Part shown: piece by piece, positions 1 through 64,000 of the stretch
Layout: each line of letters begins with the position of its first letter
Position numbering within the stretch: position 1 is the first letter of the stretch
Assembly: GCA_009777955.1 (NCBI GenBank)
Contig: WRKW01000003.1
Location: 1-64,000 of the forward strand
From: Alphaproteobacteria bacterium
GTDB taxonomy: Bacteria > Pseudomonadota > Alphaproteobacteria > Rs-D84
Direction of reading: 5' to 3'
DNA: 64,000 nucleotides
The notes under the pieces: model-generated
The model's input: only the letters and a program-made list of their open reading frames with translations
Database searches by the model: none
Told to the model about the DNA's origin: nothing
Position numbers and translations under genes: made by a program

Positions 1-70
1 ATTATACCATATACCATGACAAAGGTCAATTTGTATTTAGTCATGTAAAGTGAGCGGAATTGAGAGATGA
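1..70 (-). promoter_or_regulatory. Third copy of the DGR-target promoter, gene lies off the left edge
   Basis: On the minus strand this reads TTGACC, a 17-bp spacer, then TATAAT ending at position 1. The same promoter, with matching upstream sequence, precedes the two exported variable proteins at 29.5 kb (minus) and 42.7 kb (plus). The homology runs past the -35 box to about position 70. The coding region it drives would begin left of the window, so a third family member is inferred, not seen. Confidence 0.8.
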
Positions 71-71
71 T

Positions 72-356
72 GTCATTGCGAGTCGCGGCACCGCTTGCGG
101 TGACGGACGAAGCAATCTTTTCCAACATTCCGTGTCATTGCGAGTGGTCAAAGACCGCGAAGCAATCTTTCCAGGCAATGGAATTATTATACTTCCCTTT
201 TTGGAAAAGATTGCTTCGCCACTTTGTGGCTCGCAATGACACGAAATGTTATAAAAGATTGCTTCGTCCGCCTGACGGCGTGACTCGCAATGACACGAAA
301 TGTTATAAAAGATTGCTTCGCCCGCCTGACGGCGTGGCTCGCAATGACACAAAGTG
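72..356. repeat. Array of TCATTGCGAG-type interspersed repeats
   Basis: Five copies of a short unit (TCATTGCGAG and its reverse CTCGCAATGA) alternate with GAAGCAATCTTT or AAGATTGCTTC blocks, two forward then three inverted. Short ORFs across it are artefacts of the repeat. A second array of the same family lies at 29229-29470. Units are in both orientations and unevenly spaced, so this is not a CRISPR. Confidence 0.85.
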
Positions 357-407
357 CCTGTAAAAGTCAGTAATTTCGTGGACGGAATCTTAATGGCAAC
401 GAAAATA

Positions 408-1724
408 CTATCCCTTGTTCTCTTCGATTATTTCTTTCAAATTACCCAACGCATAAAGCGGAATATCGAAAAGATTATCTGTTTTCTTATAATCTGCCAA
501 TGATGTTCTGACTGTGATTTCCGGCGCAAACTTTTCGCGATAGACGGTCAAACTTTTCGCTTTCAGATTTGTTGCCGCCTTTACTTCCACAGGCATAATT
601 TCCGCCCCCAGTTGCAACACAAAATCAATCTCTGCCGTCGCGCCGTCATTCGTCCAGTATGACACCCACGCGTTATCAAACAACTTCATTTCTTGGCAAG
701 CATATTGTTCGGTCAATGCACCCTTGAATTCTGTGAAAAGCGTGTCACCTTCCAAGATAATCTTTGCGTCCAGCGTTGACATTGCGGAAAGCAATCCAAT
801 ATCACAAAGGAACAGTTTGAATGCACCTGTATTTTCATATCCCTTTAACGGTTGGGCAACTTTGGATACGCGTGATACCTTGTGGATAAGTCCGCAACTT
901 TCCAACCACCCAAGCGAAATTTCAAATGCCGATGCACTGCCGCCTTTTTGAACATCTTTATACACAAACTTTTTATTATCTTTTGCAAGTTGCGTCGGGA
1001 TACTTGCCCATAATTGGCGCACCTTTTGCAACTGATTGATAGGGATATGTTTTGAAAAGTCTTGTTGATAAGAATTCAAAATATCGATTTGTTTTTTACG
1101 GGCAAGATTGAAATCGCGGTCTTTGGAAAAGTCCAAGACAACTTCGGGTATACCACCAACATAAAAATACATTTTAAGCAATGACGTGAATTTTTCTTTA
1201 AATACCTTAATCATGTTCCAATCCCGTTTTTGCAACAGGTCGTATAATTGTTCTTCGCCCATGGCAAGCAAAAATTCGCCAAAGCAAAGCGGATACATAT
1301 TCATAAATTCAACCTTTCCGACGGGGAACGAAAGCCCCGAATGCAATGCGACACCCAACAAACTTCCGGCGGCGACAATATCATATTCCGGCGCATTCTC
1401 GTTAAAATATTTCAATGAAGTCAAAGCCTTTGGGCATTCTTGGATTTCATCAAAGATAATAAGCGTATCTTTCGGATTGATTTTATGTCCGATTTCCAAT
1501 TCAAGCCCCGTCAAAATACGGCGAACATCCATATCTATATCAAACAGTTCTTGCATTCTTGGGTTATTTTCAAACCAAATATAAGCGATGTTTTTATAGT
1601 TTTTACGTCCAAATTCCTTCATCAACCAAGTCTTGCCGACTTGACGTGCGCCGTGGATAACAAGGGGCTTGCGGATGGACTTGGCCTTCCAAGCGTCTAA
1701 AATTTCAATAGCAAATCTTTTCAT
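408..1724 (-). CDS. AAA+ ATPase with C-terminal DUF4143 nuclease-like domain
   Basis: A 438-residue protein of the COG1373 type: a P-loop ATPase (GARQVGKTW near residue 25, Walker B LIIFDEI) followed by the DUF4143 region, which in this family resembles restriction-type nucleases (VSYWTNDGATAEIDFVL and PVEVKA near the C terminus). Substrates of the family are unknown; members are often mobile or accessory genes. The start at 1724 is chosen because GGAG lies 8 nt upstream; the in-frame ATG at 1778 has no ribosome site. It stands alone between repeat elements, with its own promoter at 1750-1778. Confidence 0.85.
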   Translation of the reverse strand: MKRFAIEILDAWKAKSIRKPLVIHGARQVGKTWLMKEFGRKNYKNIAYIWFENNPRMQELFDIDMDVRRILTGLELEIGHKINPKDTLIIFDEIQECPKALTSLKYFNENAPEYDIVAAGSLLGVALHSGLSFPVGKVEFMNMYPLCFGEFLLAMGEEQLYDLLQKRDWNMIKVFKEKFTSLLKMYFYVGGIPEVVLDFSKDRDFNLARKKQIDILNSYQQDFSKHIPINQLQKVRQLWASIPTQLAKDNKKFVYKDVQKGGSASAFEISLGWLESCGLIHKVSRVSKVAQPLKGYENTGAFKLFLCDIGLLSAMSTLDAKIILEGDTLFTEFKGALTEQYACQEMKLFDNAWVSYWTNDGATAEIDFVLQLGAEIMPVEVKAATNLKAKSLTVYREKFAPEITVRTSLADYKKTDNLFDIPLYALGNLKEIIEENKG

Positions 1725-1749
1725 TTTTATATCTCCAAAACATGAAAAC

Positions 1750-1842
1750 ACCATATCATATCCCCTGAAAAAATGCAAGAAAAATCACATTTTCGTTCGG
1801 AAAAATATGCCAAACACCCAATTATTCCTTCGGAAAAATATG
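1750..1842 (-). promoter_or_regulatory. Promoter with upstream direct repeats, before the DUF4143 ATPase
   Basis: Minus strand: TTGCAT (1773-1778), 17 bp, TATGGT (1750-1755). Upstream of the -35 box the 14-mer TTCGGAAAAATATG (plus-strand sense) occurs twice, at 1796-1809 and 1829-1842, 33 bp apart, about three helical turns. This could be a regulator-binding pair; no regulator gene is adjacent. Confidence 0.5.
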
Positions 1843-1901
1843 TTTCAAGCGTGTTTTTCGTATATAAAATGCTGTTTTTACGATAAAATACCCTATATAG
1901 A

Positions 1902-1980
1902 CCGTCATACCTGCGGCGGCAGGCATCCATTGTTCAATAAGGCATCGTGCGCACAGCGCACGATACATACATTATTCATT
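1902..1980 (-). repeat. Two-hairpin dispersed element, copy 1
   Basis: Shares an ATCGTGCGC-loop-GCGCACGAT hairpin, an AATAATG-rich end and a second GCAGGCAT hairpin with copies at 7061-7147, 48461-48560 and 50981-51072. Its AATAATG end faces the 3' end of the pilus operon. Confidence 0.85.
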
Positions 1981-2007
1981 CAAAAAACGGCAACAAAGTT
2001 GCCGTTT
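1981..2007 (-). terminator. Intrinsic terminator of the pilus operon
   Basis: Read on the minus strand: AAACGGCAAC, loop TTT, GTTGCCGTTT, ending in a run of six T. It lies 17 bp past the stop codon of the pilR-like gene. The same stem sequence recurs at about 48770 and 48890, so it may itself be a dispersed repeat. Confidence 0.75.
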
Positions 2008-2023
2008 ACAAATTACCCAAAAA

Positions 2024-3097
2024 TCAAGACAAAGCAGAAGTGATTTGATCTTGCATTTCAAATGTACCAAAAACAACCCAGGCAATAACACCAGATACAA
2101 GTATTATGCCGAATGAATTCATAAAATTCGAAATCCTTTCCATTCTGCGAACTGAATCATCAAGGTAATCACAGGCTATTTTGGTTAAATTCTGATCAAA
2201 GCCGGTCATATCGGCATATATTGTAAGATCGCCGGCTATATCATCATTCGGAAAATGACTGCGCGTATTATATAAAGCACGCCCCAGATTATCGCCATTG
2301 GCAATAAACCGATTTGTTTTTTCCAGAATATTACGCAGATATGGCCGGGAATTATCCGCAAGAACCTTTATAGCAACAGGAAGACTGCTGCCACTTGCAA
2401 CCATGGCGGCCAATGACATCATCCAGCCAACAGACACGGACACTTTGTACATTGACCAGGGTGGAAAGCTATCAAACACATAGCGCAACCGACCAGACCA
2501 ATTCGCAAGCGAATACCATACAACAAATGCAAGCAACACAAACCCCGACAAAACCACTGGCCAGAACTGATTTGATAATTTCGATACATTAACCAGGGAT
2601 GCGGCTGTGCCGCGCCATACTATATCGCCACCGGCCGCCTCTGCCAGCGGGGGAACCAGATACAACCCAACCGCAATTATAATAACAAAGGTAAGGGCGA
2701 AAAGGAAAAGTGGATATATCATGGCATCGCGCATAGCGGATCTGATTCTCTTCATACCCTCTCCGACACGAACAACATTATCCAGCGCGGTGACAAGCTT
2801 TGACACATCGCCAACCGAAAGCATCAAAGATTCATTCACCGGTACCCAGGCCGCAACACTGTCGGGAAACGAAAATCCACGTTCCAAATTGCTTTGCCAC
2901 GCTTTCATTGCAATGGCAAAGGGTTCATTCGGTTTTGCGCCGCCTTTGGATTCAACCTGCCATATTCTATCCAGCGCATTCATCAACGTAAAGTCATTGC
3001 GAAGCAAAGATGACAGTTTGCGATATATCTCCATTCGCTTTGCGGTATCCAAACGAAACGAAAGTTTTGCATATAAAATATCCAGCTTTGTTGCCAT
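2024..3097 (-). CDS. pilR: Type IVb pilus inner-membrane platform protein (GspF/PilC family, R64 PilR-like)
   Basis: A 357-residue polytopic protein with two T2SSF repeats. Hydrophobic segments lie near residues 130-155, 180-200, 220-240 and 335-355. Motifs typical of the family include AWVPVNESLMLSVGD and the second-repeat GSSLPVAIKVLAD. In the family it anchors the assembly ATPase at the inner membrane during pilin polymerisation. It is the last of four consecutive minus-strand genes in the order pilO2-pilP-ATPase-platform, as in R64 thin-pilus clusters, which supports the PilR name over GspF or PilC. No pilin or prepilin peptidase is in the window. Confidence 0.85.
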   Translation of the reverse strand: MATKLDILYAKLSFRLDTAKRMEIYRKLSSLLRNDFTLMNALDRIWQVESKGGAKPNEPFAIAMKAWQSNLERGFSFPDSVAAWVPVNESLMLSVGDVSKLVTALDNVVRVGEGMKRIRSAMRDAMIYPLFLFALTFVIIIAVGLYLVPPLAEAAGGDIVWRGTAASLVNVSKLSNQFWPVVLSGFVLLAFVVWYSLANWSGRLRYVFDSFPPWSMYKVSVSVGWMMSLAAMVASGSSLPVAIKVLADNSRPYLRNILEKTNRFIANGDNLGRALYNTRSHFPNDDIAGDLTIYADMTGFDQNLTKIACDYLDDSVRRMERISNFMNSFGIILVSGVIAWVVFGTFEMQDQITSALS

Positions 3098-3154
3098 GAT
3101 TTTAAAATCCTGTTTTCATTACGCGCCAGTAACAGATGTATCTTTCGCGATTCT

Positions 3155-4783
3155 TTAATATATACCAACCTGATCCAAAAGACCAACCCAACGTTCCAAC
3201 TCTGACGGATCGATAATTCCCTTTAACATTAATTCTATTGCGGATTCTTTCAATGTGCGGCCATCCATTTCTTCCAACCAGTATTTAACCGCGCCCGTCG
3301 AATCCCCGCCCAACGCACGCGATAAGAATTCGTTATCCGTGATAATAATTTCGCCCGCTTTTATCCGACCCGAAAATCCCTTTTTATCGCAAATATCACA
3401 CCCCCTGCCCCGAACCCATACTTGTCTTGCGCCCGTTTCCCCGAATGCTTCATAGACGCGTTTGTACGCAAGATGATCCTGGTGATCGGAAAGTTTTTCT
3501 TTGCATTTTGGGCATAATGTACGAAACAGACGCATCGAAACCAAACCACGCATCATCGTTTCGTCCTTTAACTTAAAGGCCTCGACACCCATATCAAGCA
3601 GACGGGTTAATGCCGCCATGGCGGAATTTGCGTGCAACGTGGTCCACACGGAATGCCCGGACAACGCACCTTTTACAGTCAGCTGTGCCGCAGACAAAGT
3701 CCGAATTTCACCGACCATCAGCGCGTCGGGATCAGAACGCAGGGCGGCGGCCAAAGCTTCGGTGAATTTTTCGTCGCGTGCCTCTTCACTGTTTGCGTTC
3801 GTAACCGGAATTTGACGGGCACCGAATATTTTACGTTCCGCCGGATCTTCAACAGTTATCAGGTTTAATTCATAATTATGCTCTTTCAGCATCAAAGACA
3901 TATTATGAAAAAGGGTTGTGGATTTTCCAGAACTGGTCGGACCCGCAACCACAACCAGGCCGGTCGGAAACGCGCGCATACGCATCAACTGACGCTGTTC
4001 GTATTCCCCAAATTCTTGTTCGGTCTTTATTCCGTCCGAAGGATTATCGTACAACAGACGCATGATGACATAGCGCGACCCAAACGCTATCGGATTGAAC
4101 TGCATGCGGATTCCCATAACGCCCGTCGGAAGATAAAGATCACGCGTTCCACGAAGTGGCGTGCGCCCGTCTTTTTGCGCCGATTGATATTCATTCTGGG
4201 CATAGTTGGAATTTGATTGGTCGCTGGAAGCGAATGCGGCGCGGACAAATGATTCGCCCCATTGGGAATTGTATTCCAGAACCGTTTGCATGCTTCCGTC
4301 TATTCTGAAATATACCATGGTCTGATCGGCAACCTCTATATGAATATCCGACACTTTCATAGCCGCGGCACGGGCTATTATATCAACAAAATCTTTTTGC
4401 ATCTGGTTATCGTAATCAAGACGCATGCGACCCGCTGATCCAAAGGCCTTTCCCTGGCCGGCCTTGTAAAGGTTTGAAAGCAGACCCATTTCGGAATAAA
4501 ACGGGGCCTTCATTGCACGACGATCTTTATCAAGCAGTTCCAAAAAAGCAAGTACGCGCCCGTCATATCGGTGGGTTTTCGATATTATAATTTCACCGCC
4601 GGAAAAATATGCCAACAGATTCTGGGTATCCTTTGACACCTCCATAGAAGCACCGGTTGCCGTCAAAAGCCGGTTCTGATTCGAAAACAAATAATCTATG
4701 ATTTCTTTATTTGCGGCATCCAGCAACCCGTTCGGCACGGACATTTTGTTATCAGGCAAAGAAATATTTTCAAACTTGTCCAT
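3155..4783 (-). CDS. pilQ: Type IVb pilus assembly ATPase (GspE/PilB family, R64 PilQ-like)
   Basis: A 542-residue secretion ATPase that powers pilus extension. Visible motifs are Walker A GPTSSGKST (281-289), Asp box TVEDPAE (310-316), Walker B with GEIR (351-361), His box (TTLHAN, about 381-386), and a zinc finger of two CxxC pairs (C424/C427, C462/C465). The N-terminal region is shorter than in PilB and lacks a full MshEN domain. It sits 57 bp upstream of the platform gene and 48 bp downstream of pilP. In R64 nomenclature the ATPase is PilQ, not to be confused with the secretin named PilQ in type IVa systems. Confidence 0.9.
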   Translation of the reverse strand: MDKFENISLPDNKMSVPNGLLDAANKEIIDYLFSNQNRLLTATGASMEVSKDTQNLLAYFSGGEIIISKTHRYDGRVLAFLELLDKDRRAMKAPFYSEMGLLSNLYKAGQGKAFGSAGRMRLDYDNQMQKDFVDIIARAAAMKVSDIHIEVADQTMVYFRIDGSMQTVLEYNSQWGESFVRAAFASSDQSNSNYAQNEYQSAQKDGRTPLRGTRDLYLPTGVMGIRMQFNPIAFGSRYVIMRLLYDNPSDGIKTEQEFGEYEQRQLMRMRAFPTGLVVVAGPTSSGKSTTLFHNMSLMLKEHNYELNLITVEDPAERKIFGARQIPVTNANSEEARDEKFTEALAAALRSDPDALMVGEIRTLSAAQLTVKGALSGHSVWTTLHANSAMAALTRLLDMGVEAFKLKDETMMRGLVSMRLFRTLCPKCKEKLSDHQDHLAYKRVYEAFGETGARQVWVRGRGCDICDKKGFSGRIKAGEIIITDNEFLSRALGGDSTGAVKYWLEEMDGRTLKESAIELMLKGIIDPSELERWVGLLDQVGIY

Positions 4784-4831
4784 TACTTATTATCTTAGAT
4801 TCTGGTATCGCTTTTGTATACGCATAACCTG

Positions 4832-5704
4832 TTAATCCCTGTCCCCGCCGCCGCTTATATTCAGGCTTTCCGACACGCCGTCCCGATAAAACACCACCCC
4901 ATCGTCAAGCGATATTGAATATACTTCATATCCGTCCAGCTCTCTGCCAGCCCATACTTTTCTTTTTTGTCCGCTGGACAAATCTTCTATCGTCGCCTGT
5001 AACTGACGACCCGCACCAACAATTTCAATCAACCGGTATCTATCTGCAATACCCCTGTCTTCCCTTTCTTCTCTTTCAAAAGACGTTTTTGACGATGATT
5101 GGTTCACAGCACCGGACGCTCTGTTTTCCTTGCTTTCTTTCAACTGATCTTCCAATTTTTCATTTTGCGCGATAAGCTTTTCTTTTTCCAGTTCGAATCT
5201 TTGCCTTTCTATTTCCAACAAACTCTCCTCTTCCTGGCCGGCCATTTTTTCCATATCATTGCGCAAACGCACCTGTTCAGCGGCCATGCGATCCAGATCC
5301 AGCAATATCTGAACTTTTTCTTTTTCAAGTTGAAGAAGAACCTTTTCCTGTTCCAGATCCGCTATCTGTTGAAAAATAGGACGTGCGTCGCCAAATATAT
5401 CCACATTCATATCGCTTTCCGTTACAGAAAGTTTGACCGGCGCATCCGAATCCGACACTGTATCGGCCAAAGAAAACCCGGTGATTTCGTCTGTATCGGC
5501 TTCGCCTTCTATTGCAAAATCGTCAAATCCGTCGGTTTCCCATTCATCATCCGCAATCGCGGGCGACGAAAAAATCAGCGGCAGCAAAACCAAAAACGAC
5601 ACAATGCTTTGTCTGCAAAAAATCGCAGCACGCGAAAAGCCGACAAAGTCGTATAAAGCAATTGGTATTTTTTTACACACTGCAAAGTCTGGTTTATTTG
5701 ACAT
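4832..5704 (-). CDS. pilP: PilP-like periplasmic pilus biogenesis protein with coiled coil
   Basis: A 290-residue exported protein. A hydrophobic signal segment (about residues 28-52, ending SSPAIA) is followed by an acidic stretch, a long coiled coil rich in E, K and Q (about 110-195) and a small C-terminal beta domain (about 215-285, RYRLIEIVGAGRQLQ) of the type IVb PilP kind. PilP links inner-membrane components to the outer-membrane secretin in related systems. The start overlaps the pilO2 stop by 11 bp and has AGGTG 8 nt upstream. Assignment rests on operon position plus domain layout more than on strong motifs. Confidence 0.65.
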   Translation of the reverse strand: MSNKPDFAVCKKIPIALYDFVGFSRAAIFCRQSIVSFLVLLPLIFSSPAIADDEWETDGFDDFAIEGEADTDEITGFSLADTVSDSDAPVKLSVTESDMNVDIFGDARPIFQQIADLEQEKVLLQLEKEKVQILLDLDRMAAEQVRLRNDMEKMAGQEEESLLEIERQRFELEKEKLIAQNEKLEDQLKESKENRASGAVNQSSSKTSFEREEREDRGIADRYRLIEIVGAGRQLQATIEDLSSGQKRKVWAGRELDGYEVYSISLDDGVVFYRDGVSESLNISGGGDRD

Positions 5705-6968
5705 AGATTTTCACCTCATAGTTCCATTTTCTGGGGGCCGCGCTCCACCTTACCTTTGGCAGAACGACCGCATCGTAATCTTTAAATATCTTTACAAATT
5801 CTCTTGGTTCCAGCGACGACACAGCACTTACCAGCACTATATTCACGCCCTCTACATTACCCGTGGCACCATTTTCGCCATAAACAGTTTCCACAGACTG
5901 TCGTACATCAACGGACATGCCCATCAGCTGAAAGATACTATTAACCTCTCGCTGAACTGCTTCGCCACCTGATTCTTCCAGTTGCGCCGATGTTTCCAAT
6001 TTATCCAGCGGCATCGTAAGCACCATATCCGAATCAGAATTTTCGATTATATCCACCCCGGGCATTTTTTCGCGGACAAAATCATACACATCTGTGATTA
6101 TGCCGTATGCCCTGTGTATGTGCGCAGATGCAATTTCTTCATCGCATTCCGCACTGACCCCCGTCCATCCGGGAATCATCTGCATCAGAAAGCTTACCGC
6201 GTTCCAACACTGTTCCGCCCGCTGTGTTATATTGGGCAATTCGTCATAGGGCATCGATAGCTGTACAGAATCCGCCGCCGCACTTCCTCGCGGGCGCGGA
6301 ACCAGGAAATTGTCGCCCGCTTCCAATTTTCTTTTATAAGCCTCTGCCGCAGCCGGGTTAAATTTTGCCGCGGGCTTTTTCGGAACCAATACCTTTGCCA
6401 CATCTTCCCTGAACATGTATGCCGCACCACCGATAATTGCCGCCAAGACAATAATCGACACCAATCCATTTTTCAGACTTCTGATTGGCTGCAAAGGATA
6501 TTTAGAATCCTTTGATACAATTTCATCCAAAAGCTTTTCTTCTGCGCGCGCGGCAGACCAAGATCCCGGCGCGACAAGAATCCCCCAATCGGGCAATTCA
6601 GACAAAGTGTCAAATTCAGCCTTTGCAGCCGCTTCGCCCGCATACAAACGATCGTGTATTATGATATGGTTGCGTGCGGCAACCACCCATATTCCCTGGC
6701 GAACCGCAAATGCGGCCAGGAACGAATTGTATTCGGAAAAAGCATCCATCGCCTCGGCGGCCACCGCCGACATGCCGGGAATATGACCCGATGCACGACT
6801 TCCCACGCCGATCATCGACCTGTATTCTGCAAAATATTTTACACGCCCAGGAACCAGCCGTGCCATCTTTTGCGCGAAAACACGGGCATTATTCCCATCG
6901 GCAACCGGCTGCCAAAAAAGGCCGACTGCGTATTTTTTGCGCTCAACAGTTATTACTTGGGCCGACAA
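5694..6968 (-). CDS. pilO2: PilO2-type pilin accessory protein
   Basis: A 424-residue protein that fits the PAP_PilO family of type IVb (R64 thin) pili: an N-terminal soluble actin-like region (KYAVGLFWQPV, residues 12-22), a single membrane segment near residues 165-185 and a periplasmic C-terminal part. It is first of the pilO2-pilP-ATPase-platform operon. The start is TTG at 6968, with AAAGGAAAGAG upstream; no ATG is available before the conserved region. A sigma70-type promoter lies at 6997-7026. Confidence 0.75.
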   Translation of the reverse strand: MSAQVITVERKKYAVGLFWQPVADGNNARVFAQKMARLVPGRVKYFAEYRSMIGVGSRASGHIPGMSAVAAEAMDAFSEYNSFLAAFAVRQGIWVVAARNHIIIHDRLYAGEAAAKAEFDTLSELPDWGILVAPGSWSAARAEEKLLDEIVSKDSKYPLQPIRSLKNGLVSIIVLAAIIGGAAYMFREDVAKVLVPKKPAAKFNPAAAEAYKRKLEAGDNFLVPRPRGSAAADSVQLSMPYDELPNITQRAEQCWNAVSFLMQMIPGWTGVSAECDEEIASAHIHRAYGIITDVYDFVREKMPGVDIIENSDSDMVLTMPLDKLETSAQLEESGGEAVQREVNSIFQLMGMSVDVRQSVETVYGENGATGNVEGVNIVLVSAVSSLEPREFVKIFKDYDAVVLPKVRWSAAPRKWNYEVKIYVK

Positions 6969-6996
6969 TGTTTTTCTCTTTCCTTTGTGTGAAAAA

Positions 6997-7026
6997 ATTA
7001 TAGCAGAATTTTTTCATGTACGGCAA
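6997..7026 (-). promoter_or_regulatory. Promoter of the type IVb pilus operon
   Basis: Minus strand TTGCCG (7021-7026), 18-bp spacer, TATAAT (6997-7002), 29 bp before the TTG start of pilO2. No operator-like repeat was noticed around it. Confidence 0.7.
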
Positions 7027-7060
7027 GGGAATAGTAGCCGGATATCGAACCCGTTAAGTT

Positions 7061-7147
7061 GTCATTATGCCCGCGCAGACAGGCATCCATTGTACAATAA
7101 GGCATCGTGCGCACAGCGCACGATACATACATTATTCATTATTCATT
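7061..7147 (-). repeat. Two-hairpin dispersed element, copy 2, overlapping the lpxC stop
   Basis: Nearly identical to copy 1 over the central 60 bp, including ATCGTGCGC-loop-GCGCACGAT. The lpxC stop codon (7139-7141) falls inside its AATAATG-rich end, so the element has supplied or replaced the end of the gene. Confidence 0.85.
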
Positions 7148-8068
7148 TGTTTCATAATTTTCCGAATTACTGAATAATTTCCGTAACGCCAAATTATTCA
7201 ACGCATGCGAACCCTTGTAACTTTCAACCCCACCAATTATCCATCCACCCAAAGACATATCGCCCAAAATATCTGTTATCTTGTGACGAACAAATTCATC
7301 TGAAAAGTAAAGCTTGTTCAAAGTTCCATCGCCCCTGTCATTCAACGCGATCACATTATTTTCATTTGCGCCGCGCGCCATACCGCGGGCTTTTAAATAT
7401 TCCCATTCGGAAAATTTTCCAAAGGTTCGCGCCGATGCCATTTCTTTTGTGAATTTTTTCCGCGCGGCATCGGTATAATCAAACAGAAATTCATATGATT
7501 GCACCCCTATTACCGGTTCTTTATAAACAAGCGTCGCATTTATCAACAGCCCATTTTCATAGGGATACAGCCTTAGATACCCGTCGCTTTTCCTTCCGGT
7601 TAATAAATTATACATCCATAACTTTAAACGTGGCAACAAAGATAGTTCTTTTACCATATCACTTTGCCGCACGATTATTTCTTTCTTTATAATTATTCTT
7701 TCATCACGCACATTAAATTCCGTTACTTCTGCCTTTTCAAAAATCTCTATAAATTGTTTCGCACTGCCGTCAAGAATCGGAATTTCTGGGCCATCTATTT
7801 CAATGATAGCGGCACGAATTCCCTTTATAAAAAGAGCCGCCATAACATGTTCTATCGTCTGAACACAATTGGGACAAATCCCCAAAGTAGTGTTGCGAAG
7901 CTTTGTGTCCGATACATAAAGGTATTTGGCCGGAATCAATCCATCTTTTAAATCGACGCGCTTGAAAAAAATCCCCGGGCTATCGCCAGGCTTTATTACC
8001 ATATTCGCCGGCTTGCCCGAATGCACGCCAACCCCGGATATTTTTATCTCTTTTTTAAACGTTCTCAT
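7139..8068 (-). CDS. lpxC: UDP-3-O-acyl-N-acetylglucosamine deacetylase
   Basis: The zinc-dependent committed step of lipid A synthesis, in the cytosol. The 309-residue protein is of usual length. It shows the N-terminal SGVGVHSGKPA, the metal motif IEHVMAAL (around residue 78), FEFLFDY-type core, HKITDILGD (second zinc site) and a C-terminal SHALNN containing the catalytic His. The start at 8068 has AGAGG upstream. It lies 12 bp after lpxK and so is co-transcribed with lpxK and a DUF374 acyltransferase-like gene, not with ftsZ as in enterobacteria. Confidence 0.95.
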   Translation of the reverse strand: MRTFKKEIKISGVGVHSGKPANMVIKPGDSPGIFFKRVDLKDGLIPAKYLYVSDTKLRNTTLGICPNCVQTIEHVMAALFIKGIRAAIIEIDGPEIPILDGSAKQFIEIFEKAEVTEFNVRDERIIIKKEIIVRQSDMVKELSLLPRLKLWMYNLLTGRKSDGYLRLYPYENGLLINATLVYKEPVIGVQSYEFLFDYTDAARKKFTKEMASARTFGKFSEWEYLKARGMARGANENNVIALNDRGDGTLNKLYFSDEFVRHKITDILGDMSLGGWIIGGVESYKGSHALNNLALRKLFSNSENYETNE

Positions 8069-8080
8069 GAAAACCTCTGG

Positions 8081-9085
8081 TCAGGGGCGGTTGCGGGAAT
8101 TTTTCTCTATCCCCCTGCCCTTGGTTCCCAATTTATCTTCTATCCATTTCCAAAACTCTGGTTGGATATCGATCGTCATCGGGATGTGTTTTATCTTTTT
8201 TTTGATATTTTCTGGAAATTTAACCCAGTCCTTTTCTGTACATACCAATTCGGCATCATGTCTGCGAGCCAATTTGAAAAGTTTTACAAAGTCGCTTTTT
8301 TGATACACATGATGATCCGGGAATGAAACAGATTCTATTATCCTGATCTTCGGCATGCTTGATACAGAATCAAAAAACTTTGCGGGATACCCAATACCCG
8401 CAAATGGTATTACTTTACCAAATAAACCAGGATTTAAAATTTCCTTTTTTGCCAAAAACACCGGTTTTTTTAATATTCTGGCATAGCTTTTTATAACATC
8501 CGATGGCGCGGCATCATCAATGATTATAACAGCATCCGAACGGGCAATCCCAAACCACAATGATTCGCGCAGCGGACCGGCCGGCAAAACAAACCCGTTT
8601 CCAACGCCTATCTTTCCATCAAATACAAGAATAGAAATATTTTTCTTTATGACCGGATTTTGAAACCCATCATCCATTATTATGGGAGAATAAGATCTAT
8701 CTGTTCTATTTATGGCCTGAATATTATTCCATCTGTCGCCAACATAAACTTTAAGTCCTTTGGCGGCAAGCATCTTTGCTTCATCGCCGATATCTTTTGA
8801 TGAATCGGCGGAATCAACCAAACCCCATCCCTTGGATTTAAGTCCCCCGTATCCCCGCATAACAACCGGCGCACCAAACCGCGATGCGACTTCGCGCACT
8901 ATGGGGGTTTTTCCAACCCCGCCGGCCAACAATCCGCCAATGCAAATTACCGGACTTTTTGATGTTTTTTTGCGAAAAAGCCGGATAATATAAATAATTT
9001 GTCCGACCAGATTATACACAAAAGACAGGGGCCATAAAACCCAGGCAATAATATTCTTGCGCAAGAACCAGAATGGAGTTTTCAA
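8081..9085 (-). CDS. lpxK: Tetraacyldisaccharide 4'-kinase
   Basis: Phosphorylates the 4' position of the lipid A disaccharide at the inner membrane. The 334-residue protein has an N-terminal hydrophobic anchor (residues 11-35), the P-loop-like GGLLAGGVGKTPIV (about 50-63), MDDGFQN (about 138-144) and PAGPLRE, all diagnostic of LpxK. It begins with TTG, whose last bases overlap the TGA stop of the upstream DUF374 gene (TTGA), a coupled start; no ATG exists before the anchor. Confidence 0.93.
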   Translation of the reverse strand: MKTPFWFLRKNIIAWVLWPLSFVYNLVGQIIYIIRLFRKKTSKSPVICIGGLLAGGVGKTPIVREVASRFGAPVVMRGYGGLKSKGWGLVDSADSSKDIGDEAKMLAAKGLKVYVGDRWNNIQAINRTDRSYSPIIMDDGFQNPVIKKNISILVFDGKIGVGNGFVLPAGPLRESLWFGIARSDAVIIIDDAAPSDVIKSYARILKKPVFLAKKEILNPGLFGKVIPFAGIGYPAKFFDSVSSMPKIRIIESVSFPDHHVYQKSDFVKLFKLARRHDAELVCTEKDWVKFPENIKKKIKHIPMTIDIQPEFWKWIEDKLGTKGRGIEKNSRNRP

Positions 9086-9822
9086 TTCTGCTTTTCCCCC
9101 GGTTCTATCTTTGGCAATCCGAACGACGCATCCAGTTTTTGCAATTGCTCTATCATAATATTTTCCAACCGCACGCGCGCATCTTCCATATCATCGTTAA
9201 TACCAATATAAAATGGCTGACCCGCCTCTATCGCGATTTTGGAAAATGGAATTGCAATAAGGTATTTATCCCAACGGCGTTGGAACCATGGTCTGCTGCA
9301 TGAAAAGCAAACTGGAATTATTGGCGCACCGGTCATTTTTGCAAAATAAAGCGCGCCATCATGAATCCGCATGCGGGGTCCCTTTGGTCCATCGGGGGAA
9401 AGACATAAAAGATGCCCTTCGCGTAAAAGCCGTACCCCCTGACGCAATACAGAAACAGCCCCCTTGCGCCCCGTTGAACCAAGTATTGCACGCAAACCGA
9501 ACATTCGCTGTATTTTTGCCATAAGACGACCGTCACGATGCTGGCTTGTCACGGCGTATCCACTGAACTTGAACCAGACAGTGACCGGTGATAACATCAT
9601 GGATCGTCCGTGCCAGAAAGCGAATATAACGGGCTTTCCGACAAATTTTAAAAACAGATCTTTATTCTTAATCCGAACGCGACAAGAAACATATATAAGC
9701 CAGATGGTAAATGCGGCCAATGCGGCAACCACCCACTGTACCAGTGGCAGAGTGAATACCGTGCGCCATGTTTTTTTCCAAAGCTCGCGCAGGTATAAAC
9801 GAAAAGCCTTAATGTCGTTCAT
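9082..9822 (-). CDS. DUF374 acyltransferase-like protein
   Basis: A 246-residue member of the lysophospholipid acyltransferase-like DUF374 family, which often sits beside lipid A or KDO genes. One N-terminal membrane segment (about 25-45) is followed by FAFWHGR (the HxxxxD-like site region), SQHRDGRLMA, GSTGRKGA and LSPDGPKGPR. The role is probably acyl transfer in envelope lipid synthesis; the substrate cannot be told from sequence. The ATG at 9822 has AAGGGA 6 nt upstream; a longer frame from a TTG at 9870 has no ribosome site. First gene of the lpxK-lpxC operon. Confidence 0.8.
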   Translation of the reverse strand: MNDIKAFRLYLRELWKKTWRTVFTLPLVQWVVAALAAFTIWLIYVSCRVRIKNKDLFLKFVGKPVIFAFWHGRSMMLSPVTVWFKFSGYAVTSQHRDGRLMAKIQRMFGLRAILGSTGRKGAVSVLRQGVRLLREGHLLCLSPDGPKGPRMRIHDGALYFAKMTGAPIIPVCFSCSRPWFQRRWDKYLIAIPFSKIAIEAGQPFYIGINDDMEDARVRLENIMIEQLQKLDASFGLPKIEPGEKQN

Positions 9823-9982
9823 GTTCGATCCCTTGGAACGAAATATAGCAACAAATATAATAAATTTCAAGAATAGGTTACCAGGTTCGACGGTCGATAG
9901 TAAATAGAAATTCTAACGACCAATTCATTCTGATTTTTGTTCTTGACAAATGCTGCCTTTGCTGTCACTATAACTACTCTAA

Positions 9983-10059
<77 letters not shown>

Positions 10060-10061
10060 CA

Positions 10062-10122
10062 CTTCGCGTCTGTGACGCTTCGTGTGGCAAGCCACGATAG
10101 TGGCGACACACGAAATGCGAAG
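10062..10122 (+). other. Long nested inverted repeat after tRNA-fMet
   Basis: Three nested complementary pairs: CTTCGC (10062-10067)/GCGAAG (10117-10122), TTCGTGTG (10079-10086)/CACACGAA (10107-10114) and GCCAC (10091-10095)/GTGGC (10100-10104) around a GATA loop. It is transcribed between the tRNA 3' end and the terminator and may be a processing structure or small RNA. The 235 bp between the tRNA and the next gene hold only this, the terminator and an upstream region. Confidence 0.5.
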
Positions 10123-10136
10123 CAGTGCCATATTAC

Positions 10137-10160
10137 AGCCCAAAGTTTCGGGCTTTTTTT
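10137..10160 (+). terminator. Intrinsic terminator of the tRNA-fMet transcript
   Basis: Stem AGCCC (10137-10141)/GGGCT (10150-10154) followed by a run of seven T. Confidence 0.8.
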
Positions 10161-10297
10161 GTTACACTTATGATACTAAGTTACTTATACATCCCATTTG
10201 TTACTTACAAGATACCACGGGGAAACTTTTTATATCTGATTCAAATCTATTATATGGTATAATAAATCACAAATAAATTATCAACACGGAGATTTTT

Positions 10298-11077
10298 ATG
10301 AAATTTTTCAATTCCATCAAAAAGGCTTTTACAAAATGGCTTGGGTTAAATTTGGCCGCAGCAACAGTTCTTGCGCTTGGCCTTTCCATTGGCGGATTTT
10401 TTATCGGGGATGGTGTTTATAAATCTCTGGCACGTCGAACTGTAACCGTCAAGGGTCTTGCCGAACGGGATGCAGTCGCCGACATGGCTATATGGAATAT
10501 TAATATTTCAAAAGTTGGTTCAGACCTTTCCGTTTTGCAATCAGATGTGGATTCCGATATTGTAAAAATAAAGGAATTTCTTAAAAAAGCTGGTTTTTCC
10601 GATGAAGAAATCCTTCACAACCGTGTGCAGGTGCGTGACAATTTCGCGGGCTTTTCGCCGATAGAATTGAAACAGCAAAAAGACAGTGAACGCATGCTTA
10701 GCAGATATGTTATCGAAACCGGGGTCATGGTTCGGTCAATGGATGTCAATCTGGTCGACGGTACTTCGCGCAGGCTTGGTGAATTGGTTCGCCAGGGTAT
10801 CACGATAAGAGAAGACTATTCCGGCCCCATGTATATCTTTAACGGATTGAACGAGATTAAGATTCAGATGATAGAACATGCAACAAAAAATGCACGCGAG
10901 GCGGGTCGCCAATTTGCAAAAGATGCCGGTGCGCGTCTGGGCAAAATTCAAAATGCAAACCAGGGCGTATTCCAGATTGAATCGCGCGACCCGACAGATA
11001 GATGGAACAATGATGAAAAGCAATCTATCAATAAAAAAGTCCGCGTGGTATCAACAGTCACGTTTTATTTGAAATAA
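10298..11077 (+). CDS. SIMPL-domain (DUF541) exported protein
   Basis: A 259-residue protein with an N-terminal membrane or signal segment (residues 18-38) followed by the SIMPL/DUF541 domain: RRTVTVKGLAERDAVADMA, VVTVTFYL-type C-terminal strand (VSTVTFYLK). In the family these are periplasmic or outer-membrane-associated proteins of poorly known role, including E. coli YggE, linked to oxidative stress. ATG has CGGAG 7 nt upstream. It converges on the next gene with a 6-bp gap. Function beyond the domain call is not known. Confidence 0.85.
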   Translation: MKFFNSIKKAFTKWLGLNLAAATVLALGLSIGGFFIGDGVYKSLARRTVTVKGLAERDAVADMAIWNINISKVGSDLSVLQSDVDSDIVKIKEFLKKAGFSDEEILHNRVQVRDNFAGFSPIELKQQKDSERMLSRYVIETGVMVRSMDVNLVDGTSRRLGELVRQGITIREDYSGPMYIFNGLNEIKIQMIEHATKNAREAGRQFAKDAGARLGKIQNANQGVFQIESRDPTDRWNNDEKQSINKKVRVVSTVTFYLK

Positions 11078-11083
11078 ATAATA

Positions 11084-11758
11084 TTATGAAATCCCGCAAT
11101 CATTAATACGCCGACCATCGTCGCGCTCGTCAACTTTTTTGTTTCGGATTTCCTGTTCGGCATTTATCTTTTGTTTCATCAATATTATATCGGGATGGGA
11201 CTGTATGTCCCGTTCTATCAAATCAAGCGCGATGCTTATATCGTTACCGTACGGTACAAATATCGGCATTATGGATTCCGATGCCGCCATAATGGATCGC
11301 TTTATATCCATCTCTGAATCATGTATTACCGAAAGATGCGCCGCGATGTGTTGATCTTCATGATCAAGTGTTACATTATATCCGCAGGTACCCGGCCGAT
11401 GCCGCAAATCAATCTGAACCAGAAATTCCGTATACCCCAGGTTTGCTTCAATCCCTGTCAAAACCACACAATATCCATCTTCTATCGGATTCGCCTCTAC
11501 CGACAAGGCATATTCTTCTATCATTGTGGCGGCAACATTTCCATGCAATAAATCCATGGGTTTCAGCGGTTGCACAACAGACTTTGTCCATTCCGGAACA
11601 CTGACTTCAACATTGGGGGAAATTTTATAGTGCAAGCATTCGTCGGAAAAAGATGGAAATGCCGATACAGAATAACAAACAACAATAGAAAAAGTACGTC
11701 GCGCCCAGCGCGACGCAAACCCTGTTCTTTTTTCCTTTGTTCCCATATATTTAAACAT
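11084..11758 (-). CDS. Predicted secreted HExxH metalloprotease-like protein
   Basis: A 224-residue protein with an N-terminal signal segment (about 22-37, ending FPSFS) and a mature part holding YNVTLDHEDQHIAAHLSVI, in which HEDQH fits the zinc HExxH motif. It resembles DUF922-type putative proteases, but that family call is not firm. Its ATG overlaps the virB4 stop by 8 bp with AAGAAG upstream, so it is translationally coupled to virB3-virB4. A periplasmic role with that machinery, such as wall processing, is inferred from this arrangement alone. Confidence 0.6.
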   Translation of the reverse strand: MFKYMGTKEKRTGFASRWARRTFSIVVCYSVSAFPSFSDECLHYKISPNVEVSVPEWTKSVVQPLKPMDLLHGNVAATMIEEYALSVEANPIEDGYCVVLTGIEANLGYTEFLVQIDLRHRPGTCGYNVTLDHEDQHIAAHLSVIHDSEMDIKRSIMAASESIMPIFVPYGNDISIALDLIERDIQSHPDIILMKQKINAEQEIRNKKVDERDDGRRINDCGIS

Positions 11759-14174
11759 TCTGTCTTCTTAGATATTCTTCTACAAATTCAGTCCCGAAAC
11801 TTTTGTATAATTCTTCTGCAAGCAATACGCTGGATCGGCCAGATTCGAACAAGCGCAACATCGACCCCAGACCGCCAAGTTCCGTATTCAATACTACGGA
11901 TTCTCCATTGACCGGCCGCGACAAAAGCACGGCTCGTTTTAAATGCGGATATGCCTTGCCCTGTATAAACGCCATTTCCAATGGATTCAACCGCCAATGT
12001 TCGTAATCATTCGTGTCCGCGCCCGGATTTCGGAAAAATATAACTGTCTGTGCCTGACCGCGAACCACATCGCCGATGTCAAGCTTGTCTATAATATTCG
12101 CTTGTTGGAATGCCGCCATATATGCCTGGCGGTTTTTACGACCTTCCCGCAAACCGACTATGAAATTTTCCCGGAACATTGCATTCTGCAACATTGGGGC
12201 GGTTTCATCAATCATTATCAGACTGGGGTTACCGCCGGCAACCGTAATCTGATTGATGCGATGTATTATATATGAAATAACCGCGGGAGCCAATGTTTCA
12301 TCCGCCAGTATATCAGTAAAATCAAATGTGGTAAGGCGCGAAAAAAGATCCAGGGTATCTTTGTTTTCATTAAACACACTTCCATATTGAAGCGGATCAA
12401 CCCATTTTTTCAAAGCCGGCCTCATCAAACCATCGGACGAAAATGCCGCCATCCAAAGATTCGCCAGCTTTCTGTCTTTTATATTAAGATAATCGAAATT
12501 AACGGATACCGCACGGGCAATTTCATCCAGACTGCGCGGGTCGTCATGACCGGATACCATGGAAAGCCATCGCCGCAAAAATGCGCGGTTTGTGTCAGAA
12601 TCCTCCATCTTGAAAGGATTTAATTGTGTTTCTATTCCTGCGCCGACTTTTTCCGATTCTTTGGATTTGCTTTGAAACGTCAGATATTTTCCACCCGTAG
12701 CCAGCGTGAATATTTCCGCACCCCTATTTCGATCAAAAAAGAATGCTTTCAGTTTCGGGTGCCGCAACGATTGCGCGATAAGAAACGAAAACAAAGTGGT
12801 TTTTCCACCGCCAGTCGGACCGATAGTTAAAGTATGCGCAACCGCCCCCTGGGATTCGGCCACATGAAACTGGAACTGATACGGTGTTCCCTGTGCAGTC
12901 GGAAATACAACAATCGCCCCAGACCCCCAGTCGGAATTTGGAACACCCGGTGGTACGCTTGACATCGGCGTGCTGGTCGCCGCAGTTTTGGAAAGAAATT
13001 TGAATTGCCGCGGAAACACGTCGAATCCCGGTAATTGCGAAAACCATGAAACCCTGGTCGCAAAATTTTCCACCACCGGTGCCACACCATTCGCCGCACA
13101 TATTTTTTTGAAATCAGCAATAGCGGCATTAAGCTCTTGTTCAGTATCGCCGAATACTGCAAACATCGGATAATAATTTATAAGCGATTGGTTACCCGAA
13201 ATATTTTCATCCATTGCGCGGACAGCGGTACCCAATTGTTCGGCGACAACATTTTCGTCGCCATTATTGGAATCAGCCGTCGACATCTGTTGGCGTATCG
13301 CCATTTCTACACTGGATCCGCCCAAAATTTGAAAAGTATTCATAGTAATTATTTCGGCCTGGATTGTGCCGACTTCATCAAAGAAATCTTCATCCATATA
13401 ATCTGGCGATGTTTTGAAAGAACATATAGCGGAATATTTTTTATCCTTTCCGCTGGAATACCGAACCAAACCGCCATTCAAAAATTCAACAGAATCCGCA
13501 GTCATCATTTCCGACATACTGGCATCAGTACGCGCCAAGTTCGGTTTTGTAAGGGGTGACAGTATTCTGGCAAATAATATCGCAATATTATTTTCCGAAT
13601 TATGCTTTGCGACTTCTACCTGGTATGCGGCCAATATTGATTCTATGTAATTTGTATATTGGTTAATTCTTTCCATGGCACCAACGCCGCTGACAGACAA
13701 TACAAGATAATAACTGTTTTTGAAAATTTTCAACCCCTGGTTGTTCCATTGGTTATATATCCTTTGCAGGGTTGGCTGATCAAATTCGTAATCAGTTTTA
13801 TCAGAAACTTTGTCGCGGATTGTAAAAAATCGCAGAATCGCAGAAGAATCCCTTATCTGATTCAAAAGCTGTGCGCGCAATTCTAAAAGTTTTGCCTTTT
13901 CTGATTCACTTTTAAGGGATGTCTGTACGCCCGAAAATTTAAATGCGCGAATCAATGTGCCGTTATTTAGTTTTACGGTAATCCCGTCGCCAATAATTGA
14001 TTCAAACGGAAGATAGTTGGCGTATTTCTTATACCCAAACGCCGGAAAAATAATTTTTGAAAGCAATGCGGAATACATGGAAAGCACAACAAAAAATAAC
14101 AATACCATGGCACCGATTATTACCGGGGTCATCGGAAAAGTATCGGTAACGAAATAGCTTAACAGGTTTTCCAT
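11751..14174 (-). CDS. virB4: Type IV secretion ATPase VirB4
   Basis: An 807-residue CagE/TrbE/VirB4-family ATPase, the inner-membrane energiser of type IV secretion. An N-terminal hydrophobic segment (residues 17-40) precedes the VirB4 N domain; the C-terminal RecA-like domain has Walker A IGPTGGGKTT (451-460), Walker B with SLIMIDETAP and FRNPGAD. It starts 1 nt after the virB3 stop. No other vir genes are adjacent, matching the scattered virB genes of Rickettsiales-like genomes, or a remnant system. Confidence 0.93.
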   Translation of the reverse strand: MENLLSYFVTDTFPMTPVIIGAMVLLFFVVLSMYSALLSKIIFPAFGYKKYANYLPFESIIGDGITVKLNNGTLIRAFKFSGVQTSLKSESEKAKLLELRAQLLNQIRDSSAILRFFTIRDKVSDKTDYEFDQPTLQRIYNQWNNQGLKIFKNSYYLVLSVSGVGAMERINQYTNYIESILAAYQVEVAKHNSENNIAILFARILSPLTKPNLARTDASMSEMMTADSVEFLNGGLVRYSSGKDKKYSAICSFKTSPDYMDEDFFDEVGTIQAEIITMNTFQILGGSSVEMAIRQQMSTADSNNGDENVVAEQLGTAVRAMDENISGNQSLINYYPMFAVFGDTEQELNAAIADFKKICAANGVAPVVENFATRVSWFSQLPGFDVFPRQFKFLSKTAATSTPMSSVPPGVPNSDWGSGAIVVFPTAQGTPYQFQFHVAESQGAVAHTLTIGPTGGGKTTLFSFLIAQSLRHPKLKAFFFDRNRGAEIFTLATGGKYLTFQSKSKESEKVGAGIETQLNPFKMEDSDTNRAFLRRWLSMVSGHDDPRSLDEIARAVSVNFDYLNIKDRKLANLWMAAFSSDGLMRPALKKWVDPLQYGSVFNENKDTLDLFSRLTTFDFTDILADETLAPAVISYIIHRINQITVAGGNPSLIMIDETAPMLQNAMFRENFIVGLREGRKNRQAYMAAFQQANIIDKLDIGDVVRGQAQTVIFFRNPGADTNDYEHWRLNPLEMAFIQGKAYPHLKRAVLLSRPVNGESVVLNTELGGLGSMLRLFESGRSSVLLAEELYKSFGTEFVEEYLRRQNV

Positions 14175-14175
14175 C

Positions 14176-14466
14176 CTATACCATCATGTCCTTTGGCATT
14201 TTTCTTTTGAATAATTGTATTTTTGCGGCGATTATATTGGCCAACTGTGGTTCTTGCCGGGAAAATCCCATCAGGATTATATGCGTAACTATAATCGAAA
14301 TTAAGAAATACAATGGGTTGGGGGCTTCGTATGTAATCATCAGCATACCCATAAAAGCGGTCATAAATACAAAAAATTGGATAACAAAATTTAATACAGC
14401 AATAGAATAAGGCACATAAAATATGCGCGCCGGATTCGCCAAAGCTTTTAATACTTGTTGTCGCAA
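14176..14466 (-). CDS. virB3: Type IV secretion protein VirB3
   Basis: A 96-residue inner-membrane protein. It opens with RQQVLKALANPARIFYVPYS, matching the VirB3 pattern of a short basic start and proline-containing turn before two closely spaced membrane helices (about 22-65), and is coupled to virB4. The start is set at the TTG at 14466 because AAGAGG lies 6 nt upstream; the longer frame back to a GTG at 14574 adds 36 residues unlike the family and has no ribosome site. Confidence 0.8.
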   Translation of the reverse strand: MRQQVLKALANPARIFYVPYSIAVLNFVIQFFVFMTAFMGMLMITYEAPNPLYFLISIIVTHIILMGFSRQEPQLANIIAAKIQLFKRKMPKDMMV

Positions 14467-14846
14467 AATCACCCTCTTGCTTAAAAGGATAGCAAGTTCA
14501 ACATTTTTCAACAACAAAAAAATTAATCTTTTTATAGCTGTTGAAAACCAAGAAAAATACAAATTTACAAACACGTTTATCTTTTTATGAAATTTTTAAC
14601 ACTATCTCAAAACACCCACAAAAACAGCATTTTTCTGTTGAAAACATTGTTAATTATTTCAAAAAAGCTTTTTTAATAATATTTACAGGGTAAACAAAAA
14701 CAACAATATAATTTAAATAGATTATTTATTGTTCAAATATCAAAATTTCACAATAGAATTATAAAAATATACACTTATTAATATCTTTCTTGATTTTTCA
14801 AATAAAACAGCTAAAATAACTGGGCAAAAGAAAGAACGAGGAAAAT
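14467..14846. other. AT-rich intergenic region between virB3 and rpmJ
   Basis: Very AT-rich, no convincing gene. It holds AAAAAAGCTTTTTT (about 14660-14674), the palindrome TTTACAGGGTAAA (about 14691-14703), and toward the right a plus-strand promoter for rpmJ (TTGATT, 16 bp, TAAAAT). No DnaA-box cluster was seen, so there is no case for an origin. Confidence 0.5.
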
Positions 14847-14981
14847 ATGAAATTTTTAAGCTCACTTAAAGCCTGGAAAAAACGCGGGAATATCAAACAA
14901 ATCCGCCGTGGCAAACAGGTTGTTTTAATAGATCCTGAAAAACCGAAATTCAAGGCAAAGCAAGGCTTTCGTAAAAAGTAA
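14847..14981 (+). CDS. rpmJ: Ribosomal protein bL36, zinc-less form
   Basis: A 44-residue gene beginning MKFLSSLKAWKK and ending PKFKAKQGFRKK, the pattern of the C-minus (YkgO-like) bL36 paralogue: MKxLSSLK at the start, an RR pair in the middle and RFKARQG near the end, with none of the four zinc ligands. It binds 23S rRNA in the large subunit. ACGAGG lies 6 nt upstream. It is monocistronic here, not part of an S10 or alpha operon. Confidence 0.88.
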   Translation: MKFLSSLKAWKKRGNIKQIRRGKQVVLIDPEKPKFKAKQGFRKK

Positions 14982-14989
14982 AATATACT

Positions 14990-15697
14990 TTAATGGTTTA
15001 TAAAAGCATCTTTCAATATATTCTGAATATCTTCCGGTGACAAACCGGCCTGGGATAAAAATACAGTTTGTTGTTTTGTACCACGATATATTGATGCTGA
15101 ATGTTCTGCCATTTCTGGTGTGCTGGCAATTTTTTGATTTGGTGACATTTTTATTTGCTTTATGTCCGGCGCGCACATTGCAATAAAACTTATGTCCGAT
15201 TGGCAATCCGAACAACCGGTGATGATATTTGCAAGCCCGGTTGATTCTGTTGAAGATCCACTGTGTGCAAGAATACGATTTTTAACAAAAATTATTGTAT
15301 TCTCTGCCAAATGATCCGCCCTGATATCCAATTTTAAATTACCATAATTTTGAAGAACCATATCCCCATCAAAAGCAGAATTTTTACCGGAATTTTTAAT
15401 AAAAATTTGTAAAAAGGCCGGTACGGGTAATACTTGCCGACATTCGTTTTTTGCTGTCAGAAACACCCCCGTATTTTCAGAAAGAATATTTACAAAAAGT
15501 GTGTTTTCAGAAGTAATATTGCCGACATATATTATATGAAATGGCAATTTATCAGAATTGTGGATAGATACAGATGTGTCTTGCACTTTGTATTTTTTGC
15601 AATTGGAAGAAAGATCTGGCCGAAAAATTCCGTCGACAAAAACGATATTGTTTGCCGGAAAAGTTTTAATGTTGAATTTTTCAAAAAGATGTTGCAT
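14990..15697 (-). CDS. Short SufD-like Fe-S scaffold protein
   Basis: A 235-residue protein with SufB/SufD features: an early NNIVFVDGIF segment (17-26, the family's VFVNGxF) and a C-terminal block of beta-helix type ending STPEMAEHSASIYRG...LSQAGLSPEDIQNIL, which matches the SufBD tail (HxAxxG, SRGL, EA). SufD is normally about 400 residues, so the N-terminal third and part of the helix are missing. No sufC, sufB or sufS is nearby. It could be a reduced SufD working with a distant SUF operon. Divergent from ychF. Confidence 0.65.
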   Translation of the reverse strand: MQHLFEKFNIKTFPANNIVFVDGIFRPDLSSNCKKYKVQDTSVSIHNSDKLPFHIIYVGNITSENTLFVNILSENTGVFLTAKNECRQVLPVPAFLQIFIKNSGKNSAFDGDMVLQNYGNLKLDIRADHLAENTIIFVKNRILAHSGSSTESTGLANIITGCSDCQSDISFIAMCAPDIKQIKMSPNQKIASTPEMAEHSASIYRGTKQQTVFLSQAGLSPEDIQNILKDAFINH

Positions 15698-15742
15698 AAA
15701 TAGATGTTAGAAGCTGTAAATAGCAAAGTAAAGGGAAATAAG

Positions 15743-16813
15743 ATGGGATTTAATTGCGGGATAATAGGATTACCAAATGTCGGAAAATCGACACTGTTTA
15801 ACGCATTGACCGCTACAATAGCGGCCGATGCGCAAAATTATCCTTTTTGCACCATAGAACCCAATCTTGGGAAAGTCATAGTGCCGGACGAAGTTTTATT
15901 AAAATTGGCCGCGATTGCTAAATCTGCGAAAACAATACCCACACAGCTGGAAATAGTTGATATTGCGGGTCTTGTAAAAGGGGCATCGGCCGGAGAGGGA
16001 TTGGGCAATAAATTTTTGGGGCATATCCAGGCTGTGGATGCGATAATCCATGTAGTTCGTTGTTTCGAAAATGATGATATAACCCATGTCAGCGGATGTA
16101 TAGATCCGTTGGATGATATTGCGACCATTGAAACAGAGCTTATGCTAGCGGATTTGGAATCAATCGAAAAGCAGATCGCAAATCTTACAAAAAAAGCCCG
16201 CGGACAGGACAAGGAAGCTATAAAATTATTGGATGTCGCTTTGGGTATAAAGTCTGGATTGGAAAAAGGAATTCCAGCCAGAGCATCAGGGGCACAGTTT
16301 AATTTATTAACGGCAAAGCCGATCATGTATGTGTGCAATGTAGATGAAGCATCTGCCGCTGGTGGCAATAAATACTCTGTCGCTGTTGCTGAAAAATACG
16401 GTGCGGCATCTCCGGTTTTGATAATTTCGACCAAAATCGAACAAGAGATATCGACACTTACCGACAGGGATGAACAGGCTGTATTCCTTTCGGACATAGG
16501 ATTGGAAGAATCCGGACTAAGCAAGGTAATAAAGGCCGGATATAAATTACTGGGACTTCAAACATTTTATACAGTGGGGCCGAAAGAAGCGCATGCCTGG
16601 ACCGTAACTGTGGGTATGACCGCGCCACAGGCCGCCGGAAAAATCCATACAGATTTTGAAAAAGGATTCATCCGCGCAGAAATAATATCGCCGACCGATT
16701 ATCTGGAATTGGGTTCAGAAGCAGCCGTAAAAGATGCTGGAAAAATGCGTCTTGTTGGTCGTGACTATATAATGCAACCCGAAGATATTTGCCATTTTCT
16801 TTTTAATAATTAA
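15743..16813 (+). CDS. ychF: Ribosome-binding ATPase YchF
   Basis: A 356-residue OBG-family P-loop protein that hydrolyses ATP and binds the 70S ribosome. P-loop GLPNVGKST (residues 8-16), DIAGLVKGAS (switch II, about 72-81), the N(V/M)xE-type specificity replaced by CNVDE, and a C-terminal TGS domain (GPKEAHAWTV onward) are visible. The ATG at 15743 has AAAGGGAAA upstream; the 13 extra codons of the longer frame are unlike the family. Convergent with dnaG. Confidence 0.95.
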   Translation: MGFNCGIIGLPNVGKSTLFNALTATIAADAQNYPFCTIEPNLGKVIVPDEVLLKLAAIAKSAKTIPTQLEIVDIAGLVKGASAGEGLGNKFLGHIQAVDAIIHVVRCFENDDITHVSGCIDPLDDIATIETELMLADLESIEKQIANLTKKARGQDKEAIKLLDVALGIKSGLEKGIPARASGAQFNLLTAKPIMYVCNVDEASAAGGNKYSVAVAEKYGAASPVLIISTKIEQEISTLTDRDEQAVFLSDIGLEESGLSKVIKAGYKLLGLQTFYTVGPKEAHAWTVTVGMTAPQAAGKIHTDFEKGFIRAEIISPTDYLELGSEAAVKDAGKMRLVGRDYIMQPEDICHFLFNN

Positions 16814-16820
16814 TAATGCA

Positions 16821-18458
16821 TTAAATTTCTGCCAACAGGTTTATTTTTTCCATAGTTTTTTTGATTTCCGAATCGATATGGGCGATTCGTGCGGAATCAT
16901 TCTGGTCGGCCGATTCTGCTGTAACCAGCATTTTTGCAGTAAGTTCTTTCTTTTCATCTTGTAAGATATCAAGGTAATTGCCCAGCTTTAAAGATACGAT
17001 AAATTTTTCCGCGTCGGATTGTGTCAGCGTCAAATTTCCAACCGCCTGATCCCCATCGAATTTTGCGCCGATTTTTACAAGAAATTCTGAATGTTTTTCT
17101 ATTAATTCTGGATATGTCGCTGCGATTTCGGATAAAGTTTTATGCGCAATTGAATCTATATTTGGAACAGGTATTGTTTCCATTCGGGCGGTAAATTTCC
17201 AACTTTCTTTCCGCAGGTTAAAAAAGTATGTTTTGAATCTATTTTTTAACGAAAAATCCGGTATTTTTTCAATTTCAGCCATATAGAATTTTTCTGCCAA
17301 AGCCTGACCCTGTGGTGTGGATATTATGAAATTTTTACAAACCCAATCCCACAAAAATTGTTCTATGGGGATTGCCGAATTAATAATTTGCCGCAGTTGC
17401 TTTGCCCCATCTGCACCGCTGCGTAAAATATCGTCTGGGTCTTTGCCGCCGGTTACGAACGCAAATCGCATATCGGATTCGGGACGCAACAAAGGCATCA
17501 CCAGTGATATCGCGCGGGCGGCCGCTTTTTGACCGGCCTTGTCCCCGTCAAAGCAAAATGTGATGTTTCGGTTCAATTTGCATAGAATTTGCAAATGCTC
17601 TTCGGACAATGCGGTGCCCAGCGGTGCGACAGTTTCCCCGAATCCATGCGTCTGCATTTGTATTGCGTCTATTTGTCCCTCTACGACTATTGACCGGTTG
17701 GCTTTATGGATTTCGTTCCGCGCAAAATTAAGTCCAAACACAGTTTGACGTTTTTTAAAAAATTCTGTTTCGCCGGTATTTATGTATTTAGGTTCGCTGC
17801 CGTCAAGCGACCTGCCCGAAAATGCTATGATTTGTCCGGTCGGGTTGAATATAGGAAACATTAATTTGTTTCGAAAAAAATCATAAGGGGCGGTGCCACG
17901 ATCCGATTCCCGAATAAGACCGGTCGCCAGTAAATTTGATATTTTTTGGTTTGCAAATTTATTCGCAACAACATTTCCCGTCGGCGCATAGCCAATGCGG
18001 AATTTTTTTATATTTTCATCCGAAAACCCGCGCTTGCGGATATAGTTCAGCGCGAATTCGCCATCGGGAGAAAAAAGACGATCTTGATACAGCTGTGTGG
18101 CCGCTTCTATAATTTCAAAATATGACTGTTCCCGTTCAATGGTTGCGGCATCTTTGGGTTTGTATTCTGGAACTTTAAGTCCGGCCAAATTTGCAAGCTC
18201 TCGAATAGCTTCGGGAAACTGCATATTTCGGGTTTTCATTGTGAAAGATATGATATCGCCCTTTTCCCCGCAACCAAAGCAATAGTACCGCCCCATTTCT
18301 TCATTGACTTTAAAAGATGGTGTTTTTTCGCCATGAAACGGACAGCAACCCCAAAAATCTTTGCCCTTTTTTATAAGCGGTACATGTTGTCCTATGACAT
18401 CGACTATGGACAGCCGCGCACGCAACTCGTCATTAAAATTATTAGTATTTCCGAACAT
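16821..18458 (-). CDS. dnaG: DNA primase
   Basis: A 545-residue primase that makes RNA primers at the fork. It has an N-terminal CHC2 zinc finger (CPFHGEKTPSF and YYCFGCG), the RNA polymerase domain (GRSLDGSEPKYINTGET), a Toprim domain (VVEGQIDAI, then CFDGDKAGQKAA) and a shorter C-terminal DnaB-binding part. The start is the ATG at 18458, placed 7 nt after a perfect TATAAT, so the mRNA is probably leaderless; the in-frame TTG at 18494 is the -35 box. It follows topA by 62 bp. Confidence 0.95.
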   Translation of the reverse strand: MFGNTNNFNDELRARLSIVDVIGQHVPLIKKGKDFWGCCPFHGEKTPSFKVNEEMGRYYCFGCGEKGDIISFTMKTRNMQFPEAIRELANLAGLKVPEYKPKDAATIEREQSYFEIIEAATQLYQDRLFSPDGEFALNYIRKRGFSDENIKKFRIGYAPTGNVVANKFANQKISNLLATGLIRESDRGTAPYDFFRNKLMFPIFNPTGQIIAFSGRSLDGSEPKYINTGETEFFKKRQTVFGLNFARNEIHKANRSIVVEGQIDAIQMQTHGFGETVAPLGTALSEEHLQILCKLNRNITFCFDGDKAGQKAAARAISLVMPLLRPESDMRFAFVTGGKDPDDILRSGADGAKQLRQIINSAIPIEQFLWDWVCKNFIISTPQGQALAEKFYMAEIEKIPDFSLKNRFKTYFFNLRKESWKFTARMETIPVPNIDSIAHKTLSEIAATYPELIEKHSEFLVKIGAKFDGDQAVGNLTLTQSDAEKFIVSLKLGNYLDILQDEKKELTAKMLVTAESADQNDSARIAHIDSEIKKTMEKINLLAEI

Positions 18459-18465
18459 TAATGGG

Positions 18466-18494
18466 ATTATAAGACAGGAATTGCGTGCGGGCAA
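18466..18494 (-). promoter_or_regulatory. dnaG promoter, leaderless type
   Basis: Minus strand TTGCCC (18489-18494), exactly 17 bp, TATAAT (18466-18471), then CCCATTA and the ATG. The expected transcription start falls on or one base before the AUG. No Shine-Dalgarno sequence is present. Confidence 0.75.
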
Positions 18495-18520
18495 ATAATT
18501 TTATTCGCCCGCCCAAGGGT

Positions 18521-20767
18521 CTATTTGGATGTTTTTTTCCATCCTTTTTTAACACTTGGTTTTTTGTTATTAATCAGGTCGATGGCTGTGGCCAGATCCG
18601 GCTGTTCCTTTACGCCGACATTGACTTTGTTGCTGGAAATATAGGAACCAAATCGTCCCGATGCATAATACAGTATCGATTTTCCAGTGGTCGGATTAAT
18701 GCCAAGTTCGACGGCTTCGGCCTTTTTTCCGGCGTTTTCAAGCAATTCGCGTGCAATTTCAATGGTAATTGTTTCCGCAGAATATTTTTTTGCACTGGCG
18801 TTTTTATTACCATCGGTTACGTATGGGCCGAACCGACCGATTTTAAACAATATTCCATCACCAAGATCCGCACCGGAATCATTCTTTTCACTTGTTTGAC
18901 CCGTATCATTATTGATGCCAAGATTTTTTATATACTTGCATTCCGGGTATTTTGTACAGCTTATAAATGGGCCGAATTTTGACACTTTCAAACCCAAAAG
19001 ATTGTCACATTCCGGGCACTTGTTATTGCCATCTGGGAATAAATGTGACGACAGAGCGATATTGATTTTTTCCATTACTTCGGGGCTTGTAACCTTGTGG
19101 GCGGCGGCAACCAAGGGATTGAATGCTTTCCAAAAAGCCGATAGTGCGGGTAATTTTTTCTGTGCGCCGTTTGATACTTCGTCAAGGGTATCTTCCGTTT
19201 TTGCAGTAAAATTCACATCTATGATATCCTGAAAGTAATTTGCCAGAAATGCCGATATTAACCATCCGGTCGGGGTCGGGAAAAATCTGCGCTGTTCGTT
19301 CTTTACGTATTCACGGTCGACAATCGTGGCCATAATAGGCGCATATGTCGATGGTCGTCCGATGCCAAGCTCTTCCAGCTTTTTGATTAATGATGCTTCG
19401 GAATATCGTGGTGGGGGTTGTGTAAAATGCTGTTCGGGTAACAGTTTTTCGATATCTATTTCATCACCAATGGCAAGCGGCGGAAGCTTTGATTCATTTT
19501 CTTCTTCGGGTTCATCTTTATCTTCTATATAGACTTTCATGAATCCGTCGAACGTGCGCGTTGTGCCAACCGCATGGAATATCGCGTCCGTCTTGTTTGT
19601 TTGGATATCTACAACAACCGAATCAAATTCCGCGTTGGTCATTTGGCAAGCCACGGTTCTTTTCCAGATAAGTTCGTATAATTTTTCTTCATCGCCACCA
19701 ATATCCACATTAGTCGCAACATTGGTGGGTCTTATCGCTTCGTGTGCTTCTTGGGCGTTTTTGGATTTTGTTACGTATGTATTCGGTGTTTCGGGAAGGA
19801 ATTTGCTTCCGTATTTATCATCGATATACTCGCGAATACTTGCAACTGCATCCGAAGCCAGGTTGGTGGAATCGGTGCGAATATAAGTGATAAGTCCGGC
19901 TTCGTAAAGTTTTTGCGCGGCCATGCTGGTGCGTTTTGCCGAAAAATACAGTTTCCGTGCGGCTTCCTGTTGCAGGGTTGATGTAATGAATGGCGCGGCG
20001 GGTCGTCTGCTGATTTTCTTTTTTTCTACGCTGATGACTTTGGCATCTATGGTTGGTTGACCCAGCGCGGATAAAATACTATCGATTTGTGCTTTGCTGC
20101 CGATATACATCTTGTCGATTTTATCGCCGTTGAATTTTACCAGGCGTGCTTTGAATTCCTCTTTTTTTGATATGCACATCGCATCCAACGACCAATATTC
20201 CACAGGCACAAACGCTTCGATTTCGCGTTCGCGGTCGACAACAAGTGCGACGGCGACAGACTGAACCCGCCCCGCGGATTTTCCAAGATTTTTACGCCAC
20301 AGCACGGGCGATAGTTTAAAACCGATCAAATAATCCAAAGCGCGCCGTACAAGATATGCGTCAACAAGATTTTGATCTATTTCACGTGGCGCGGAAAGTG
20401 CCGTCTGGATAGCTTTCTTTGTAATTTCATTGAATACGACGCGATAAACAGGTTTTTCTTTCAGCACTTTGCGTTCGTTCAAGATGTCAAGAATATGCCA
20501 TGATATAGCCTCTCCTTCGCGATCAGGGTCGCTTGCCAAATAAACGGCATCGGCTTTTTTTACTTCATCCAGAATTATTTTGATGTTTTTTTCTTTGCCC
20601 GGCATAATTGCCCATTTCATCGCAAAGTTATTTTCTGTATCAACGCTTCCATCTTCTGGCACCAAATCGCGGACATGGCCTACGGAGGCCACAACGCGCC
20701 ATTCTTTTCCAAGATATTTTTCTATCGTTTTTGCTTTTGCCGGGGATTCGACGATAAGTAAATTCAT
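18521..20767 (-). CDS. topA: DNA topoisomerase I
   Basis: A 748-residue type IA topoisomerase that relaxes negative supercoils. Toprim ASDPDREGEAI (78-88), active-site Tyr in LITYIRTDST (Y295), and after the core one four-cysteine zinc finger (CPECDNLLG...CTKYPECKYI) and two zinc-less repeats ending in a Lys-rich tail (KKGWKKTSK). Slightly shorter than the usual 850 or so. GGAG precedes the ATG. Lies 20 bp after rodA on the same strand. Confidence 0.97.
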   Translation of the reverse strand: MNLLIVESPAKAKTIEKYLGKEWRVVASVGHVRDLVPEDGSVDTENNFAMKWAIMPGKEKNIKIILDEVKKADAVYLASDPDREGEAISWHILDILNERKVLKEKPVYRVVFNEITKKAIQTALSAPREIDQNLVDAYLVRRALDYLIGFKLSPVLWRKNLGKSAGRVQSVAVALVVDREREIEAFVPVEYWSLDAMCISKKEEFKARLVKFNGDKIDKMYIGSKAQIDSILSALGQPTIDAKVISVEKKKISRRPAAPFITSTLQQEAARKLYFSAKRTSMAAQKLYEAGLITYIRTDSTNLASDAVASIREYIDDKYGSKFLPETPNTYVTKSKNAQEAHEAIRPTNVATNVDIGGDEEKLYELIWKRTVACQMTNAEFDSVVVDIQTNKTDAIFHAVGTTRTFDGFMKVYIEDKDEPEEENESKLPPLAIGDEIDIEKLLPEQHFTQPPPRYSEASLIKKLEELGIGRPSTYAPIMATIVDREYVKNEQRRFFPTPTGWLISAFLANYFQDIIDVNFTAKTEDTLDEVSNGAQKKLPALSAFWKAFNPLVAAAHKVTSPEVMEKINIALSSHLFPDGNNKCPECDNLLGLKVSKFGPFISCTKYPECKYIKNLGINNDTGQTSEKNDSGADLGDGILFKIGRFGPYVTDGNKNASAKKYSAETITIEIARELLENAGKKAEAVELGINPTTGKSILYYASGRFGSYISSNKVNVGVKEQPDLATAIDLINNKKPSVKKGWKKTSK

Positions 20768-20787
20768 AATTTAAAACTCCGTTACTG

Positions 20788-21972
20788 TTATCCGCCCTTT
20801 GCGGATAGTTGCTGGTCTTTATGTATATATGCGTTCTGAACCAGACCCAGCCCGAACATCAGCGATAATAAAGAGCTTCCGCCAAATGACATAAGCGGCA
20901 ATGGCACGCCAACCGTCGGCATCAGTCCCAAAACCATGGCGATATTTATAAAATAATAAACAAAAAAGTTCAACATAAATCCAAAACAAACAAGCTGACC
21001 GAATCTGTTTCTTGTTCTTTTTGAATACCAGAACATTATTGCGGCCATAGAAAAATACAAGACGATAAGCAGGAATCCGCCGATGAAGCCAAGTTCTTCC
21101 CCCAGCATGGTAAATATAAAATCGGTCTGCTTTTCGGGCAAGAATGCCAATTGGGATTGTGTTCCGCTGGTATATCCTTTTCCAATTATGCCACCGGATC
21201 CGAATGCTATTTTTGCCTGGTTAATCTGGTATCCGGTACCGGCAAGATCTCGGCCGGGTTGTACGAATGTCAAAATCCTGTCTTTTTGATATCCATGCAA
21301 ACCGACGTTCCATATAACGGGCGTGGCCAAAGCCGCCAAAATTGCACCGATTATAAACCATTGTTTTTTTGCGCCGACTATGTAAAAAAAGCCAAGAGAT
21401 ATTAACAATATCGACAATGCCGTTCCAAGATCTGGTTGGGCAACCACCAGTAAAAACGGCACTGCAACCATGCCCGCCGGAATCCAATAGTTTTTAAAGC
21501 GTTCAAGCTCTGTCGAATTCAGCCATGCAAAGTACCTGGCCAATGCAAGTACCAAGCCTATTTTTATAAATTCCGATGGCTGGATGTGAAAAAAGCCAAG
21601 ATTCAACCAACGTGTCGCGCCCATTCCTGTGTGTCCTATGAATAAAACCAAAAGCAACATGATCAGCGCGCCGGCATAAAGAATGTATGATGACCTGATC
21701 CAGGTTTTTATATTTGAAAACGCCGCTATGAAAAAAGCGATCAGTGCGATGACGATTTTGCCCAGTTGAGAAGCGGCATAGGGTCGCCATGCGCCGAATC
21801 TATTGCAATGCTCTATATTCTCGGCACAGTCTGCGTTGCCCGCGGAATAAAGCATCGCGATGGATAGCGCAAGTACTATGACCGTCAACACGAACAATGG
21901 CCAGCCGAACATGCGCCATCTTTCGCGCAATGACATGTTCTCAGTTCGGGATATTCTTATCTGTCTAGGCAT
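20788..21972 (-). CDS. rodA: Rod-shape SEDS glycosyltransferase RodA
   Basis: A 394-residue SEDS protein, the peptidoglycan polymerase of the elongasome partnered by PBP2. It has about ten membrane helices, GATRWLNLGFFHIQPSEFIKI (first SEDS signature, near 120) and QPDLGTALS, plus FLPEKQTDFIFTMLGEELGFIGG. The ATG at 21972 overlaps the mrdA stop by 8 bp. This pairing with the adjacent PBP2 gene identifies RodA rather than FtsW. Confidence 0.95.
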   Translation of the reverse strand: MPRQIRISRTENMSLRERWRMFGWPLFVLTVIVLALSIAMLYSAGNADCAENIEHCNRFGAWRPYAASQLGKIVIALIAFFIAAFSNIKTWIRSSYILYAGALIMLLLVLFIGHTGMGATRWLNLGFFHIQPSEFIKIGLVLALARYFAWLNSTELERFKNYWIPAGMVAVPFLLVVAQPDLGTALSILLISLGFFYIVGAKKQWFIIGAILAALATPVIWNVGLHGYQKDRILTFVQPGRDLAGTGYQINQAKIAFGSGGIIGKGYTSGTQSQLAFLPEKQTDFIFTMLGEELGFIGGFLLIVLYFSMAAIMFWYSKRTRNRFGQLVCFGFMLNFFVYYFINIAMVLGLMPTVGVPLPLMSFGGSSLLSLMFGLGLVQNAYIHKDQQLSAKGG

Positions 21973-23764
21973 TTTTCAACAATTCTCCCATTACCTTGCT
22001 TACTACTTGTGCGGCGGGGCTTGACGATCCGACATGTTCCATTATCGATGCGACCGCGTATTTGGGATTCACGGTCGGGGCATATCCCACGAACAAACCG
22101 TGATTGCGCAAATGCCATGGCAGTTGTTCGTTTGTCCTTATACCGGTTGCGCGTTCTTCCGCTGAAATTCGGCGGACTTGACTGGTGCCGGTTTTTCCAC
22201 CCATTCTTGCACCGTTGACGTTTATTGCGGAATTTACGGCCGTCCCCCCCTGGACAAGAACTTTTTCCAGCCCAGACATGACTGTACGTATATTCTTTTG
22301 TTGAAGTCCCAAAGACCGGAAAGATTTATCGCCATTATCTGATAGCGGGCTTGTGACCAATCTTGGCACTATGATTTTGTTAGACACGGCCCTGGCAGTC
22401 ATGACGCATAATTGCAGACAATTGGAAAGGATAAAACCCTGGCCTATGCCGGAAATAATAGTGTCCCCGTGCAACCATGATTGGCCGATGGATTTTTCTT
22501 TCCATCGTCTGTCGGGAATTACGCCGATCGCTTCGCGCGGAAGTTCTTCCAAAAGCTTTTGTTCCAGACCCAGACGCAACGCCATGTTCTTTATAGAATC
22601 TATACCAATACGCAATGCAATTTGATAGAAATAAATATCGCATGATTTTTGCAGCGCGGTTTCTATATCCATCGATCCATGTCCGCGTCTTTCCCAGCAA
22701 TGATAAAGGTGGCGACCGTATTCCCAATGACCGGGGCAGAATATTTTTTCAGATGGCAGTACGGCCCCAGATTCAAGTGCGGCCAAAGCCACCACTATCT
22801 TGAAAGTAGAGCCGGGCGGATACAATCCTTCGATTGCTTTGTTCATAAACGGCTTCATGGGATTTCGGCGAAGTTCTTCCATTGTTTCTGGACCATCATC
22901 TCCGCGGAATACATCGGGATTAAACGAAGGGGTTGATGCCATGGCCAATACGTTTCCGGTTTCTATCTCTATTGCAACACCACTTCCAGCTTTGTGTGCT
23001 TCTAATCCTTCTTCAAGGGCTTTCTGTGCGGATTCTTTGATAGTGGTTCGGATATCGCCGCCGTTTATGGCCGGGACTTCACGCGATGTGTCTTCGCCGA
23101 CTATTTTTCCCGTTGCATCCACGTTTATTACTGATTGCCCGGGCGTTCCCGCAAGGGTATTATCAAAACTGCGTTCCAGACCCGCCTGACCCACCATAAA
23201 AAACGGGCTGGTTATCGCCGCGCGCCGATCGTGACGCACCGAATCAAGGCCACCGACATATCCGATTACATGCGCGGCCAGCTGTTTGCCGGGATACCGT
23301 CGCGAAAACCCAAGTTCTATATGCAGACCCTCCTGACCCGCGGCGCGAAGTCGCGCAAGCTGTTCCCAGTTTGCCGCTTCCCTTACTATCGCGGGTTGAA
23401 ATCCGCGCTGGCGTTTTATCCGGCGTTCCAATCGCTCCATATCGCGTGGCCTTAGTGACAATTCCCGCCGTACGGTTTCTAACAGGGCTGGCAGGTCGGT
23501 CGCTTCATCCGGGACTATATATATTCTGTAAACCGAATCGTCGCGCGCCAACGGACTGCCATCGGCATCTAATATTCTTCCCCGCTCTGGAAGATTTACC
23601 CTTATACGCGTGGCATTATTTTCAGAAAGTCTTTTATATTTCCCGTATTGGAATACCTGCATTTGCAACATGCGCATGACAAGCGCACTTGTCAGAATCA
23701 GCCCGCCCGTAATAAAAAGGGCGGATCGTCGATCAAATGTCAAAGGTATCTGTTTATCTATCAT
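21965..23764 (-). CDS. mrdA: Penicillin-binding protein 2
   Basis: A 599-residue class B PBP that cross-links lateral-wall peptidoglycan. N-terminal membrane helix (15-34), pedestal with RGRILDADGSPLA (61-73), transpeptidase SxxK at S319-K322 (GSTFK), SCD at 374-376 in place of SxN, and KTGTSQV near 532. CPGHWEYG...CWERRGHG is the PBP2 type of zinc or cysteine region. The start overlaps the mreD stop by 4 bp (ATGA). Confidence 0.96.
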   Translation of the reverse strand: MIDKQIPLTFDRRSALFITGGLILTSALVMRMLQMQVFQYGKYKRLSENNATRIRVNLPERGRILDADGSPLARDDSVYRIYIVPDEATDLPALLETVRRELSLRPRDMERLERRIKRQRGFQPAIVREAANWEQLARLRAAGQEGLHIELGFSRRYPGKQLAAHVIGYVGGLDSVRHDRRAAITSPFFMVGQAGLERSFDNTLAGTPGQSVINVDATGKIVGEDTSREVPAINGGDIRTTIKESAQKALEEGLEAHKAGSGVAIEIETGNVLAMASTPSFNPDVFRGDDGPETMEELRRNPMKPFMNKAIEGLYPPGSTFKIVVALAALESGAVLPSEKIFCPGHWEYGRHLYHCWERRGHGSMDIETALQKSCDIYFYQIALRIGIDSIKNMALRLGLEQKLLEELPREAIGVIPDRRWKEKSIGQSWLHGDTIISGIGQGFILSNCLQLCVMTARAVSNKIIVPRLVTSPLSDNGDKSFRSLGLQQKNIRTVMSGLEKVLVQGGTAVNSAINVNGARMGGKTGTSQVRRISAEERATGIRTNEQLPWHLRNHGLFVGYAPTVNPKYAVASIMEHVGSSSPAAQVVSKVMGELLKNA

Positions 23765-24198
23765 TTGATTATTCTAATCCATATACAATATCCGGCCATT
23801 GTCAGCATCAAAGTCCATGCGGCTGTTCCAATGGATTGCAAAGAACCCGCGGAAATCCCCAAGGAAAAAAGACCAAAGCACATAAAGGCGGAAAAAGCCC
23901 AAAATCCACCTGCCCGTTGTACTGCGCCCCGCAGTGCTGTTTGAAAATAGTGCGCGGCGTACGCCGCGCAAAACAATATCGTCCAGAACAACATGGTATC
24001 GAAATTATAATCCAGAATCAGGCTTCCAATTATAGCCATGGGTAAAAATTCCGATCTTGGACGAACGAAAGAATAATAAAAAACAGGCACCATGACCAAT
24101 ATGCCACACGGATTCCATACCGGTGCAGACATCCGCCACAACAAAATCGTTATGGCAAATGGAAAGATAATATTTAATATTTGTTTCAGAGTTTGCAT
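23761..24198 (-). CDS. mreD: MreD-like rod-shape membrane protein
   Basis: A 145-residue very hydrophobic protein with four or five predicted helices, located between mreC and mrdA exactly where MreD lies. It is shorter than usual (about 160-170) and the sequence alone is weakly conserved, so position carries most of the weight. It starts directly after the mreC stop. Confidence 0.75.
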   Translation of the reverse strand: MQTLKQILNIIFPFAITILLWRMSAPVWNPCGILVMVPVFYYSFVRPRSEFLPMAIIGSLILDYNFDTMLFWTILFCAAYAAHYFQTALRGAVQRAGGFWAFSAFMCFGLFSLGISAGSLQSIGTAAWTLMLTMAGYCIWIRIIK

Positions 24199-25047
24199 TT
24201 ATTTATAAGCATCTTTCGCATCAAACATAAGCACCATGACTTCGTGTACGCCGCCGGCTGGTGCGCCCAGTGTTACCTTTGCGTCTTTTCTTCCGTCTTT
24301 TGACACGATGCCAACGGGAATGCCGTTTGGTAAATTTCCGTTCACTCCGCTGGATACCAAACGAATGCCCTTTGTTGGTATGAATTCCTGGTCGCTGAAA
24401 AATTCGAAACTGGGCATGGCATCGCCGTTGCCGCGAATAAATCCATAAACATTGCTGCCAGCGACGCGCACCGGAATATTTGATTTTGCATCTTCCAGTC
24501 CGCGGACGCGCGCGCTGGATTTGTAACTATCGGCTATTATACCAACTAAGTTTCCATCCATGGATACTACCGCTTGACCTGGTTGTATTCCTTCTTGTTC
24601 CCCCTTGCTGATAATCAGCGTGGTATGCCGGAATGCGGAATTTTCTATAATCACGCGTGCGACAATTGCTTTTTGGGGCATATTTTCAACAATATCCAGC
24701 TGTTTTTCCAACCGCTGATTTTCCAATAAAGCTATGTCGCATAAAGCACGATTCCGCAACGTGTCATTCAGTCGTGCGCGCAATTCTTCATTCTCTTCCA
24801 CTGCGCGCATATAGGTGCGAAAAGTATCGCCCAAACGGTTGATTGTCCGAAAAGGCCATGAAAGCCCATCGCCCACGGTTTTTGCCACCGGTACAACAAC
24901 GCCCTGTACCGCATTCATAATCTTATAATCTGGTTTGTCCAACAGTATATACAGGAAAAAAATAGGAAGCAGGCATGCCGTAGCACCAGCCCGCGCCAAT
25001 TCTTTAAGGCGGTTCGATATCCGGGAAGTGGTTGATTTTGTTGCCAT
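24199..25047 (-). CDS. mreC: Rod-shape determining protein MreC
   Basis: A 282-residue bitopic protein that activates PBP2-RodA from the periplasm. A basic N terminus, membrane helix (about 22-40), coiled coil (about 75-120, RAVEENEELRARLNDTLRNR region) and a double beta-barrel (VVSMDGNLVGIIADSY, VRVAGSNVYGFIRG). The start at 25047 is preferred: AAGGCG lies upstream and a promoter at 25074-25102 would put the earlier ATG (25074) inside the -10 region. mreB is not in the window. Confidence 0.9.
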   Translation of the reverse strand: MATKSTTSRISNRLKELARAGATACLLPIFFLYILLDKPDYKIMNAVQGVVVPVAKTVGDGLSWPFRTINRLGDTFRTYMRAVEENEELRARLNDTLRNRALCDIALLENQRLEKQLDIVENMPQKAIVARVIIENSAFRHTTLIISKGEQEGIQPGQAVVSMDGNLVGIIADSYKSSARVRGLEDAKSNIPVRVAGSNVYGFIRGNGDAMPSFEFFSDQEFIPTKGIRLVSSGVNGNLPNGIPVGIVSKDGRKDAKVTLGAPAGGVHEVMVLMFDAKDAYK

Positions 25048-25073
25048 TTTCGCGCCTTTTTCCAATGGGAACA

Positions 25074-25102
25074 TTTATAGGATAATATTACGGGAAAAGC
25101 AA
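25074..25102 (-). promoter_or_regulatory. Promoter of the mreC-mreD-mrdA-rodA operon
   Basis: Minus strand TTGCTT (25097-25102), 17 bp, TATAAA (25074-25079). Transcription would start about 20 nt before the chosen mreC ATG. Confidence 0.6.
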
Positions 25103-25143
25103 CTGTTTCCTATTTGTTTCTATGGTTTGTTCAGAGATTTATC

Positions 25144-25258
25144 TTGATTTTCCAAAATTTTCGGCCATAATGCATGGGTTCTGACCCGGCAAAAGGCATG
25201 CCGCTAGGAAACCGTGGCCTGTAAGCCACGAATACGAACCACGAAAAACGAGGATAAA
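25144..25258 (+). promoter_or_regulatory. Promoter and structured leader of rpmI-rplT
   Basis: TTGATT (25144-25149), 16 bp, CATAAT (25166-25171), then a leader of about 80 nt with GGCATGCC (25196-25203) and hairpin CGTGGC/GCCACG (25213-25218, 25225-25230). infC is absent from this operon. The leader could host L20 autoregulation, as in other bacteria, but no known consensus was matched. Confidence 0.5.
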
Positions 25259-25462
25259 ATGCCAAAAATGAAAACAAAGTCGGGCGTGAAAAAGCGTATG
25301 TCCCTGACTGCGACCGGAAAAGTAAAAACCGGACGTAGCGGACATAACCACTTCTTGCGTCAAAAATCCAAACGTGCCAACAAAGCTGGTGCCAAAGTCA
25401 ACTATCTTAACGAAAGCCACGAGGGTCAGGTAAAACTTATGGCTCCGTATGGTCTGAAATAA
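25259..25462 (+). CDS. rpmI: Ribosomal protein bL35
   Basis: A 67-residue large-subunit protein with the family start [20 protein letters not shown] and basic core [16 protein letters not shown]. The ATG at 25259 has GAGGA 4-5 nt upstream; the longer frame from 25214 is not bL35-like. Co-transcribed with rplT 11 bp on. Confidence 0.95.
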
Positions 25463-25473
25463 AGGGGGCTGAA

Positions 25474-25842
25474 ATGGCACGTGTAAAACGCGGGACAACC
25501 GTAAAACAAAAGCATAAAAAAATACTGGTGCGGGCAAAGGGATACCAGGGTCGGCACAGTACGACTTTTCGCGCCGCGCGTGAAAAAACCGAAAAAGCCG
25601 GACAATACGCATACCGCGACCGCCGTGTAAAAAAACGCGAATTTCGTTCTTTATGGATTATCCGTATTAATGCCGCTGTGCGTTCTGCCGGTTTGACCTA
25701 TTCCAAATTCATGAATGGTCTGAAAAAAGCCGGTATAGAGCTGGATCGCAAAGTATTGGCCGAAATGGCGTATGCTGGCGATACTGGCTTTGCAAAGCTG
25801 GTGGATACCGCAAAACGATTTACCGGCACCGATGAAAAATAA
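25474..25842 (+). CDS. rplT: Ribosomal protein bL20
   Basis: A 122-residue 23S rRNA-binding assembly protein. [23 protein letters not shown] is shortened here to its recognisable parts VKRGTT and [16 protein letters not shown]-type helix appears as [21 protein letters not shown]. Length is typical. GGGG lies upstream of ATG. A terminator separates it from pheS. Confidence 0.96.
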
Positions 25843-25876
25843 TTCGGTGGCGATATTTTGCATGGTATGCAACAAT

Positions 25877-25899
25877 AAAACCGCCAAAAGGCGGTTTTT
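25877..25899 (+). terminator. Intrinsic terminator between rplT and pheS
   Basis: AAAACCGCC (25877-25885), loop AAAA, GGCGGTTTT plus one further T (25890-25899). It would partly uncouple pheST from the ribosomal protein genes. Confidence 0.8.
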
Positions 25900-25915
25900 C
25901 ATTTGGGGGTAAATA

Positions 25916-26869
25916 ATGATAGAGCAAATAAGAAATATAAAATCCACAGAAGAATTGACAGCATTGCACTCGTCGATATTTGGTAAAAACGGCAGTATGA
26001 CCGTGCGTTTAAAAGATATGAAAAATCTGGATAATGATGCCAGGGTGTTATTGAATGCCGAAGTTGCAGATCTGCGCGAAGCTTTCAAAGTCCGACAAAC
26101 GCAACTGGAAGAACTTTCTGTTCTATCGGGGTTAAAGGCGCATAAGCTGGACGCGACAGCAAAATTTGATACAGCACGGAATTTTGACACCGGAAAGCTT
26201 CATCCTTTATCACAGGCATTGGCCGAAATATCCGCAATACTGGCCGATATGGGATATGAAATGCGTACGGGACCCGAAATAGAGAATGACTGGCACAACT
26301 TTACGGCATTGAATGTTCCGCCGCATCATCCCGCCCGCGATATGCACGACACCTTTTTCATGGAAAGCGGGAATTTATTGCGAACCCATACCAGCCCGGT
26401 GCAGATTCGTTCAATGGAAAAAGATGGCGTGCCGATAAAAATATTTGTTCCCGGCGCGACATATCGGCGCGACATGGATGCTACGCATTCCCCCATGTTT
26501 CATCAGTTCGAGGGTTTGAATATAGATAAAAATATAACCCTTGCCGATTTGATAGGCGACATAAAGGAATTTGTCACTCGGTTTTTTGGGCGCGAATTTA
26601 ATATGCGTATTCGCCCCTCGTATTTTCCTTTTACAGAACCGTCCATTGAACCCGATATAGAATGGCAGCCGGGAAAATGGCTGGAAATTGGCGGCGCGGG
26701 AATGGTACATCCGAATGTATTGCGTAATGTCGGCGTTGATCCAAATGAATACCAGGGATTTGCATTTGGATTTGGTTTGGACAGAATGGCAATGTTGAAA
26801 TACGGTCTGAATGATTTGCGCGAATTTTTCAAAGGCGATGTCAGATGGCTGAAACAGAACGGGTTTTAA
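25916..26869 (+). CDS. pheS: Phenylalanine-tRNA ligase alpha subunit
   Basis: A 317-residue class II synthetase subunit holding the active site of the alpha2-beta2 enzyme. Motif 2 (THSPMFHQFEGL, about 194-205), GGAGMVHPNVL and motif 3 GFGLDRMAML are present. The N-terminal coiled coil that contacts tRNA is present but short, accounting for the length just under the usual 330-345. Followed by pheT after 16 bp. Confidence 0.96.
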   Translation: MIEQIRNIKSTEELTALHSSIFGKNGSMTVRLKDMKNLDNDARVLLNAEVADLREAFKVRQTQLEELSVLSGLKAHKLDATAKFDTARNFDTGKLHPLSQALAEISAILADMGYEMRTGPEIENDWHNFTALNVPPHHPARDMHDTFFMESGNLLRTHTSPVQIRSMEKDGVPIKIFVPGATYRRDMDATHSPMFHQFEGLNIDKNITLADLIGDIKEFVTRFFGREFNMRIRPSYFPFTEPSIEPDIEWQPGKWLEIGGAGMVHPNVLRNVGVDPNEYQGFAFGFGLDRMAMLKYGLNDLREFFKGDVRWLKQNGF

Positions 26870-26885
26870 TAAAAAGGTTTTTATC

Positions 26886-29219
26886 ATGAAATTTACATTG
26901 GATTGGATTAAAGATTATTTGGATACAAATGCATCGCCGGATGAAATTGCCGGGTGTTTGACTTCGATAGGATTGGAAATAGACAGCGTTGATATTCCGG
27001 TTGTTCCGATTGCTGCAAAAATTATCGAATGCGATCCGGTTTCGGGAAGCGATCGCTTGTCGGTGTTACAGGTTGATGATGGCACCGGGGTTTTGCGCCA
27101 GATTGTTTGTGGCGCGCCCAATGTTCGCGTCGGCCTTGTATCTGCACTTGCCCTGCCCGGTTGTAAAATCGGCGATGTGGAAATAAAGTCTGGAAAAATC
27201 CGCGGGGTATTGTCCGATGGAATGATGTGTTCTGAAAAAGAACTGGGGCGCGGCGATGATCATACCGGAATTATAGAGCTTTCGGAAAATTATGAAATCG
27301 GAAATCCAATTTCAGAATCGACAATTGTATTTGAAGCGGGAATTACCCCGAATCGACCGGATTATTTGGCGGTAAAAGGCATTGCACGCGATTTGGCTTC
27401 TGCCGGCATGGGTGATTTTAAAAATCAAAATAATACATGGGGTATAAAAGAATTCGGACATCGTAAAGCCGAAATAAAAAATCTGGCCGCGTGTCCAGTG
27501 TATCGTTTGTGCGAAATACATGGTATAAAAATGGCATCGTCGAATCCGGTTATAGCCAGACGACTTGCTGCCATCGGAATAAATCCAAAAAGCGTGCCTG
27601 TGGATGCCACGAACTATGTTTGCTATGATCTGGGTCAGCCGATGCATTGCTTTGATGCCGATGAAATCAAGGGCGATATAATAATACGAAATGCGATTGA
27701 TGGCGAAAAATTTACCGATCTATTCGGATCGGATCATATTTTAAGCACAGATGATTTGGTAATAGCCGACCAGGACGGTATTTTGGCACTTGCCGGAATA
27801 GTTGGTGGTGCGCGTGGCATGACCACCCCGGATACAAAAAATATATTGTTGGAAAGTGCGTATTTTGAACCGGTCGGAATCCGCAAGACTCGCCGCCGGC
27901 TTTGTCTATCGACCGATTCATCTTATAGATATGAACGTGGTATTGATCCGACAATTACGGAAAAGGCGTTGGATATGGCGGTTAAAATAATTACCGATGC
28001 TTGCGGTGGGGGGATTGTGGGTGCTTATACCGCGGGTGAAAACCCGGCCGAATCGCGCGAAATTAAGTATTTTCCGAACCTGTTCAAACAGAAAACCGGT
28101 ATTGATTTAGCGGTTGAAAAACAGAAAGAAATTTTAGAAAAATTGGATTTTTCGGTTGTTATAAAGGGTGATGAATGGACGATAATTCCACCGCCTGCGC
28201 GTATTGATATAGAAATCCCGGAAAATATAATATCTGAATTAATTCGAATTTACGGTTATGATAAAATTGAAAGTATCGGAAATTCATCTTTATATAAAGA
28301 CCGACAACCCGTTCGTATAGACAAATCGGCGATAAAGTTAAAATTGGCATCTTTGGGTTTAACCGAATCGGTATCTTATGGATTTGGCGATTCGGAAAAG
28401 GAAAAACTGTTGTCATCTATGGATTGTATAATGGTAAAGAATCCTATTGTCGCGACTTTTGATACAGCGCGAAGCAGTTTGGTTCAGAACATGTTGGATA
28501 TTATCGCTGCAAATGATCGGTTCAAAAGATCAAACCTTAACCTATTCGAAATTGGAACGGTATTTAGCGGCGATCAGCCGGGGGAACAACATACTCAATT
28601 GATAATATCACGCACGGGAATCACGGGCAGTAATATCGGCGTAAAACATGGTCGGCCGGTTGAAATTTATGATGTGCGCGCAGATTTAATTTCGCTGTTT
28701 GATGGCGGGGTTATAGAAAATGATCCGGTGCCGCAAAAATGGGCCAATCCATACCGTGCGGGTTGTGTGATTAAAGATGGCGTTATAGTGGCGCGATTCG
28801 CGGAATTGCATCCGGTAATCGCAAAAAAATTCGGAATCAAGACGCGGGTTGTTTTGGGTGTTGTTGATAATATTAATGTATTGCCGACACAAAAAGTGAA
28901 TCAACAATCAGACATTAATAATCAGCCATCAATTAACGATTTTCCAGACTTTCCCATGATAACGCGCGATTTTGCTTTTATTGTGGATAATAAGATATCG
29001 TCAGATGATATTGTCGCGGCCATATCCGCCGAAAATACATTGGTTTATGAAACCAATGTTTTCGATGTATTTGATATGGGCGGCGGAAAAAAATCGGTTG
29101 CATTGGAAATAGTGATACAGCCGGTAACAAACATGTCTGATACGGATCTGCTTGATTTGCAAAATAAAATTATCCGCGATATAGAAAATAAGTTTGATGC
29201 AAAGATTCGTGATAGATAA
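26886..29219 (+). CDS. pheT: Phenylalanine-tRNA ligase beta subunit
   Basis: A 777-residue subunit with all modules: an N-terminal tRNA-binding OB fold (AAKIIECDPVSGSDRLSVLQ, about 43-62), B3/B4 editing domain (INPKSVPVDATNYVCYDLGQ), B5 domain and C-terminal ferredoxin-like anticodon-binding domain (DFPMITRDFAFIV near 690). Length is typical. The downstream 260 bp hold a repeat array and no gene. Confidence 0.96.
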   Translation: MKFTLDWIKDYLDTNASPDEIAGCLTSIGLEIDSVDIPVVPIAAKIIECDPVSGSDRLSVLQVDDGTGVLRQIVCGAPNVRVGLVSALALPGCKIGDVEIKSGKIRGVLSDGMMCSEKELGRGDDHTGIIELSENYEIGNPISESTIVFEAGITPNRPDYLAVKGIARDLASAGMGDFKNQNNTWGIKEFGHRKAEIKNLAACPVYRLCEIHGIKMASSNPVIARRLAAIGINPKSVPVDATNYVCYDLGQPMHCFDADEIKGDIIIRNAIDGEKFTDLFGSDHILSTDDLVIADQDGILALAGIVGGARGMTTPDTKNILLESAYFEPVGIRKTRRRLCLSTDSSYRYERGIDPTITEKALDMAVKIITDACGGGIVGAYTAGENPAESREIKYFPNLFKQKTGIDLAVEKQKEILEKLDFSVVIKGDEWTIIPPPARIDIEIPENIISELIRIYGYDKIESIGNSSLYKDRQPVRIDKSAIKLKLASLGLTESVSYGFGDSEKEKLLSSMDCIMVKNPIVATFDTARSSLVQNMLDIIAANDRFKRSNLNLFEIGTVFSGDQPGEQHTQLIISRTGITGSNIGVKHGRPVEIYDVRADLISLFDGGVIENDPVPQKWANPYRAGCVIKDGVIVARFAELHPVIAKKFGIKTRVVLGVVDNINVLPTQKVNQQSDINNQPSINDFPDFPMITRDFAFIVDNKISSDDIVAAISAENTLVYETNVFDVFDMGGGKKSVALEIVIQPVTNMSDTDLLDLQNKIIRDIENKFDAKIRDR

Positions 29220-29228
29220 TATATTCCC

Positions 29229-29470
29229 ATCGTGTCATTGCGGTTTAATGTCATTGCGAGTCACGCCGTCAGGCGGACGAAGCAATCTTTTCCCAAAGGG
29301 GAATTATAAGAATTCCATTGTCTGGAAAGATTGCTTCGCGGTCTTTGACCGCTCGCAATGACACAAAATGTTGGAAAAGATTGCTTCGCTGTCTTCGACC
29401 ACTCGCAATGACACGAAATGTCTGAAAAGATTGCTTCGTCCGCCTGGCGGCGTGACTCGCAATGACCACT
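29229..29470. repeat. Second array of TCATTGCGAG-type repeats
   Basis: Same repeat family as 72-356, with forward units near 29234 and 29251 and inverted units near 29351, 29401 and 29455. It ends 10 bp short of the stop codon of the variable exported protein, so both arrays in the window flank members of that family. Confidence 0.85.
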
Positions 29471-29480
29471 CGCCATAACA

Positions 29481-29987
29481 TCAAAGGCCGAGACCCGCAA
29501 ACAGCGCCGACCGGAAGTCGGAACCGGAATCGTACAGGGCGCTGAACGCGCAATAGCGCGCGCAGTTAGACGCGCAATCGGACGGAGCGCTGTAGCCGTA
29601 CAGGAAAACCCAAGCCGACGAAGCGACACTAAACCCAGGAATGCTTGTCAGCTTACACCAACATCTATTTCCGCTGTCGGCAACAGGATTTCCAATATTA
29701 AGGTATGTTCCGCTTGTGCTTGAACACAGGCTTGTTCCACTGAACTCTGATACATTACTTCCAGTACAACTTGCTACTCTCCAATCGCCAAGGGACAGGT
29801 TGGTACAATCACGATTTGTGCCACTACCACTAGTGCCGTTAGCAGGACACTGGGTGTAACTACCGCAACTACTCGGGCTATTGGGTTTCGGCACACATGC
29901 CACAGCGGCAATAGACCCATGCAATGGGATTATCGTTAATACAGCAAGGATGCTTGTTAGCTTTATAGTTTTGTTAAATGTATTCAT
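29481..29987 (-). CDS. Exported DGR target protein (variable protein A)
   Basis: A 168-residue protein with a signal peptide (residues 1-30) and a Cys-rich mature part. It is a close paralogue of the gene at 42721. The last 60 nt before the variable block are identical to that copy, then 25 codons (nt 29603 down to about 29529) differ at 18 positions, all first or second codon positions, then the FAGLGL end is identical again. Compared with the template-like repeat at 43373, most differing sites carry adenine in the template. No lectin fold could be recognised. The start at 29987 has GGAGAG upstream and the family promoter at 30015-30043. Confidence 0.85.
   Translation of the reverse strand: MNTFNKTIKLTSILAVLTIIPLHGSIAAVACVPKPNSPSSCGSYTQCPANGTSGSGTNRDCTNLSLGDWRVASCTGSNVSEFSGTSLCSSTSGTYLNIGNPVADSGNRCWCKLTSIPGFSVASSAWVFLYGYSAPSDCASNCARYCAFSALYDSGSDFRSALFAGLGL
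29529..29603 (-). other. Variable region of protein A
   Basis: Hypervariable 75-nt block of codons mostly of the NNC or NNT form (CTG TAC GGC TAC AGC GCT at its start), directly after GGCTTGGGTTTTC. Length differs by two codons from the block in protein B just downstream of it, so A and B probably used different templates. Confidence 0.75.
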
Positions 29988-30014
29988 GATACCCTCTCCT
30001 TTGGGTATATTTAT

Positions 30015-30085
30015 ATTATACCACATGCCATGACAAAGGTCAATTTGTATTTAGTCATGTAAAGTGAGCAGAATTGAGAGATGAT
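30015..30085 (-). promoter_or_regulatory. Promoter of variable protein A
   Basis: Minus strand TTGACC (30038-30043), 17 bp, TATAAT (30015-30020). The block from here to about 30085 matches positions 1-70 and the region before 42721, so promoter and upstream sequence are conserved with the family. Confidence 0.85.
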
Positions 30086-30100
30086 ATCATTATAATAATA

Positions 30101-30745
30101 TCAATCGGATTTGCCCATAACATTCCTATATGGACACCATTTTGCCACAGGACATTCGATACATTTTGGTTTTAATGCCTTACAGGTATAACGTCCATGC
30201 AGAACCATAGTGTGATTTACCATTCCATGGTATTTTCTGGGAATTGTTTTCAAAAGCTGTACTTCGACCTTTTCCGGGGTATTATCCATAGAACCGACCC
30301 AGCCGAATCTATGTGCCAGACGGAATACATGGGTATCAACCCCCACCATCGGCGCATCCCAAAGCACATTCATTATTACATTTGCGGTCTTGCGCCCTAT
30401 TCCGGGAAGGGCCATTAATTCATCCTGTGTCCGTGGCAAAATTCCGCCGGTGGCGGCCAATTCCCGCGCAAGCCCGATAATATTTTTCGCTTTGTTGTTA
30501 AAAAACGAAATAACCTTTATATGTTTTTTTAATCCATTTTCGCCAAGCGTCAGCATTCTTTCCGGATTATCCGCAACAGCAAACAAACCGGGTGTGACTT
30601 CGTTGACTTTTTTATCTGTTGCCTGTGCCGACAGGATAACCGCCACCGCAAAAGTGAATTCGTTTACCGAATATAGTTCCGACCGTACAGACATATCGAT
30701 GGTTGGCGGAACTTTGGTGAAATAAATTTGCGGGGTCAGTTTCAT
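30101..30745 (-). CDS. nth: Endonuclease III
   Basis: A 214-residue base-excision glycosylase/AP lyase. Helix-hairpin-helix LPGIGRKTANVI with the catalytic Lys (about K122), catalytic Asp in VGVDTHVFRL, and a 4Fe-4S loop with the exact spacing C-x6-C-x2-C-x5-C near the C terminus (CKALKPKCIECPVAKWC). It is the last gene of the GNAT-ileS-rmlC-nth operon, 8 bp after rmlC. Confidence 0.96.
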   Translation of the reverse strand: MKLTPQIYFTKVPPTIDMSVRSELYSVNEFTFAVAVILSAQATDKKVNEVTPGLFAVADNPERMLTLGENGLKKHIKVISFFNNKAKNIIGLARELAATGGILPRTQDELMALPGIGRKTANVIMNVLWDAPMVGVDTHVFRLAHRFGWVGSMDNTPEKVEVQLLKTIPRKYHGMVNHTMVLHGRYTCKALKPKCIECPVAKWCPYRNVMGKSD

Positions 30746-30753
30746 TTGCGATT

Positions 30754-31308
30754 TTACCGGCCTTTTTGAAAAATTTTGCTATCCAGATACGGCAAGTTCC
30801 GGTCTTTATTCGAAACTATCGTCAAGTTTTCTGGAATACGCCAGTTTATATTCAATATCGGGTCGTCAAAACGTATTCCGCCGTCGGCCCTTGGGTTATA
30901 AAAATTATCGCACTTGTAAAATAATGTGGCTTCGCCGGACAAAACAGAAAAACCATGTGCAAAGCCGCGCGGAATAAACAGCATGTTCTTTTTTTCGGCA
31001 CTTAATTCCGCGGTTATATACTGTCCGTATGTTGGGCTGTCCGGTCGCAAATCAACCGCGACATCCAGTACGGTGCCCTTTATTACGCGAACCAGCTTTG
31101 CCTGGGCATATTTGCCCTTTTGAAAATGCAGTCCGCGAATTGTGCCATGGGTTGAATATGATTGATTATCCTGTACAAATACATTCGGTATTCCGTTTTT
31201 ACCGAATTCTTTATAATTATATGATTCGAAAAAATATCCGCGCGAATCTCGGAATATTTTCGGCTCTATGATTATCAGACTCTCAATATGCGTTTTCGTA
31301 AATTTCAT
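30754..31308 (-). CDS. rmlC: dTDP-4-dehydrorhamnose 3,5-epimerase
   Basis: A 184-residue cupin that makes dTDP-L-rhamnose precursor for surface polysaccharides. RGLHFQ (about 60-65, catalytic His), AVDLRPDSPTYGQ, and FIPRGFAHGFSVLS are diagnostic. The usual partners rmlA, rmlB and rmlD are absent here, so it is orphaned inside a synthetase operon, 3 bp after ileS. Confidence 0.93.
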   Translation of the reverse strand: MKFTKTHIESLIIIEPKIFRDSRGYFFESYNYKEFGKNGIPNVFVQDNQSYSTHGTIRGLHFQKGKYAQAKLVRVIKGTVLDVAVDLRPDSPTYGQYITAELSAEKKNMLFIPRGFAHGFSVLSGEATLFYKCDNFYNPRADGGIRFDDPILNINWRIPENLTIVSNKDRNLPYLDSKIFQKGR

Positions 31309-31311
31309 GGT

Positions 31312-34300
31312 TTATATCTTTTTAATTTTTACTTCGAATTTATAGCCTTCTATTATAATAGAATAATCGCCACCGCCAACCGGTGATAATCGCATATCGG
31401 TAATCAATGCGTTTTCTTTTATCATTTCCGAATGTGTGTTTATTGCGTCGGCCAATTCTGTATCAGCAGAATATTCCAGTATTATCCTGTCGGATACGTC
31501 AAGGTCTTTTTCTTTCCGCGAATCTTGAATAAACCGCAAAGCATCACGGGCCAATCCTTCGGAAATTAATTCCGGTGTGATATTTGTATCAAGCATCACA
31601 ACAGCTGTATTGTCTGGAAGTGCCGCCCCGGTTACGCCGGGTTTGATATTCAGGCGGGTTTCAAATTCATCGGGCAACAGATCCCAATCTGCGGGATTAA
31701 AGCCGGGCTGTTTTGATGCGGCCATGATTTCTTTTAATTTACTGCCCAGTCGCGCGCCGATTTTGGGTGTGACTAAATATACAAATGAATCGGCGACAGA
31801 CGAAATATCATCCGAAAATTCCACGTTTTTAATATTTAATTCGTCTTTGATAATATCCGTATATTCGGACAGGCTTTTGCCTATAATTGTCAGTTTTGCC
31901 AGGGGCAATCTGTTTCGCAATTTGTATGTTTCGCGCAGTTTTTTCCCGGTCGAGATTATAGATTGTGTATGACGCATATATGTTAACAGATCGTAATTAA
32001 CATCCCAGTCTTTTGTATCATTTAACCGGGCAAGATGAACCGATTCCTTGTTTGTAAGATTGCGATAAATATAATCACTGATAAATGGCGCAAATGGTGC
32101 CAAAAGCTTGCAAAGCGTTGTCAGCACATGCCATAAAGTACCAAAAGCACCCTGGTCTTCATTCCAAAAACGTTCGCGCGAGCGGCGGATATACCAATTA
32201 TTCAAAGTATCTAAGAATTTTATAAATTCTTTGATAGCTATATCCGGTTTGTATATATTCAGGGTATGAATTACCGTTCCATATAATTCATCCAGCTCTG
32301 TCAGAATATATGTATCTAAGATGTTTCTATTTTCGGTATGACTTTCAAAATTTATTGTTACGTTTCCTGCATTTGCATACAATGTAAAGAAATGATATGC
32401 GTTCCAAAGGGGAACCAGTATGTTTTTTATAGGTTCATTAAACACTTTGCCTGCTTTGTCTATAAGAACTGGCTCTGCCTTTATAAAATTAGAACCCAAC
32501 AGATAAATGCGTACGGCATCTGCGCCATATATGTCAAATAATTTCTGCGGATCTTCAAAGTTACCAAGCGATTTTGACATTTTTTGCTTATCTTCATCCA
32601 ATGTCATTCCATTTGCGGTAACGGTTTTAAACGCGGGCTTGTCAAACAATGCAGTTGCCAGAACCATCAAAGTATAGAACCAGCCGCGTGTTTGATCTAT
32701 TCCTTCGATAATATAGTCGGTTGGGAAAGTTGTATTGAATTTTTCTGCGTTTTCGAATGGGTAATGCAATGCGGCAAACGGCATAGAACCCGCGTCGAAC
32801 CAACAGTCCAAAACATCCGGGATGCGTTTCCACCCGTCTTTTTCCAGTTTGTCTAAGGTCGGTCGATGCAAATCGTCTATATTTACGCCAAAAAATTCTT
32901 CCAATTCTGCGACAGAGCCAAAAAATTTTATGCCATCATCGGGATTGTCTGTTTTCCATATAGGCAACGGGGTTCCCCAAAAACGGTTTCTGGTAATTGC
33001 CCAGGGGCGTGCGTTTTCTATCCATTTAGTGAATCGTTCGCCGGCGGATGTCCAATTGACCAGTTTGTTATTTTTTATCAAACGATCGCGAATCGCGGGT
33101 ACGTCAATGTACCAAGAATCGGTGGCGCGGTATATTAATTTGGTATGTGTGCGGTCATCAAACGGATAAGAATGGACATATTGTTCTTTTTTTATCAAAA
33201 CACCGGCTTTTTTCAAAAATTCTATGATTTTCGGGTTTGCTTCGAATATATTTTCGCCCGCCCAATTTTCAACTTCTTTTGTGAAATTACCATAATTATC
33301 CACATTCAAGATTACCGGGAATTTGGAATCCAGTGCACGCGCGGCAAGAAAATCTTCTTCGCCGTACGCGGGTGCTATATGAACAATTCCCGTACCGCTG
33401 GAATCAGATACATAATCGGCCGGGATTATTTTATACAATTTCGTGCGGTCTTTGTGATCTTTATAATAGTCGAACAACGGCCTGTATGAAAGACCGACCA
33501 GTTCTGAACCCATAAGATTTCCAATTTTATTGGCTTTGGCGAATTGCTTTTCATACGCTTTCAAACGCGATTCGGCAATGATATATTCTTTGCCATCTTC
33601 GTCCTTCATCACAATATAATTCATTTTCGGATTTACGGCCAACAATGAATTTCCCGGCAAAGTCCAGGGCGTGGTGGTCCATGCAAGCAATCGTCGACCA
33701 TTTTCCAGTTCGAACCAAACAGTTATCGCATCATCGACCACATCTTGGTATTGCTTTGCGGCATCGGCGTTTGATACTACGGTTCCAAGCTTCCAAGAAT
33801 ATGGATTAACTTTATAATCTTCGAATAAAAGGCCTTTGTTATATAGCTCTTTCAACGCCCAAAGTACAGATTCCATATAATTTACATCCATGGTGATATA
33901 TTCTTGTCCTGTGTCGCCAAATTCAACCCAGCGGCCAATACGCTTAATATAGTTTCGCCATTCATTCGCATAGAGCATAACGCCGTTTCTGCACATGTCA
34001 CAAAATTCTTCAACACCTTTTTCTTTGACTATATCGTTTGCAGATTTTCCGGTTTGCTTTTCAACTGTAACCTCTGTCGGCAGTCCATGAACATCCCATC
34101 CAAATTGATGTATGACACAACGCCCCAGCATGGTTTGAAAACGCACAACCATATCCTTTACAGCCGATACGCCAATGTGTCCGACATGGGGTTTTGAAGA
34201 TGGTGTCGGCGGGCCATCATAGAATGAAAACGGCACGCCATTTTTTGTTTGCTCTGACGATTTGCGAAAAGTATCGTTTTTGCGCCAAAGGTTCAATATT

Positions 34301-34353
34301 TGGTGTTCTAATTCTGGGAAGTTTGCTTTTGGTTCTGTTTTTGGAAATTTCAT
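31312..34353 (-). CDS. ileS: Isoleucine-tRNA ligase, type 2 (eukaryote-like)
   Basis: A 1013-residue class I synthetase. HIGH motif as PHVGH (55-59), KMSKS as KQKMSKSLGNF (about 595-605), editing-domain motifs WTTTPWTLPGN and, after the catalytic core, an anticodon-binding and long C-terminal part. Sequence blocks such as GLPTEVTVEKQTGK, IGRWVEFGD and the 1000-plus length point to the IleRS2 branch, shared by archaea, eukaryotes, rickettsiae and mupirocin-resistant strains, and lacking the C-terminal zinc finger of E. coli IleRS. The start has AAGGA upstream. It is preceded by an Ile-rich leader peptide and terminator upstream of the operon. Confidence 0.95.
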   Translation of the reverse strand: MKFPKTEPKANFPELEHQILNLWRKNDTFRKSSEQTKNGVPFSFYDGPPTPSSKPHVGHIGVSAVKDMVVRFQTMLGRCVIHQFGWDVHGLPTEVTVEKQTGKSANDIVKEKGVEEFCDMCRNGVMLYANEWRNYIKRIGRWVEFGDTGQEYITMDVNYMESVLWALKELYNKGLLFEDYKVNPYSWKLGTVVSNADAAKQYQDVVDDAITVWFELENGRRLLAWTTTPWTLPGNSLLAVNPKMNYIVMKDEDGKEYIIAESRLKAYEKQFAKANKIGNLMGSELVGLSYRPLFDYYKDHKDRTKLYKIIPADYVSDSSGTGIVHIAPAYGEEDFLAARALDSKFPVILNVDNYGNFTKEVENWAGENIFEANPKIIEFLKKAGVLIKKEQYVHSYPFDDRTHTKLIYRATDSWYIDVPAIRDRLIKNNKLVNWTSAGERFTKWIENARPWAITRNRFWGTPLPIWKTDNPDDGIKFFGSVAELEEFFGVNIDDLHRPTLDKLEKDGWKRIPDVLDCWFDAGSMPFAALHYPFENAEKFNTTFPTDYIIEGIDQTRGWFYTLMVLATALFDKPAFKTVTANGMTLDEDKQKMSKSLGNFEDPQKLFDIYGADAVRIYLLGSNFIKAEPVLIDKAGKVFNEPIKNILVPLWNAYHFFTLYANAGNVTINFESHTENRNILDTYILTELDELYGTVIHTLNIYKPDIAIKEFIKFLDTLNNWYIRRSRERFWNEDQGAFGTLWHVLTTLCKLLAPFAPFISDYIYRNLTNKESVHLARLNDTKDWDVNYDLLTYMRHTQSIISTGKKLRETYKLRNRLPLAKLTIIGKSLSEYTDIIKDELNIKNVEFSDDISSVADSFVYLVTPKIGARLGSKLKEIMAASKQPGFNPADWDLLPDEFETRLNIKPGVTGAALPDNTAVVMLDTNITPELISEGLARDALRFIQDSRKEKDLDVSDRIILEYSADTELADAINTHSEMIKENALITDMRLSPVGGGDYSIIIEGYKFEVKIKKI

Positions 34354-34367
34354 TTCACTTATCCTTT

Positions 34368-34913
34368 TTATTTAAAATCTTTCAAATCAAATTCAAAAAA
34401 TGTCACAGGTTTATTTTCAAAATTCGGGTCGGTTGTTTCTGCTATCCTTTTACAGCCGATTTTATCATAAAATCCACAGGATTTATTTGCAGAAGCGCAT
34501 CTAATTATAAATTTTTCTGCACCCGCTGTTATAGCCCTGCGCGCCCATTCGGAAAATAATTTACGCCCTATTCCGGTTCCTATGACATTTGGATCAACAT
34601 AAAGGGCATCAAGTATCCATACATCATTGGTTTCAGATATAGTTTGCGATCGTCCCAATCCGCCGATGGCAAATCCCGTGATTTTGCCGGCCGAATTTGT
34701 AGAAACCAGTGCGATTTTGTAATCGTTTTCCGCAGAGGTTTTTCCGGCGAGCCTTGGTGTGTAATTGCGTATCTTTTCCAGCATGGTATCAAGAAGCCCG
34801 TCGCTGATTATTCCGCGATAGGCATATTCCCAGCCATCGGCATTTATGCGGTTGATGTCTGGTCTGTCCGCTGGGATTACGTCACGAATAAATATTTGTT
34901 TTTCTTGTGTCAC
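34368..34913 (-). CDS. GNAT-family N-acetyltransferase
   Basis: A 181-residue acetyl-CoA-dependent acyltransferase. Motif A is ALYVDPNVIGTGIGRKLF (about 108-125), with a beta-bulge strand before it and CGFYDKIGC as motif B. Substrate unknown. It starts the operon 14 bp before ileS, so it is under the same leader attenuator; it might modify an amino acid, antibiotic or protein N terminus, but nothing in the sequence decides. Confidence 0.85.
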   Translation of the reverse strand: MTQEKQIFIRDVIPADRPDINRINADGWEYAYRGIISDGLLDTMLEKIRNYTPRLAGKTSAENDYKIALVSTNSAGKITGFAIGGLGRSQTISETNDVWILDALYVDPNVIGTGIGRKLFSEWARRAITAGAEKFIIRCASANKSCGFYDKIGCKRIAETTDPNFENKPVTFFEFDLKDFK

Positions 34914-34925
34914 TGTTTTTCCATA

Positions 34926-34945
34926 TAAAAAAGGCGCATATGCGC
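34926..34945 (-). terminator. Attenuator terminator in the ileS operon leader
   Basis: Minus strand: GGCGC, loop ATAT, GCGCC (34932-34945, perfect palindrome) followed by TTTTTT (34926-34931). It lies in the 5' leader of the GNAT-ileS operon, 12 bp before the GNAT ATG. A preceding imperfect hairpin (GCAAACGC with GCGGTTGC) could compete with it, and GGCG of that hairpin can pair with the CGCC of the terminator. Confidence 0.75.
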
Positions 34946-34974
34946 CCCAGCAACCGCCAAAGCGCGTTTGCTGT

Positions 34975-35007
34975 TTATCCTATGATAATGGTGTTTTTAC
35001 CGTACAT
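34975..35007 (-). CDS. Isoleucine leader peptide of the ileS operon
   Basis: An 11-codon reading frame, MYGKNTIIIG then TAA, with three consecutive Ile codons (ATT ATC ATA, using all three Ile codons). The ATG lies 7 nt after a TATAAT box, so it would be translated from a leaderless start. It is followed by a hairpin and then an intrinsic terminator before the GNAT-ileS genes. Stalling at the Ile codons when charged tRNA-Ile is scarce would favour readthrough into ileS. The mechanism is inferred from this arrangement. Confidence 0.75.
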   Translation of the reverse strand: MYGKNTIIIG

Positions 35008-35014
35008 GTCCGGG

Positions 35015-35042
35015 ATTATAAACAACTTGAAATCAATGTCAA
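35015..35042 (-). promoter_or_regulatory. Consensus promoter of the ileS operon
   Basis: Minus strand TTGACA (35037-35042), 16 bp, TATAAT (35015-35020): both hexamers perfect. It overlaps the divergent mnmG promoter (TTGAAA 35027-35032, TAAAGT 35049-35054). Confidence 0.85.
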
Positions 35043-35054
35043 GCGTGATAAAGT
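35027..35054 (+). promoter_or_regulatory. mnmG promoter, leaderless type
   Basis: TTGAAA (35027-35032), 16 bp, TAAAGT (35049-35054), then CTGTTCT and ATG. No ribosome-binding site. Shares its DNA with the divergent ileS-operon promoter. Confidence 0.55.
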
Positions 35055-35061
35055 CTGTTCT

Positions 35062-36717
35062 ATGAAAAAATTTGATGTAATTGTTATAGGCGGTGGGCAT
35101 GCCGGGATCGAGGCCGCCGCCGCCGCTGCGCGAATGGGTGCATTTGTTGCATTGTTCACAAAATCCCGGGATGATCTGGGGGCATTGTCATGTAATCCGT
35201 CTATCGGCGGGCCTGGAAAATCCCAACTGGTCGCGGAAATCGATGCTTTTGGCGGCATAATGCCTTTTGCCGCTGATTATTCCGGGATTCATTTTCGTAT
35301 GCTGAACATGTCCAATGGTTTTGCAACCCGCGCATTAAGGGCGCAGATTGACCGTATTTTATACCGCAAAGCTATACAAAATGAATTGTCACTACTTGAT
35401 AGCCGACTGTCGGTTATTTATGAATCCGTTGAAGTTGTCGATCTGGAAAACAAAATTATAAACGGAAAATATAAAGCACAGACGCTTGTCATAACCGCTG
35501 GAACATTTTTAAATGGTCTTGTCCATCGCGGGATTGAAAAAATCGAATCGGGTCGATTGCAAGATGATGGGACATATCAACAGCCCGACAAAAATATATC
35601 AAAAATACTCGAAAAAGCCGGATTTTCTTTGATCAGGCTTAAAACAGGAACTCCCGCGCGACTGTATGCAAACAGCATAGATTTTTCCAAATGCCAAATA
35701 CAGCCGGGCGATGAAAACCACGAATATTTTTCGAAAAATAAAAAGAATTCAACCAACAATCGGCGATTAAATTGTTATATAACAAGAACGACCGCTTACA
35801 CCCATGAAATTATTCGTGATAACATCTCGGACGCACCGATGTATAACGGCGGCATCACTGGCACCGGTCCACGGTACTGTCCGTCACTTGAAGACAAGGT
35901 TATGCGTTTTCCAGAACACGAAAGTCATCAGATATTTCTAGAACCAGAAACAGCCGATGGCGAACTAATTTATCCAAACGGCCTTTCTACCAGCATGTCT
36001 GCCGATGTTCAGGACAAATTTTTACGCAGTATCCCGGCACTTGAAAATGTAAAGGTTGCGCGATATGGATATGCGATCGAATATGATGCCATAGATGCGC
36101 GGGCGTTGAAATCGACATTGGAATCCAAAGATATTCCGGGTTTGTTTTTCGCCGGTCAGATCAATGGTACAAGCGGATACGAAGAAGCCGCCGCCCAGGG
36201 TCTTGTCGCGGGGGCGAATGCCGCCGCCCTTGCAATGAATAAAGATTCGTTACAATTGGATCGCACCAATTCCATGATAGGGGTAATGATTGATGATATA
36301 ACAACATTGGGGGTGGATGAGCCATACCGCATGTTCACAAGCCGTGCCGAATATCGGTTAAGTCTGCGGTCGGATAATGCGATTTTTCGTTTGGGGGAAA
36401 TCGCGGTCAAACTGGGTCTGCTGACACAGGAACAGTACGAAAATATCAGAAGTCAGCAATCGGAAATCAGCAGTTCGATCGATAAAATATATGCCGGATA
36501 TATCGCGCGAAATCAGCGTGAAATTGAATCGTATAACAGGGATAAAAATATAAAAATCCCAAAGGATTTCGACTATAAATCCTTATCTGGCCTTACAAAT
36601 GAGCTGGTCGAAAAATTGACCCGCGCACGACCGGAAAATATCGCCGCGTTGTCAAAAATTCCGGGAATAACCCCGGCGGGAATAATGGTTGTTTTAAGAA
36701 AGTTAAGGGCTGGTTGA
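35062..36717 (+). CDS. mnmG: tRNA uridine 5-carboxymethylaminomethyl modification enzyme MnmG
   Basis: A 551-residue FAD protein that, with MnmE, modifies U34 of several tRNAs. FAD motif GGGHAGIEAA (9-18), CNPSIGGPGKSQLV (about 47-60), GRLQDDGTYQQ region, GLFFAGQINGTSGYEEAAAQG and a C-terminal helical end IPGITPAGIMVVLRKL are visible. It is about 70 residues shorter than the usual 620-630: the stretch between LGLLTQEQY and the YxGYI(x)RQ helix is nearly gone. The start is set by homology and the -10 box just upstream. mnmE is not in the window. Confidence 0.93.
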   Translation: MKKFDVIVIGGGHAGIEAAAAAARMGAFVALFTKSRDDLGALSCNPSIGGPGKSQLVAEIDAFGGIMPFAADYSGIHFRMLNMSNGFATRALRAQIDRILYRKAIQNELSLLDSRLSVIYESVEVVDLENKIINGKYKAQTLVITAGTFLNGLVHRGIEKIESGRLQDDGTYQQPDKNISKILEKAGFSLIRLKTGTPARLYANSIDFSKCQIQPGDENHEYFSKNKKNSTNNRRLNCYITRTTAYTHEIIRDNISDAPMYNGGITGTGPRYCPSLEDKVMRFPEHESHQIFLEPETADGELIYPNGLSTSMSADVQDKFLRSIPALENVKVARYGYAIEYDAIDARALKSTLESKDIPGLFFAGQINGTSGYEEAAAQGLVAGANAAALAMNKDSLQLDRTNSMIGVMIDDITTLGVDEPYRMFTSRAEYRLSLRSDNAIFRLGEIAVKLGLLTQEQYENIRSQQSEISSSIDKIYAGYIARNQREIESYNRDKNIKIPKDFDYKSLSGLTNELVEKLTRARPENIAALSKIPGITPAGIMVVLRKLRAG

Positions 36718-36718
36718 T

Positions 36719-36755
36719 AAAAAATCCGCGCGATGCAATCGTTGCGGATTTTTTT
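36719..36755. terminator. Bidirectional terminator between mnmG and fabG
   Basis: AAAAATCCGC and GCGGATTTTT arms with A- and T-runs on both sides, between two convergent genes; the fabG stop overlaps its right edge. Confidence 0.85.
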
Positions 36756-37488
36756 AAAATCGACCCAATCCGCCATTTACATGTATTGTTTGACCATTTA
36801 CGTATGAAGCTTCGTCCGATGCAAGATATATCGTTGCCGCCGCTATATCTTCCGGTGTACCGAATCGGCCGACTGGAATTTGTTTCATATATGTATCTTT
36901 AAGTTCTTCTGGTAATACATCTGTCATTGCGGTCTTGATAAAACCCGGTGCTATACAGTTGGCTGTTATGCCGCGGCTTGCTACTTCGGCGGCGATGCTT
37001 TTCGTCATGGCGGCAATCGCGCCTTTGCTGGCTGCGTAATTGGATTGTCCCGGTCCGCCGATATGTCCGATTATAGATGATATATTTATTATACGCCCGA
37101 ACTTGTTTTTCATCATCGGCATAATTGCCGCGCGGCAAAGTTGAAACGCAGCGCGCAGGTTTACGCGAATAACTTCATCGAATTGTTCGTCTGTCATGCG
37201 CATCAAAAGGGTATCCCGGGTTAATCCGGCATTATTGACCAGAATGTCGATTTTACCGGCTTTTTCTATGGTTTTTACAATTAAATCCGCCGCCGCGCCG
37301 GTTGCATCAAGATTTGTCGGGATAACTATTGATCCGTGAATCTGATTTGCAAGCTCGTTAAGTTTAGATTCATTCCGACCCGTCAGAACTATGGTTGCGC
37401 CCTGGGCGGAAAGTCCTTTGGCGATTGCTTCGCCGATTCCCCCGGTTGCCCCGGTGACCAATGCCGTTTTGTTTTTTAATGAAAACAT
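36754..37488 (-). CDS. fabG: 3-oxoacyl-ACP reductase
   Basis: A 244-residue SDR enzyme of type II fatty-acid synthesis. Cofactor motif TGATGGIGEAIA (12-23), NNAG, catalytic Ser-Tyr-Lys in NISSIIG and YAASKGAI, C-terminal VNGQTIHVNGGL. AAGGAG precedes the ATG. Last of a minus-strand run fabD, small ORF, tdk, fabG. No acpP or fabF follows. Confidence 0.94.
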   Translation of the reverse strand: MFSLKNKTALVTGATGGIGEAIAKGLSAQGATIVLTGRNESKLNELANQIHGSIVIPTNLDATGAAADLIVKTIEKAGKIDILVNNAGLTRDTLLMRMTDEQFDEVIRVNLRAAFQLCRAAIMPMMKNKFGRIINISSIIGHIGGPGQSNYAASKGAIAAMTKSIAAEVASRGITANCIAPGFIKTAMTDVLPEELKDTYMKQIPVGRFGTPEDIAAATIYLASDEASYVNGQTIHVNGGLGRF

Positions 37489-37491
37489 TTT

Positions 37492-38079
37492 TTACTCCTT
37501 TATTTTTTGCCCATGATATTTTTCATAAAAATGCGGTCTGCAAACGGACATATAAATGTCGTCGCCGATACATATTTGCGCGCCTTTACGGATTATATTA
37601 CCGTTGCTGTCAAAGCGCAGATGATGTGTCGCAAGGCTTTCACAATTTTGAATCTGGCAGCTGGTGCGAAGCTGGTGAAGAACTGCGCCGGATTCGATAA
37701 GTTTTTTTGCACCCGGAAACATGGTTCCATCGGAATCAACCATAAGGCCATAGCACATTATGGTCTTGCCATGAACGTCGGCCAGTGTAACCAGGCTTTC
37801 GATGGAATCCGGTGTGAAAAATTGTGCTTCGTCGACAAGAATCCTGCGGACATCCGGGAAGCTGCAAAGTATATAATCGACCTTTATGCTGACCAGTGGT
37901 TGGGCGGGGCATTCTATACCCATCCGAGATACTATTTTGTTTTCAGAAAAACGGTTGTCCAGCTCCGGTTTTATAGCGATTGTTCGGATTCCCGATTTTG
38001 TTGAAGTATAATGGGTCTGGATCAGTTGCACTGATTTTCCAGCACTCATAGTTCCGTAAAAAAAGTGAAGTTTGCTCAT
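37492..38079 (-). CDS. tdk: Thymidine kinase
   Basis: A 195-residue type II thymidine kinase that salvages thymidine. P-loop GTMSAGKSVQ (9-18), DEAQFF (about 83-88), a lasso-loop CxxxxC and CxxxxxxxxxxxC zinc ligands (CQIQNC and CIGDDIYMSVC). It starts 1 nt after the TAG of the upstream small gene and ends 3 bp before fabG. Confidence 0.95.
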   Translation of the reverse strand: MSKLHFFYGTMSAGKSVQLIQTHYTSTKSGIRTIAIKPELDNRFSENKIVSRMGIECPAQPLVSIKVDYILCSFPDVRRILVDEAQFFTPDSIESLVTLADVHGKTIMCYGLMVDSDGTMFPGAKKLIESGAVLHQLRTSCQIQNCESLATHHLRFDSNGNIIRKGAQICIGDDIYMSVCRPHFYEKYHGQKIKE

Positions 38080-38080
38080 G

Positions 38081-38356
38081 CTATTTATTTTTTTCTAAAT
38101 ACTTTTGTAATTTTACTTTATGAATCTGGGACCAATTGTTTTGCTCTCTCAATTCTCTGATTCGTCCGATATGGGCAGAGCTGGGTCTGTATTTGATAAT
38201 TTTCGGATATTTTTTCGGTTTGATTCTTTCCTTCATACCGTCTGTTAATTCGATATCTATATCCGCTTCATATTCCAATTTTATCAAATTTAGCTTGAAC
38301 TCCGTTAATGTTTTGCATTGGCGGTATTCGCGTTTATGTTCTCTTTCTTTTGCCAT
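38081..38356 (-). CDS. Small basic protein of unknown function
   Basis: A 91-residue, Lys- and Arg-rich protein (MAKEREHKREYRQCKTL onward) without membrane segments or recognised motifs. Its ATG is 1 nt after the fabD stop and tdk begins 1 nt after its own stop, so tight operon packing argues it is real. No family recognised. Confidence 0.65.
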   Translation of the reverse strand: MAKEREHKREYRQCKTLTEFKLNLIKLEYEADIDIELTDGMKERIKPKKYPKIIKYRPSSAHIGRIRELREQNNWSQIHKVKLQKYLEKNK

Positions 38357-38357
38357 T

Positions 38358-39251
38358 TCAAACTTCCAATTTATTTGCCGTCAATTCGGGAACTATTCTT
38401 TGGGTCATGCCGGTCAGTATGTTGCCGGGTCCGACTTCGATTGTTTCTGTAATTCCAAGTGCTGGCAAAGCCAGGATGGTTTCACGCCAACGGACACCGT
38501 GTGTTATCTGGTAAACCAGCGCGTCCTTGATTTCCATGGGATCGGTCATGGGGGCACAGGTTTTGTTGGAAATCATCGGAACCCGTGGGGTTTTCAGTTC
38601 TATATTTTCAAGTGCTTTGTGCATTTCGATTGCAACCGGTTCCATCAGACGCGAATGCGGCGGTACCGATAGTGGCAACAGCATCGCGCGCTTTGCGCCG
38701 GCATTTTTTGCTTTTTCCATTGCGTGCAGAATTGTTGCCTTGCTTCCGGAAATTACTATCTGTCCCGGCGCATTGTCGTTTGCTATATCACATACGCCGC
38801 CTATTTCTGATTCAGCGTCACGACAGATGTCGATCAATACTTCAAAATTCAGGCCAAGTATAACCGCCATCGCGCCCTGCCCCGCTGGTACGGCCCGTTG
38901 CATGGAATCCCCGCGCAAGCGGAGCAGTCGTGCGGCATCAGACAATGACAATGCATCCGCAGCGCAAAGCGCGGTATATTCGCCCAGGCTGTGGCCGGCC
39001 ACAAATGGTGTCAGTTCTGGATTTGCGGCACGTAAAATTGCGATGCTTACTGTCATAATGGCTGGCTGGACATTGGCCGTCATGGTAAGTTCGTCCATAG
39101 ACCCATTGAATATTACACGGGATAGCTTTTGGTTCAGCGCATCATCAACTTCGTCGAAAACCGCACGGGCGATCGGATAATTGTCATAAAGATCTTTTCC
39201 CATGCCGACAAATTGTGATCCCTGTCCCGGGAATATGAAAATAGAAGACAT
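38358..39251 (-). CDS. fabD: Malonyl-CoA:ACP transacylase
   Basis: A 297-residue enzyme that charges ACP with malonate. FPGQGSQFVGMG (8-19), active Ser in GHSLGEYTAL (about 88-97), and SVPPHSRLM with the catalytic His. The ATG at 39251 has AAAGGAG 6 nt upstream; a frame to 39299 adds residues unlike the family. A promoter (TTGATA, 17 bp, TACAAT) lies at about 39264-39292. Confidence 0.95.
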   Translation of the reverse strand: MSSIFIFPGQGSQFVGMGKDLYDNYPIARAVFDEVDDALNQKLSRVIFNGSMDELTMTANVQPAIMTVSIAILRAANPELTPFVAGHSLGEYTALCAADALSLSDAARLLRLRGDSMQRAVPAGQGAMAVILGLNFEVLIDICRDAESEIGGVCDIANDNAPGQIVISGSKATILHAMEKAKNAGAKRAMLLPLSVPPHSRLMEPVAIEMHKALENIELKTPRVPMISNKTCAPMTDPMEIKDALVYQITHGVRWRETILALPALGITETIEVGPGNILTGMTQRIVPELTANKLEV

Positions 39252-39404
39252 ACGTGAACTCCTTTGGCCAATTGTAAGACAATATTTTGCAGCTATCAAT
39301 CATAAAATAATGCCCGAATTTTGGACTTAATTTAAAAAATTGTGTGATTAATAATAAATCTATTCTTGCAAAGATATATGGTAATTTTTTATGATTAAAG
39401 CATT

Positions 39405-40040
39405 ATGTTAAAAAGCGGACGTTTTTTATTTCGAATGGTTGTCGTTGCACTTGCTATTGCAACGCAATCCGTGTTTGCCGCAATCCCGGAAAATACAGAG
39501 ATCGACATTGCGTCTACATCCTATGTCAGGGGTGCCGTTGCCAGCATTGTTTCTGCTTTGGATGAAAAGGCATCTGTTGCGGATTTGTCACAGGTTGCGT
39601 TCAGCGGTGACTATAACGACCTGGCAAACAAGCCGGACAACAGCCATGCAAGTATTTACGAAGTCCGGTCGAATTCAATTTCTGATGCGGTTACTGGAAA
39701 TTCATTTTCGGTTGAAATGGATGGATTAATATTCAGTGCGATAAAGCAAGGCCAGGCGAACTATTGGTCTGTTCGCATTATTAATAATTCTGGCACCACC
39801 CGTTCCATCAGTACCAGCTGGACGCAGATATACGGCGGGCTCCAGGGGGTTACAAAGGAAAATTTAAATTTTACCCATGGCAGTGAACATAATCCGGATT
39901 CAGAAAATGGCGATTTGGGATATGGTAAACAGGATACTGGGATAACATACCTGTTTGATCATACGAACATGCATCTTTACAGATGGGTCGTGACAGTATA
40001 TGTAAACAGGGCGGTCATGGCGGTTGGAAAATTACATTAA
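39405..40040 (+). CDS. Exported protein with phage tail-fibre-like motif
   Basis: A 211-residue protein with a signal peptide (ending SVFAA, about residue 26). The segment AFSGDYNDLANKPD (64-77) is the short motif seen repeatedly in phage tail fibres and bacterial surface proteins (SGxYxDLxxKP). The rest is beta-rich, with Trp-containing strands, and has no recognised domain. It is monocistronic and converges with queH, overlapping its stop by 4 bp. Probably a surface or appendage protein; could derive from prophage. Confidence 0.65.
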   Translation: MLKSGRFLFRMVVVALAIATQSVFAAIPENTEIDIASTSYVRGAVASIVSALDEKASVADLSQVAFSGDYNDLANKPDNSHASIYEVRSNSISDAVTGNSFSVEMDGLIFSAIKQGQANYWSVRIINNSGTTRSISTSWTQIYGGLQGVTKENLNFTHGSEHNPDSENGDLGYGKQDTGITYLFDHTNMHLYRWVVTVYVNRAVMAVGKLH

Positions 40041-40579
40041 GTATTGCCGGTTGTTTTTACAGAAAATTCGCATCCGCAATAATTTTGACGATAAAAACCG
40101 GCTTTTTCGATCATTTTCTGTCCGATTTGTTTATCCCAATTTATGGGAATATATCTTATAGATCCGGTGATGTTTTTGGCCGCATCATCCACCTGTGATT
40201 GATCTTTATGGCGTGATAATCCGAATACTGATGCAATTGCATCATATCCATTTTGCTTTGCCCATTTTGCCCCGAAAGCGAATCGATGCTTAAAACATTC
40301 CGTGCAACGCTGGCCGCGTTCCGGCCCGGCCTCTTTTCCACGGATACATGACAGCCATTCATCATGTGCCCAATCGCCGACCGCGTATCGAACGCAAAGC
40401 GATTCGCAAAGACGGATTTGTTCCGTCAATCGCCGCTGGTATTCCGATTCGGGAAATATATTGGGATTATAGAACAGGACGCAGAAATCCGCGCCCTGTT
40501 CTTTAAGTTGCAAAATCGCACCGGCACTGCATGGCGCGCAACACGACATCAGACAAATGCGCAAATTATTTTTTGACAT
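40037..40579 (-). CDS. queH: Epoxyqueuosine reductase QueH
   Basis: A 180-residue non-B12 enzyme for the last step of queuosine synthesis in tRNA. Four conserved cysteine sites: MSCCAPCS (12-19), C in LCESLC, CTECF (about 91-95) and NYCGCEFS at the end, as in the QueH/DUF208 family. Its start overlaps the metG stop by 14 bp. Confidence 0.92.
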   Translation of the reverse strand: MSKNNLRICLMSCCAPCSAGAILQLKEQGADFCVLFYNPNIFPESEYQRRLTEQIRLCESLCVRYAVGDWAHDEWLSCIRGKEAGPERGQRCTECFKHRFAFGAKWAKQNGYDAIASVFGLSRHKDQSQVDDAAKNITGSIRYIPINWDKQIGQKMIEKAGFYRQNYCGCEFSVKTTGNT

Positions 40580-42233
40580 ACTTTGTTGTCATTTCTGCGA
40601 TTTTTTCGGCATCTATCCGGTCGAATAGATTTTCCGGAACTGTGAACTCTTGCCCGTCTTTGATTCGGCGTTCGTATTTATCGGGCCAGTTTGATGACAG
40701 ATAATCATCTGCCCCGACAAATATTTTTTTCATCTTTTCTGAGGTTTTTGGAATAAATGGCGCGGATACTCTGGCATAAAAATCGATAAGCTGAAAGCAT
40801 TCGTTTAATATCGCCCCTGCCCTATCCATATCGCCGTTTTTGACCAAAGTCCAGGGTTCATTTTGTGCCATGAATTCGTTGCCGGTCGCCCACAGCTCTC
40901 GCAATGCGGCGACAGCTTTGCGAAATTCGCATGCTTCCAGCGAACCAGTCAGTTCGGAAAGTTTTTCGTTAAGGGTGCTTTCGAATCCGGCAACATCAAA
41001 TCCCCGGGATGGCGGGCACAAATTTCCAAAATTCTTTTCGGTCAGCTTGCAGACACGCGAAACAAAATTTCCAAGAATTCCGTTCAAATCCTTGTTCACT
41101 ATGTCGGCGAACCGTTGGATGGTAAAATCCGTATCGTCGGTTTCGGGCGTACTTGCTATCAATGAATAACGCCAACAATCCGCCGGTGCGTCATTTATTG
41201 CGTCGTTCAAGAACACCCCATGACCCGTGGATTTAGAAGTTTTTCCGCCTTCGAAATTCAGAAAGTTGTTCGCTTTTAATACATCGACGGTTTTCCAGTT
41301 GTCGTTCATAGCCAATTGTTGTTCTGGAAAAAACACCGAATGGAATGCCACATTATCCTTTCCCATAAACTGGGTGTAATGACAGTCGTCACCGGCCTTC
41401 CACCATTCTGCCCAGTTTGGTGTCGCGGCCTGTGATATAGAAACATATCCCCACGGGGCATCAAACCAGACATAAAAAACCTTGTCTTCATAACCGGGTT
41501 TATTTACCGGAATGCCCCATTTCAGATCGCGTGTAATGGGTGTGTCGCGCAGTCCTTCGTCCAGCCATTTATTGGCGATTGAAAGTGCTGTTTTGGGCCA
41601 GCCGCGTCGTGTACCTATCCATTCGCGCAGTTTTCCTTCCATCGCGCTGGCGCGAAAGTACAGGTGTTTCGTATCGCGCCAATCTATATTATGGCTTCCG
41701 GAAATTACAGAACGTGGATTTATCAAATCTGTTGGTTCCAGCACGCTTCCACAACCTGAATCGCATTGATCTCCCCGTGCTTTATCATTGCCACATTTGG
41801 GACAGGTGCCCTCTATAAATCGGTCGGCCAGGAACATTTTATCGTCGACGGAATAGGGCTGTCGCGTTGTTCGTTCTTCAATCAGGCCCTGTTCGTCCAG
41901 ACGGGTAAATAAATTTTGTATCAGATCTTTGTGCAGTTCTGTATGTGTCCGACCGTAAAAGTCAAACTGCATATTAAAATTACAAAAGTCTTGTTCTTGG
42001 AGTATGCGGTATTTATCGACATATTCTTCAATTGGTATATTTTCTTTCAAGGCACCTATTTCTGATGCGGTTCCATGTTCATCGGCACCGCATACAAACA
42101 GAACGTCGCGGCCGCGTGCGCGGCAGAATCGTGCGTATACATCGGCCGGCAAATAGACCCCGCAGAAATGTCCGATATGCATGACATTATTAACATAGGG
42201 CAGGGCGGAAGTTATAAGATATTTGTTTTTCAT
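40566..42233 (-). CDS. metG: Methionine-tRNA ligase
   Basis: A 555-residue class I synthetase. HIGH motif in NNVMHIGHF (14-22), a zinc knuckle CPKCGNDKARGDQCDSGC (about 140-157), KMSKS as GGKTSKSTGHG (about 340), and a helical anticodon domain. The C-terminal dimer/EMAP domain of longer forms is absent. A promoter lies at 42260-42288; no clear Shine-Dalgarno sequence precedes the ATG. Confidence 0.95.
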   Translation of the reverse strand: MKNKYLITSALPYVNNVMHIGHFCGVYLPADVYARFCRARGRDVLFVCGADEHGTASEIGALKENIPIEEYVDKYRILQEQDFCNFNMQFDFYGRTHTELHKDLIQNLFTRLDEQGLIEERTTRQPYSVDDKMFLADRFIEGTCPKCGNDKARGDQCDSGCGSVLEPTDLINPRSVISGSHNIDWRDTKHLYFRASAMEGKLREWIGTRRGWPKTALSIANKWLDEGLRDTPITRDLKWGIPVNKPGYEDKVFYVWFDAPWGYVSISQAATPNWAEWWKAGDDCHYTQFMGKDNVAFHSVFFPEQQLAMNDNWKTVDVLKANNFLNFEGGKTSKSTGHGVFLNDAINDAPADCWRYSLIASTPETDDTDFTIQRFADIVNKDLNGILGNFVSRVCKLTEKNFGNLCPPSRGFDVAGFESTLNEKLSELTGSLEACEFRKAVAALRELWATGNEFMAQNEPWTLVKNGDMDRAGAILNECFQLIDFYARVSAPFIPKTSEKMKKIFVGADDYLSSNWPDKYERRIKDGQEFTVPENLFDRIDAEKIAEMTTKYVKK

Positions 42234-42259
42234 GTTTGGTATCCATATTTTTCGGCCTT

Positions 42260-42288
42260 ATCATACAGGACAAGGCTGGTTGATACAA
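42260..42288 (-). promoter_or_regulatory. metG promoter
   Basis: Minus strand TTGTAT (42283-42288), 17 bp, TATGAT (42260-42265), 27 bp before the ATG. No leader peptide or T-box was found here. Confidence 0.6.
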
Positions 42289-42466
42289 TTGTTATTTGGA
42301 AAAATTTTGGGTATGGGAATCAGTTGCGCGCGCAGCGCATCATTCGGGCAGAAAAGATGAATATATCGTAATTCATGTTTCTATTTTTGTGGTTAACCTT
42401 GTCCGTCATAATGAAACAAAGGCGGATAATTTTTTTAACCCTGTTTTACTTTATAACGAAAAACCT

Positions 42467-42543
42467 TGGTGGACGCGAGAAGACTCGAACTTCCGACCCC
42501 CTCCATGTCAAGGAGATACTCTAACCAACTGAGCTACGCGTCC
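42467..42543 (-). tRNA. tRNA-Val (GAC)
   Basis: A 77-nt cloverleaf with encoded CCA: acceptor GGACGCG/CGCGTCC, D arm with AGCTCAGTTGGTTAGAG, anticodon loop TTGACAT (GAC), T arm with TTCGAGTC. Its promoter (TTGATA, 16 bp, TATAAT) lies at 42554-42581. Confidence 0.95.
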
Positions 42544-42553
42544 AGCGGGTCGA

Positions 42554-42581
42554 ATTATAACAAAGATTTTACTATTATCAA
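42554..42581 (-). promoter_or_regulatory. tRNA-Val promoter
   Basis: Minus strand TTGATA (42576-42581), 16 bp, TATAAT (42554-42559), 11 bp before the tRNA 5' end. Confidence 0.75.
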
Positions 42582-42639
42582 TAAAAAACAGCGGATTATA
42601 ATTTGAAAAGCAGTGATTTGTGTAATTTTCTCCATTCTG

Positions 42640-42693
42640 TCTAATTTACATGACTAAATACAAATTGACCTTTGTCATGGTATATGGTATAAT
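42640..42693 (+). promoter_or_regulatory. Promoter of variable protein B
   Basis: TTGACC (42665-42670), 17 bp, TATAAT (42688-42693). Identical in layout to the promoters at 1-29 and 30015-30043, with homology extending about 25 bp upstream of the -35 box. Confidence 0.9.
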
Positions 42694-42720
42694 ATAAATA
42701 TACCCAAAGGAGAGAGTATC

Positions 42721-43224
42721 ATGAATACATTTAACAAAACAATAAAGATAACAAGCATCCTTGCTGTATTAACGATAATCCCATTGCATGGGTCTATTGC
42801 CGCCGTTGCGTGTGTGCCGAAACCTAATAGCCCGAGCAGTTGTCCATGGAGTGATGCCACCTATTGTTCCGCCCTTGGTATTGATGGTTATAATAGTAAT
42901 GATTGTAATAACCTATCCCTTGGGGATTGGAAATTAACGAATTGTACGGGTAGTAATGTATCAGAGTTCAGCGGAACAAGTTTGTGTTCAAGCACAAGCG
43001 GAACTACCCCTAACTTTGGTAACCCTGTTGCAGACAGCAGAAGCAACTGTTGGTGTAAGCTGACAAGCATTCCTGGGTTTAGTGTCGCTTCGTCGGCTTG
43101 GGTTTTCATGTCCGACTTCGGCGGTCCGTCCGGTTGCGCGATTTACTGCGCGTACTATTGCGCGGACGGCGCCCGGAACGCTCCCGGCTTCCGGCCGGCG
43201 CTGTTTGCGGGTCTCGGCCTTTGA
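42721..43224 (+). CDS. Exported DGR target protein (variable protein B)
   Basis: A 167-residue paralogue of the protein at 29481: signal peptide (1-30), Cys-rich body with shared blocks NLSLGDW, EFSGTSLCSSTSG and LTSIPGFSVASSAWVF, a variable block, and the common end FRPALFAGLGL. AAGGAGAG lies 7 nt upstream of ATG. It is followed by two GC-rich hairpins, a template-repeat fragment and a reverse-transcriptase-like remnant, the gene order of diversity-generating retroelements. A separate middle segment (about residues 41-62) also differs between A and B, but by ordinary divergence. Confidence 0.88.
   Translation: MNTFNKTIKITSILAVLTIIPLHGSIAAVACVPKPNSPSSCPWSDATYCSALGIDGYNSNDCNNLSLGDWKLTNCTGSNVSEFSGTSLCSSTSGTTPNFGNPVADSRSNCWCKLTSIPGFSVASSAWVFMSDFGGPSGCAIYCAYYCADGARNAPGFRPALFAGLGL
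43108..43182 (+). other. Variable region of protein B
   Basis: A block beginning ATG TCC GAC TTC after GGCTTGGGTTTTC. Against protein A it has 18 substitutions in 25 codons, 8 at position 1, 10 at position 2 and none at position 3, while interspersed TGC, GCG and CCG TCC codons are unchanged. Confidence 0.8.
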
Positions 43225-43253
43225 TAACCGTATAACGTAAATAGGTGGGGGGT

Positions 43254-43301
43254 ATGGGGGGCGGGTACCCCGCCCCCCATAGAACCCCCCTTTTTGGGGG
43301 T
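43254..43301 (+). terminator. Two GC-rich hairpins after variable protein B
   Basis: Hairpin 1: ATGGGGGGCGGG (43254-43265), 3-nt loop, perfect complement (43269-43280). Hairpin 2: ACCCCC/GGGGGT around CTTTTT (43284-43301). They may end the target-gene transcript or be part of the template RNA. No T-run follows hairpin 1. Confidence 0.5.
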
Positions 43302-43372
43302 GTATAAAAAGAGGTTCCCGGTTAAGCGTCGGGAATTGGCAAATCGCCGTATGCAGTGGTGTTCGTTTGTCG

Positions 43373-43431
43373 GTGTCGCTTCGTCGGCTTGGGTTTTCAT
43401 GAACGACAACGGCGATCCGTCCAATTGCGCA
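43373..43431 (+). repeat. DGR template repeat (truncated)
   Basis: 26 bp identical to both target genes (43373-43398) followed by 33 bp that match their variable blocks (43399-43431). All ten adenines in those 33 bp are at sites where target A, target B or both differ from it; of the 23 other bases only one is. That is adenine-specific mutagenesis, the hallmark of DGR retrohoming. Similarity stops abruptly at 43431, about 50 bp short of the end of the variable blocks, so the 3' part was probably deleted. Confidence 0.8.
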
Positions 43432-43586
43432 AATCCACATTGAAAAGAATCAATCACAGGATTAAAAAAATCAACACGATACCCCTGTGTGTGCGACGCG
43501 GCGACCCGCATCTGGTCGGCCAGATTGCCGCGATGCGCGGTTGGGCAATGCACGCGCGAACGGATATAAAGATTCCGGCATTGTAA
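43431..43586 (+). pseudogene. Possible 3' remnant of a DGR reverse transcriptase
   Basis: Beginning where the template repeat breaks off, an open frame without a start encodes about 51 residues: a basic helix (LKRINHRIKKIN), then GQIAAMRGWAMHARTD and a stop. DGR reverse transcriptases end in a similar way, with a basic helix followed by a SWxGHxxHAxT-type segment. The canonical order target-template-RT fits, and a single deletion would explain both truncations. The similarity is from memory of the family and is short, so this is tentative. No polymerase motif (YxDD) is present. Confidence 0.4.
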
Positions 43587-43617
43587 ATTTCCGGGCGTTT
43601 TTTCGGGTATTTTTTTG

Positions 43618-43646
43618 TTGCTAAAAAGCCGGAAAATTGCTATATT
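43618..43646 (+). promoter_or_regulatory. gyrB promoter
   Basis: TTGCTA (43618-43623), 17 bp, TATATT (43641-43646), followed by a leader of about 55 nt. A GGAAAAT/ATTTTCC inverted repeat overlaps the -10 region and could be an operator or supercoiling-sensitive element. Confidence 0.55.
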
Positions 43647-43674
43647 TTCCAGACAAAAACAGGTTTTGTTTTGA

Positions 43675-46143
<2,469 letters not shown>

Positions 46144-46156
46144 AAAAGGAGCGGCC

Positions 46157-46744
46157 ATGAAGTTCAAACTTTTATATTTCGGAGAATTGCGTACCAACCC
46201 GAAAAAACGCGCCCAACATGTAACCGATATTCGCATGCATTTTCATCATCAGTTAAAAAAACTGGTGGAACATTCGCCCTGGAACAACCTGCAAAAATAT
46301 ATGATGCCGAATCCGACCAAATCGCCGGTATCTACAAAACGCGTCGGCGGGGTCGATTTTAATCCAATCATAACGCCGAATTTAAAGCTTATTGCGGAAT
46401 TGGATATTCAGTTGTTGCATCCCGAAATAGTCGGTGTTGCGCGCGCGGACATAGATAACCGTATTAAAACTTTACTGGATGCGTTGCGCTGTCCACAGAA
46501 CGATCACGAAATTGGCGAAAACCAACCCAAAAATATCGGACCGGTTTATACCCTTTTGGACGATGATCATCTGGTTACAAAACTTTCAGTAAACACCAGC
46601 CACTTTCTTTCGCCGATTATGTTTGACAAGTGTGGCGAAGCACCGGAACCAACCACCAGTGAAGAAGAGCGTTTGTTCCTGATGATAGATGTAAATGTAA
46701 GGGTGGGGGAAGGAACATTAGAAAATCTTCCATTTATGGTTTAA
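46157..46744 (+). CDS. RusA-like Holliday-junction resolvase-fold protein
   Basis: A 195-residue protein with the RusA pattern: ARADIDNRIKTLLDAL (about 98-113, two Asp and a Lys) and a second acidic site TLLDDDHLVTKL (about 133-144). RusA enzymes cut four-way junctions; most are phage-borne. AAGGAG precedes the ATG, 13 bp after gyrB. No phage genes surround it, so it appears domesticated. Activity is inferred from motifs. Confidence 0.6.
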   Translation: MKFKLLYFGELRTNPKKRAQHVTDIRMHFHHQLKKLVEHSPWNNLQKYMMPNPTKSPVSTKRVGGVDFNPIITPNLKLIAELDIQLLHPEIVGVARADIDNRIKTLLDALRCPQNDHEIGENQPKNIGPVYTLLDDDHLVTKLSVNTSHFLSPIMFDKCGEAPEPTTSEEERLFLMIDVNVRVGEGTLENLPFMV

Positions 46745-46747
46745 AGC

Positions 46748-47101
46748 ATGAAATTGACCCCCGAACAAATAGCCGTATTAAAAGAAAATCTGCGTTTGCG
46801 CGGGTCGGATATTCGCATAAGCATGGCGGTCGAAGAAATGGCCGAACTGACCAAAGAATTGATGAAGCATAAACGCGGAAAGGAAAATATTTACGACATA
46901 ACCGAAGAAATCGCAGATTGTTTCATAGTTTTAGAGGGGCTGAAGCCAACGCTTGGGATAGAAGATTCCAAAATCCAACAGGTTATCGATTCAAAAATAG
47001 AACGTCTGGACAGACGGAATACCAAGTATCAAGAGAATATCTCTTTGGAAAACAATTGCCCCAAAGATTATCACCCCGGCGCGGGTCGGGGTAACAAATA
47101 G
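46748..47101 (+). CDS. MazG-like nucleotide pyrophosphohydrolase
   Basis: A 117-residue all-alpha NTP-PPase. The metal motif EEMAELTKELMK (about 29-40) with downstream EEIADCFIVLEGL (about 54-66) fits the EExxE-x(12-28)-ExxD signature of MazG-like and dUTPase-2-like proteins, which destroy non-canonical nucleotides. It begins 3 nt after the previous stop. A disordered tail follows residue 95. Confidence 0.75.
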   Translation: MKLTPEQIAVLKENLRLRGSDIRISMAVEEMAELTKELMKHKRGKENIYDITEEIADCFIVLEGLKPTLGIEDSKIQQVIDSKIERLDRRNTKYQENISLENNCPKDYHPGAGRGNK

Positions 47102-47127
47102 AAATTAATTTAAAATAAAAGAAGAAT

Positions 47128-47778
47128 ATGCGGCTGGATAAAAAGTTTTTCTTTGATCTGGAACGGCGGCTTAAAGACACTGGGCTGGATTCCGATGCAG
47201 AAAGTTTTGACGCTATTAAAAAAAAGATTCAATCCCCCGGAAAAACAGGGGCAGACGATTTTGCAAAACAGGCTGTTTATGTAATTCTGGCCGGTGGTTT
47301 TTCGCAAAAGACCGCAAAGGCCGTTCATCAGAAAATCATGGAACATGTCCAGCATGACACTTCGTTTGACAGTCTTATAAAAATTTTTAATAACAGAAAT
47401 AAAATAAATGCCATTATAAAAATATGGGAAAACAGGCATCATTATTGCGACGGATACTATAATCTTTCCGACATTGAATCCAAATTATCTTATCTGTCGA
47501 ATCTTCCCCATATCGGAAAAATCACTGCGCATCATTTGGCGCGAAATCTGGGCGAAAATGTTGTAAAATACGATATATGGATACAAAGGTTGGGCGTTGC
47601 GTTTTCCGGTGCAGATGAACTTAGACCCAAGATTGATAATAAAAATCTTGCCCCAGAGATAAAGAAAGCATGCGACGACATGTTCGCACATCTTGAACAC
47701 GAAACCGGTTTGCCGCGCGGCTATATTGACGTTGTATTATGGAAAGCGTGCCAAAATCACATGATAGACGGGGTTTAA
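47128..47778 (+). CDS. HhH-GPD-fold DNA glycosylase-like protein
   Basis: A 216-residue helical protein. LSNLPHIGKITAHHLARNLG (about 127-146) resembles the helix-hairpin-helix, followed by VVKYDIWIQRLG, whose Asp is at the catalytic position of HhH-GPD glycosylases. No Fe-S cysteines. It abuts ung (2-nt gap), suggesting a base-excision role. The family is known to include divergent members of undefined substrate. Confidence 0.6.
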   Translation: MRLDKKFFFDLERRLKDTGLDSDAESFDAIKKKIQSPGKTGADDFAKQAVYVILAGGFSQKTAKAVHQKIMEHVQHDTSFDSLIKIFNNRNKINAIIKIWENRHHYCDGYYNLSDIESKLSYLSNLPHIGKITAHHLARNLGENVVKYDIWIQRLGVAFSGADELRPKIDNKNLAPEIKKACDDMFAHLEHETGLPRGYIDVVLWKACQNHMIDGV

Positions 47779-47779
47779 A

Positions 47780-48454
47780 ATGAACGTAAAAATTGAAGAA
47801 TCATGGAAACAAGTATTGGGCGATGAATTTGAAAAACCTTATTTTATCGCATTGACTGATTTTGTACGTGAACAGTATCACAAATGGGCGAATGGTGGGG
47901 TTGCGGTTTATCCAAAGCCGGCAGAGATTTTCAACGCTTTCAATATGTGTCCGTTTGATAATGTAAAGGTTGTCATAATCGGGCAAGATCCGTATCACGA
48001 ACCGGGACAGGCGCACGGTCTTTGCTTTTCGGTAAGGGAAGGTGTTGCATTTCCGCCAAGCTTGCAGAATATTTACAAGGAAATTCAGTCCGATTTGGGT
48101 CGTCCATCTGTTACTTGCGGTGATCTTACCAAATGGGCGGGGCAGGGCGTTCTGCTTTTAAATTCATCTTTGACTGTACAGGCACATGCCGCTGCAAGCC
48201 ATGCAGGCAAAGGGTGGGAACAGTTTACGGATGCGGTGATAAAATCACTTTCCGCGCGCACCGGAATTGTCTATTTACTGTGGGGAAATTATGCACAGCG
48301 CAAGGCCGAATTTGTTAACCCCGTGGAAAATCTTGTTTTAAAGTCTGTGCATCCGTCGCCATTGTCTGCGTCCCGGGGATTTTTTGGTAATAATCATTTT
48401 TCCCGTGCAAATCAATATTTGATAAGCCAGGGGAAAGAACCGATAGAATGGTAG
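47780..48454 (+). CDS. ung: Uracil-DNA glycosylase
   Basis: A 224-residue family 1 UDG. GQDPYHEPGQAHGLCFSV (about 68-85, catalytic Asp), LLLNSSLTV, and HPSPLSASRGFFG near the C terminus are diagnostic. It is the last gene of the gyrB, RusA-like, MazG-like, HhH-GPD, ung series, all about DNA integrity. A dispersed repeat follows its stop. Confidence 0.96.
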   Translation: MNVKIEESWKQVLGDEFEKPYFIALTDFVREQYHKWANGGVAVYPKPAEIFNAFNMCPFDNVKVVIIGQDPYHEPGQAHGLCFSVREGVAFPPSLQNIYKEIQSDLGRPSVTCGDLTKWAGQGVLLLNSSLTVQAHAAASHAGKGWEQFTDAVIKSLSARTGIVYLLWGNYAQRKAEFVNPVENLVLKSVHPSPLSASRGFFGNNHFSRANQYLISQGKEPIEW

Positions 48455-48460
48455 TGTTTG

Positions 48461-48578
48461 AATGAATAATGAATAGTGAATAATGAATAATGTATGTATC
48501 GTGCGCTATGCGCACGATGCCGTATTAAACAGTGGATGTCCGCCGCAGCAGGCATGACGGCTCTTTTAAAAGAGCCGT
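48461..48578 (+). repeat. Two-hairpin dispersed element, copy 3, plus palindrome
   Basis: AATAATG tandem start, ATCGTGCGC/GCGCACGAT hairpin and GCAGGCATGACGG end to 48560, then a perfect 22-bp palindrome ACGGCTCTTTT/AAAAGAGCCGT (48557-48578). Located 7 bp after the ung stop, same polarity to the gene as the other copies. Confidence 0.85.
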
Positions 48579-48629
48579 TCAGGTTATAATTCTGTCCACT
48601 AAGTTTTTGACATATACAGGGAAAATTGG

Positions 48630-48703
48630 TGGTGCCCCCAGCAAGAATCGAACTTGCGTCTGGTCCTTACCAAGGACCTGTTCTACCATTATACTATGGG
48701 GGC
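48630..48703 (-). tRNA. tRNA-Thr (GGT)
   Basis: A 74-nt cloverleaf with encoded CCA: acceptor GCCCCCA/TGGGGGC, anticodon stem GGTCC/GGACC with loop TTGGTAA (GGT), T arm with GTTCGATTC. The promoter lies at 48714-48741. Confidence 0.93.
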
Positions 48704-48713
48704 AGTGGGGCTG

Positions 48714-48741
48714 ATTATAACAATATAAACCCAAAAATCAA
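48714..48741 (-). promoter_or_regulatory. tRNA-Thr promoter
   Basis: Minus strand TTGATT (48736-48741), 16 bp, TATAAT (48714-48719). Confidence 0.7.
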
Positions 48742-48767
48742 CTGTCAAATAATCCGTGGATATATTT

Positions 48768-48981
48768 TTAACGGCAACTTCGTTGCTGTTATAGTTCGAT
48801 GCTCAATTATCAAGAAAGTACATTTTTTCCAAATTAATCTCTGTCTGTCATTCCGGCCTGCGCCGGAGTGACATTATTGTCATGACTGCAACGAAGTTGC
48901 CGTTAAGAATCTGTTCATGAAGTAATTGGCTGTCGCAGACATGACGATGGTGTCGCGCTTTGCGCGATGCATTAATTATTC
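48768..48981. repeat. Cluster of repeat remnants between tRNA-Thr and aspS
   Basis: Contains AACGGCAACTTCGTTGCTGTT (about 48770) split-inverted against GCAACGAAGTTGCCGTT (about 48888), between them a GTCATTCCGGCCTGCGCCGGAGTGACA-like palindromic unit (in parts, about 48846-48872), and a degenerate fifth copy of the two-hairpin element (48930-48981, GCGCGATGCATTAATTATT). No gene seen in the 250 bp. Confidence 0.6.
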
Positions 48982-48989
48982 AAAAAACC

Positions 48990-49018
48990 TTGCATTTTTC
49001 AAAGTTTCATTGTATAAA
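48990..49018 (+). promoter_or_regulatory. aspS promoter
   Basis: TTGCAT (48990-48995), 17 bp, TATAAA (49013-49018); transcription would start near 49025, giving a leader of about 185 nt. Confidence 0.6.
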
Positions 49019-49024
49019 CTGTTC

Positions 49025-49208
49025 TGACAATCCAAAGCATTGCTTTGTGTTGCTCCATTTATAATGGTTTCGTGATTACAATACTGCGATAACCCGATTG
49101 ACGACCGGATAGCAATTGTTCTTGCGACAAAAGATAAAAAACAGGGTGGCACCGCGCTGTAAATCAAGCGCCCCTGCTTGCTGATTAAATAACAAAAGGT
49201 GCCAAAAA
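49025..49208 (+). promoter_or_regulatory. Translational T-box riboswitch for aspS
   Basis: The T-box core is CAGGG (49142-49146), bulge TGGCACC (49147-49153), GCGCT (49154-49158), loop, AGCGC (49167-49171), CCCTG (49172-49176): two perfect 5-bp helices flanking the 7-nt bulge, as in T-box antiterminators (consensus UGGNACC). The variable base C would pair with discriminator G of tRNA-Asp. The bulge is the exact complement of GGTGCCA (49198-49204), which covers the aspS ribosome site, giving a sequestrator; no terminator is present. A possible short stem I (49050-49112) places GAC (49100-49102 or 49103-49105) in an internal loop as an Asp specifier. Confidence 0.85.
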
Positions 49209-50984
49209 ATGAAATCTAATATTTATCGTTCCCATACCTGTGGCGCGCCGCGCAAATCCGATGTCGGCGCAGAAGTTACTTTGTCTGGTTGGATACATCG
49301 CAAGCGCGATCATGGCGGTCTGTTGTTTGTCGACCTGCGTGATAATTATGGAATTACCCAGTGCGTGTTTGATTTGGCGGATGCCGGATTGTCCGGCATT
49401 GAAAAAATTCGACCCGAATCTGTAATCACGGTAAAGGGTGTCGTTGTTGCGCGTGATACCGCCGCTGTTAATGAAAAAATTCCGACCGGGGAAATTGAAA
49501 TCAAGACCAAAGAGTACAAGGTTTTGACCGAAGCCGATGTTCTTCCGTTCCAGGTATTCGGGGACGATGGCAGTGTCACAGAAGATTTGCGTCTTAGATA
49601 TCGGTATATCGATTTGCGGCGGGAAACGCTTCATCGTAATATTTTGTTCCGTAATCGTGCGATAAAGTTCATACGCGACAAAATGTGGGAATTGGGCTTT
49701 TCCGAATTTCAAACGCCGATACTTACGGCCAGCAGTCCCGAAGGCGCACGCGATTTTATCGTGCCCAGCCGCATGCACCATGGAATGTTCTATGCGTTGC
49801 CCCAGGCACCGCAAGTGTTCAAACAGATATTGCAGATTGCCGGTTTTGATAGGTATTTTCAAATCGCACCATGCATGCGGGACGAAGATTTGCGATCCGA
49901 CCGCATGTTAGAGTTTTACCAGTTGGATCTGGAAATGTCATTTGTAGAACAGCGCGATGTCCAGGCGGTTGGCGATGCATTGATGCCGACGCTTATAAAA
50001 GAGCTGGTTCCGGATGCCAAAGTCGCCGATGAAATACCGCACTTTACTTTTGAAGAAGTCATGTTGAAATACGGCATAGACAAGCCGGATCTGCGCAATC
50101 CGATAGTAATATCAGATGTGTCCGATATATTCCGTGATTCTGATTTTGGGATATTTGCCGATGCCGTAAAGGACGGCGGAGTCGTGCGCGCAATCCCGGC
50201 ACCAAAATCCGCCGATCGTGCGCGCAGCTGGTTCGACAAAACAGAATCGTATGCAAAAGAGGAATTGGGGCTGGCCGGTTTGGGATACATAGTATTTGCA
50301 GAAGAAGCAAAAGGACCCGTTGCAAAAAAACTGTCATCTGAACAAATCGAAGCATTGCGTACCAAAACGGGTGTGGCCACAGGCGACAGCATTTTTTTCA
50401 TATGTGAAAAGGAAGCTGTTGCGGCAAAAGCCGCGGGGAAATTGCGAATACGGTTTGGCGAAGATTTGGGATTAATAGATCCAAAAGAATTTCGTCTTTG
50501 CTGGGTAGAAGATTTCCCATTTTTTGAAGAAGATGAAGAATCGCCAACGGGTATATCGTTTGGACACAATCCATTTTCACGTCCCCAGGGCGATTTGGAA
50601 AACCTTGATATGTCCGATCCATTGAAATTAAAGGCGTTTCAGTATGACATGGTTATGAATGGGCACGAAATTTGTTCTGGCGGTCTGCGCAATTATAACC
50701 CGCGCGTCATGTTGCAATTGTTTGCAGCCACAGGAATGGAAGAATCGGAAGTAAAAGAAAAATTTGCGGGTCTGTACGGTGCTTTCCAATATGGTGCCCC
50801 CCCGCATGGTGGTTGTGCGTTCGGAATTGATCGCATAATCTGTATAATGTTGGGCGAAGCGAATCTGCGTGAAGTTGTCGCGTTTCCAACCAACCAACGG
50901 GGTCAGGATTTGATGTTGGGCGCGCCGCGTGAAGTCAGTGAAAAACAATTGCGGGAAGTTCATATACAGGTGCGTAAAAAATGA
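49209..50984 (+). CDS. aspS: Aspartate-tRNA ligase
   Basis: A 591-residue bacterial-type class IIb synthetase. N-terminal OB-fold anticodon domain (VTLSGWIHRKRDHGGLLFVDLRD, shown here by its core SGWIHRKRDHGG), motif 1 and FxQPCxRDED-type motif 2 seen as QIAPCMRDEDLRSDR, GAD insert, and motif 3 GIDRIICIMLG. Whether it is discriminating or non-discriminating (Asp/Asn) cannot be judged. Its expression is predicted to be under T-box control. The stop codon lies in repeat copy 4. Confidence 0.95.
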   Translation: MKSNIYRSHTCGAPRKSDVGAEVTLSGWIHRKRDHGGLLFVDLRDNYGITQCVFDLADAGLSGIEKIRPESVITVKGVVVARDTAAVNEKIPTGEIEIKTKEYKVLTEADVLPFQVFGDDGSVTEDLRLRYRYIDLRRETLHRNILFRNRAIKFIRDKMWELGFSEFQTPILTASSPEGARDFIVPSRMHHGMFYALPQAPQVFKQILQIAGFDRYFQIAPCMRDEDLRSDRMLEFYQLDLEMSFVEQRDVQAVGDALMPTLIKELVPDAKVADEIPHFTFEEVMLKYGIDKPDLRNPIVISDVSDIFRDSDFGIFADAVKDGGVVRAIPAPKSADRARSWFDKTESYAKEELGLAGLGYIVFAEEAKGPVAKKLSSEQIEALRTKTGVATGDSIFFICEKEAVAAKAAGKLRIRFGEDLGLIDPKEFRLCWVEDFPFFEEDEESPTGISFGHNPFSRPQGDLENLDMSDPLKLKAFQYDMVMNGHEICSGGLRNYNPRVMLQLFAATGMEESEVKEKFAGLYGAFQYGAPPHGGCAFGIDRIICIMLGEANLREVVAFPTNQRGQDLMLGAPREVSEKQLREVHIQVRKK

Positions 50985-51072
50985 ATAATGAATAATGAAT
51001 AATGTATGTATCGTGCGCTTTGCGCACGATGCCTTATTGAACAGTGGATGCCTGCCTGCGCAGGCATGACGG
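50981..51072 (+). repeat. Two-hairpin dispersed element, copy 4, overlapping the aspS stop
   Basis: Best preserved copy: AATAATG tandem, ATCGTGCGC-TTT-GCGCACGAT, and ATGCCTGC-CTGC-GCAGGCAT. The aspS stop TGA is within its first bases. It lies between convergent aspS and asmA-like genes and probably acts as a transcript end. Confidence 0.88.
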
Positions 51073-51079
51073 CAACTAT

Positions 51080-53728
51080 TTAGAACCTATTATTCAACTT
51101 AACAAATTCTCGAAGAAAATCTGGATCCAAAGTACGCATTATTTCAGATAGTGAAAATTCGCGTTCTCCATTCGGCAATATGTTAAGAGATATCGGCACA
51201 GGTACGGGTGATGTTCCGCGAAGCAGAATCCTTAACTGTGCGGATATCCGCGCGCCCCCACGACTTTGTGACGGATATCCGCCCATGGTTTGCAATTGTC
51301 CGCTGTATTCGGTATGTCGTGTAGTGGCAGTCAGTGGTGCGGTGGTCTTGAACCCGCCATTTTCATATAGTCCGGTTATATTAAGGGTTCTAAGCTTTGT
51401 GTATCCGCCCTCGAACGCATCCGATATAGCATATTCTGCGTTCATGCGGGTAAGGGCACCAGCCCTGTCGTAAAATTTGTCCGTGTCAAATCCTATCAAT
51501 GTTCCGCCGTCAAATGCGGCATCAATATCGCCCGTAATATTGCGCCAAAAATCTGCGGATGTAATTCCGTGTGTGGTAAATGTGGCTCGCGCAGTAAGCA
51601 TGGTGTCAGCAATATTAAGCGGTGATGCCGATGGTAAAATCATACCAAGAATTTCAAATTTATTCAGCCGGACAAGCATATTGTACCGGGTCATGTTTTT
51701 TTCTATGGTTACCAAAAGATTGCCACGCGCGTTGTCTGTAATCGACATCTTTTGGCTATTCGGTTTAAGCGAGTATACGAATCCCCTATACTCTTCGTCC
51801 CTGAACTTTACTTTGTCCGCAGATAGCGTCAGCGACATATTAATTGCAAATGGAAAGGTCAGGGGTTCTGCCGTCACATATTTTTCTGCATCGTAATTTT
51901 GTATATATTCTGGATTTAAAAGCGCATCCAAATCAATAAATTCGGTATTCAGATCAAACACGTTGCCGTCAAATTTTCCGGCAAGCGATGCAACATTATT
52001 ATCGCGTATCACTATGTTAAGATCCGATATGTATGGTTGTGAATATCGCCCCGTCACAAGCATGGGCAGATTGTCATGCAGGAATTTTGTTTCGATATTC
52101 GGATATTGTGCGGACAACAGATGCCGTGCGTCGATTTCTAATTGAAAATCCCCGTCTTGACCAACGGTCAGTCGCCAAGAATTGTTTCTGCCAAAGCGTT
52201 CAAAATCGAAAGCCAAAAGCTTTCCGCTTTTGATAACGGCCGAATGAATAGTTCCACGGGAACGCAATAATGATTCCGGCAACAGATTTATAATGTCATG
52301 CCGCGCCGGCAATGCGGAAAGGCTTGTATCGGAATGTCCGCCATATTCTATGTTGATATTTTTGCCGTCAATTTGTGCCATTCCTGTGATTTCATCATTT
52401 ATGGCAAATTTTACCGTGCCGTGTTTTCGAGAAAGCAAAACAGGCAAAGAAGAAAATTGCGAATTTATAGACGTTCTGGAAAAATCGTAATTATTCGAAT
52501 TGAAATTAATATCGAAACCATCTTTTGTCACGGTTAATATTCCATGCGCTGAAAAATCGCTGTCGGCATAATCCCAACGACTGCAAGACCAGTTGTGACC
52601 CTTGCCATTCAATATGCATCGGACAGATGAATTGGGGTTTTGGAATATTGTATCCAGACCCAAAGCGGTACCGTCTTTAATTTGCCCGCGTGCGGAAATA
52701 TTAAAATCATTTCCGGATGCGTCAAGTTCCTTTATATTTATTGTGTCGGCATCCGCGCTTGATACAAATCTGATTCTGTTAAAATCACCGGTCATGTATT
52801 TATTGCCGAATACAGGAATAATATTTCCGGTTCTGAACTTTCCGTTTCCCGCAAAGTTTATGTCAGAATTATGCAAAAACCCCGGGTTTTTATCAAGAAA
52901 TGACAGGTCGAAATCAACATTGTTCGCAACCATGTTTATTCGCCAATGATTGCGTCCGAATTCCACATCACCGTTGAAATCACCGCCCAATGTTTCGCCG
53001 GATATGTTGTGGAATTTAAAAATCTGATCCGCCCATTCAAAATCGGATTGGAATTTTACGCGCCCCGGTACCAAAGTGGTGCTGAATGCAAAAAAACGAT
53101 TTATATCGTTCGTATCCAGTGATATTTTTCCACTTGCAACGACATTGCCGGCATTGTCGGTCGATAGCTGGCCTTTTAAATTCAGTCGGACATTCGGATT
53201 GGTTATTATGAAATATTGTCCATCGGATTCCAGGGTGTATTTATGTTCGTCGGTTCTTAACGTACCATTAAATATCCCGTTTCGGAATACCCCGTTAATA
53301 TGGTCGTATGTCTTGCCTTTGAAAGTGACTATGCCGTTTCGGAATACCAGACGCGCAGGAATGGAGGTCGGGGCAAGACTGTCGATATGAAAATTCGCAC
53401 CTTCTAGAATAATCGTGCTTGTGTGGGCGGCCATATTCAGGTCAAGCAACGCCCTGTATGGAATGCGGAAAGATACATATTCTATACGACCTTTGTAATC
53501 GGAAACCGATACGTCGCGCGCGCTAAGCGTCGCGCGTCCTACCAATGATAACCGGACAGATCCGCCTATCTTTATATTCATTCCGGTCTGGGCCAGCACA
53601 GCTGATTCTATCTGTGGTTTCAGACGACCCATGTCTATGAACGGGGGGGCTATGATAACTGCCGCAATTGCCGACAAAAGCATGGCGACAAAAGTCCAGA
53701 ATAATTTACGACGGGTTCTTGCTTTCAA
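51080..53728 (-). CDS. AsmA-family envelope protein
   Basis: An 882-residue protein with one N-terminal membrane helix (about 10-30) and a very long beta-rich periplasmic part, with the AsmA start (PPFIDMGRLKPQIESAVLAQTGMNIKIGGSVRLSLVGRA is represented by its core RLKPQIESAVLAQTG) and the C-terminal AsmA_2 region (LRTLNITGLYENGGFKT). The family is implicated in lipid transport to or homeostasis of the outer membrane. The start is TTG at 53728, with GGGAG 6 nt upstream; a promoter (TTTACC, 17 bp, TATAAT) lies inside the longer ATG frame that begins at 53782. Confidence 0.85.
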   Translation of the reverse strand: MKARTRRKLFWTFVAMLLSAIAAVIIAPPFIDMGRLKPQIESAVLAQTGMNIKIGGSVRLSLVGRATLSARDVSVSDYKGRIEYVSFRIPYRALLDLNMAAHTSTIILEGANFHIDSLAPTSIPARLVFRNGIVTFKGKTYDHINGVFRNGIFNGTLRTDEHKYTLESDGQYFIITNPNVRLNLKGQLSTDNAGNVVASGKISLDTNDINRFFAFSTTLVPGRVKFQSDFEWADQIFKFHNISGETLGGDFNGDVEFGRNHWRINMVANNVDFDLSFLDKNPGFLHNSDINFAGNGKFRTGNIIPVFGNKYMTGDFNRIRFVSSADADTINIKELDASGNDFNISARGQIKDGTALGLDTIFQNPNSSVRCILNGKGHNWSCSRWDYADSDFSAHGILTVTKDGFDINFNSNNYDFSRTSINSQFSSLPVLLSRKHGTVKFAINDEITGMAQIDGKNINIEYGGHSDTSLSALPARHDIINLLPESLLRSRGTIHSAVIKSGKLLAFDFERFGRNNSWRLTVGQDGDFQLEIDARHLLSAQYPNIETKFLHDNLPMLVTGRYSQPYISDLNIVIRDNNVASLAGKFDGNVFDLNTEFIDLDALLNPEYIQNYDAEKYVTAEPLTFPFAINMSLTLSADKVKFRDEEYRGFVYSLKPNSQKMSITDNARGNLLVTIEKNMTRYNMLVRLNKFEILGMILPSASPLNIADTMLTARATFTTHGITSADFWRNITGDIDAAFDGGTLIGFDTDKFYDRAGALTRMNAEYAISDAFEGGYTKLRTLNITGLYENGGFKTTAPLTATTRHTEYSGQLQTMGGYPSQSRGGARISAQLRILLRGTSPVPVPISLNILPNGEREFSLSEIMRTLDPDFLREFVKLNNRF

Positions 53729-53796
53729 TCCCTTCTCCCTTGTAATTTTATTATAATGGTCTATATTGCGCGGGTAAAGCAAAATTTAAAAGTCAA

Positions 53797-55785
53797 ATGA
53801 AAAACAAAATATTCGATATTCAATCAAATTATAAGCCTGCGGGTGATCAGCCCGATGCCATACGTGAATTAACAACAGGTATTCGTTCCGGCGCGCAAAA
53901 TCAAGTTCTTTTGGGTGTTACCGGTTCCGGTAAAACATTCACTATGGCCAATATAATTGCGGACATTGGCCGACCGGCACTGATAATGGCGCATAATAAA
54001 ATCCTGGCGGCACAGTTGTATACGGAAATGAAAGCGTTTTTCCCGAACAACCATGTTGAATATTTTGTATCATACTATGATTATTATCAGCCGGAAGCGT
54101 ATGTTCCGACAACGGATACATATATAGACAAAGATGCCGCCATAAACGACCAGCTGGATCGCATGCGGCATTCGGCCACCCGTGCCATGCTGGAAAAGCG
54201 TGATGTAATAGTTGTATCAAGCGTGTCATCAATTTACGGTTTGGGCAGCCCGGATATGTATTCCGAAATGCGACTTTTGCTGAATGCGGGTGACAAGATA
54301 AGCGCGCGTGCAGTTGTCGACGAATTGGTAAGGATGCAATACAAGCGCAATGATGTCGGGTTCAACCGGGGCGAGTTCCGTGTGCGGGGGGATTCGTTGG
54401 ATGTATATCCTTCGCATTCCCAGGATACGGGTTGGAAAATTTCATTCTTTGGGGACGAGATAGAAGATATTTGGGAATTTGATATATTAACCGGTCAGAA
54501 AATCCGGCGAATTGAACAAACGGTCGTATATCCAAATACCCATTATGCCATGCCCATGCCGTCTGTGCTGTCTGCGGCGCGTCAAATCAGATTAGATTTA
54601 ACAGACAGGCTTAAATACTTTCATGATAATATGAAGTATATCGAAGAACAGCGTCTGCGTGAACGGACTAACTTTGATTTGGAAATGATGGAAGCAACCG
54701 GAACGTGCCGCGGGATTGAAAATTATTCCCGCTATCTATCGGGAAGGATGCCGGGTGATCCGCCACCAACATTCTTTGAATATTTGCCAAAGGACGCGAT
54801 TTTGTTTGTGGATGAAAGCCATGCCACAATTCCGCAAATAGGCGCGATGTCCCGCGGGGATAGGGCCAGAAAGGAAACGCTTTCACAATATGGGTTCCGA
54901 TTGCCCAGTGCCCTGGATAACCGTCCATTAACTTTCGAAGAGTGGGATAGATTTCGTCCACAAACTATATTTGTATCCGCCACGCCAAATGATTGGGAAA
55001 TAGAACAGGCAAAAGGCATAGTTGTAGAACAGGTAATTCGCCCGACAGGATTGTTGGATCCGGAATGTTTTGTCCGGCCGATTTCGAAACAGGTCGATGA
55101 TCTTTTGAACGAAATAAAAGAAACAAAAGGCCGGGTTTTGGTTACTACCCTTACCAAGAAAATGGCCGAACAACTGACCGATTATCTGGTGGAAAATGGC
55201 GTTAAGGCACGTTATCTTCATTCGGATATAGAAACTTTGGAACGCATAGAATTATTGCGGGAATTGCGCATGGGTAAATTCGATGTCTTGGTTGGGATTA
55301 ATCTTTTGCGTGAAGGATTGGATATTCCCGAATGCTGTTTGGTTGCAATAATGGATGCGGACAAGGAAGGATTTTTGCGTTCCGCACGTTCTTTGATTCA
55401 GACTATTGGTCGTGCCGCACGTAATGAAAAGGGCAGGGTAATTTTATACGCGGATAAAATCACAGAATCTATGAATATAGCATTGGGAGAAACTGCGCGC
55501 CGCCGCACAAAACAGATGGATCATAATAAAAAATATGGAATCGTACCAAAGTCAGTAACAAAGGCCGTGTTTGAAGAGGTTGGTGATAAACAGGAAAAGA
55601 CAGACAAAAAGCGGCTGTTTGTGTATACTGATTCCGGTGTGATGGATGCAGAAAGTATTACAAAAGAGATTGCAAAGCTGACAAAGCTGATGTATAAATC
55701 TGCCGAAGACCTGGAATTTGAACGTGCCGGCGAAATCCGCGATACTATACGCAGGCTGGAAAATGATTTGTTGTTGCTGGGATAA
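53797..55785 (+). CDS. uvrB: UvrABC system protein B
   Basis: A 662-residue nucleotide-excision repair helicase. Walker [11 protein letters not shown] (about 40-49), beta-hairpin [16 protein letters not shown]-type VDESHAT, motif VI IGRAARN and a C-terminal UVR domain ([18 protein letters not shown]) are all present. No obvious ribosome site. Divergent from the asmA-like gene, with overlapping promoters in the 68-bp gap. Confidence 0.97.
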
Positions 55786-55855
55786 ATATACCCTATCTAT
55801 GAAATTATTGACTTTTATATAAGCTGTGCGATAATACCCGAAATTATTTGGCAAA

Positions 55856-56269
55856 ATGAAAATAATTCTAAAAAATCTTGATGAAACCCGCGCGTGGGGA
55901 CGTGAATTTGCAAGAACATTGCAGATGCCCGTGGTGGTTGCGTTGCATGGTGATTTGGGCATGGGGAAAAGCGAGGTTGCACGCTCTATCATCCAGGAAC
56001 TTTGCGGTTCTGATACTGTTGTGCCCAGTCCTACGTTTACACTTGTTCAATCATACGATGCGCTGGGTTACAGAATTTCACACTTTGATTTGTATAGAAT
56101 ATCAGACCCGTCGGAATTGACCGAGATCGGTTTAGAACATGCCTGTGCAAATGATATCGTGCTTATAGAATGGCCGGAAATAGCTTCGCATATCCTGCCA
56201 CTTGATACTATTCATATTTATATCACAGAAGAAAATGGCGAAAGGGCGATAAAAATAAACAGGGTCTAA
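55856..56269 (+). CDS. tsaE: tRNA threonylcarbamoyladenosine biosynthesis protein TsaE
   Basis: A 137-residue P-loop ATPase for t6A37 synthesis with TsaB/TsaD. GDLGMGKSEVARSII (about 31-45), SPTFTLVQSY and HFDLYRISDPSELTEIGLE match the family, followed by LIEWPE. A promoter (TTGACT, 16 bp, GATAAT) precedes it. Converges on the ftsA-rpe gene with a 4-bp gap. Confidence 0.93.
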   Translation: MKIILKNLDETRAWGREFARTLQMPVVVALHGDLGMGKSEVARSIIQELCGSDTVVPSPTFTLVQSYDALGYRISHFDLYRISDPSELTEIGLEHACANDIVLIEWPEIASHILPLDTIHIYITEENGERAIKINRV

Positions 56270-56273
56270 GGGT

Positions 56274-58055
56274 TTAATTTTTACGCAGCAATGATTGAAC
56301 CGCAGCCGGAAAATCTGTTGCTTTTGCAAGATAGCTTCCCGATATCAAAAAATCCGCCCCCGCTGCCCAACATAATTTTGCCGTTTCTTTGTTAATCCCA
56401 CAGTCCACGGAAATTTTGAATTTCAAACCGTATTTTTTTCTTGTCGCGGCCAGGGCTTTTATATGCAAAAGTGCAGACGGCATAAATTCTTGTCCACTTG
56501 CGCCTGGTTGCGCCGACATTACCAACACTTCATCAATGTTGCGCAAGACTGGTTTTAATATGTCCAATGTTGCATCGGGACTGATCGCTATTCCGGATCT
56601 TTTTCCAGCTGCCTTTATGTCGGAAAGCGTTGCCCGTACCCCATAAGTTCCAGCCGATATTATAATGGTGTCCGCACCCGCTTCAGCTGCGCTGTTTGCC
56701 CAAGATCGTGGGTTCTCGGTCATAAGGTGGACGCTAAGATGTGCATCTGTCTTGCTTCGTATAAGTTTAAGTTCGTCTATGCCGCTTGTGATTCTATCTA
56801 CAAACAAACCGTCCATTATATCTATATGAATCATGGAAATATGTCCGGCGCGGAACTTTGCATAGGTCGCGTCATCGCGCATATCAAACGTAAGCGTGCT
56901 GGGCATAATTGGTAAAAAGGCCGGCTTTTTTTGTCGTTTAAAAAGTTTTGAAAGTGTTTTCAGAATCAGCTGGCCGATGCGCGCCCGGCGCGCCCGCCGT
57001 GCGGCAATAGCATCGAAATGTGGTTTTATTCGTCCCCATACATAAGCGGTGCAGGCCTGTGCTGCGGCAACCGCACCGATATTTTCTATCGGAATTCGGA
57101 ATTCGTTTTGCAAAGCCGTTTCAATTCCAGGAATGTTTGCGCCGCCGCCGTATACATATATTTTTACAGGTTGGTATTTTTCTATTGCGTCGCCCGCGGC
57201 AGTATGGACATTTTTTATTATATCATCAAAGACTGGCAGTGCCAGGTTGTTGACATCTGCGCGGGTAAATTCATGTTTAGCACTGGCGGGAGTAAACCGA
57301 TCCATTTCACCGGAAGAGAGTGATAAATTTTCCCGCTTTATTCGTTCCGCAGCAACCCATTGCAAGCATAGTCCCCCGGCAATTGCATCTGTAAGCATCG
57401 ATTGACCAGTCGGGATTTTTTCTATGAATACGGGACCCCTTGCGGTCCAGATGGATACAGTTGTCGCAGATGCGCCAAGGTCGACAAGCATTGATGATTC
57501 TTTCTTTGGCCGGGCAGAGTTCGCAATCAAAAAAGATGGATCGGAAAATTCCAGTCCCATCATGTGTGCTGTTCGTAAATGTTCCCGTACGTTTTTTATT
57601 CCATCCCGGCTTGCCGCTATGATGCCAAAAAGTGCGGATAATTGCCGACCATGCTGTCCGATCGGGGTTGCAAGATTTGCGAAATCTTCCAGATCATATC
57701 TTAATGGAATTATGTGCATCGGGAAAAATTCTGGTGCCAGCTCTTTCATATCCGATACCATAGTTATTATATCCTGACCCGTAATTTTGTGTTCTTTTCC
57801 CCAGTCAGCGGTTCTTTGTGCTATTTTTAATTCTGTGGGGCCAAAGTTACCGGTAATATATGCTGAGTCGAATCGAATGCCAAGCCGGGATTCCAATGCA
57901 TCCGTAACACGCTTTATCGCAAAAGCAGTATCCGGGGATTCAAAAGACTGGATATAAGATGCGGATATACGACCCGAAGACATGCGTACACCAATACCGG
58001 TCGCGTGCGATGTGCCGACATCAAGGCACAGAAAAGATGAATCTAGCAGGTTCAT
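56274..58055 (-). CDS. ftsA-rpe: FtsA-ribulose-phosphate 3-epimerase fusion
   Basis: A 593-residue fused protein. Residues 1-374 are FtsA, the actin-like membrane anchor of FtsZ: CLDVGTSHATGIGV (phosphate-1), MLVDLGASATTVSIW (phosphate-2), YVYGGGANIPGIE (adenosine), and the C-terminal amphipathic targeting helix GQLILKTLSKLFKRQKK (361-377). From residue 378 (nt 56924 leftward) follows a full Rpe TIM barrel: PSTL, HIDIMDG (410-416), VHLM (H443), VMSAQPGASGQEF and SVDCGI (D551), so metal and catalytic residues are kept. The frame is unbroken and the Rpe part lacks its own start. ftsQ overlaps by 4 bp upstream. Confidence 0.9.
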   Translation of the reverse strand: MNLLDSSFLCLDVGTSHATGIGVRMSSGRISASYIQSFESPDTAFAIKRVTDALESRLGIRFDSAYITGNFGPTELKIAQRTADWGKEHKITGQDIITMVSDMKELAPEFFPMHIIPLRYDLEDFANLATPIGQHGRQLSALFGIIAASRDGIKNVREHLRTAHMMGLEFSDPSFLIANSARPKKESSMLVDLGASATTVSIWTARGPVFIEKIPTGQSMLTDAIAGGLCLQWVAAERIKRENLSLSSGEMDRFTPASAKHEFTRADVNNLALPVFDDIIKNVHTAAGDAIEKYQPVKIYVYGGGANIPGIETALQNEFRIPIENIGAVAAAQACTAYVWGRIKPHFDAIAARRARRARIGQLILKTLSKLFKRQKKPAFLPIMPSTLTFDMRDDATYAKFRAGHISMIHIDIMDGLFVDRITSGIDELKLIRSKTDAHLSVHLMTENPRSWANSAAEAGADTIIISAGTYGVRATLSDIKAAGKRSGIAISPDATLDILKPVLRNIDEVLVMSAQPGASGQEFMPSALLHIKALAATRKKYGLKFKISVDCGINKETAKLCWAAGADFLISGSYLAKATDFPAAVQSLLRKN

Positions 58056-58768
58056 TTCATCCGGTTGATTTTAACCAGCGTCCTGTTTTCGTCCCGCATA
58101 TCCAACACGGATATTTCACGGTTCAGGATTTTGCTTTGTTTTTGTTGCGCCCCGACTTTTGCAATGGCTTTATCCCAATTGGTTTCTGGCAGCATAATCT
58201 TTACGCCGGAATTGGTATAAATGTTCCAACGCCTTCCTTCGACCCATTCGATGCGCGCCACTTCCTTTGACAGTGCGGTTTCCCTTTTTATCGTACCCGC
58301 GACCAGACCCACGCCACCCGGCAATTCGCCGGTAAAAACAAGCGTTCCTGCTGGCAACACATCCAAATAACGCGCGACAGTCCGACCATCATCAGACAAC
58401 GGGTAAAAATTCAATCCGTCGGTCCAGGCCGCCACGATATCTCTTTGCGCTACGCGCACCATGATTCGCCCGTTCGGAAGTCGTCGTATGGCCGCATTTT
58501 TTACATCGGGCAAAGCGGATATATTTGCCAGGGCGATTTTGATATTTACGGAATATGCAGAGCTTTTGGGGCGTATATTCAATGCATCTGCAATTTCTTG
58601 TATACCCGAATTTCCGCGTCCGCTGGATGTTCCGGGATATATTGAAATTCGTCCCGTTGGTGCAATATTGGATATACCCATCACGGCCATAGACATACGT
58701 ACTGTGAAGTAAAGCGCAACAATCATAGCCAGCGCGAATGTAAGCCAAAATATAAGATTTTTTCTCAT
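58052..58768 (-). CDS. ftsQ: Cell division protein FtsQ
   Basis: A 238-residue bitopic divisome protein with a short cytosolic start, one membrane helix (about 8-28), a POTRA-like region (IKIALANISALPDVKNAAIRRLPNGRIMVRVAQRDIVAAW, core PDVKNAAIRRLPNG) and FtsQ beta domain with FYPLSDDGRTV. Shorter than average. Overlaps ftsA-rpe by ATGA. ftsZ, murC and ddl are not adjacent. Confidence 0.88.
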   Translation of the reverse strand: MRKNLIFWLTFALAMIVALYFTVRMSMAVMGISNIAPTGRISIYPGTSSGRGNSGIQEIADALNIRPKSSAYSVNIKIALANISALPDVKNAAIRRLPNGRIMVRVAQRDIVAAWTDGLNFYPLSDDGRTVARYLDVLPAGTLVFTGELPGGVGLVAGTIKRETALSKEVARIEWVEGRRWNIYTNSGVKIMLPETNWDKAIAKVGAQQKQSKILNREISVLDMRDENRTLVKINRMK

Positions 58769-58810
58769 GAAAATATTATAACAGAAAAACGCAAAATTCA
58801 GAATGATTTT

Positions 58811-59695
58811 TTATACCAAAGCATTTACAATTTTTTCTATGTCAAATTTCTTTGCCGTAATGACATTGTTCTTTTCAATGGAAGATCTATCTGTAACCGA
58901 AAGAGAAAGCGTTTTGGATAATGCTTCTGCAATTCCAGTCGGAGAATTCGCATCTTTAAGCTTTATATTTGGCGCGATGCCGGAATTATCCGGCCATATA
59001 GTGGGTCGCCCCATTGCTGTCGCCGCCATCAAAAGTGACCGGTCGTGCCAGCAAAGCGACATCACCGCATATGATGATCGCATAATGGTTGCAAGATCTT
59101 CGTCCTGTCCAATGAAAGTAATTCTGTGATTTTGTCCTGCGCGGGATATTTGCCTTATGATCTTTCGTGCGCGCATTGATCCCGTGGAACCGTAAAGCGC
59201 GACCAGTAATTCATCAGAATTAATATGTGCCAAAGCCTTTAAAAGTGTATCCAGTCCAAGACCCAACGGACTTATTACAGTCACAAGCTTTTGATGCGGC
59301 GCAATGTTGAATTCCGACAAAAATCTTGATTGTAAAAGGCTGGCAACAGATTTTGGGTTAAATACAGAAAGGTCTATTCCGAATTCTGGCGGTACATCTT
59401 TGTGGTTCAGCCGCATACGCCGCGCAAGGTCTTTTCCCGACTGTTCAATTACAAGAATGCGTGGCTTTTCTGATTTTATAAGCTTTCTTAATTCACTTGT
59501 GGAAAATAAAAAAACTTTGTTAAACAGGCGGATGTGGCCAATCCGAACATGCCGCGTGCGCAGTTTATATGTCTGGGCATGTTTTGCGGGTGACGCGATA
59601 ATCACACGCATTCCCTTTTTTTGCATACTTACGGCAAGTGTGATAAGTCCGCGGGAAAGCTTTGGTGCTATAAAAAGGAAAGGTTGTGATTTCAT
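58811..59695 (-). CDS. Glycosyltransferase family 4-like protein
   Basis: A 294-residue Rossmann-type protein. PFLFIAPKLSRGLITLAVSM at the start (core FIAPKLSRGL) and C-terminal HRITFIGQDEDLATIMRSSYAVMSL (core FIGQDEDLATIMRSS) then GRPTIWPDNSGI fit GT-B enzymes; the E-x7-E motif is not clear. Possibly lipopolysaccharide or surface glycan synthesis. The start at 59695 follows the stop of the upstream lipoprotein by 2 nt; the frame to 59737 overlaps that gene. Confidence 0.65.
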   Translation of the reverse strand: MKSQPFLFIAPKLSRGLITLAVSMQKKGMRVIIASPAKHAQTYKLRTRHVRIGHIRLFNKVFLFSTSELRKLIKSEKPRILVIEQSGKDLARRMRLNHKDVPPEFGIDLSVFNPKSVASLLQSRFLSEFNIAPHQKLVTVISPLGLGLDTLLKALAHINSDELLVALYGSTGSMRARKIIRQISRAGQNHRITFIGQDEDLATIMRSSYAVMSLCWHDRSLLMAATAMGRPTIWPDNSGIAPNIKLKDANSPTGIAEALSKTLSLSVTDRSSIEKNNVITAKKFDIEKIVNALV

Positions 59696-59697
59696 GA

Positions 59698-60087
59698 TTA
59701 AGCCGCGCGCAACAGGTACCCCCGTCTGAACATGCATTTACGGTAAGAACCAATGGATCTTGATGCCGTGTTCGGCGGAACGGAAAGGAGCATTCTTTGT
59801 CCCGTATCCCTGTATTCGTTTGATTGGAACGTTACCCAAAGCCCGTCCCAATCCGGCATTTGAGATGCCTGATTGGGCATCAAAAGTTTTGCCGCACGGG
59901 ATCTGGGCTGATGTGCGGGTTTTGTTATGCCAAGGCAAACTTTATGATCACGCACAAACTGTTCCGTCGTTACCATTTCGTTTTCCCAGTTCAAAACCGT
60001 GGCGTTTTCAATAGAGCCGCCACGGGGTGACGAGCAACCGACAAGAACGCAAAGCGCGGCAAATATGACACAGGGATTTAGTTTCAT
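59698..60087 (-). CDS. Small lipoprotein of unknown function
   Basis: A 129-residue protein with a lipoprotein signal peptide (LNPCVIFAALCVLVGC, lipobox LVGC). The mature part has TVLNWENEMVTTEQFVRDHKVCLG and a C-terminal pair of Cys (YRKCMFRRGY), without a known domain. The ATG lies 6 nt after a TATAAT, so the mRNA would be leaderless. It is divergent from the pilus secretin genes and shares their promoter region. Confidence 0.7.
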   Translation of the reverse strand: MKLNPCVIFAALCVLVGCSSPRGGSIENATVLNWENEMVTTEQFVRDHKVCLGITKPAHQPRSRAAKLLMPNQASQMPDWDGLWVTFQSNEYRDTGQRMLLSVPPNTASRSIGSYRKCMFRRGYLLRAA

Positions 60088-60093
60088 GCCGAC

Positions 60094-60135
60094 ATTATAA
60101 TTTAATTGCATAAGCGGGGCAATAGTTTTTATAAT
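60094..60135. promoter_or_regulatory. Overlapping divergent promoters
   Basis: Minus strand: TTGCCC (60117-60122), 17 bp, TATAAT (60094-60099), for the lipoprotein. Plus strand: TTGCAT (60106-60111), 18 bp, TATAAT (60130-60135), for the secretin operon. The two cannot both be occupied easily, so the genes may be expressed in competition. Confidence 0.7.
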
Positions 60136-60158
60136 GTACGAAAGATAGGAGATGGCTT

Positions 60159-60443
60159 ATGACCCCGGCAGAAAAGTTCAACGCCCTTGCGGCCTTTTAC
60201 GAACAACTTAAAACCGTAATGGCTGCAATATCTGTGCGAAAGGGATCTATTCCGATTGACAGTTATGTCGGACGCTTTTTTGCCGCCGATGTTTTAGAAA
60301 TGTTGGTTTCGGAAAATGGTGGGGGCGAGCGATTAAAACAATACCGCGATGAATTCGAACGCGTCAAAGATTTGGTCACTCCGTCGCAAAAGCCCATTCA
60401 TGAAATGACATTGGAAGAATTTGAAAAAGCAATGAATATATAG
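60159..60443 (+). CDS. Small helical protein upstream of the secretin
   Basis: A 94-residue protein with no signal peptide and no recognised family; mostly helical by composition, ending in an acidic helix (EMTLEEFEKAMNI). TAGGAG lies 7 nt before the ATG. It is 20 bp ahead of the secretin gene and so probably belongs to the pilus or outer-membrane assembly, but no function can be given. Confidence 0.6.
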   Translation: MTPAEKFNALAAFYEQLKTVMAAISVRKGSIPIDSYVGRFFAADVLEMLVSENGGGERLKQYRDEFERVKDLVTPSQKPIHEMTLEEFEKAMNI

Positions 60444-60463
60444 GGAACAGGAACGAGGGAAAA

Positions 60464-61792
60464 ATGAAAAACTTATTTTATAAGACAAGAATAAAGTTCG
60501 GGATTGCGGTTCCTTGTTTTTTGCTCCTTTGCGCCTGTCAGCCGGTGCAACCATCGTTTGATACTGTTCATGTGGTTGAAAAACTGGTTATTGACGAGCG
60601 TTCGGTTCCAATTTATCCGCGCAAGGCTGCGCTGACCACCGATACCGCGCGCAGGTTCGCGCTGGATCTGCCAAAGCGTTGCCAAGTGGACTGGGACAAC
60701 CAGCGTGTCCTGTCTGTATTACCGGAAGAGCATGTTGAAATTGTCCGCCTTGATGTCGGTGGAGCCTTGCCGGAATTCAACGTGGAAAATTATTCATTTG
60801 AAAAGCTTCTTGTAAAAGATGTACTGGAAAAGCTTCTTGATGGTACAAATATTCGTGTAATAGAAAAAGAATCGTTACCAGACAAGATAAGTGGAACGAT
60901 AAGATCTGGTAACCTGCCTGATGCGGTGGAATTGATTGCAAAAATGGGAAGGGCTTATTATTCCTATGATGCCGATTTGAAAGAGCTGTACATAGGTCGT
61001 CGCGCCAGATGGCTGATGAAGATGCCAAAAGACCAGGGTGTTATAATGGCACTGTTGGACGCGATGCGTGGTGCAGACATGCGTAATATGCTTGTCAATT
61101 GGGAAGATAGGACAATGCAATTAGAGGGGAATTATCAAACCGAAAGAGAAGTACGTCAGATTGTTGCTGACCTTGGCGCGCAAAAATACATAATCGCGTG
61201 GGATATAGATGTTTATCGCGTGTATCCACGGACAGAAAATCCGATTGTTTGGATGAATATGTTGCCCGCGTTCGGTAACAAGAATATAAAAATGTCGATC
61301 CCAGGGGTTGTCGGTCGCACACTTGTGGTCAGTCCAGAAATCAATACCAAGACATTACAACATTTCCTTTCACAACAAGCGAATGTGGTGCTTATCTCTC
61401 AGGGAACATTTTCGGTGCCCAATGGATGGCAGTCGCGGTTCGATATAGGACAGTGTTCGCGTGAAGAACGTTTAGAAACAGGGCTGATAGTCGGCGCAAC
61501 AGGAAAGTTCGGGGACTATGCCGGTATGAAAAAAATCGATGCAAAAATAGCCTTGCGTACGCCAGCGGGAGAAATCGCATCGTTTTCGATACCGTCCAGC
61601 CTGGGCGACAACTATGTGATTATAGGAATTCCGACACATTCGTTTATAGAGGCCCCGGAAACATTGATAAGTCCGTTTGCAGAACTTGTGGTGTTTATGT
61701 CGCCGCGGGTAATATCAGTGGTAAGACAAGGCGAATTTCAGGCCGCCGCGCCGCTGTCAGGCCAAGATTTAAGAGATTTCTTAGATGAATAA
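60464..61792 (+). CDS. pilN: Type IVb pilus secretin-like lipoprotein (R64 PilN / BfpB type)
   Basis: A 442-residue protein with a lipoprotein signal (FLLLCAC) and a secretin-type layout: an N domain with VKDVLEKLLDGTNIRVI (about 120-136), a ring-building domain (MLVNWEDRTMQLEGNY), and the C-terminal gate region with NVVLISQGTFSVPNGWQSRF and VVFMSPRVI at the end, the order found in PilN/BfpB secretins. Secretin signature is weak compared with GspD. It would form the outer-membrane pore for the pilus encoded at 2-7 kb, here over 50 kb away. GAGGG precedes the ATG. Confidence 0.7.
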   Translation: MKNLFYKTRIKFGIAVPCFLLLCACQPVQPSFDTVHVVEKLVIDERSVPIYPRKAALTTDTARRFALDLPKRCQVDWDNQRVLSVLPEEHVEIVRLDVGGALPEFNVENYSFEKLLVKDVLEKLLDGTNIRVIEKESLPDKISGTIRSGNLPDAVELIAKMGRAYYSYDADLKELYIGRRARWLMKMPKDQGVIMALLDAMRGADMRNMLVNWEDRTMQLEGNYQTEREVRQIVADLGAQKYIIAWDIDVYRVYPRTENPIVWMNMLPAFGNKNIKMSIPGVVGRTLVVSPEINTKTLQHFLSQQANVVLISQGTFSVPNGWQSRFDIGQCSREERLETGLIVGATGKFGDYAGMKKIDAKIALRTPAGEIASFSIPSSLGDNYVIIGIPTHSFIEAPETLISPFAELVVFMSPRVISVVRQGEFQAAAPLSGQDLRDFLDE

Positions 61793-61831
61793 ATTTGCAA
61801 AGAACACGATATATAAAATAAGTTGGTGAAA

Positions 61832-63091
61832 ATGCTGTTTACGAAACTTGAAAAAAAAATCGCATTCCGCTATTTGCGGGCAAAAAGAAAAGAAGGGTTT
61901 ATTTCCGTCATATCTTGGGTGTCTTTGCTGGGCATCATGTTGGGGGTTGCGACGCTTATCGTAGTAATGTCCGTCATGGCCGGGTTCCACGATGCATTGC
62001 TTTCCCGCATAGTCGGAATGAATGGACATGTAGTAGTTTATCACCAAGATGGTGCGATAGAAGATTATGATTTTCTTATTGATAAGATAAAGCAGAATAA
62101 AATTGTATCGTCCAGCATGATAGGTGTCATTCCTGTATTGGAAGGTCAGGCAATGGCATCAGCGAACGGGGTAAATTCTGGCGCAATGGTACGCGGAATA
62201 CGTATGGATGATTTGTCGCGGGTTACCGGTGTCGGTACCAAAATCTTCGGAACCGCTTTGCGCGATGTGGGCGATGGCCAGCTTGTGATGGGGGCGGTTT
62301 TGTCACGGCGGCTAAGGCTTACCATGGATGATACCGTTACGCTTATTGCCGCGAACAGCGGTACGCCGACAGCATTCGGAACCATTCCGCGTATGATGTC
62401 TTATCCTGTGAAATCCACCTTTATGATGGGTATGTACGAATATGATTCTGGTTATGTATTCATGAATCTGGAAACGGCGCAAAAGTATATGAATTCCCCC
62501 GGTGGTGTTTCACACATAGACCTGTTCTTGCGCGATCCCGGGCGGACGGATGCGGTGCGCGATGTCCTGCGTGGATTTTTGCCACATGGGTTTGTAGTTC
62601 GCGATTGGCGAGAACTTAACAAAGGTTTTGTCGGCGCATTACAGGTAGAACGAAATGTCATGTTCCTTATCCTTATGCTTATCATAATAGTTGCGGCGTT
62701 CAATATAGTTTCTTCTTTGGTTATGATAGTGAAAGATAAATCCCGCGATATTGCGGTCTTGCGGACATTCGGTGTGTCACGCAAATCTATGATGAAGATA
62801 TTCATGCTGAACGGGGTCTGTATCGGTGTCATAGGTTCTGTATTTGGAACCGTGCTTGGTTTGGTCTTGGCAAAGTATGTCGAACAAATAAGACAGTTTT
62901 TTCAATGGTTCACAGGTCGCGATTTATTTCCACCGGAAATGTATTTCTTGTCGGAACTTCCGTCCAAAATCGATCCTGTGAATGTTGCCGGAATTGCTAT
63001 TGTTGCGGTACTATTGTCGTTTCTGGCGACATTGTATCCCGCGTGGAAGGCCGCCAAAATGGATCCGGTTGAAGTGTTAAGATACGAATAA
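61832..63091 (+). CDS. lolC: Lipoprotein-releasing ABC transporter permease (LolC/LolE)
   Basis: A 419-residue permease with four membrane helices (about 25-50, 270-295, 315-345, 380-400) and a large periplasmic domain. EKKIAFRYLRAKRKEGFISVISWVS (core RYLRAKRKEGF) at the start and the C-terminal YPAWKAAKMDPVEVLRYE (last 18 residues) are diagnostic. With LolD it extracts lipoproteins from the inner membrane. ATG at 61832 has GGTG upstream; the longer frame starts with TTG at 61823. Only one permease gene is seen, as in genomes with a single LolF-type protein. Confidence 0.92.
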   Translation: MLFTKLEKKIAFRYLRAKRKEGFISVISWVSLLGIMLGVATLIVVMSVMAGFHDALLSRIVGMNGHVVVYHQDGAIEDYDFLIDKIKQNKIVSSSMIGVIPVLEGQAMASANGVNSGAMVRGIRMDDLSRVTGVGTKIFGTALRDVGDGQLVMGAVLSRRLRLTMDDTVTLIAANSGTPTAFGTIPRMMSYPVKSTFMMGMYEYDSGYVFMNLETAQKYMNSPGGVSHIDLFLRDPGRTDAVRDVLRGFLPHGFVVRDWRELNKGFVGALQVERNVMFLILMLIIIVAAFNIVSSLVMIVKDKSRDIAVLRTFGVSRKSMMKIFMLNGVCIGVIGSVFGTVLGLVLAKYVEQIRQFFQWFTGRDLFPPEMYFLSELPSKIDPVNVAGIAIVAVLLSFLATLYPAWKAAKMDPVEVLRYE

Positions 63092-63102
63092 GAGAATTAT
63101 TA

Positions 63103-63837
63103 ATGGCTAATATTTTAAAATCATTGAAAAAAGCGAAACGTGACATAGTTATGTCAGTGCAAGAGCTGGGAAAAACATTTATAGAAGGCGGCCAGCCCTT
63201 GCCGATTCTGCGTGGTGGCGGATTCGAATTGGCACGGGGTGAAATTATGGCCTTGGTCGGACCGTCGGGCTGCGGAAAGTCTACTCTGTTACAATGCGTC
63301 GGGCTTTTGGAACAGCCAACACACGGATATATAATAATGTCTGGCGCACCCGCGCACAAAATGACCGAAGATCAACGGACAGTAATACGTCGCGAAAAAC
63401 TTGGGTTCGTATATCAACGCCATAATCTTTTGGAAGATTTTTCCGCGCTTGAAAATGTAATGTTGCCTATGCTGGCGGCTGGGATTGATGAAGATACTGC
63501 GGCTGTGCGCGCAAAGAAATTGTTAAAGTCGGTAAACATACTTCATCGTGCGACCCACAGACCGAACGAAATGTCCGGCGGAGAACAACAAAGAACAGCG
63601 GTTGCGCGTGCGCTGGCCAATAATCCCGATATAATTCTTGCCGATGAACCGACCGGATCGCTTGATCCTAAACATGCGTCTGTTGTTTTTGACCTTTTAT
63701 TGGCTCAGGCACGGGAACATAAAATGGCGATGTTGTTTGTTACCCATGACATGGGTTTGGCTCAAAGGGCAGACAGAATTATCACAATAAAGAATGGGGT
63801 TATATCGCCGATGCCAAAAAGCGAAAAACTTTGTTGA
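63103..63837 (+). CDS. lolD: Lipoprotein-releasing ABC transporter ATPase LolD
   Basis: A 244-residue ABC ATPase. Walker A GPSGCGKST (about 52-60), Q-loop VYQRHNLLEDFSALENVMLP (core YQRHNLLEDF), signature MSGGEQQR, Walker B IILADEPTGSLD, His switch FVTHD. It lies 11 bp after lolC. The N terminus carries an extra 15 or so basic residues. Confidence 0.94.
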   Translation: MANILKSLKKAKRDIVMSVQELGKTFIEGGQPLPILRGGGFELARGEIMALVGPSGCGKSTLLQCVGLLEQPTHGYIIMSGAPAHKMTEDQRTVIRREKLGFVYQRHNLLEDFSALENVMLPMLAAGIDEDTAAVRAKKLLKSVNILHRATHRPNEMSGGEQQRTAVARALANNPDIILADEPTGSLDPKHASVVFDLLLAQAREHKMAMLFVTHDMGLAQRADRIITIKNGVISPMPKSEKLC

Positions 63838-63856
63838 TAAAAAAAGGGGGGAAACT

Positions 63857-64000
63857 ATGATAATCAAAAAAGCCGAAAGTTTCTGTGGTGCAGTCGAACG
63901 AAAGCCAAAGGTTGTGTTTTATTGCGCGATAATTGTTGCATTGGGAATTGGTATATTTATTGGTGCATTTTCTGGGAACAGAACTGAAAAGATTGGATTG
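63857..64000 (+). CDS. Membrane protein, cut by the right edge
   Basis: The first 48 codons of a gene (MIIKKAESFCGAVERKPK...) with a membrane helix (about 20-39, rich in Ile and Gly). GGGGGG lies 6 nt before the ATG and lolD ends 19 bp upstream, so it may be in the lol operon. The helix pattern suggests an N-terminally anchored envelope protein; family unknown because it is incomplete. Confidence 0.65.
   Translation, partial: MIIKKAESFCGAVERKPKVVFYCAIIVALGIGIFIGAFSGNRTEKIGL

Follow-up and report, generated by a model that had tools for sequence, protein, structure and literature searches.

Organization of the locus

The window, a stretch of 64,000 nt from contig WRKW01000003.1, belongs to an assembly of 1,019,126 bases in 14 contigs that is 98.6% complete. 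Its source falls within the order Rs-D84 (Enterousia), gut Alphaproteobacteria with reduced genomes (PMC12306168). On the forward strand lies a cassette that consists, in order, of a target gene (gene B), a leader with a hairpin, the first 58 bases of a template repeat, a probable deletion junction, and the final 51 codons of a reverse transcriptase (RT) of the diversity-generating retroelement (DGR) type.

Gene B (42721-43224, +) is preceded by a σ70-type promoter at 42665-42693 (+; TTGACC-17-TATAAT, 11/12 consensus matches). It encodes a protein of 167 aa that apparently has a signal peptide, and its 3' end is a variable repeat (43082-43224, +), delimited by alignment to an intact template on another contig, C5. 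Relative to this template, the repeat is changed at 18 adenine sites and at 2 other bases, a fixed difference at the first base aside. A paralogue, gene A, is present on the opposite strand (29481-29987, -) behind its own copy of the gene B promoter. When its variable repeat (29481-29629, -) is aligned to the C5 template, 17 adenine sites are changed and, apart from the fixed first-base difference, only one other base, a G, differs. The palindromic sequence GTCATTGCGAGTCACGCCGTCAGGCGGACGAAGCAATC recurs as a dispersed repeat at 29250-29478 of the window and at many contig ends, often downstream of target genes.

Gene B is separated from the template leader by a region with a 13-bp GC-rich inverted repeat, TATGGGGGGCGGG/CCCGCCCCCCATA with the loop TAC (43253-43281, +), which is recognizable in the sequence and is also present at the start of contig C13. 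The leader itself contains a hairpin, TTCCCG..CGGGAA (43315-43335, +), and the motif AATCGCCGTATGCAGTGG (43342-43359, +), which resembles GCATYGCCGTAT.CAGTTG in the leaders of relatives. An Rfam search of the region gave no match. Next comes the template repeat, of which comparison with the intact C5 template identifies the 5' 58 bases (43373-43430, +); the 3' 85 bases are absent.

The initial annotation had described the first 26 bases of this repeat (43373-43398) as identical to both paralogues, and these were reproduced letter for letter. It had also placed all ten adenines of the following stretch, 43399-43431, at sites that differ in A, B, or both. The count stands as such (variation in at least one of the two paralogues at 10/10 adenines vs 1/23 other bases; Fisher P = 1.2e-7), but the tenth adenine, at 43431, is not a template base: it is the first base past the break, where the intact C5 template has G. 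When 43431 is left out, 9/9 adenines vs 1/23 other bases vary (P = 3.6e-7).

The reverse transcriptase remnant

Directly behind the truncated template, and on the same strand, lies a feature that was overlooked in the initial annotation, a 3' remnant of an RT gene of 51 codons plus a stop (43431-43586, +). A search with phrog_1423 gives a weak match at 43389-43556 (E = 0.05), while an HMM made from 24 DGR RTs of related genomes matches the remnant frame with E = 0.0012 among 5366 frames. The 51-residue peptide outscores every shuffled version that could be compared (5000 shuffles were made, of which roughly 3300 received a score), and it aligns to the C-terminal part of the RT (VGQIAAMRGW). 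Taken together, score, position, and strand suggest that 43431-43586 encodes the end of a DGR-type RT, its last ~51 residues, a short remnant with a modest score (16 bits).

The search for a DGR RT that the initial annotation had proposed found no intact gene in the 14-contig assembly, whether by RVT_1, by an alignment of the relatives' DGR RTs, or by phrog_1423; the C-terminal remnant is the only trace. The sole full-length RT in the genome is a UG13b-type enzyme on contig C2 (L002:7868-9253), a candidate DRT defence protein.

Template copies and variable repeats in the genome

A DNA search with the template region detects about 27 places in the genome. Three are template copies: a full one at the end of C5, a shortened one near the start of C13, and the truncated one in the window; the remaining places are dispersed genes. 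The C5 copy (C5:69793-69936) is the full 143-base template, for which the initial annotation had proposed a search. The C13 copy has the same leader and is without one 12-base unit. With two additions from a protein search, the variable repeat can be read in 25 genes, and one more gene is cut by a contig end, so that the combined DNA and protein searches yield at least 25 target genes. In the aligned targets the variable repeat reaches the stop codon at the 3' end of the gene.

Comparison of 23 aligned variable repeats with the C5 template reveals changes at 374/641 adenines and, excluding the fixed first-base difference, at 168/2631 other bases. By template base, change is seen at 58% of A, 7% of C, 9.7% of G (a value that includes the fixed first-base difference), and 4% of T. 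Genome-wide, the odds ratio for template adenines vs other bases is 20.5 (P = 2e-179). A spread of variation over all four template bases, which the initial annotation had named as a refutation, is not seen in the further copies. The initial annotation had offered two versions of its reading, a template repeat or its surviving 5' part; the second is borne out by the intact template on C5 and by adenine-specific change in more than 20 further copies.

The peptide of the C5 template, NDNGDPSNCANNCANNCANNAQNNSDFRS, is rich in AAY codons, and most template codons are AAY (Asn). Because adenine change converts AAY to NNY, such a codon never becomes a stop codon. Eight variable repeats have only ~1-3 non-adenine differences from the template together with 12-18 adenine differences. 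The most diverged repeats have 10-22 non-adenine changes, which counts against the main reading. Non-adenine divergence is 0.10 in the variable repeat vs 0.11 just upstream, values that do not discriminate when dating the rewriting.

The target protein family

The short target genes of the genome have one architecture in common. Those with a readable start begin with MNTFN... and are preceded by the same promoter block, and homology upstream of the genes has an abrupt start about 75 bases ahead of the ATG. The proteins begin like a signal peptide, are rich in Cys towards the C terminus, and are apparently secreted. Searches of Pfam and PHROG and a profile search of PDB gave no match for the target protein, and an AlphaFold model of protein B, made from a 3-row alignment, has a mean pLDDT of 38.7 and is unusable for the fold. 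The family is a candidate hypervariable scaffold that differs from the known fold, the C-type lectin. A second variable block, with differences in length, is present in the middle of the protein (42840-42900 and the paralogues); no template for it was found.

Cassettes and hairpins in relatives

Matches to the target family are present in 138/183 genomes of the bacterial family, and the DGR target family is, to judge from these matches, large and widespread there. A scan of genome contigs added one distant locus; scans of viral contigs gave no match. Related genomes that share the gene family contain DGR-type RTs, whose absence had been named in the initial annotation as evidence against a template repeat. 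Their canonical cassettes have the order target gene, homologous template, RT, and the RTs carry the DGR motif LGNQTSQ/IGNLTSQ. The distance from the W codon of the template to the GW motif of the RT is about 1.2-1.9 kb in relatives vs 149 bases in the window. Given this intact order, the window locus can be understood as such a cassette minus ~1.1-1.7 kb, and one internal deletion would be the simplest account of the template/RT junction at 43430/43431.

Among 40 near-complete family genomes with at least 5 target-like matches, 26, the present genome included, show no DGR-type RT; this is a hand count, and the RVT_1 matches of the remaining 14 were not typed in every genome. One of the family, G007 (a single contig of ~1.0 Mb; L098-L103, L200-L203), contains about 11 target-like genes in which the NNY codon pattern has decayed, and a search of it found neither an RVT_1 match nor a clean template. 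Its target genes are apparently an orphaned family. Isolates of Treponema denticola provide a precedent (PMC4891356), and, together with the 26/40 genomes, they make it plausible that the core is lost while the targets are retained.

Most of 17 leaders contain a hairpin a few tens of bases ahead of the template, with a mean best stem of 6.0 pairs vs 4.1 in shuffles. A MAFFT alignment of the leaders misregistered some stems, so the arms were registered by hand and joined via an artificial loop. In these hand-registered arms 10 cells are changed on both sides of the stem and 95.8% of cells are paired, figures that come from an input of clear-hairpin leaders only with an unreal loop sequence, two choices that favour structure. 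Sliding the partner arm destroys the pairing signal. The leader hairpin thus appears to covary across relatives, and it is retained in the window at 43315-43335.

Probable decay of the cassette and inferred origin of the variation

The window locus is very probably a decayed DGR cassette whose targets are the dispersed paralogous genes, and the decay is directly visible in a single locus, where a template that breaks off is joined to the remnant of an RT. In the mechanism that we infer for the variable repeats, an error-prone DGR RT would copy template RNA with misincorporation at adenines, and the resulting cDNA would then replace the 3' ends of the at least 25 dispersed paralogous genes. The window copy is probably dead as a donor, since both the 3' end of the template and the RT are missing. 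Other copies of the template, the full C5 copy for example, would have been the donors instead, and the RT that did the rewriting would either be lost by now or lie within unassembled sequence. Whether the system is extinct or active is thus a question within the main reading, with two answers.

How much weight the missing RT can bear depends on the assembly, in which 14/28 contig ends fall within target or template repeats. An RT could therefore be absent from the assembly or truly lost, and its absence is weak evidence. (Another assembly-breaking repeat, which appears to be coding sequence without relation to the DGR targets, is found at the starts of C7 and C11 and at the end of C1; L174, L178, L182.) For extinction in this lineage, in which the window deletion removed the RT and left 25 genes as a frozen family, the chances seem about even. 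The RT remnant in the window, with no further DGR RT found in the assembly, points this way, as do the many target-like genes of the single-contig G007 genome, which has no RVT_1 match, and the T. denticola isolates that have targets and neither RT nor template (PMC4891356). However, an intact template with its leader persists on C5, and several variable repeats appear freshly written.

That the system is still active, with an intact RT and perhaps an extra template left unassembled and all targets rewritten in trans from the C5 template, is a serious possibility, though we would not quite expect it; the window copy would then be just a dead duplicate among the template copies. An RT gene situated between target or template repeats would form a short contig that a bin easily misses, intact cassettes are kept in related species, and the rewriting looks recent in the eight variable repeats with few non-adenine differences. 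Against this, the assembly is nearly complete (98.6%), no RT lies behind the C5 or C13 template, and loss is common among the near-complete relatives (26/40). In addition, the broken ends of target genes, 7 on the upstream side and 7 on the downstream side, can be paired manually without leaving room for an RT.

It is very improbable that the UG13b-type RT on C2 drives the mutagenesis in trans, even though it is the sole full-length RT found: it matches the UG13b (DRT) model (E = 1e-117), reads GIPQDEVGDCSRQ in place of the DGR motif GNxTSQ, and lies on a separate contig with no template nearby, whereas the DGR RTs of relatives adjoin their templates. Least credible of all is an ordinary multigene family that duplication and selection have diversified and whose adenine pattern merely follows from Asn-rich codons; the central part of the protein does vary without a template having been found for that block, but an odds ratio of 20 at template adenines, mostly fixed third positions of the AAY codons, template copies separate from target genes, and the linkage of relatives' templates to an RT all argue against it.

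Comparison with known DGRs

The decayed cassette and its dispersed targets share features with several known systems. The DGR of T. denticola also has one template type and dispersed targets, up to seven of them, and some isolates are without RT and template (PMC4891356). Its targets are predicted FGE-sulfatase proteins, unlike the at least 25 targets here, which have no Pfam match and belong to a 1.0-Mb genome. Thiohalocapsa PB-PSB1 likewise has incomplete DGR loci and remote targets, for which action in trans has been proposed (PMC10907252). However, its nine loci and 15 targets fall into four classes tied to conflict systems, whereas the present genome has a single type of template, and its many promoters and signal peptides are nearly identical. 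As in cyanobacterial DGRs with remote variable proteins, paralogous targets are scattered through the genome, but the cyanobacterial targets combine C-type-lectin domains with varied N-terminal domains (PMC7517822), in contrast to the one shared architecture seen here.

The number of targets was considered as a possible record; this was dropped, as a survey includes DGRs with dozens of repeat copies, although these are atypical (PMC6642488). A large metagenome survey of DGRs searched beside the RT and says that remote targets are missed (PMC8144416). It is conceivable, if rather unlikely, that in a family of ~1-Mb genomes, possibly the Rs-D84 gut symbionts, a DGR acts as a genome-wide variation system, in which many separately promoted, secreted Cys-rich proteins with a non-C-type-lectin scaffold would be rewritten in trans from RT-less templates that multiplied with the targets, as cassettes repeatedly decayed and were renewed. 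The at least 25 dispersed genes served by one template type outnumber the 7 targets reported for T. denticola and the 15 for PB-PSB1.

Follow-up and report, generated by a model that had tools for sequence, protein, structure and literature searches.

The window, a stretch of 64,000 nucleotides of an alphaproteobacterial contig, carries on its minus strand a single gene that joins ftsA to rpe and follows ftsQ directly (Table 1). The original prediction, made from the sequence alone, described here one unbroken frame of 593 codons with the FtsA nucleotide motifs, an amphipathic helix at the junction instead of the C terminus, and a complete Rpe barrel with its His and Asp residues. All of these elements were confirmed.

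Table 1. Fusion gene, its parts and its neighbours in the window.
Feature	Coordinates	Strand	Basis or remark
ftsA-rpe fusion gene, 593 residues, stop codon included	56274..58055	-	ATG start, no internal stop
FtsA-like actin-fold half, residues 1-340	57036..58055	-	nucleotide-binding motifs, possible SHS2-like inserted domain
Family-specific conserved motif EMDRFTPAS, residues 250-258	57282..57308	-	conservation profile; alignment with E. coli and sister FtsA
Amphipathic basic helix ILKTLSKLFKRQKK at the junction, residues 364-377	56925..56966	-	hydrophobic moment 0.71, charge +6
Flexible linker, residues about 371-380	56916..56945	-	block mean pLDDT 56, the least confident part of the model
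Rpe half with complete TIM barrel and active site, residues 381-593	56277..56915	-	Pfam, PDB 2fli
ftsQ	58052..58768	-	Pfam FtsQ_DivIB_C 5.9e-10; 4-base overlap with the start of the fusion gene
tsaE, convergent downstream neighbour, context only	55856..56269	+	Pfam TsaE 1.7e-33

Searches against Pfam revealed a Ribul_P_3_epim domain at residues 383-576 (E-value of 2e-43, 148.6 bits against a cut-off of 21.1) and an FtsA domain at residues 189-323 (6.7e-9), the latter detected in all 66 fusion members. SHS2_FTSA matched weakly at residues 87-146 (7e-5, 23.5 bits against a cut-off of 25.4) and was seen in 5 of the 66. The nucleotide-binding residues of FtsA are all present, namely Asp12 and Gly14 of phosphate-1, Asp192, Gly194 and Thr198 of phosphate-2, and the adenosine motif GGG at residues 303-305. 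The Rpe half carries the catalytic residues Ser386, His410, Asp412, Met414, His443 and Asp551. Between them, the helix ILKTLSKLFKRQKK has a hydrophobic moment exceeding that of every 14-mer starting in residues 1-320, and the linker overlaps the end of this predicted amphipathic stretch.

The AlphaFold2 model, with 66 natural fusions as input, has a mean pLDDT of 92 and displays an actin-like half, a helix at residues 330-371, a weak stretch near residues 371-380 and a complete barrel; how the two halves are placed relative to each other is not fixed in this model (pTM of 0.63). Comparison of the model against the PDB by Foldseek yielded FtsA structures as all top 19 matches, from T. maritima, S. 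aureus, Vibrio, E. coli and Xenorhabdus, with TM-scores by target of 0.66-0.76; this match to whole FtsA also lends support to an SHS2-like insertion. Rpe structures rank after them, 2fli showing a TM-score by target of 0.92 and 37% identity. Against the NCBIfam models, both halves stay below the equivalog cut-offs, the FtsA half with 56.8 bits (TIGR01174, cut-off 175.85) and the Rpe half with 158 bits (TIGR01163, cut-off 212.6), and the Rpe half passes the subfamily model NF004076 (175.2 against 165). As both the FtsZ partner (see below) and an equivalog score are missing, we treat the FtsA half as a homologue of FtsA that has diverged, and not as an equivalog. The predicted bifunctional ftsA-rpe fusion is genuine.

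A search of related genomes, proposed along with the original prediction, found the same fusion throughout the family to which the window belongs. The fusion profile matched in 175 of the 183 species-level genomes, across all 13 genera, and the fusion is present in 114 of the 115 high-quality ones, as well as in the single-contig genome G035. Among the matches listed, the family fusions are full length and free of internal stops, and no resplit fusion was seen among the 175 of 183 species, in 13 genera, that bear it. When the class was sampled evenly (337 genomes), only three genomes were found to carry the fusion, all three from the window's family, and it was not found in the 334 sampled Alphaproteobacteria genomes outside the family. 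Scanning of GTDB genome contigs yielded 75 fusion loci, all in metagenome-assembled genomes, labelled Alphaproteobacteria, Rickettsiales, proteobacterium, bacterium or Candidatus Enterousia. Where isolate names show a source, it is mostly an animal gut (ruminants, horse and others). We take the family to be CAG-239 of the GTDB order RF32, with several termite-gut members. In all 74 related loci long enough to show the position, the gene immediately upstream of the fusion is ftsQ. Upstream of ftsQ and on the same strand, the window encodes a 308-residue protein (58811-59737, minus strand) that has no NCBIfam match; its homologues lie near the fusion in only 10 of the 75 loci.

In the Rpe tree, the Rpe halves of the fusions form one clade with a support of 95/100, making a single origin the simplest reading of these sequences; the tree includes one wrongly framed outgroup row, G054, on a very long branch, and every bootstrap tree recovers the fusion group regardless. 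The sister families of the same order have ftsA and rpe as separate genes. In four of them the two are adjacent in an operon or overlapping, the overlap being 17 bases long in G036, 4 in G043 and a single base in both G037 and G040. In the sister family f4, a predicted protein of 589-593 residues lies between ftsA and rpe. In the sister families, FtsA terminates with an amphipathic helix (KVKKWIDDNF and KVKNWIKEHL are examples), and the junction helix of the fusions retains a high hydrophobic moment and a net positive charge in most members, being clearly lost only in genus g10. This correspondence indicates that the putative membrane-targeting helix at the C terminus of the ancestral FtsA is kept and has become internal. 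The original prediction had set a septal tether against a helix repurposed as a linker. The two roles are not exclusive, given a junction helix that is amphipathic and basic in most genera and lost in g10. Both halves show a dN/dS of about 0.03-0.15 in close pairs with unsaturated dS, pointing to strong purifying selection on FtsA and Rpe alike.

Alignment of the FtsA halves shows that the main nucleotide-contact positions are retained in at least 62 of the 66 members. Genus g4 lacks the aspartates of the phosphate motifs, and in genus g10 the adenosine GGG is altered in addition to the loss of the helix, suggesting that the role of FtsA may be loosening in parts of the family. The FtsA half is also less conserved than the Rpe half, with 41% against 61% identity to the window. 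The stretch EMDRFTPAS, which we take to correspond to subdomain 2B, the FtsZ docking site of ordinary FtsA, is among the most conserved of the FtsA half, reading MDRFTPAD in most members, and the 2B stretch is shortened in the window's family. Arg300, presumably the residue that FtsA uses for FtsZ docking, is replaced in 21 of 21 fusions. It is likewise replaced in family f4, which has FtsZ; its loss alone is therefore not diagnostic, and we rejected it as a signature of FtsZ loss. The FtsA role of tethering FtsZ to the membrane has no counterpart in the window's family, where FtsZ is absent.

No FtsZ was found in the window's family. None of the 36 family genomes in the set of relatives matches TIGR00065, whereas all other relatives searched have FtsZ. 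A closer profile, made of 18 FtsZ sequences from the sister families and the class and including one degenerate member, detected FtsZ in 18 of 18 sampled genomes of the order outside the window's family and gave no credible match in the 183 family genomes, among them the single-contig G035, which is 99% complete. The sole weak match in the family (G156, E-value of 0.047) was rejected, as it has three stops in frame. The whole genome of the window (1.019 Mb, no masked bases) was then searched. A profile search of its ORFs with all filters off gave a best FtsZ E-value of 0.28, and its six frames are devoid of the tubulin signature GGxTGxG. Across the class, 332 of 340 genomes at least 95% complete have FtsZ by TIGR00065, and five of the eight without it belong to the window's family. 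The other three, G410 and G499 of f112 and G413 of f116, have neither a TIGR00065 match nor a first-look candidate, which could reflect assembly gaps or stretches absent from the data. In the genomes sampled, FtsZ loss and the fusion have the same family-level distribution. The original prediction had the fusion tether Rpe to the division ring. The fusion and its internal helix stand, but with FtsZ absent from the whole family there is no Z-ring for such tethering.

The rest of the division machinery is largely in place. The window's genome keeps FtsW, an FtsI-like transpeptidase, FtsK, MreB, MreC, RodA and PBP2, together with the Mur enzymes, MraY/MurG and parts of Tol-Pal; E. coli queries for MinC, MinE and ZapA gave no match there. 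In the sister families, the FtsZ proteins mostly keep the C-terminal docking peptide, for example EIPAIFKK or DIPSFLKE. Two genomes depart from this pattern. G039, from family f5 of the same order, has a degenerate FtsZ (L055:2519-3745) that lacks the GGGTG(S/T)G signature and an obvious C-terminal docking peptide; this genome has no detectable FtsA beyond MreB-like matches and no Rpe, and is a possible intermediate stage of FtsZ loss. In G041, an FtsZ below the curated cut-off (L057:2533-4536) is also devoid of the usual docking peptide, and the genome has no Rpe match and only a weak FtsA.

The active-site residues Ser, His, Asp, His and Asp of the Rpe half are invariant in all 66 members. 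The Asn of the NPG loop is replaced throughout the Rpe halves of the family, and in these alignments only the window has VDCG where the others have VDGG. The linker region evolves fast, with a mean identity of 20% over residues 341-380. A separate Rpe made from an internal start is unlikely, as the only methionine nearby (residue 384) lies inside the first strand of the barrel and is present in only 37 of the 66 members. As to a separate rpe elsewhere, another check proposed at the outset, a search of the whole genome of the window found no second copy. Transketolase and RpiB were found in the same genome, so that Rpe is probably needed to link transketolase to ribose 5-phosphate. E. coli queries for transaldolase, RpiA and glucose-6-phosphate dehydrogenase gave no match in this genome, and E. 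coli Prs matched only a 241-residue ORF weakly (1.3e-4). The genome may therefore lack a normal PRPP synthase while retaining the non-oxidative pentose-phosphate link.

Elsewhere in the family, two fusion-bearing genomes have a second, stand-alone Rpe-like gene, G023 (L220:2980-3654) and G046 (L226:698-1369). Their sister is a copy from a different family of the order, and they carry DGC or DGQ instead of DGG. Some further family genomes also show a second match. An 874-residue ORF of G049 that resembled a second Rpe fusion was rejected as a spurious upstream extension of a normal rpe.

Based on these observations, we propose, as a leaning more than a firm conviction, a bifunctional protein whose FtsA half serves as a membrane scaffold for FtsZ-independent division and whose Rpe half is the epimerase of the cell. 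The fusion would go back, most likely, to a single event in which overlapping ftsA and rpe genes of the same operon lost the stop codon that separated them, in the ancestor of a family of gut Alphaproteobacteria that have reduced genomes and lost FtsZ as well. The FtsA half most likely still binds ATP, and the internal amphipathic helix would hold it on the inner membrane. Together with FtsQ, FtsW, FtsI, FtsK and perhaps MreB, it would provide a scaffold in the cytoplasm on which the septal wall is made in the absence of FtsZ. The Rpe half would be carried on the cytoplasmic side through the short flexible linker, acting as the sole ribulose-5-phosphate 3-epimerase and joining transketolase to ribose-5-phosphate isomerase B. 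Since Rpe enzymes are dimers or hexamers, the fused barrel could also cross-link FtsA protomers and add valency, partly replacing the multivalency of FtsZ filaments. Two reports (PMC5508204, PMC7613929) describe minirings formed by FtsA alone on lipid and curved double filaments formed by FtsA with FtsN, which by analogy makes an FtsZ-free FtsA scaffold physically plausible. For the fused protein we infer membrane and septal localisation, catalytic activity, cross-linking and functional replacement of FtsZ. The fullest form of the proposal, an FtsA-based divisome free of FtsZ in which the scaffold is FtsA joined to an oligomeric enzyme and septum formation is physically tied to pentose-phosphate flux, is put forward only tentatively.

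The main rival is a passive fusion of operon neighbours in a shrinking genome, after which the FtsA adaptor and the Rpe enzyme would have kept their old jobs, functionally uncoupled. Such an event is easy to envisage where ftsA and rpe are neighbours or overlap in four sister families, and the genomes of 1 Mb and the fast-evolving linker also fit. However, 175 of 183 species, from 13 genera, retain the fusion, and no split version was seen; this and an FtsZ loss distributed over the same family in the genomes sampled argue against mere accident, and we regard this explanation as possible yet doubtful. Second comes the reading that the FtsA half has given up its part in division and, dependent on ATP, anchors Rpe to the membrane or regulates it, while MreB with RodA and PBP2, and FtsW with FtsI, divide the cell alone, a mode of division proposed for Chlamydia. 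The retained nucleotide motifs, the low dN/dS and the constant adjacency of ftsQ to the fusion make this unlikely, even though the FtsA half is the less conserved one (41% against 61%) and lies under its equivalog cut-off, the window's genome has MreB, RodA and PBP2, and Chlamydia divides with MreB and neither FtsA nor FtsZ (PMC10591338).

A third possibility is that the family has a tubulin-like FtsZ, diverged beyond detection, that is still the partner of the fusion. The degenerate FtsZ of G039 shows that strong divergence of FtsZ does occur in this order. Even so, the profile that includes this degenerate member found nothing credible in the 183 genomes, nor did the search of the whole genome of the window with filters off, and the GGxTGxG signature is missing. 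With nothing recovered by the NCBIfam model, the close profile, the unfiltered search or the motif scan, a hidden FtsZ was rejected as a candidate and this explanation appears quite improbable. Although the window comes from a multi-contig assembly, an assembly or sequencing artefact deserves practically no credence, for 175 of the 183 species-level genomes, independent of one another and including the single-contig G035, share this open frame; this excludes the stop codon, frameshift or assembly error near the junction that the original prediction had considered.

FtsZ is near universal in bacteria, and most work on division without it concerns Chlamydia and Planctomycetes. The window belongs to a large family of uncultured bacteria, common in the gut, that lost FtsZ and kept FtsA and the septal wall enzymes; as its close relatives have FtsZ, the family offers a clean before-and-after comparison. 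The single fused protein can be expressed and tested, and it physically hard-wires an enzyme of central metabolism to a protein of cell division. No description of a covalent FtsA-enzyme fusion was found in the open-access literature, in agreement with the original remark that no such case was known to be described; an FtsA that is kept and fused to an enzyme without FtsZ appears to be undescribed. FtsZ-less bacteria are already known; we place the present case with FtsZ-independent division, as a variant whose domain architecture is new.

Compared with FtsA of E. coli, T. maritima and others, the fusion has the same fold, nucleotide motifs, amphipathic helix after the core and gene position after ftsQ. 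It differs in that its genome has no FtsZ partner, the helix is internal and not terminal, an enzyme domain is added at the C terminus, and MDRFTPAD occupies the 2B region; identity to solved FtsA proteins is about 16%. With Rpe it shares the complete TIM barrel and the invariant Ser, His, Asp, His and Asp, whereas the barrel is covalently joined to an actin-like protein, has lost its own N-terminal start and has the NPG Asn replaced. The lack of FtsZ is common to the window's family and to Chlamydia, Planctomycetes and Wolbachia supergroup J. In a review table of obligate intracellular bacteria, Chlamydia and Wolbachia supergroup J score 0% for ftsZ and likewise for ftsA, and the MreB/RodA/PBP2 wall machinery persists there without FtsZ (PMC10591338). 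Unlike these lineages, which have lost ftsA, the window's family keeps FtsA, fused to Rpe, along with FtsQ, FtsW, FtsI and FtsK. Links between metabolism and division or the cell cycle are likewise found in another alphaproteobacterium, Caulobacter, in which the metabolic enzymes KidO and GdhZ signal to division or the cell cycle. In the same organism CitA links central metabolism to the cell cycle, according to one report (PMC7083601). KidO, GdhZ and CitA are separate proteins, whereas in the fusion the division protein includes the enzyme.
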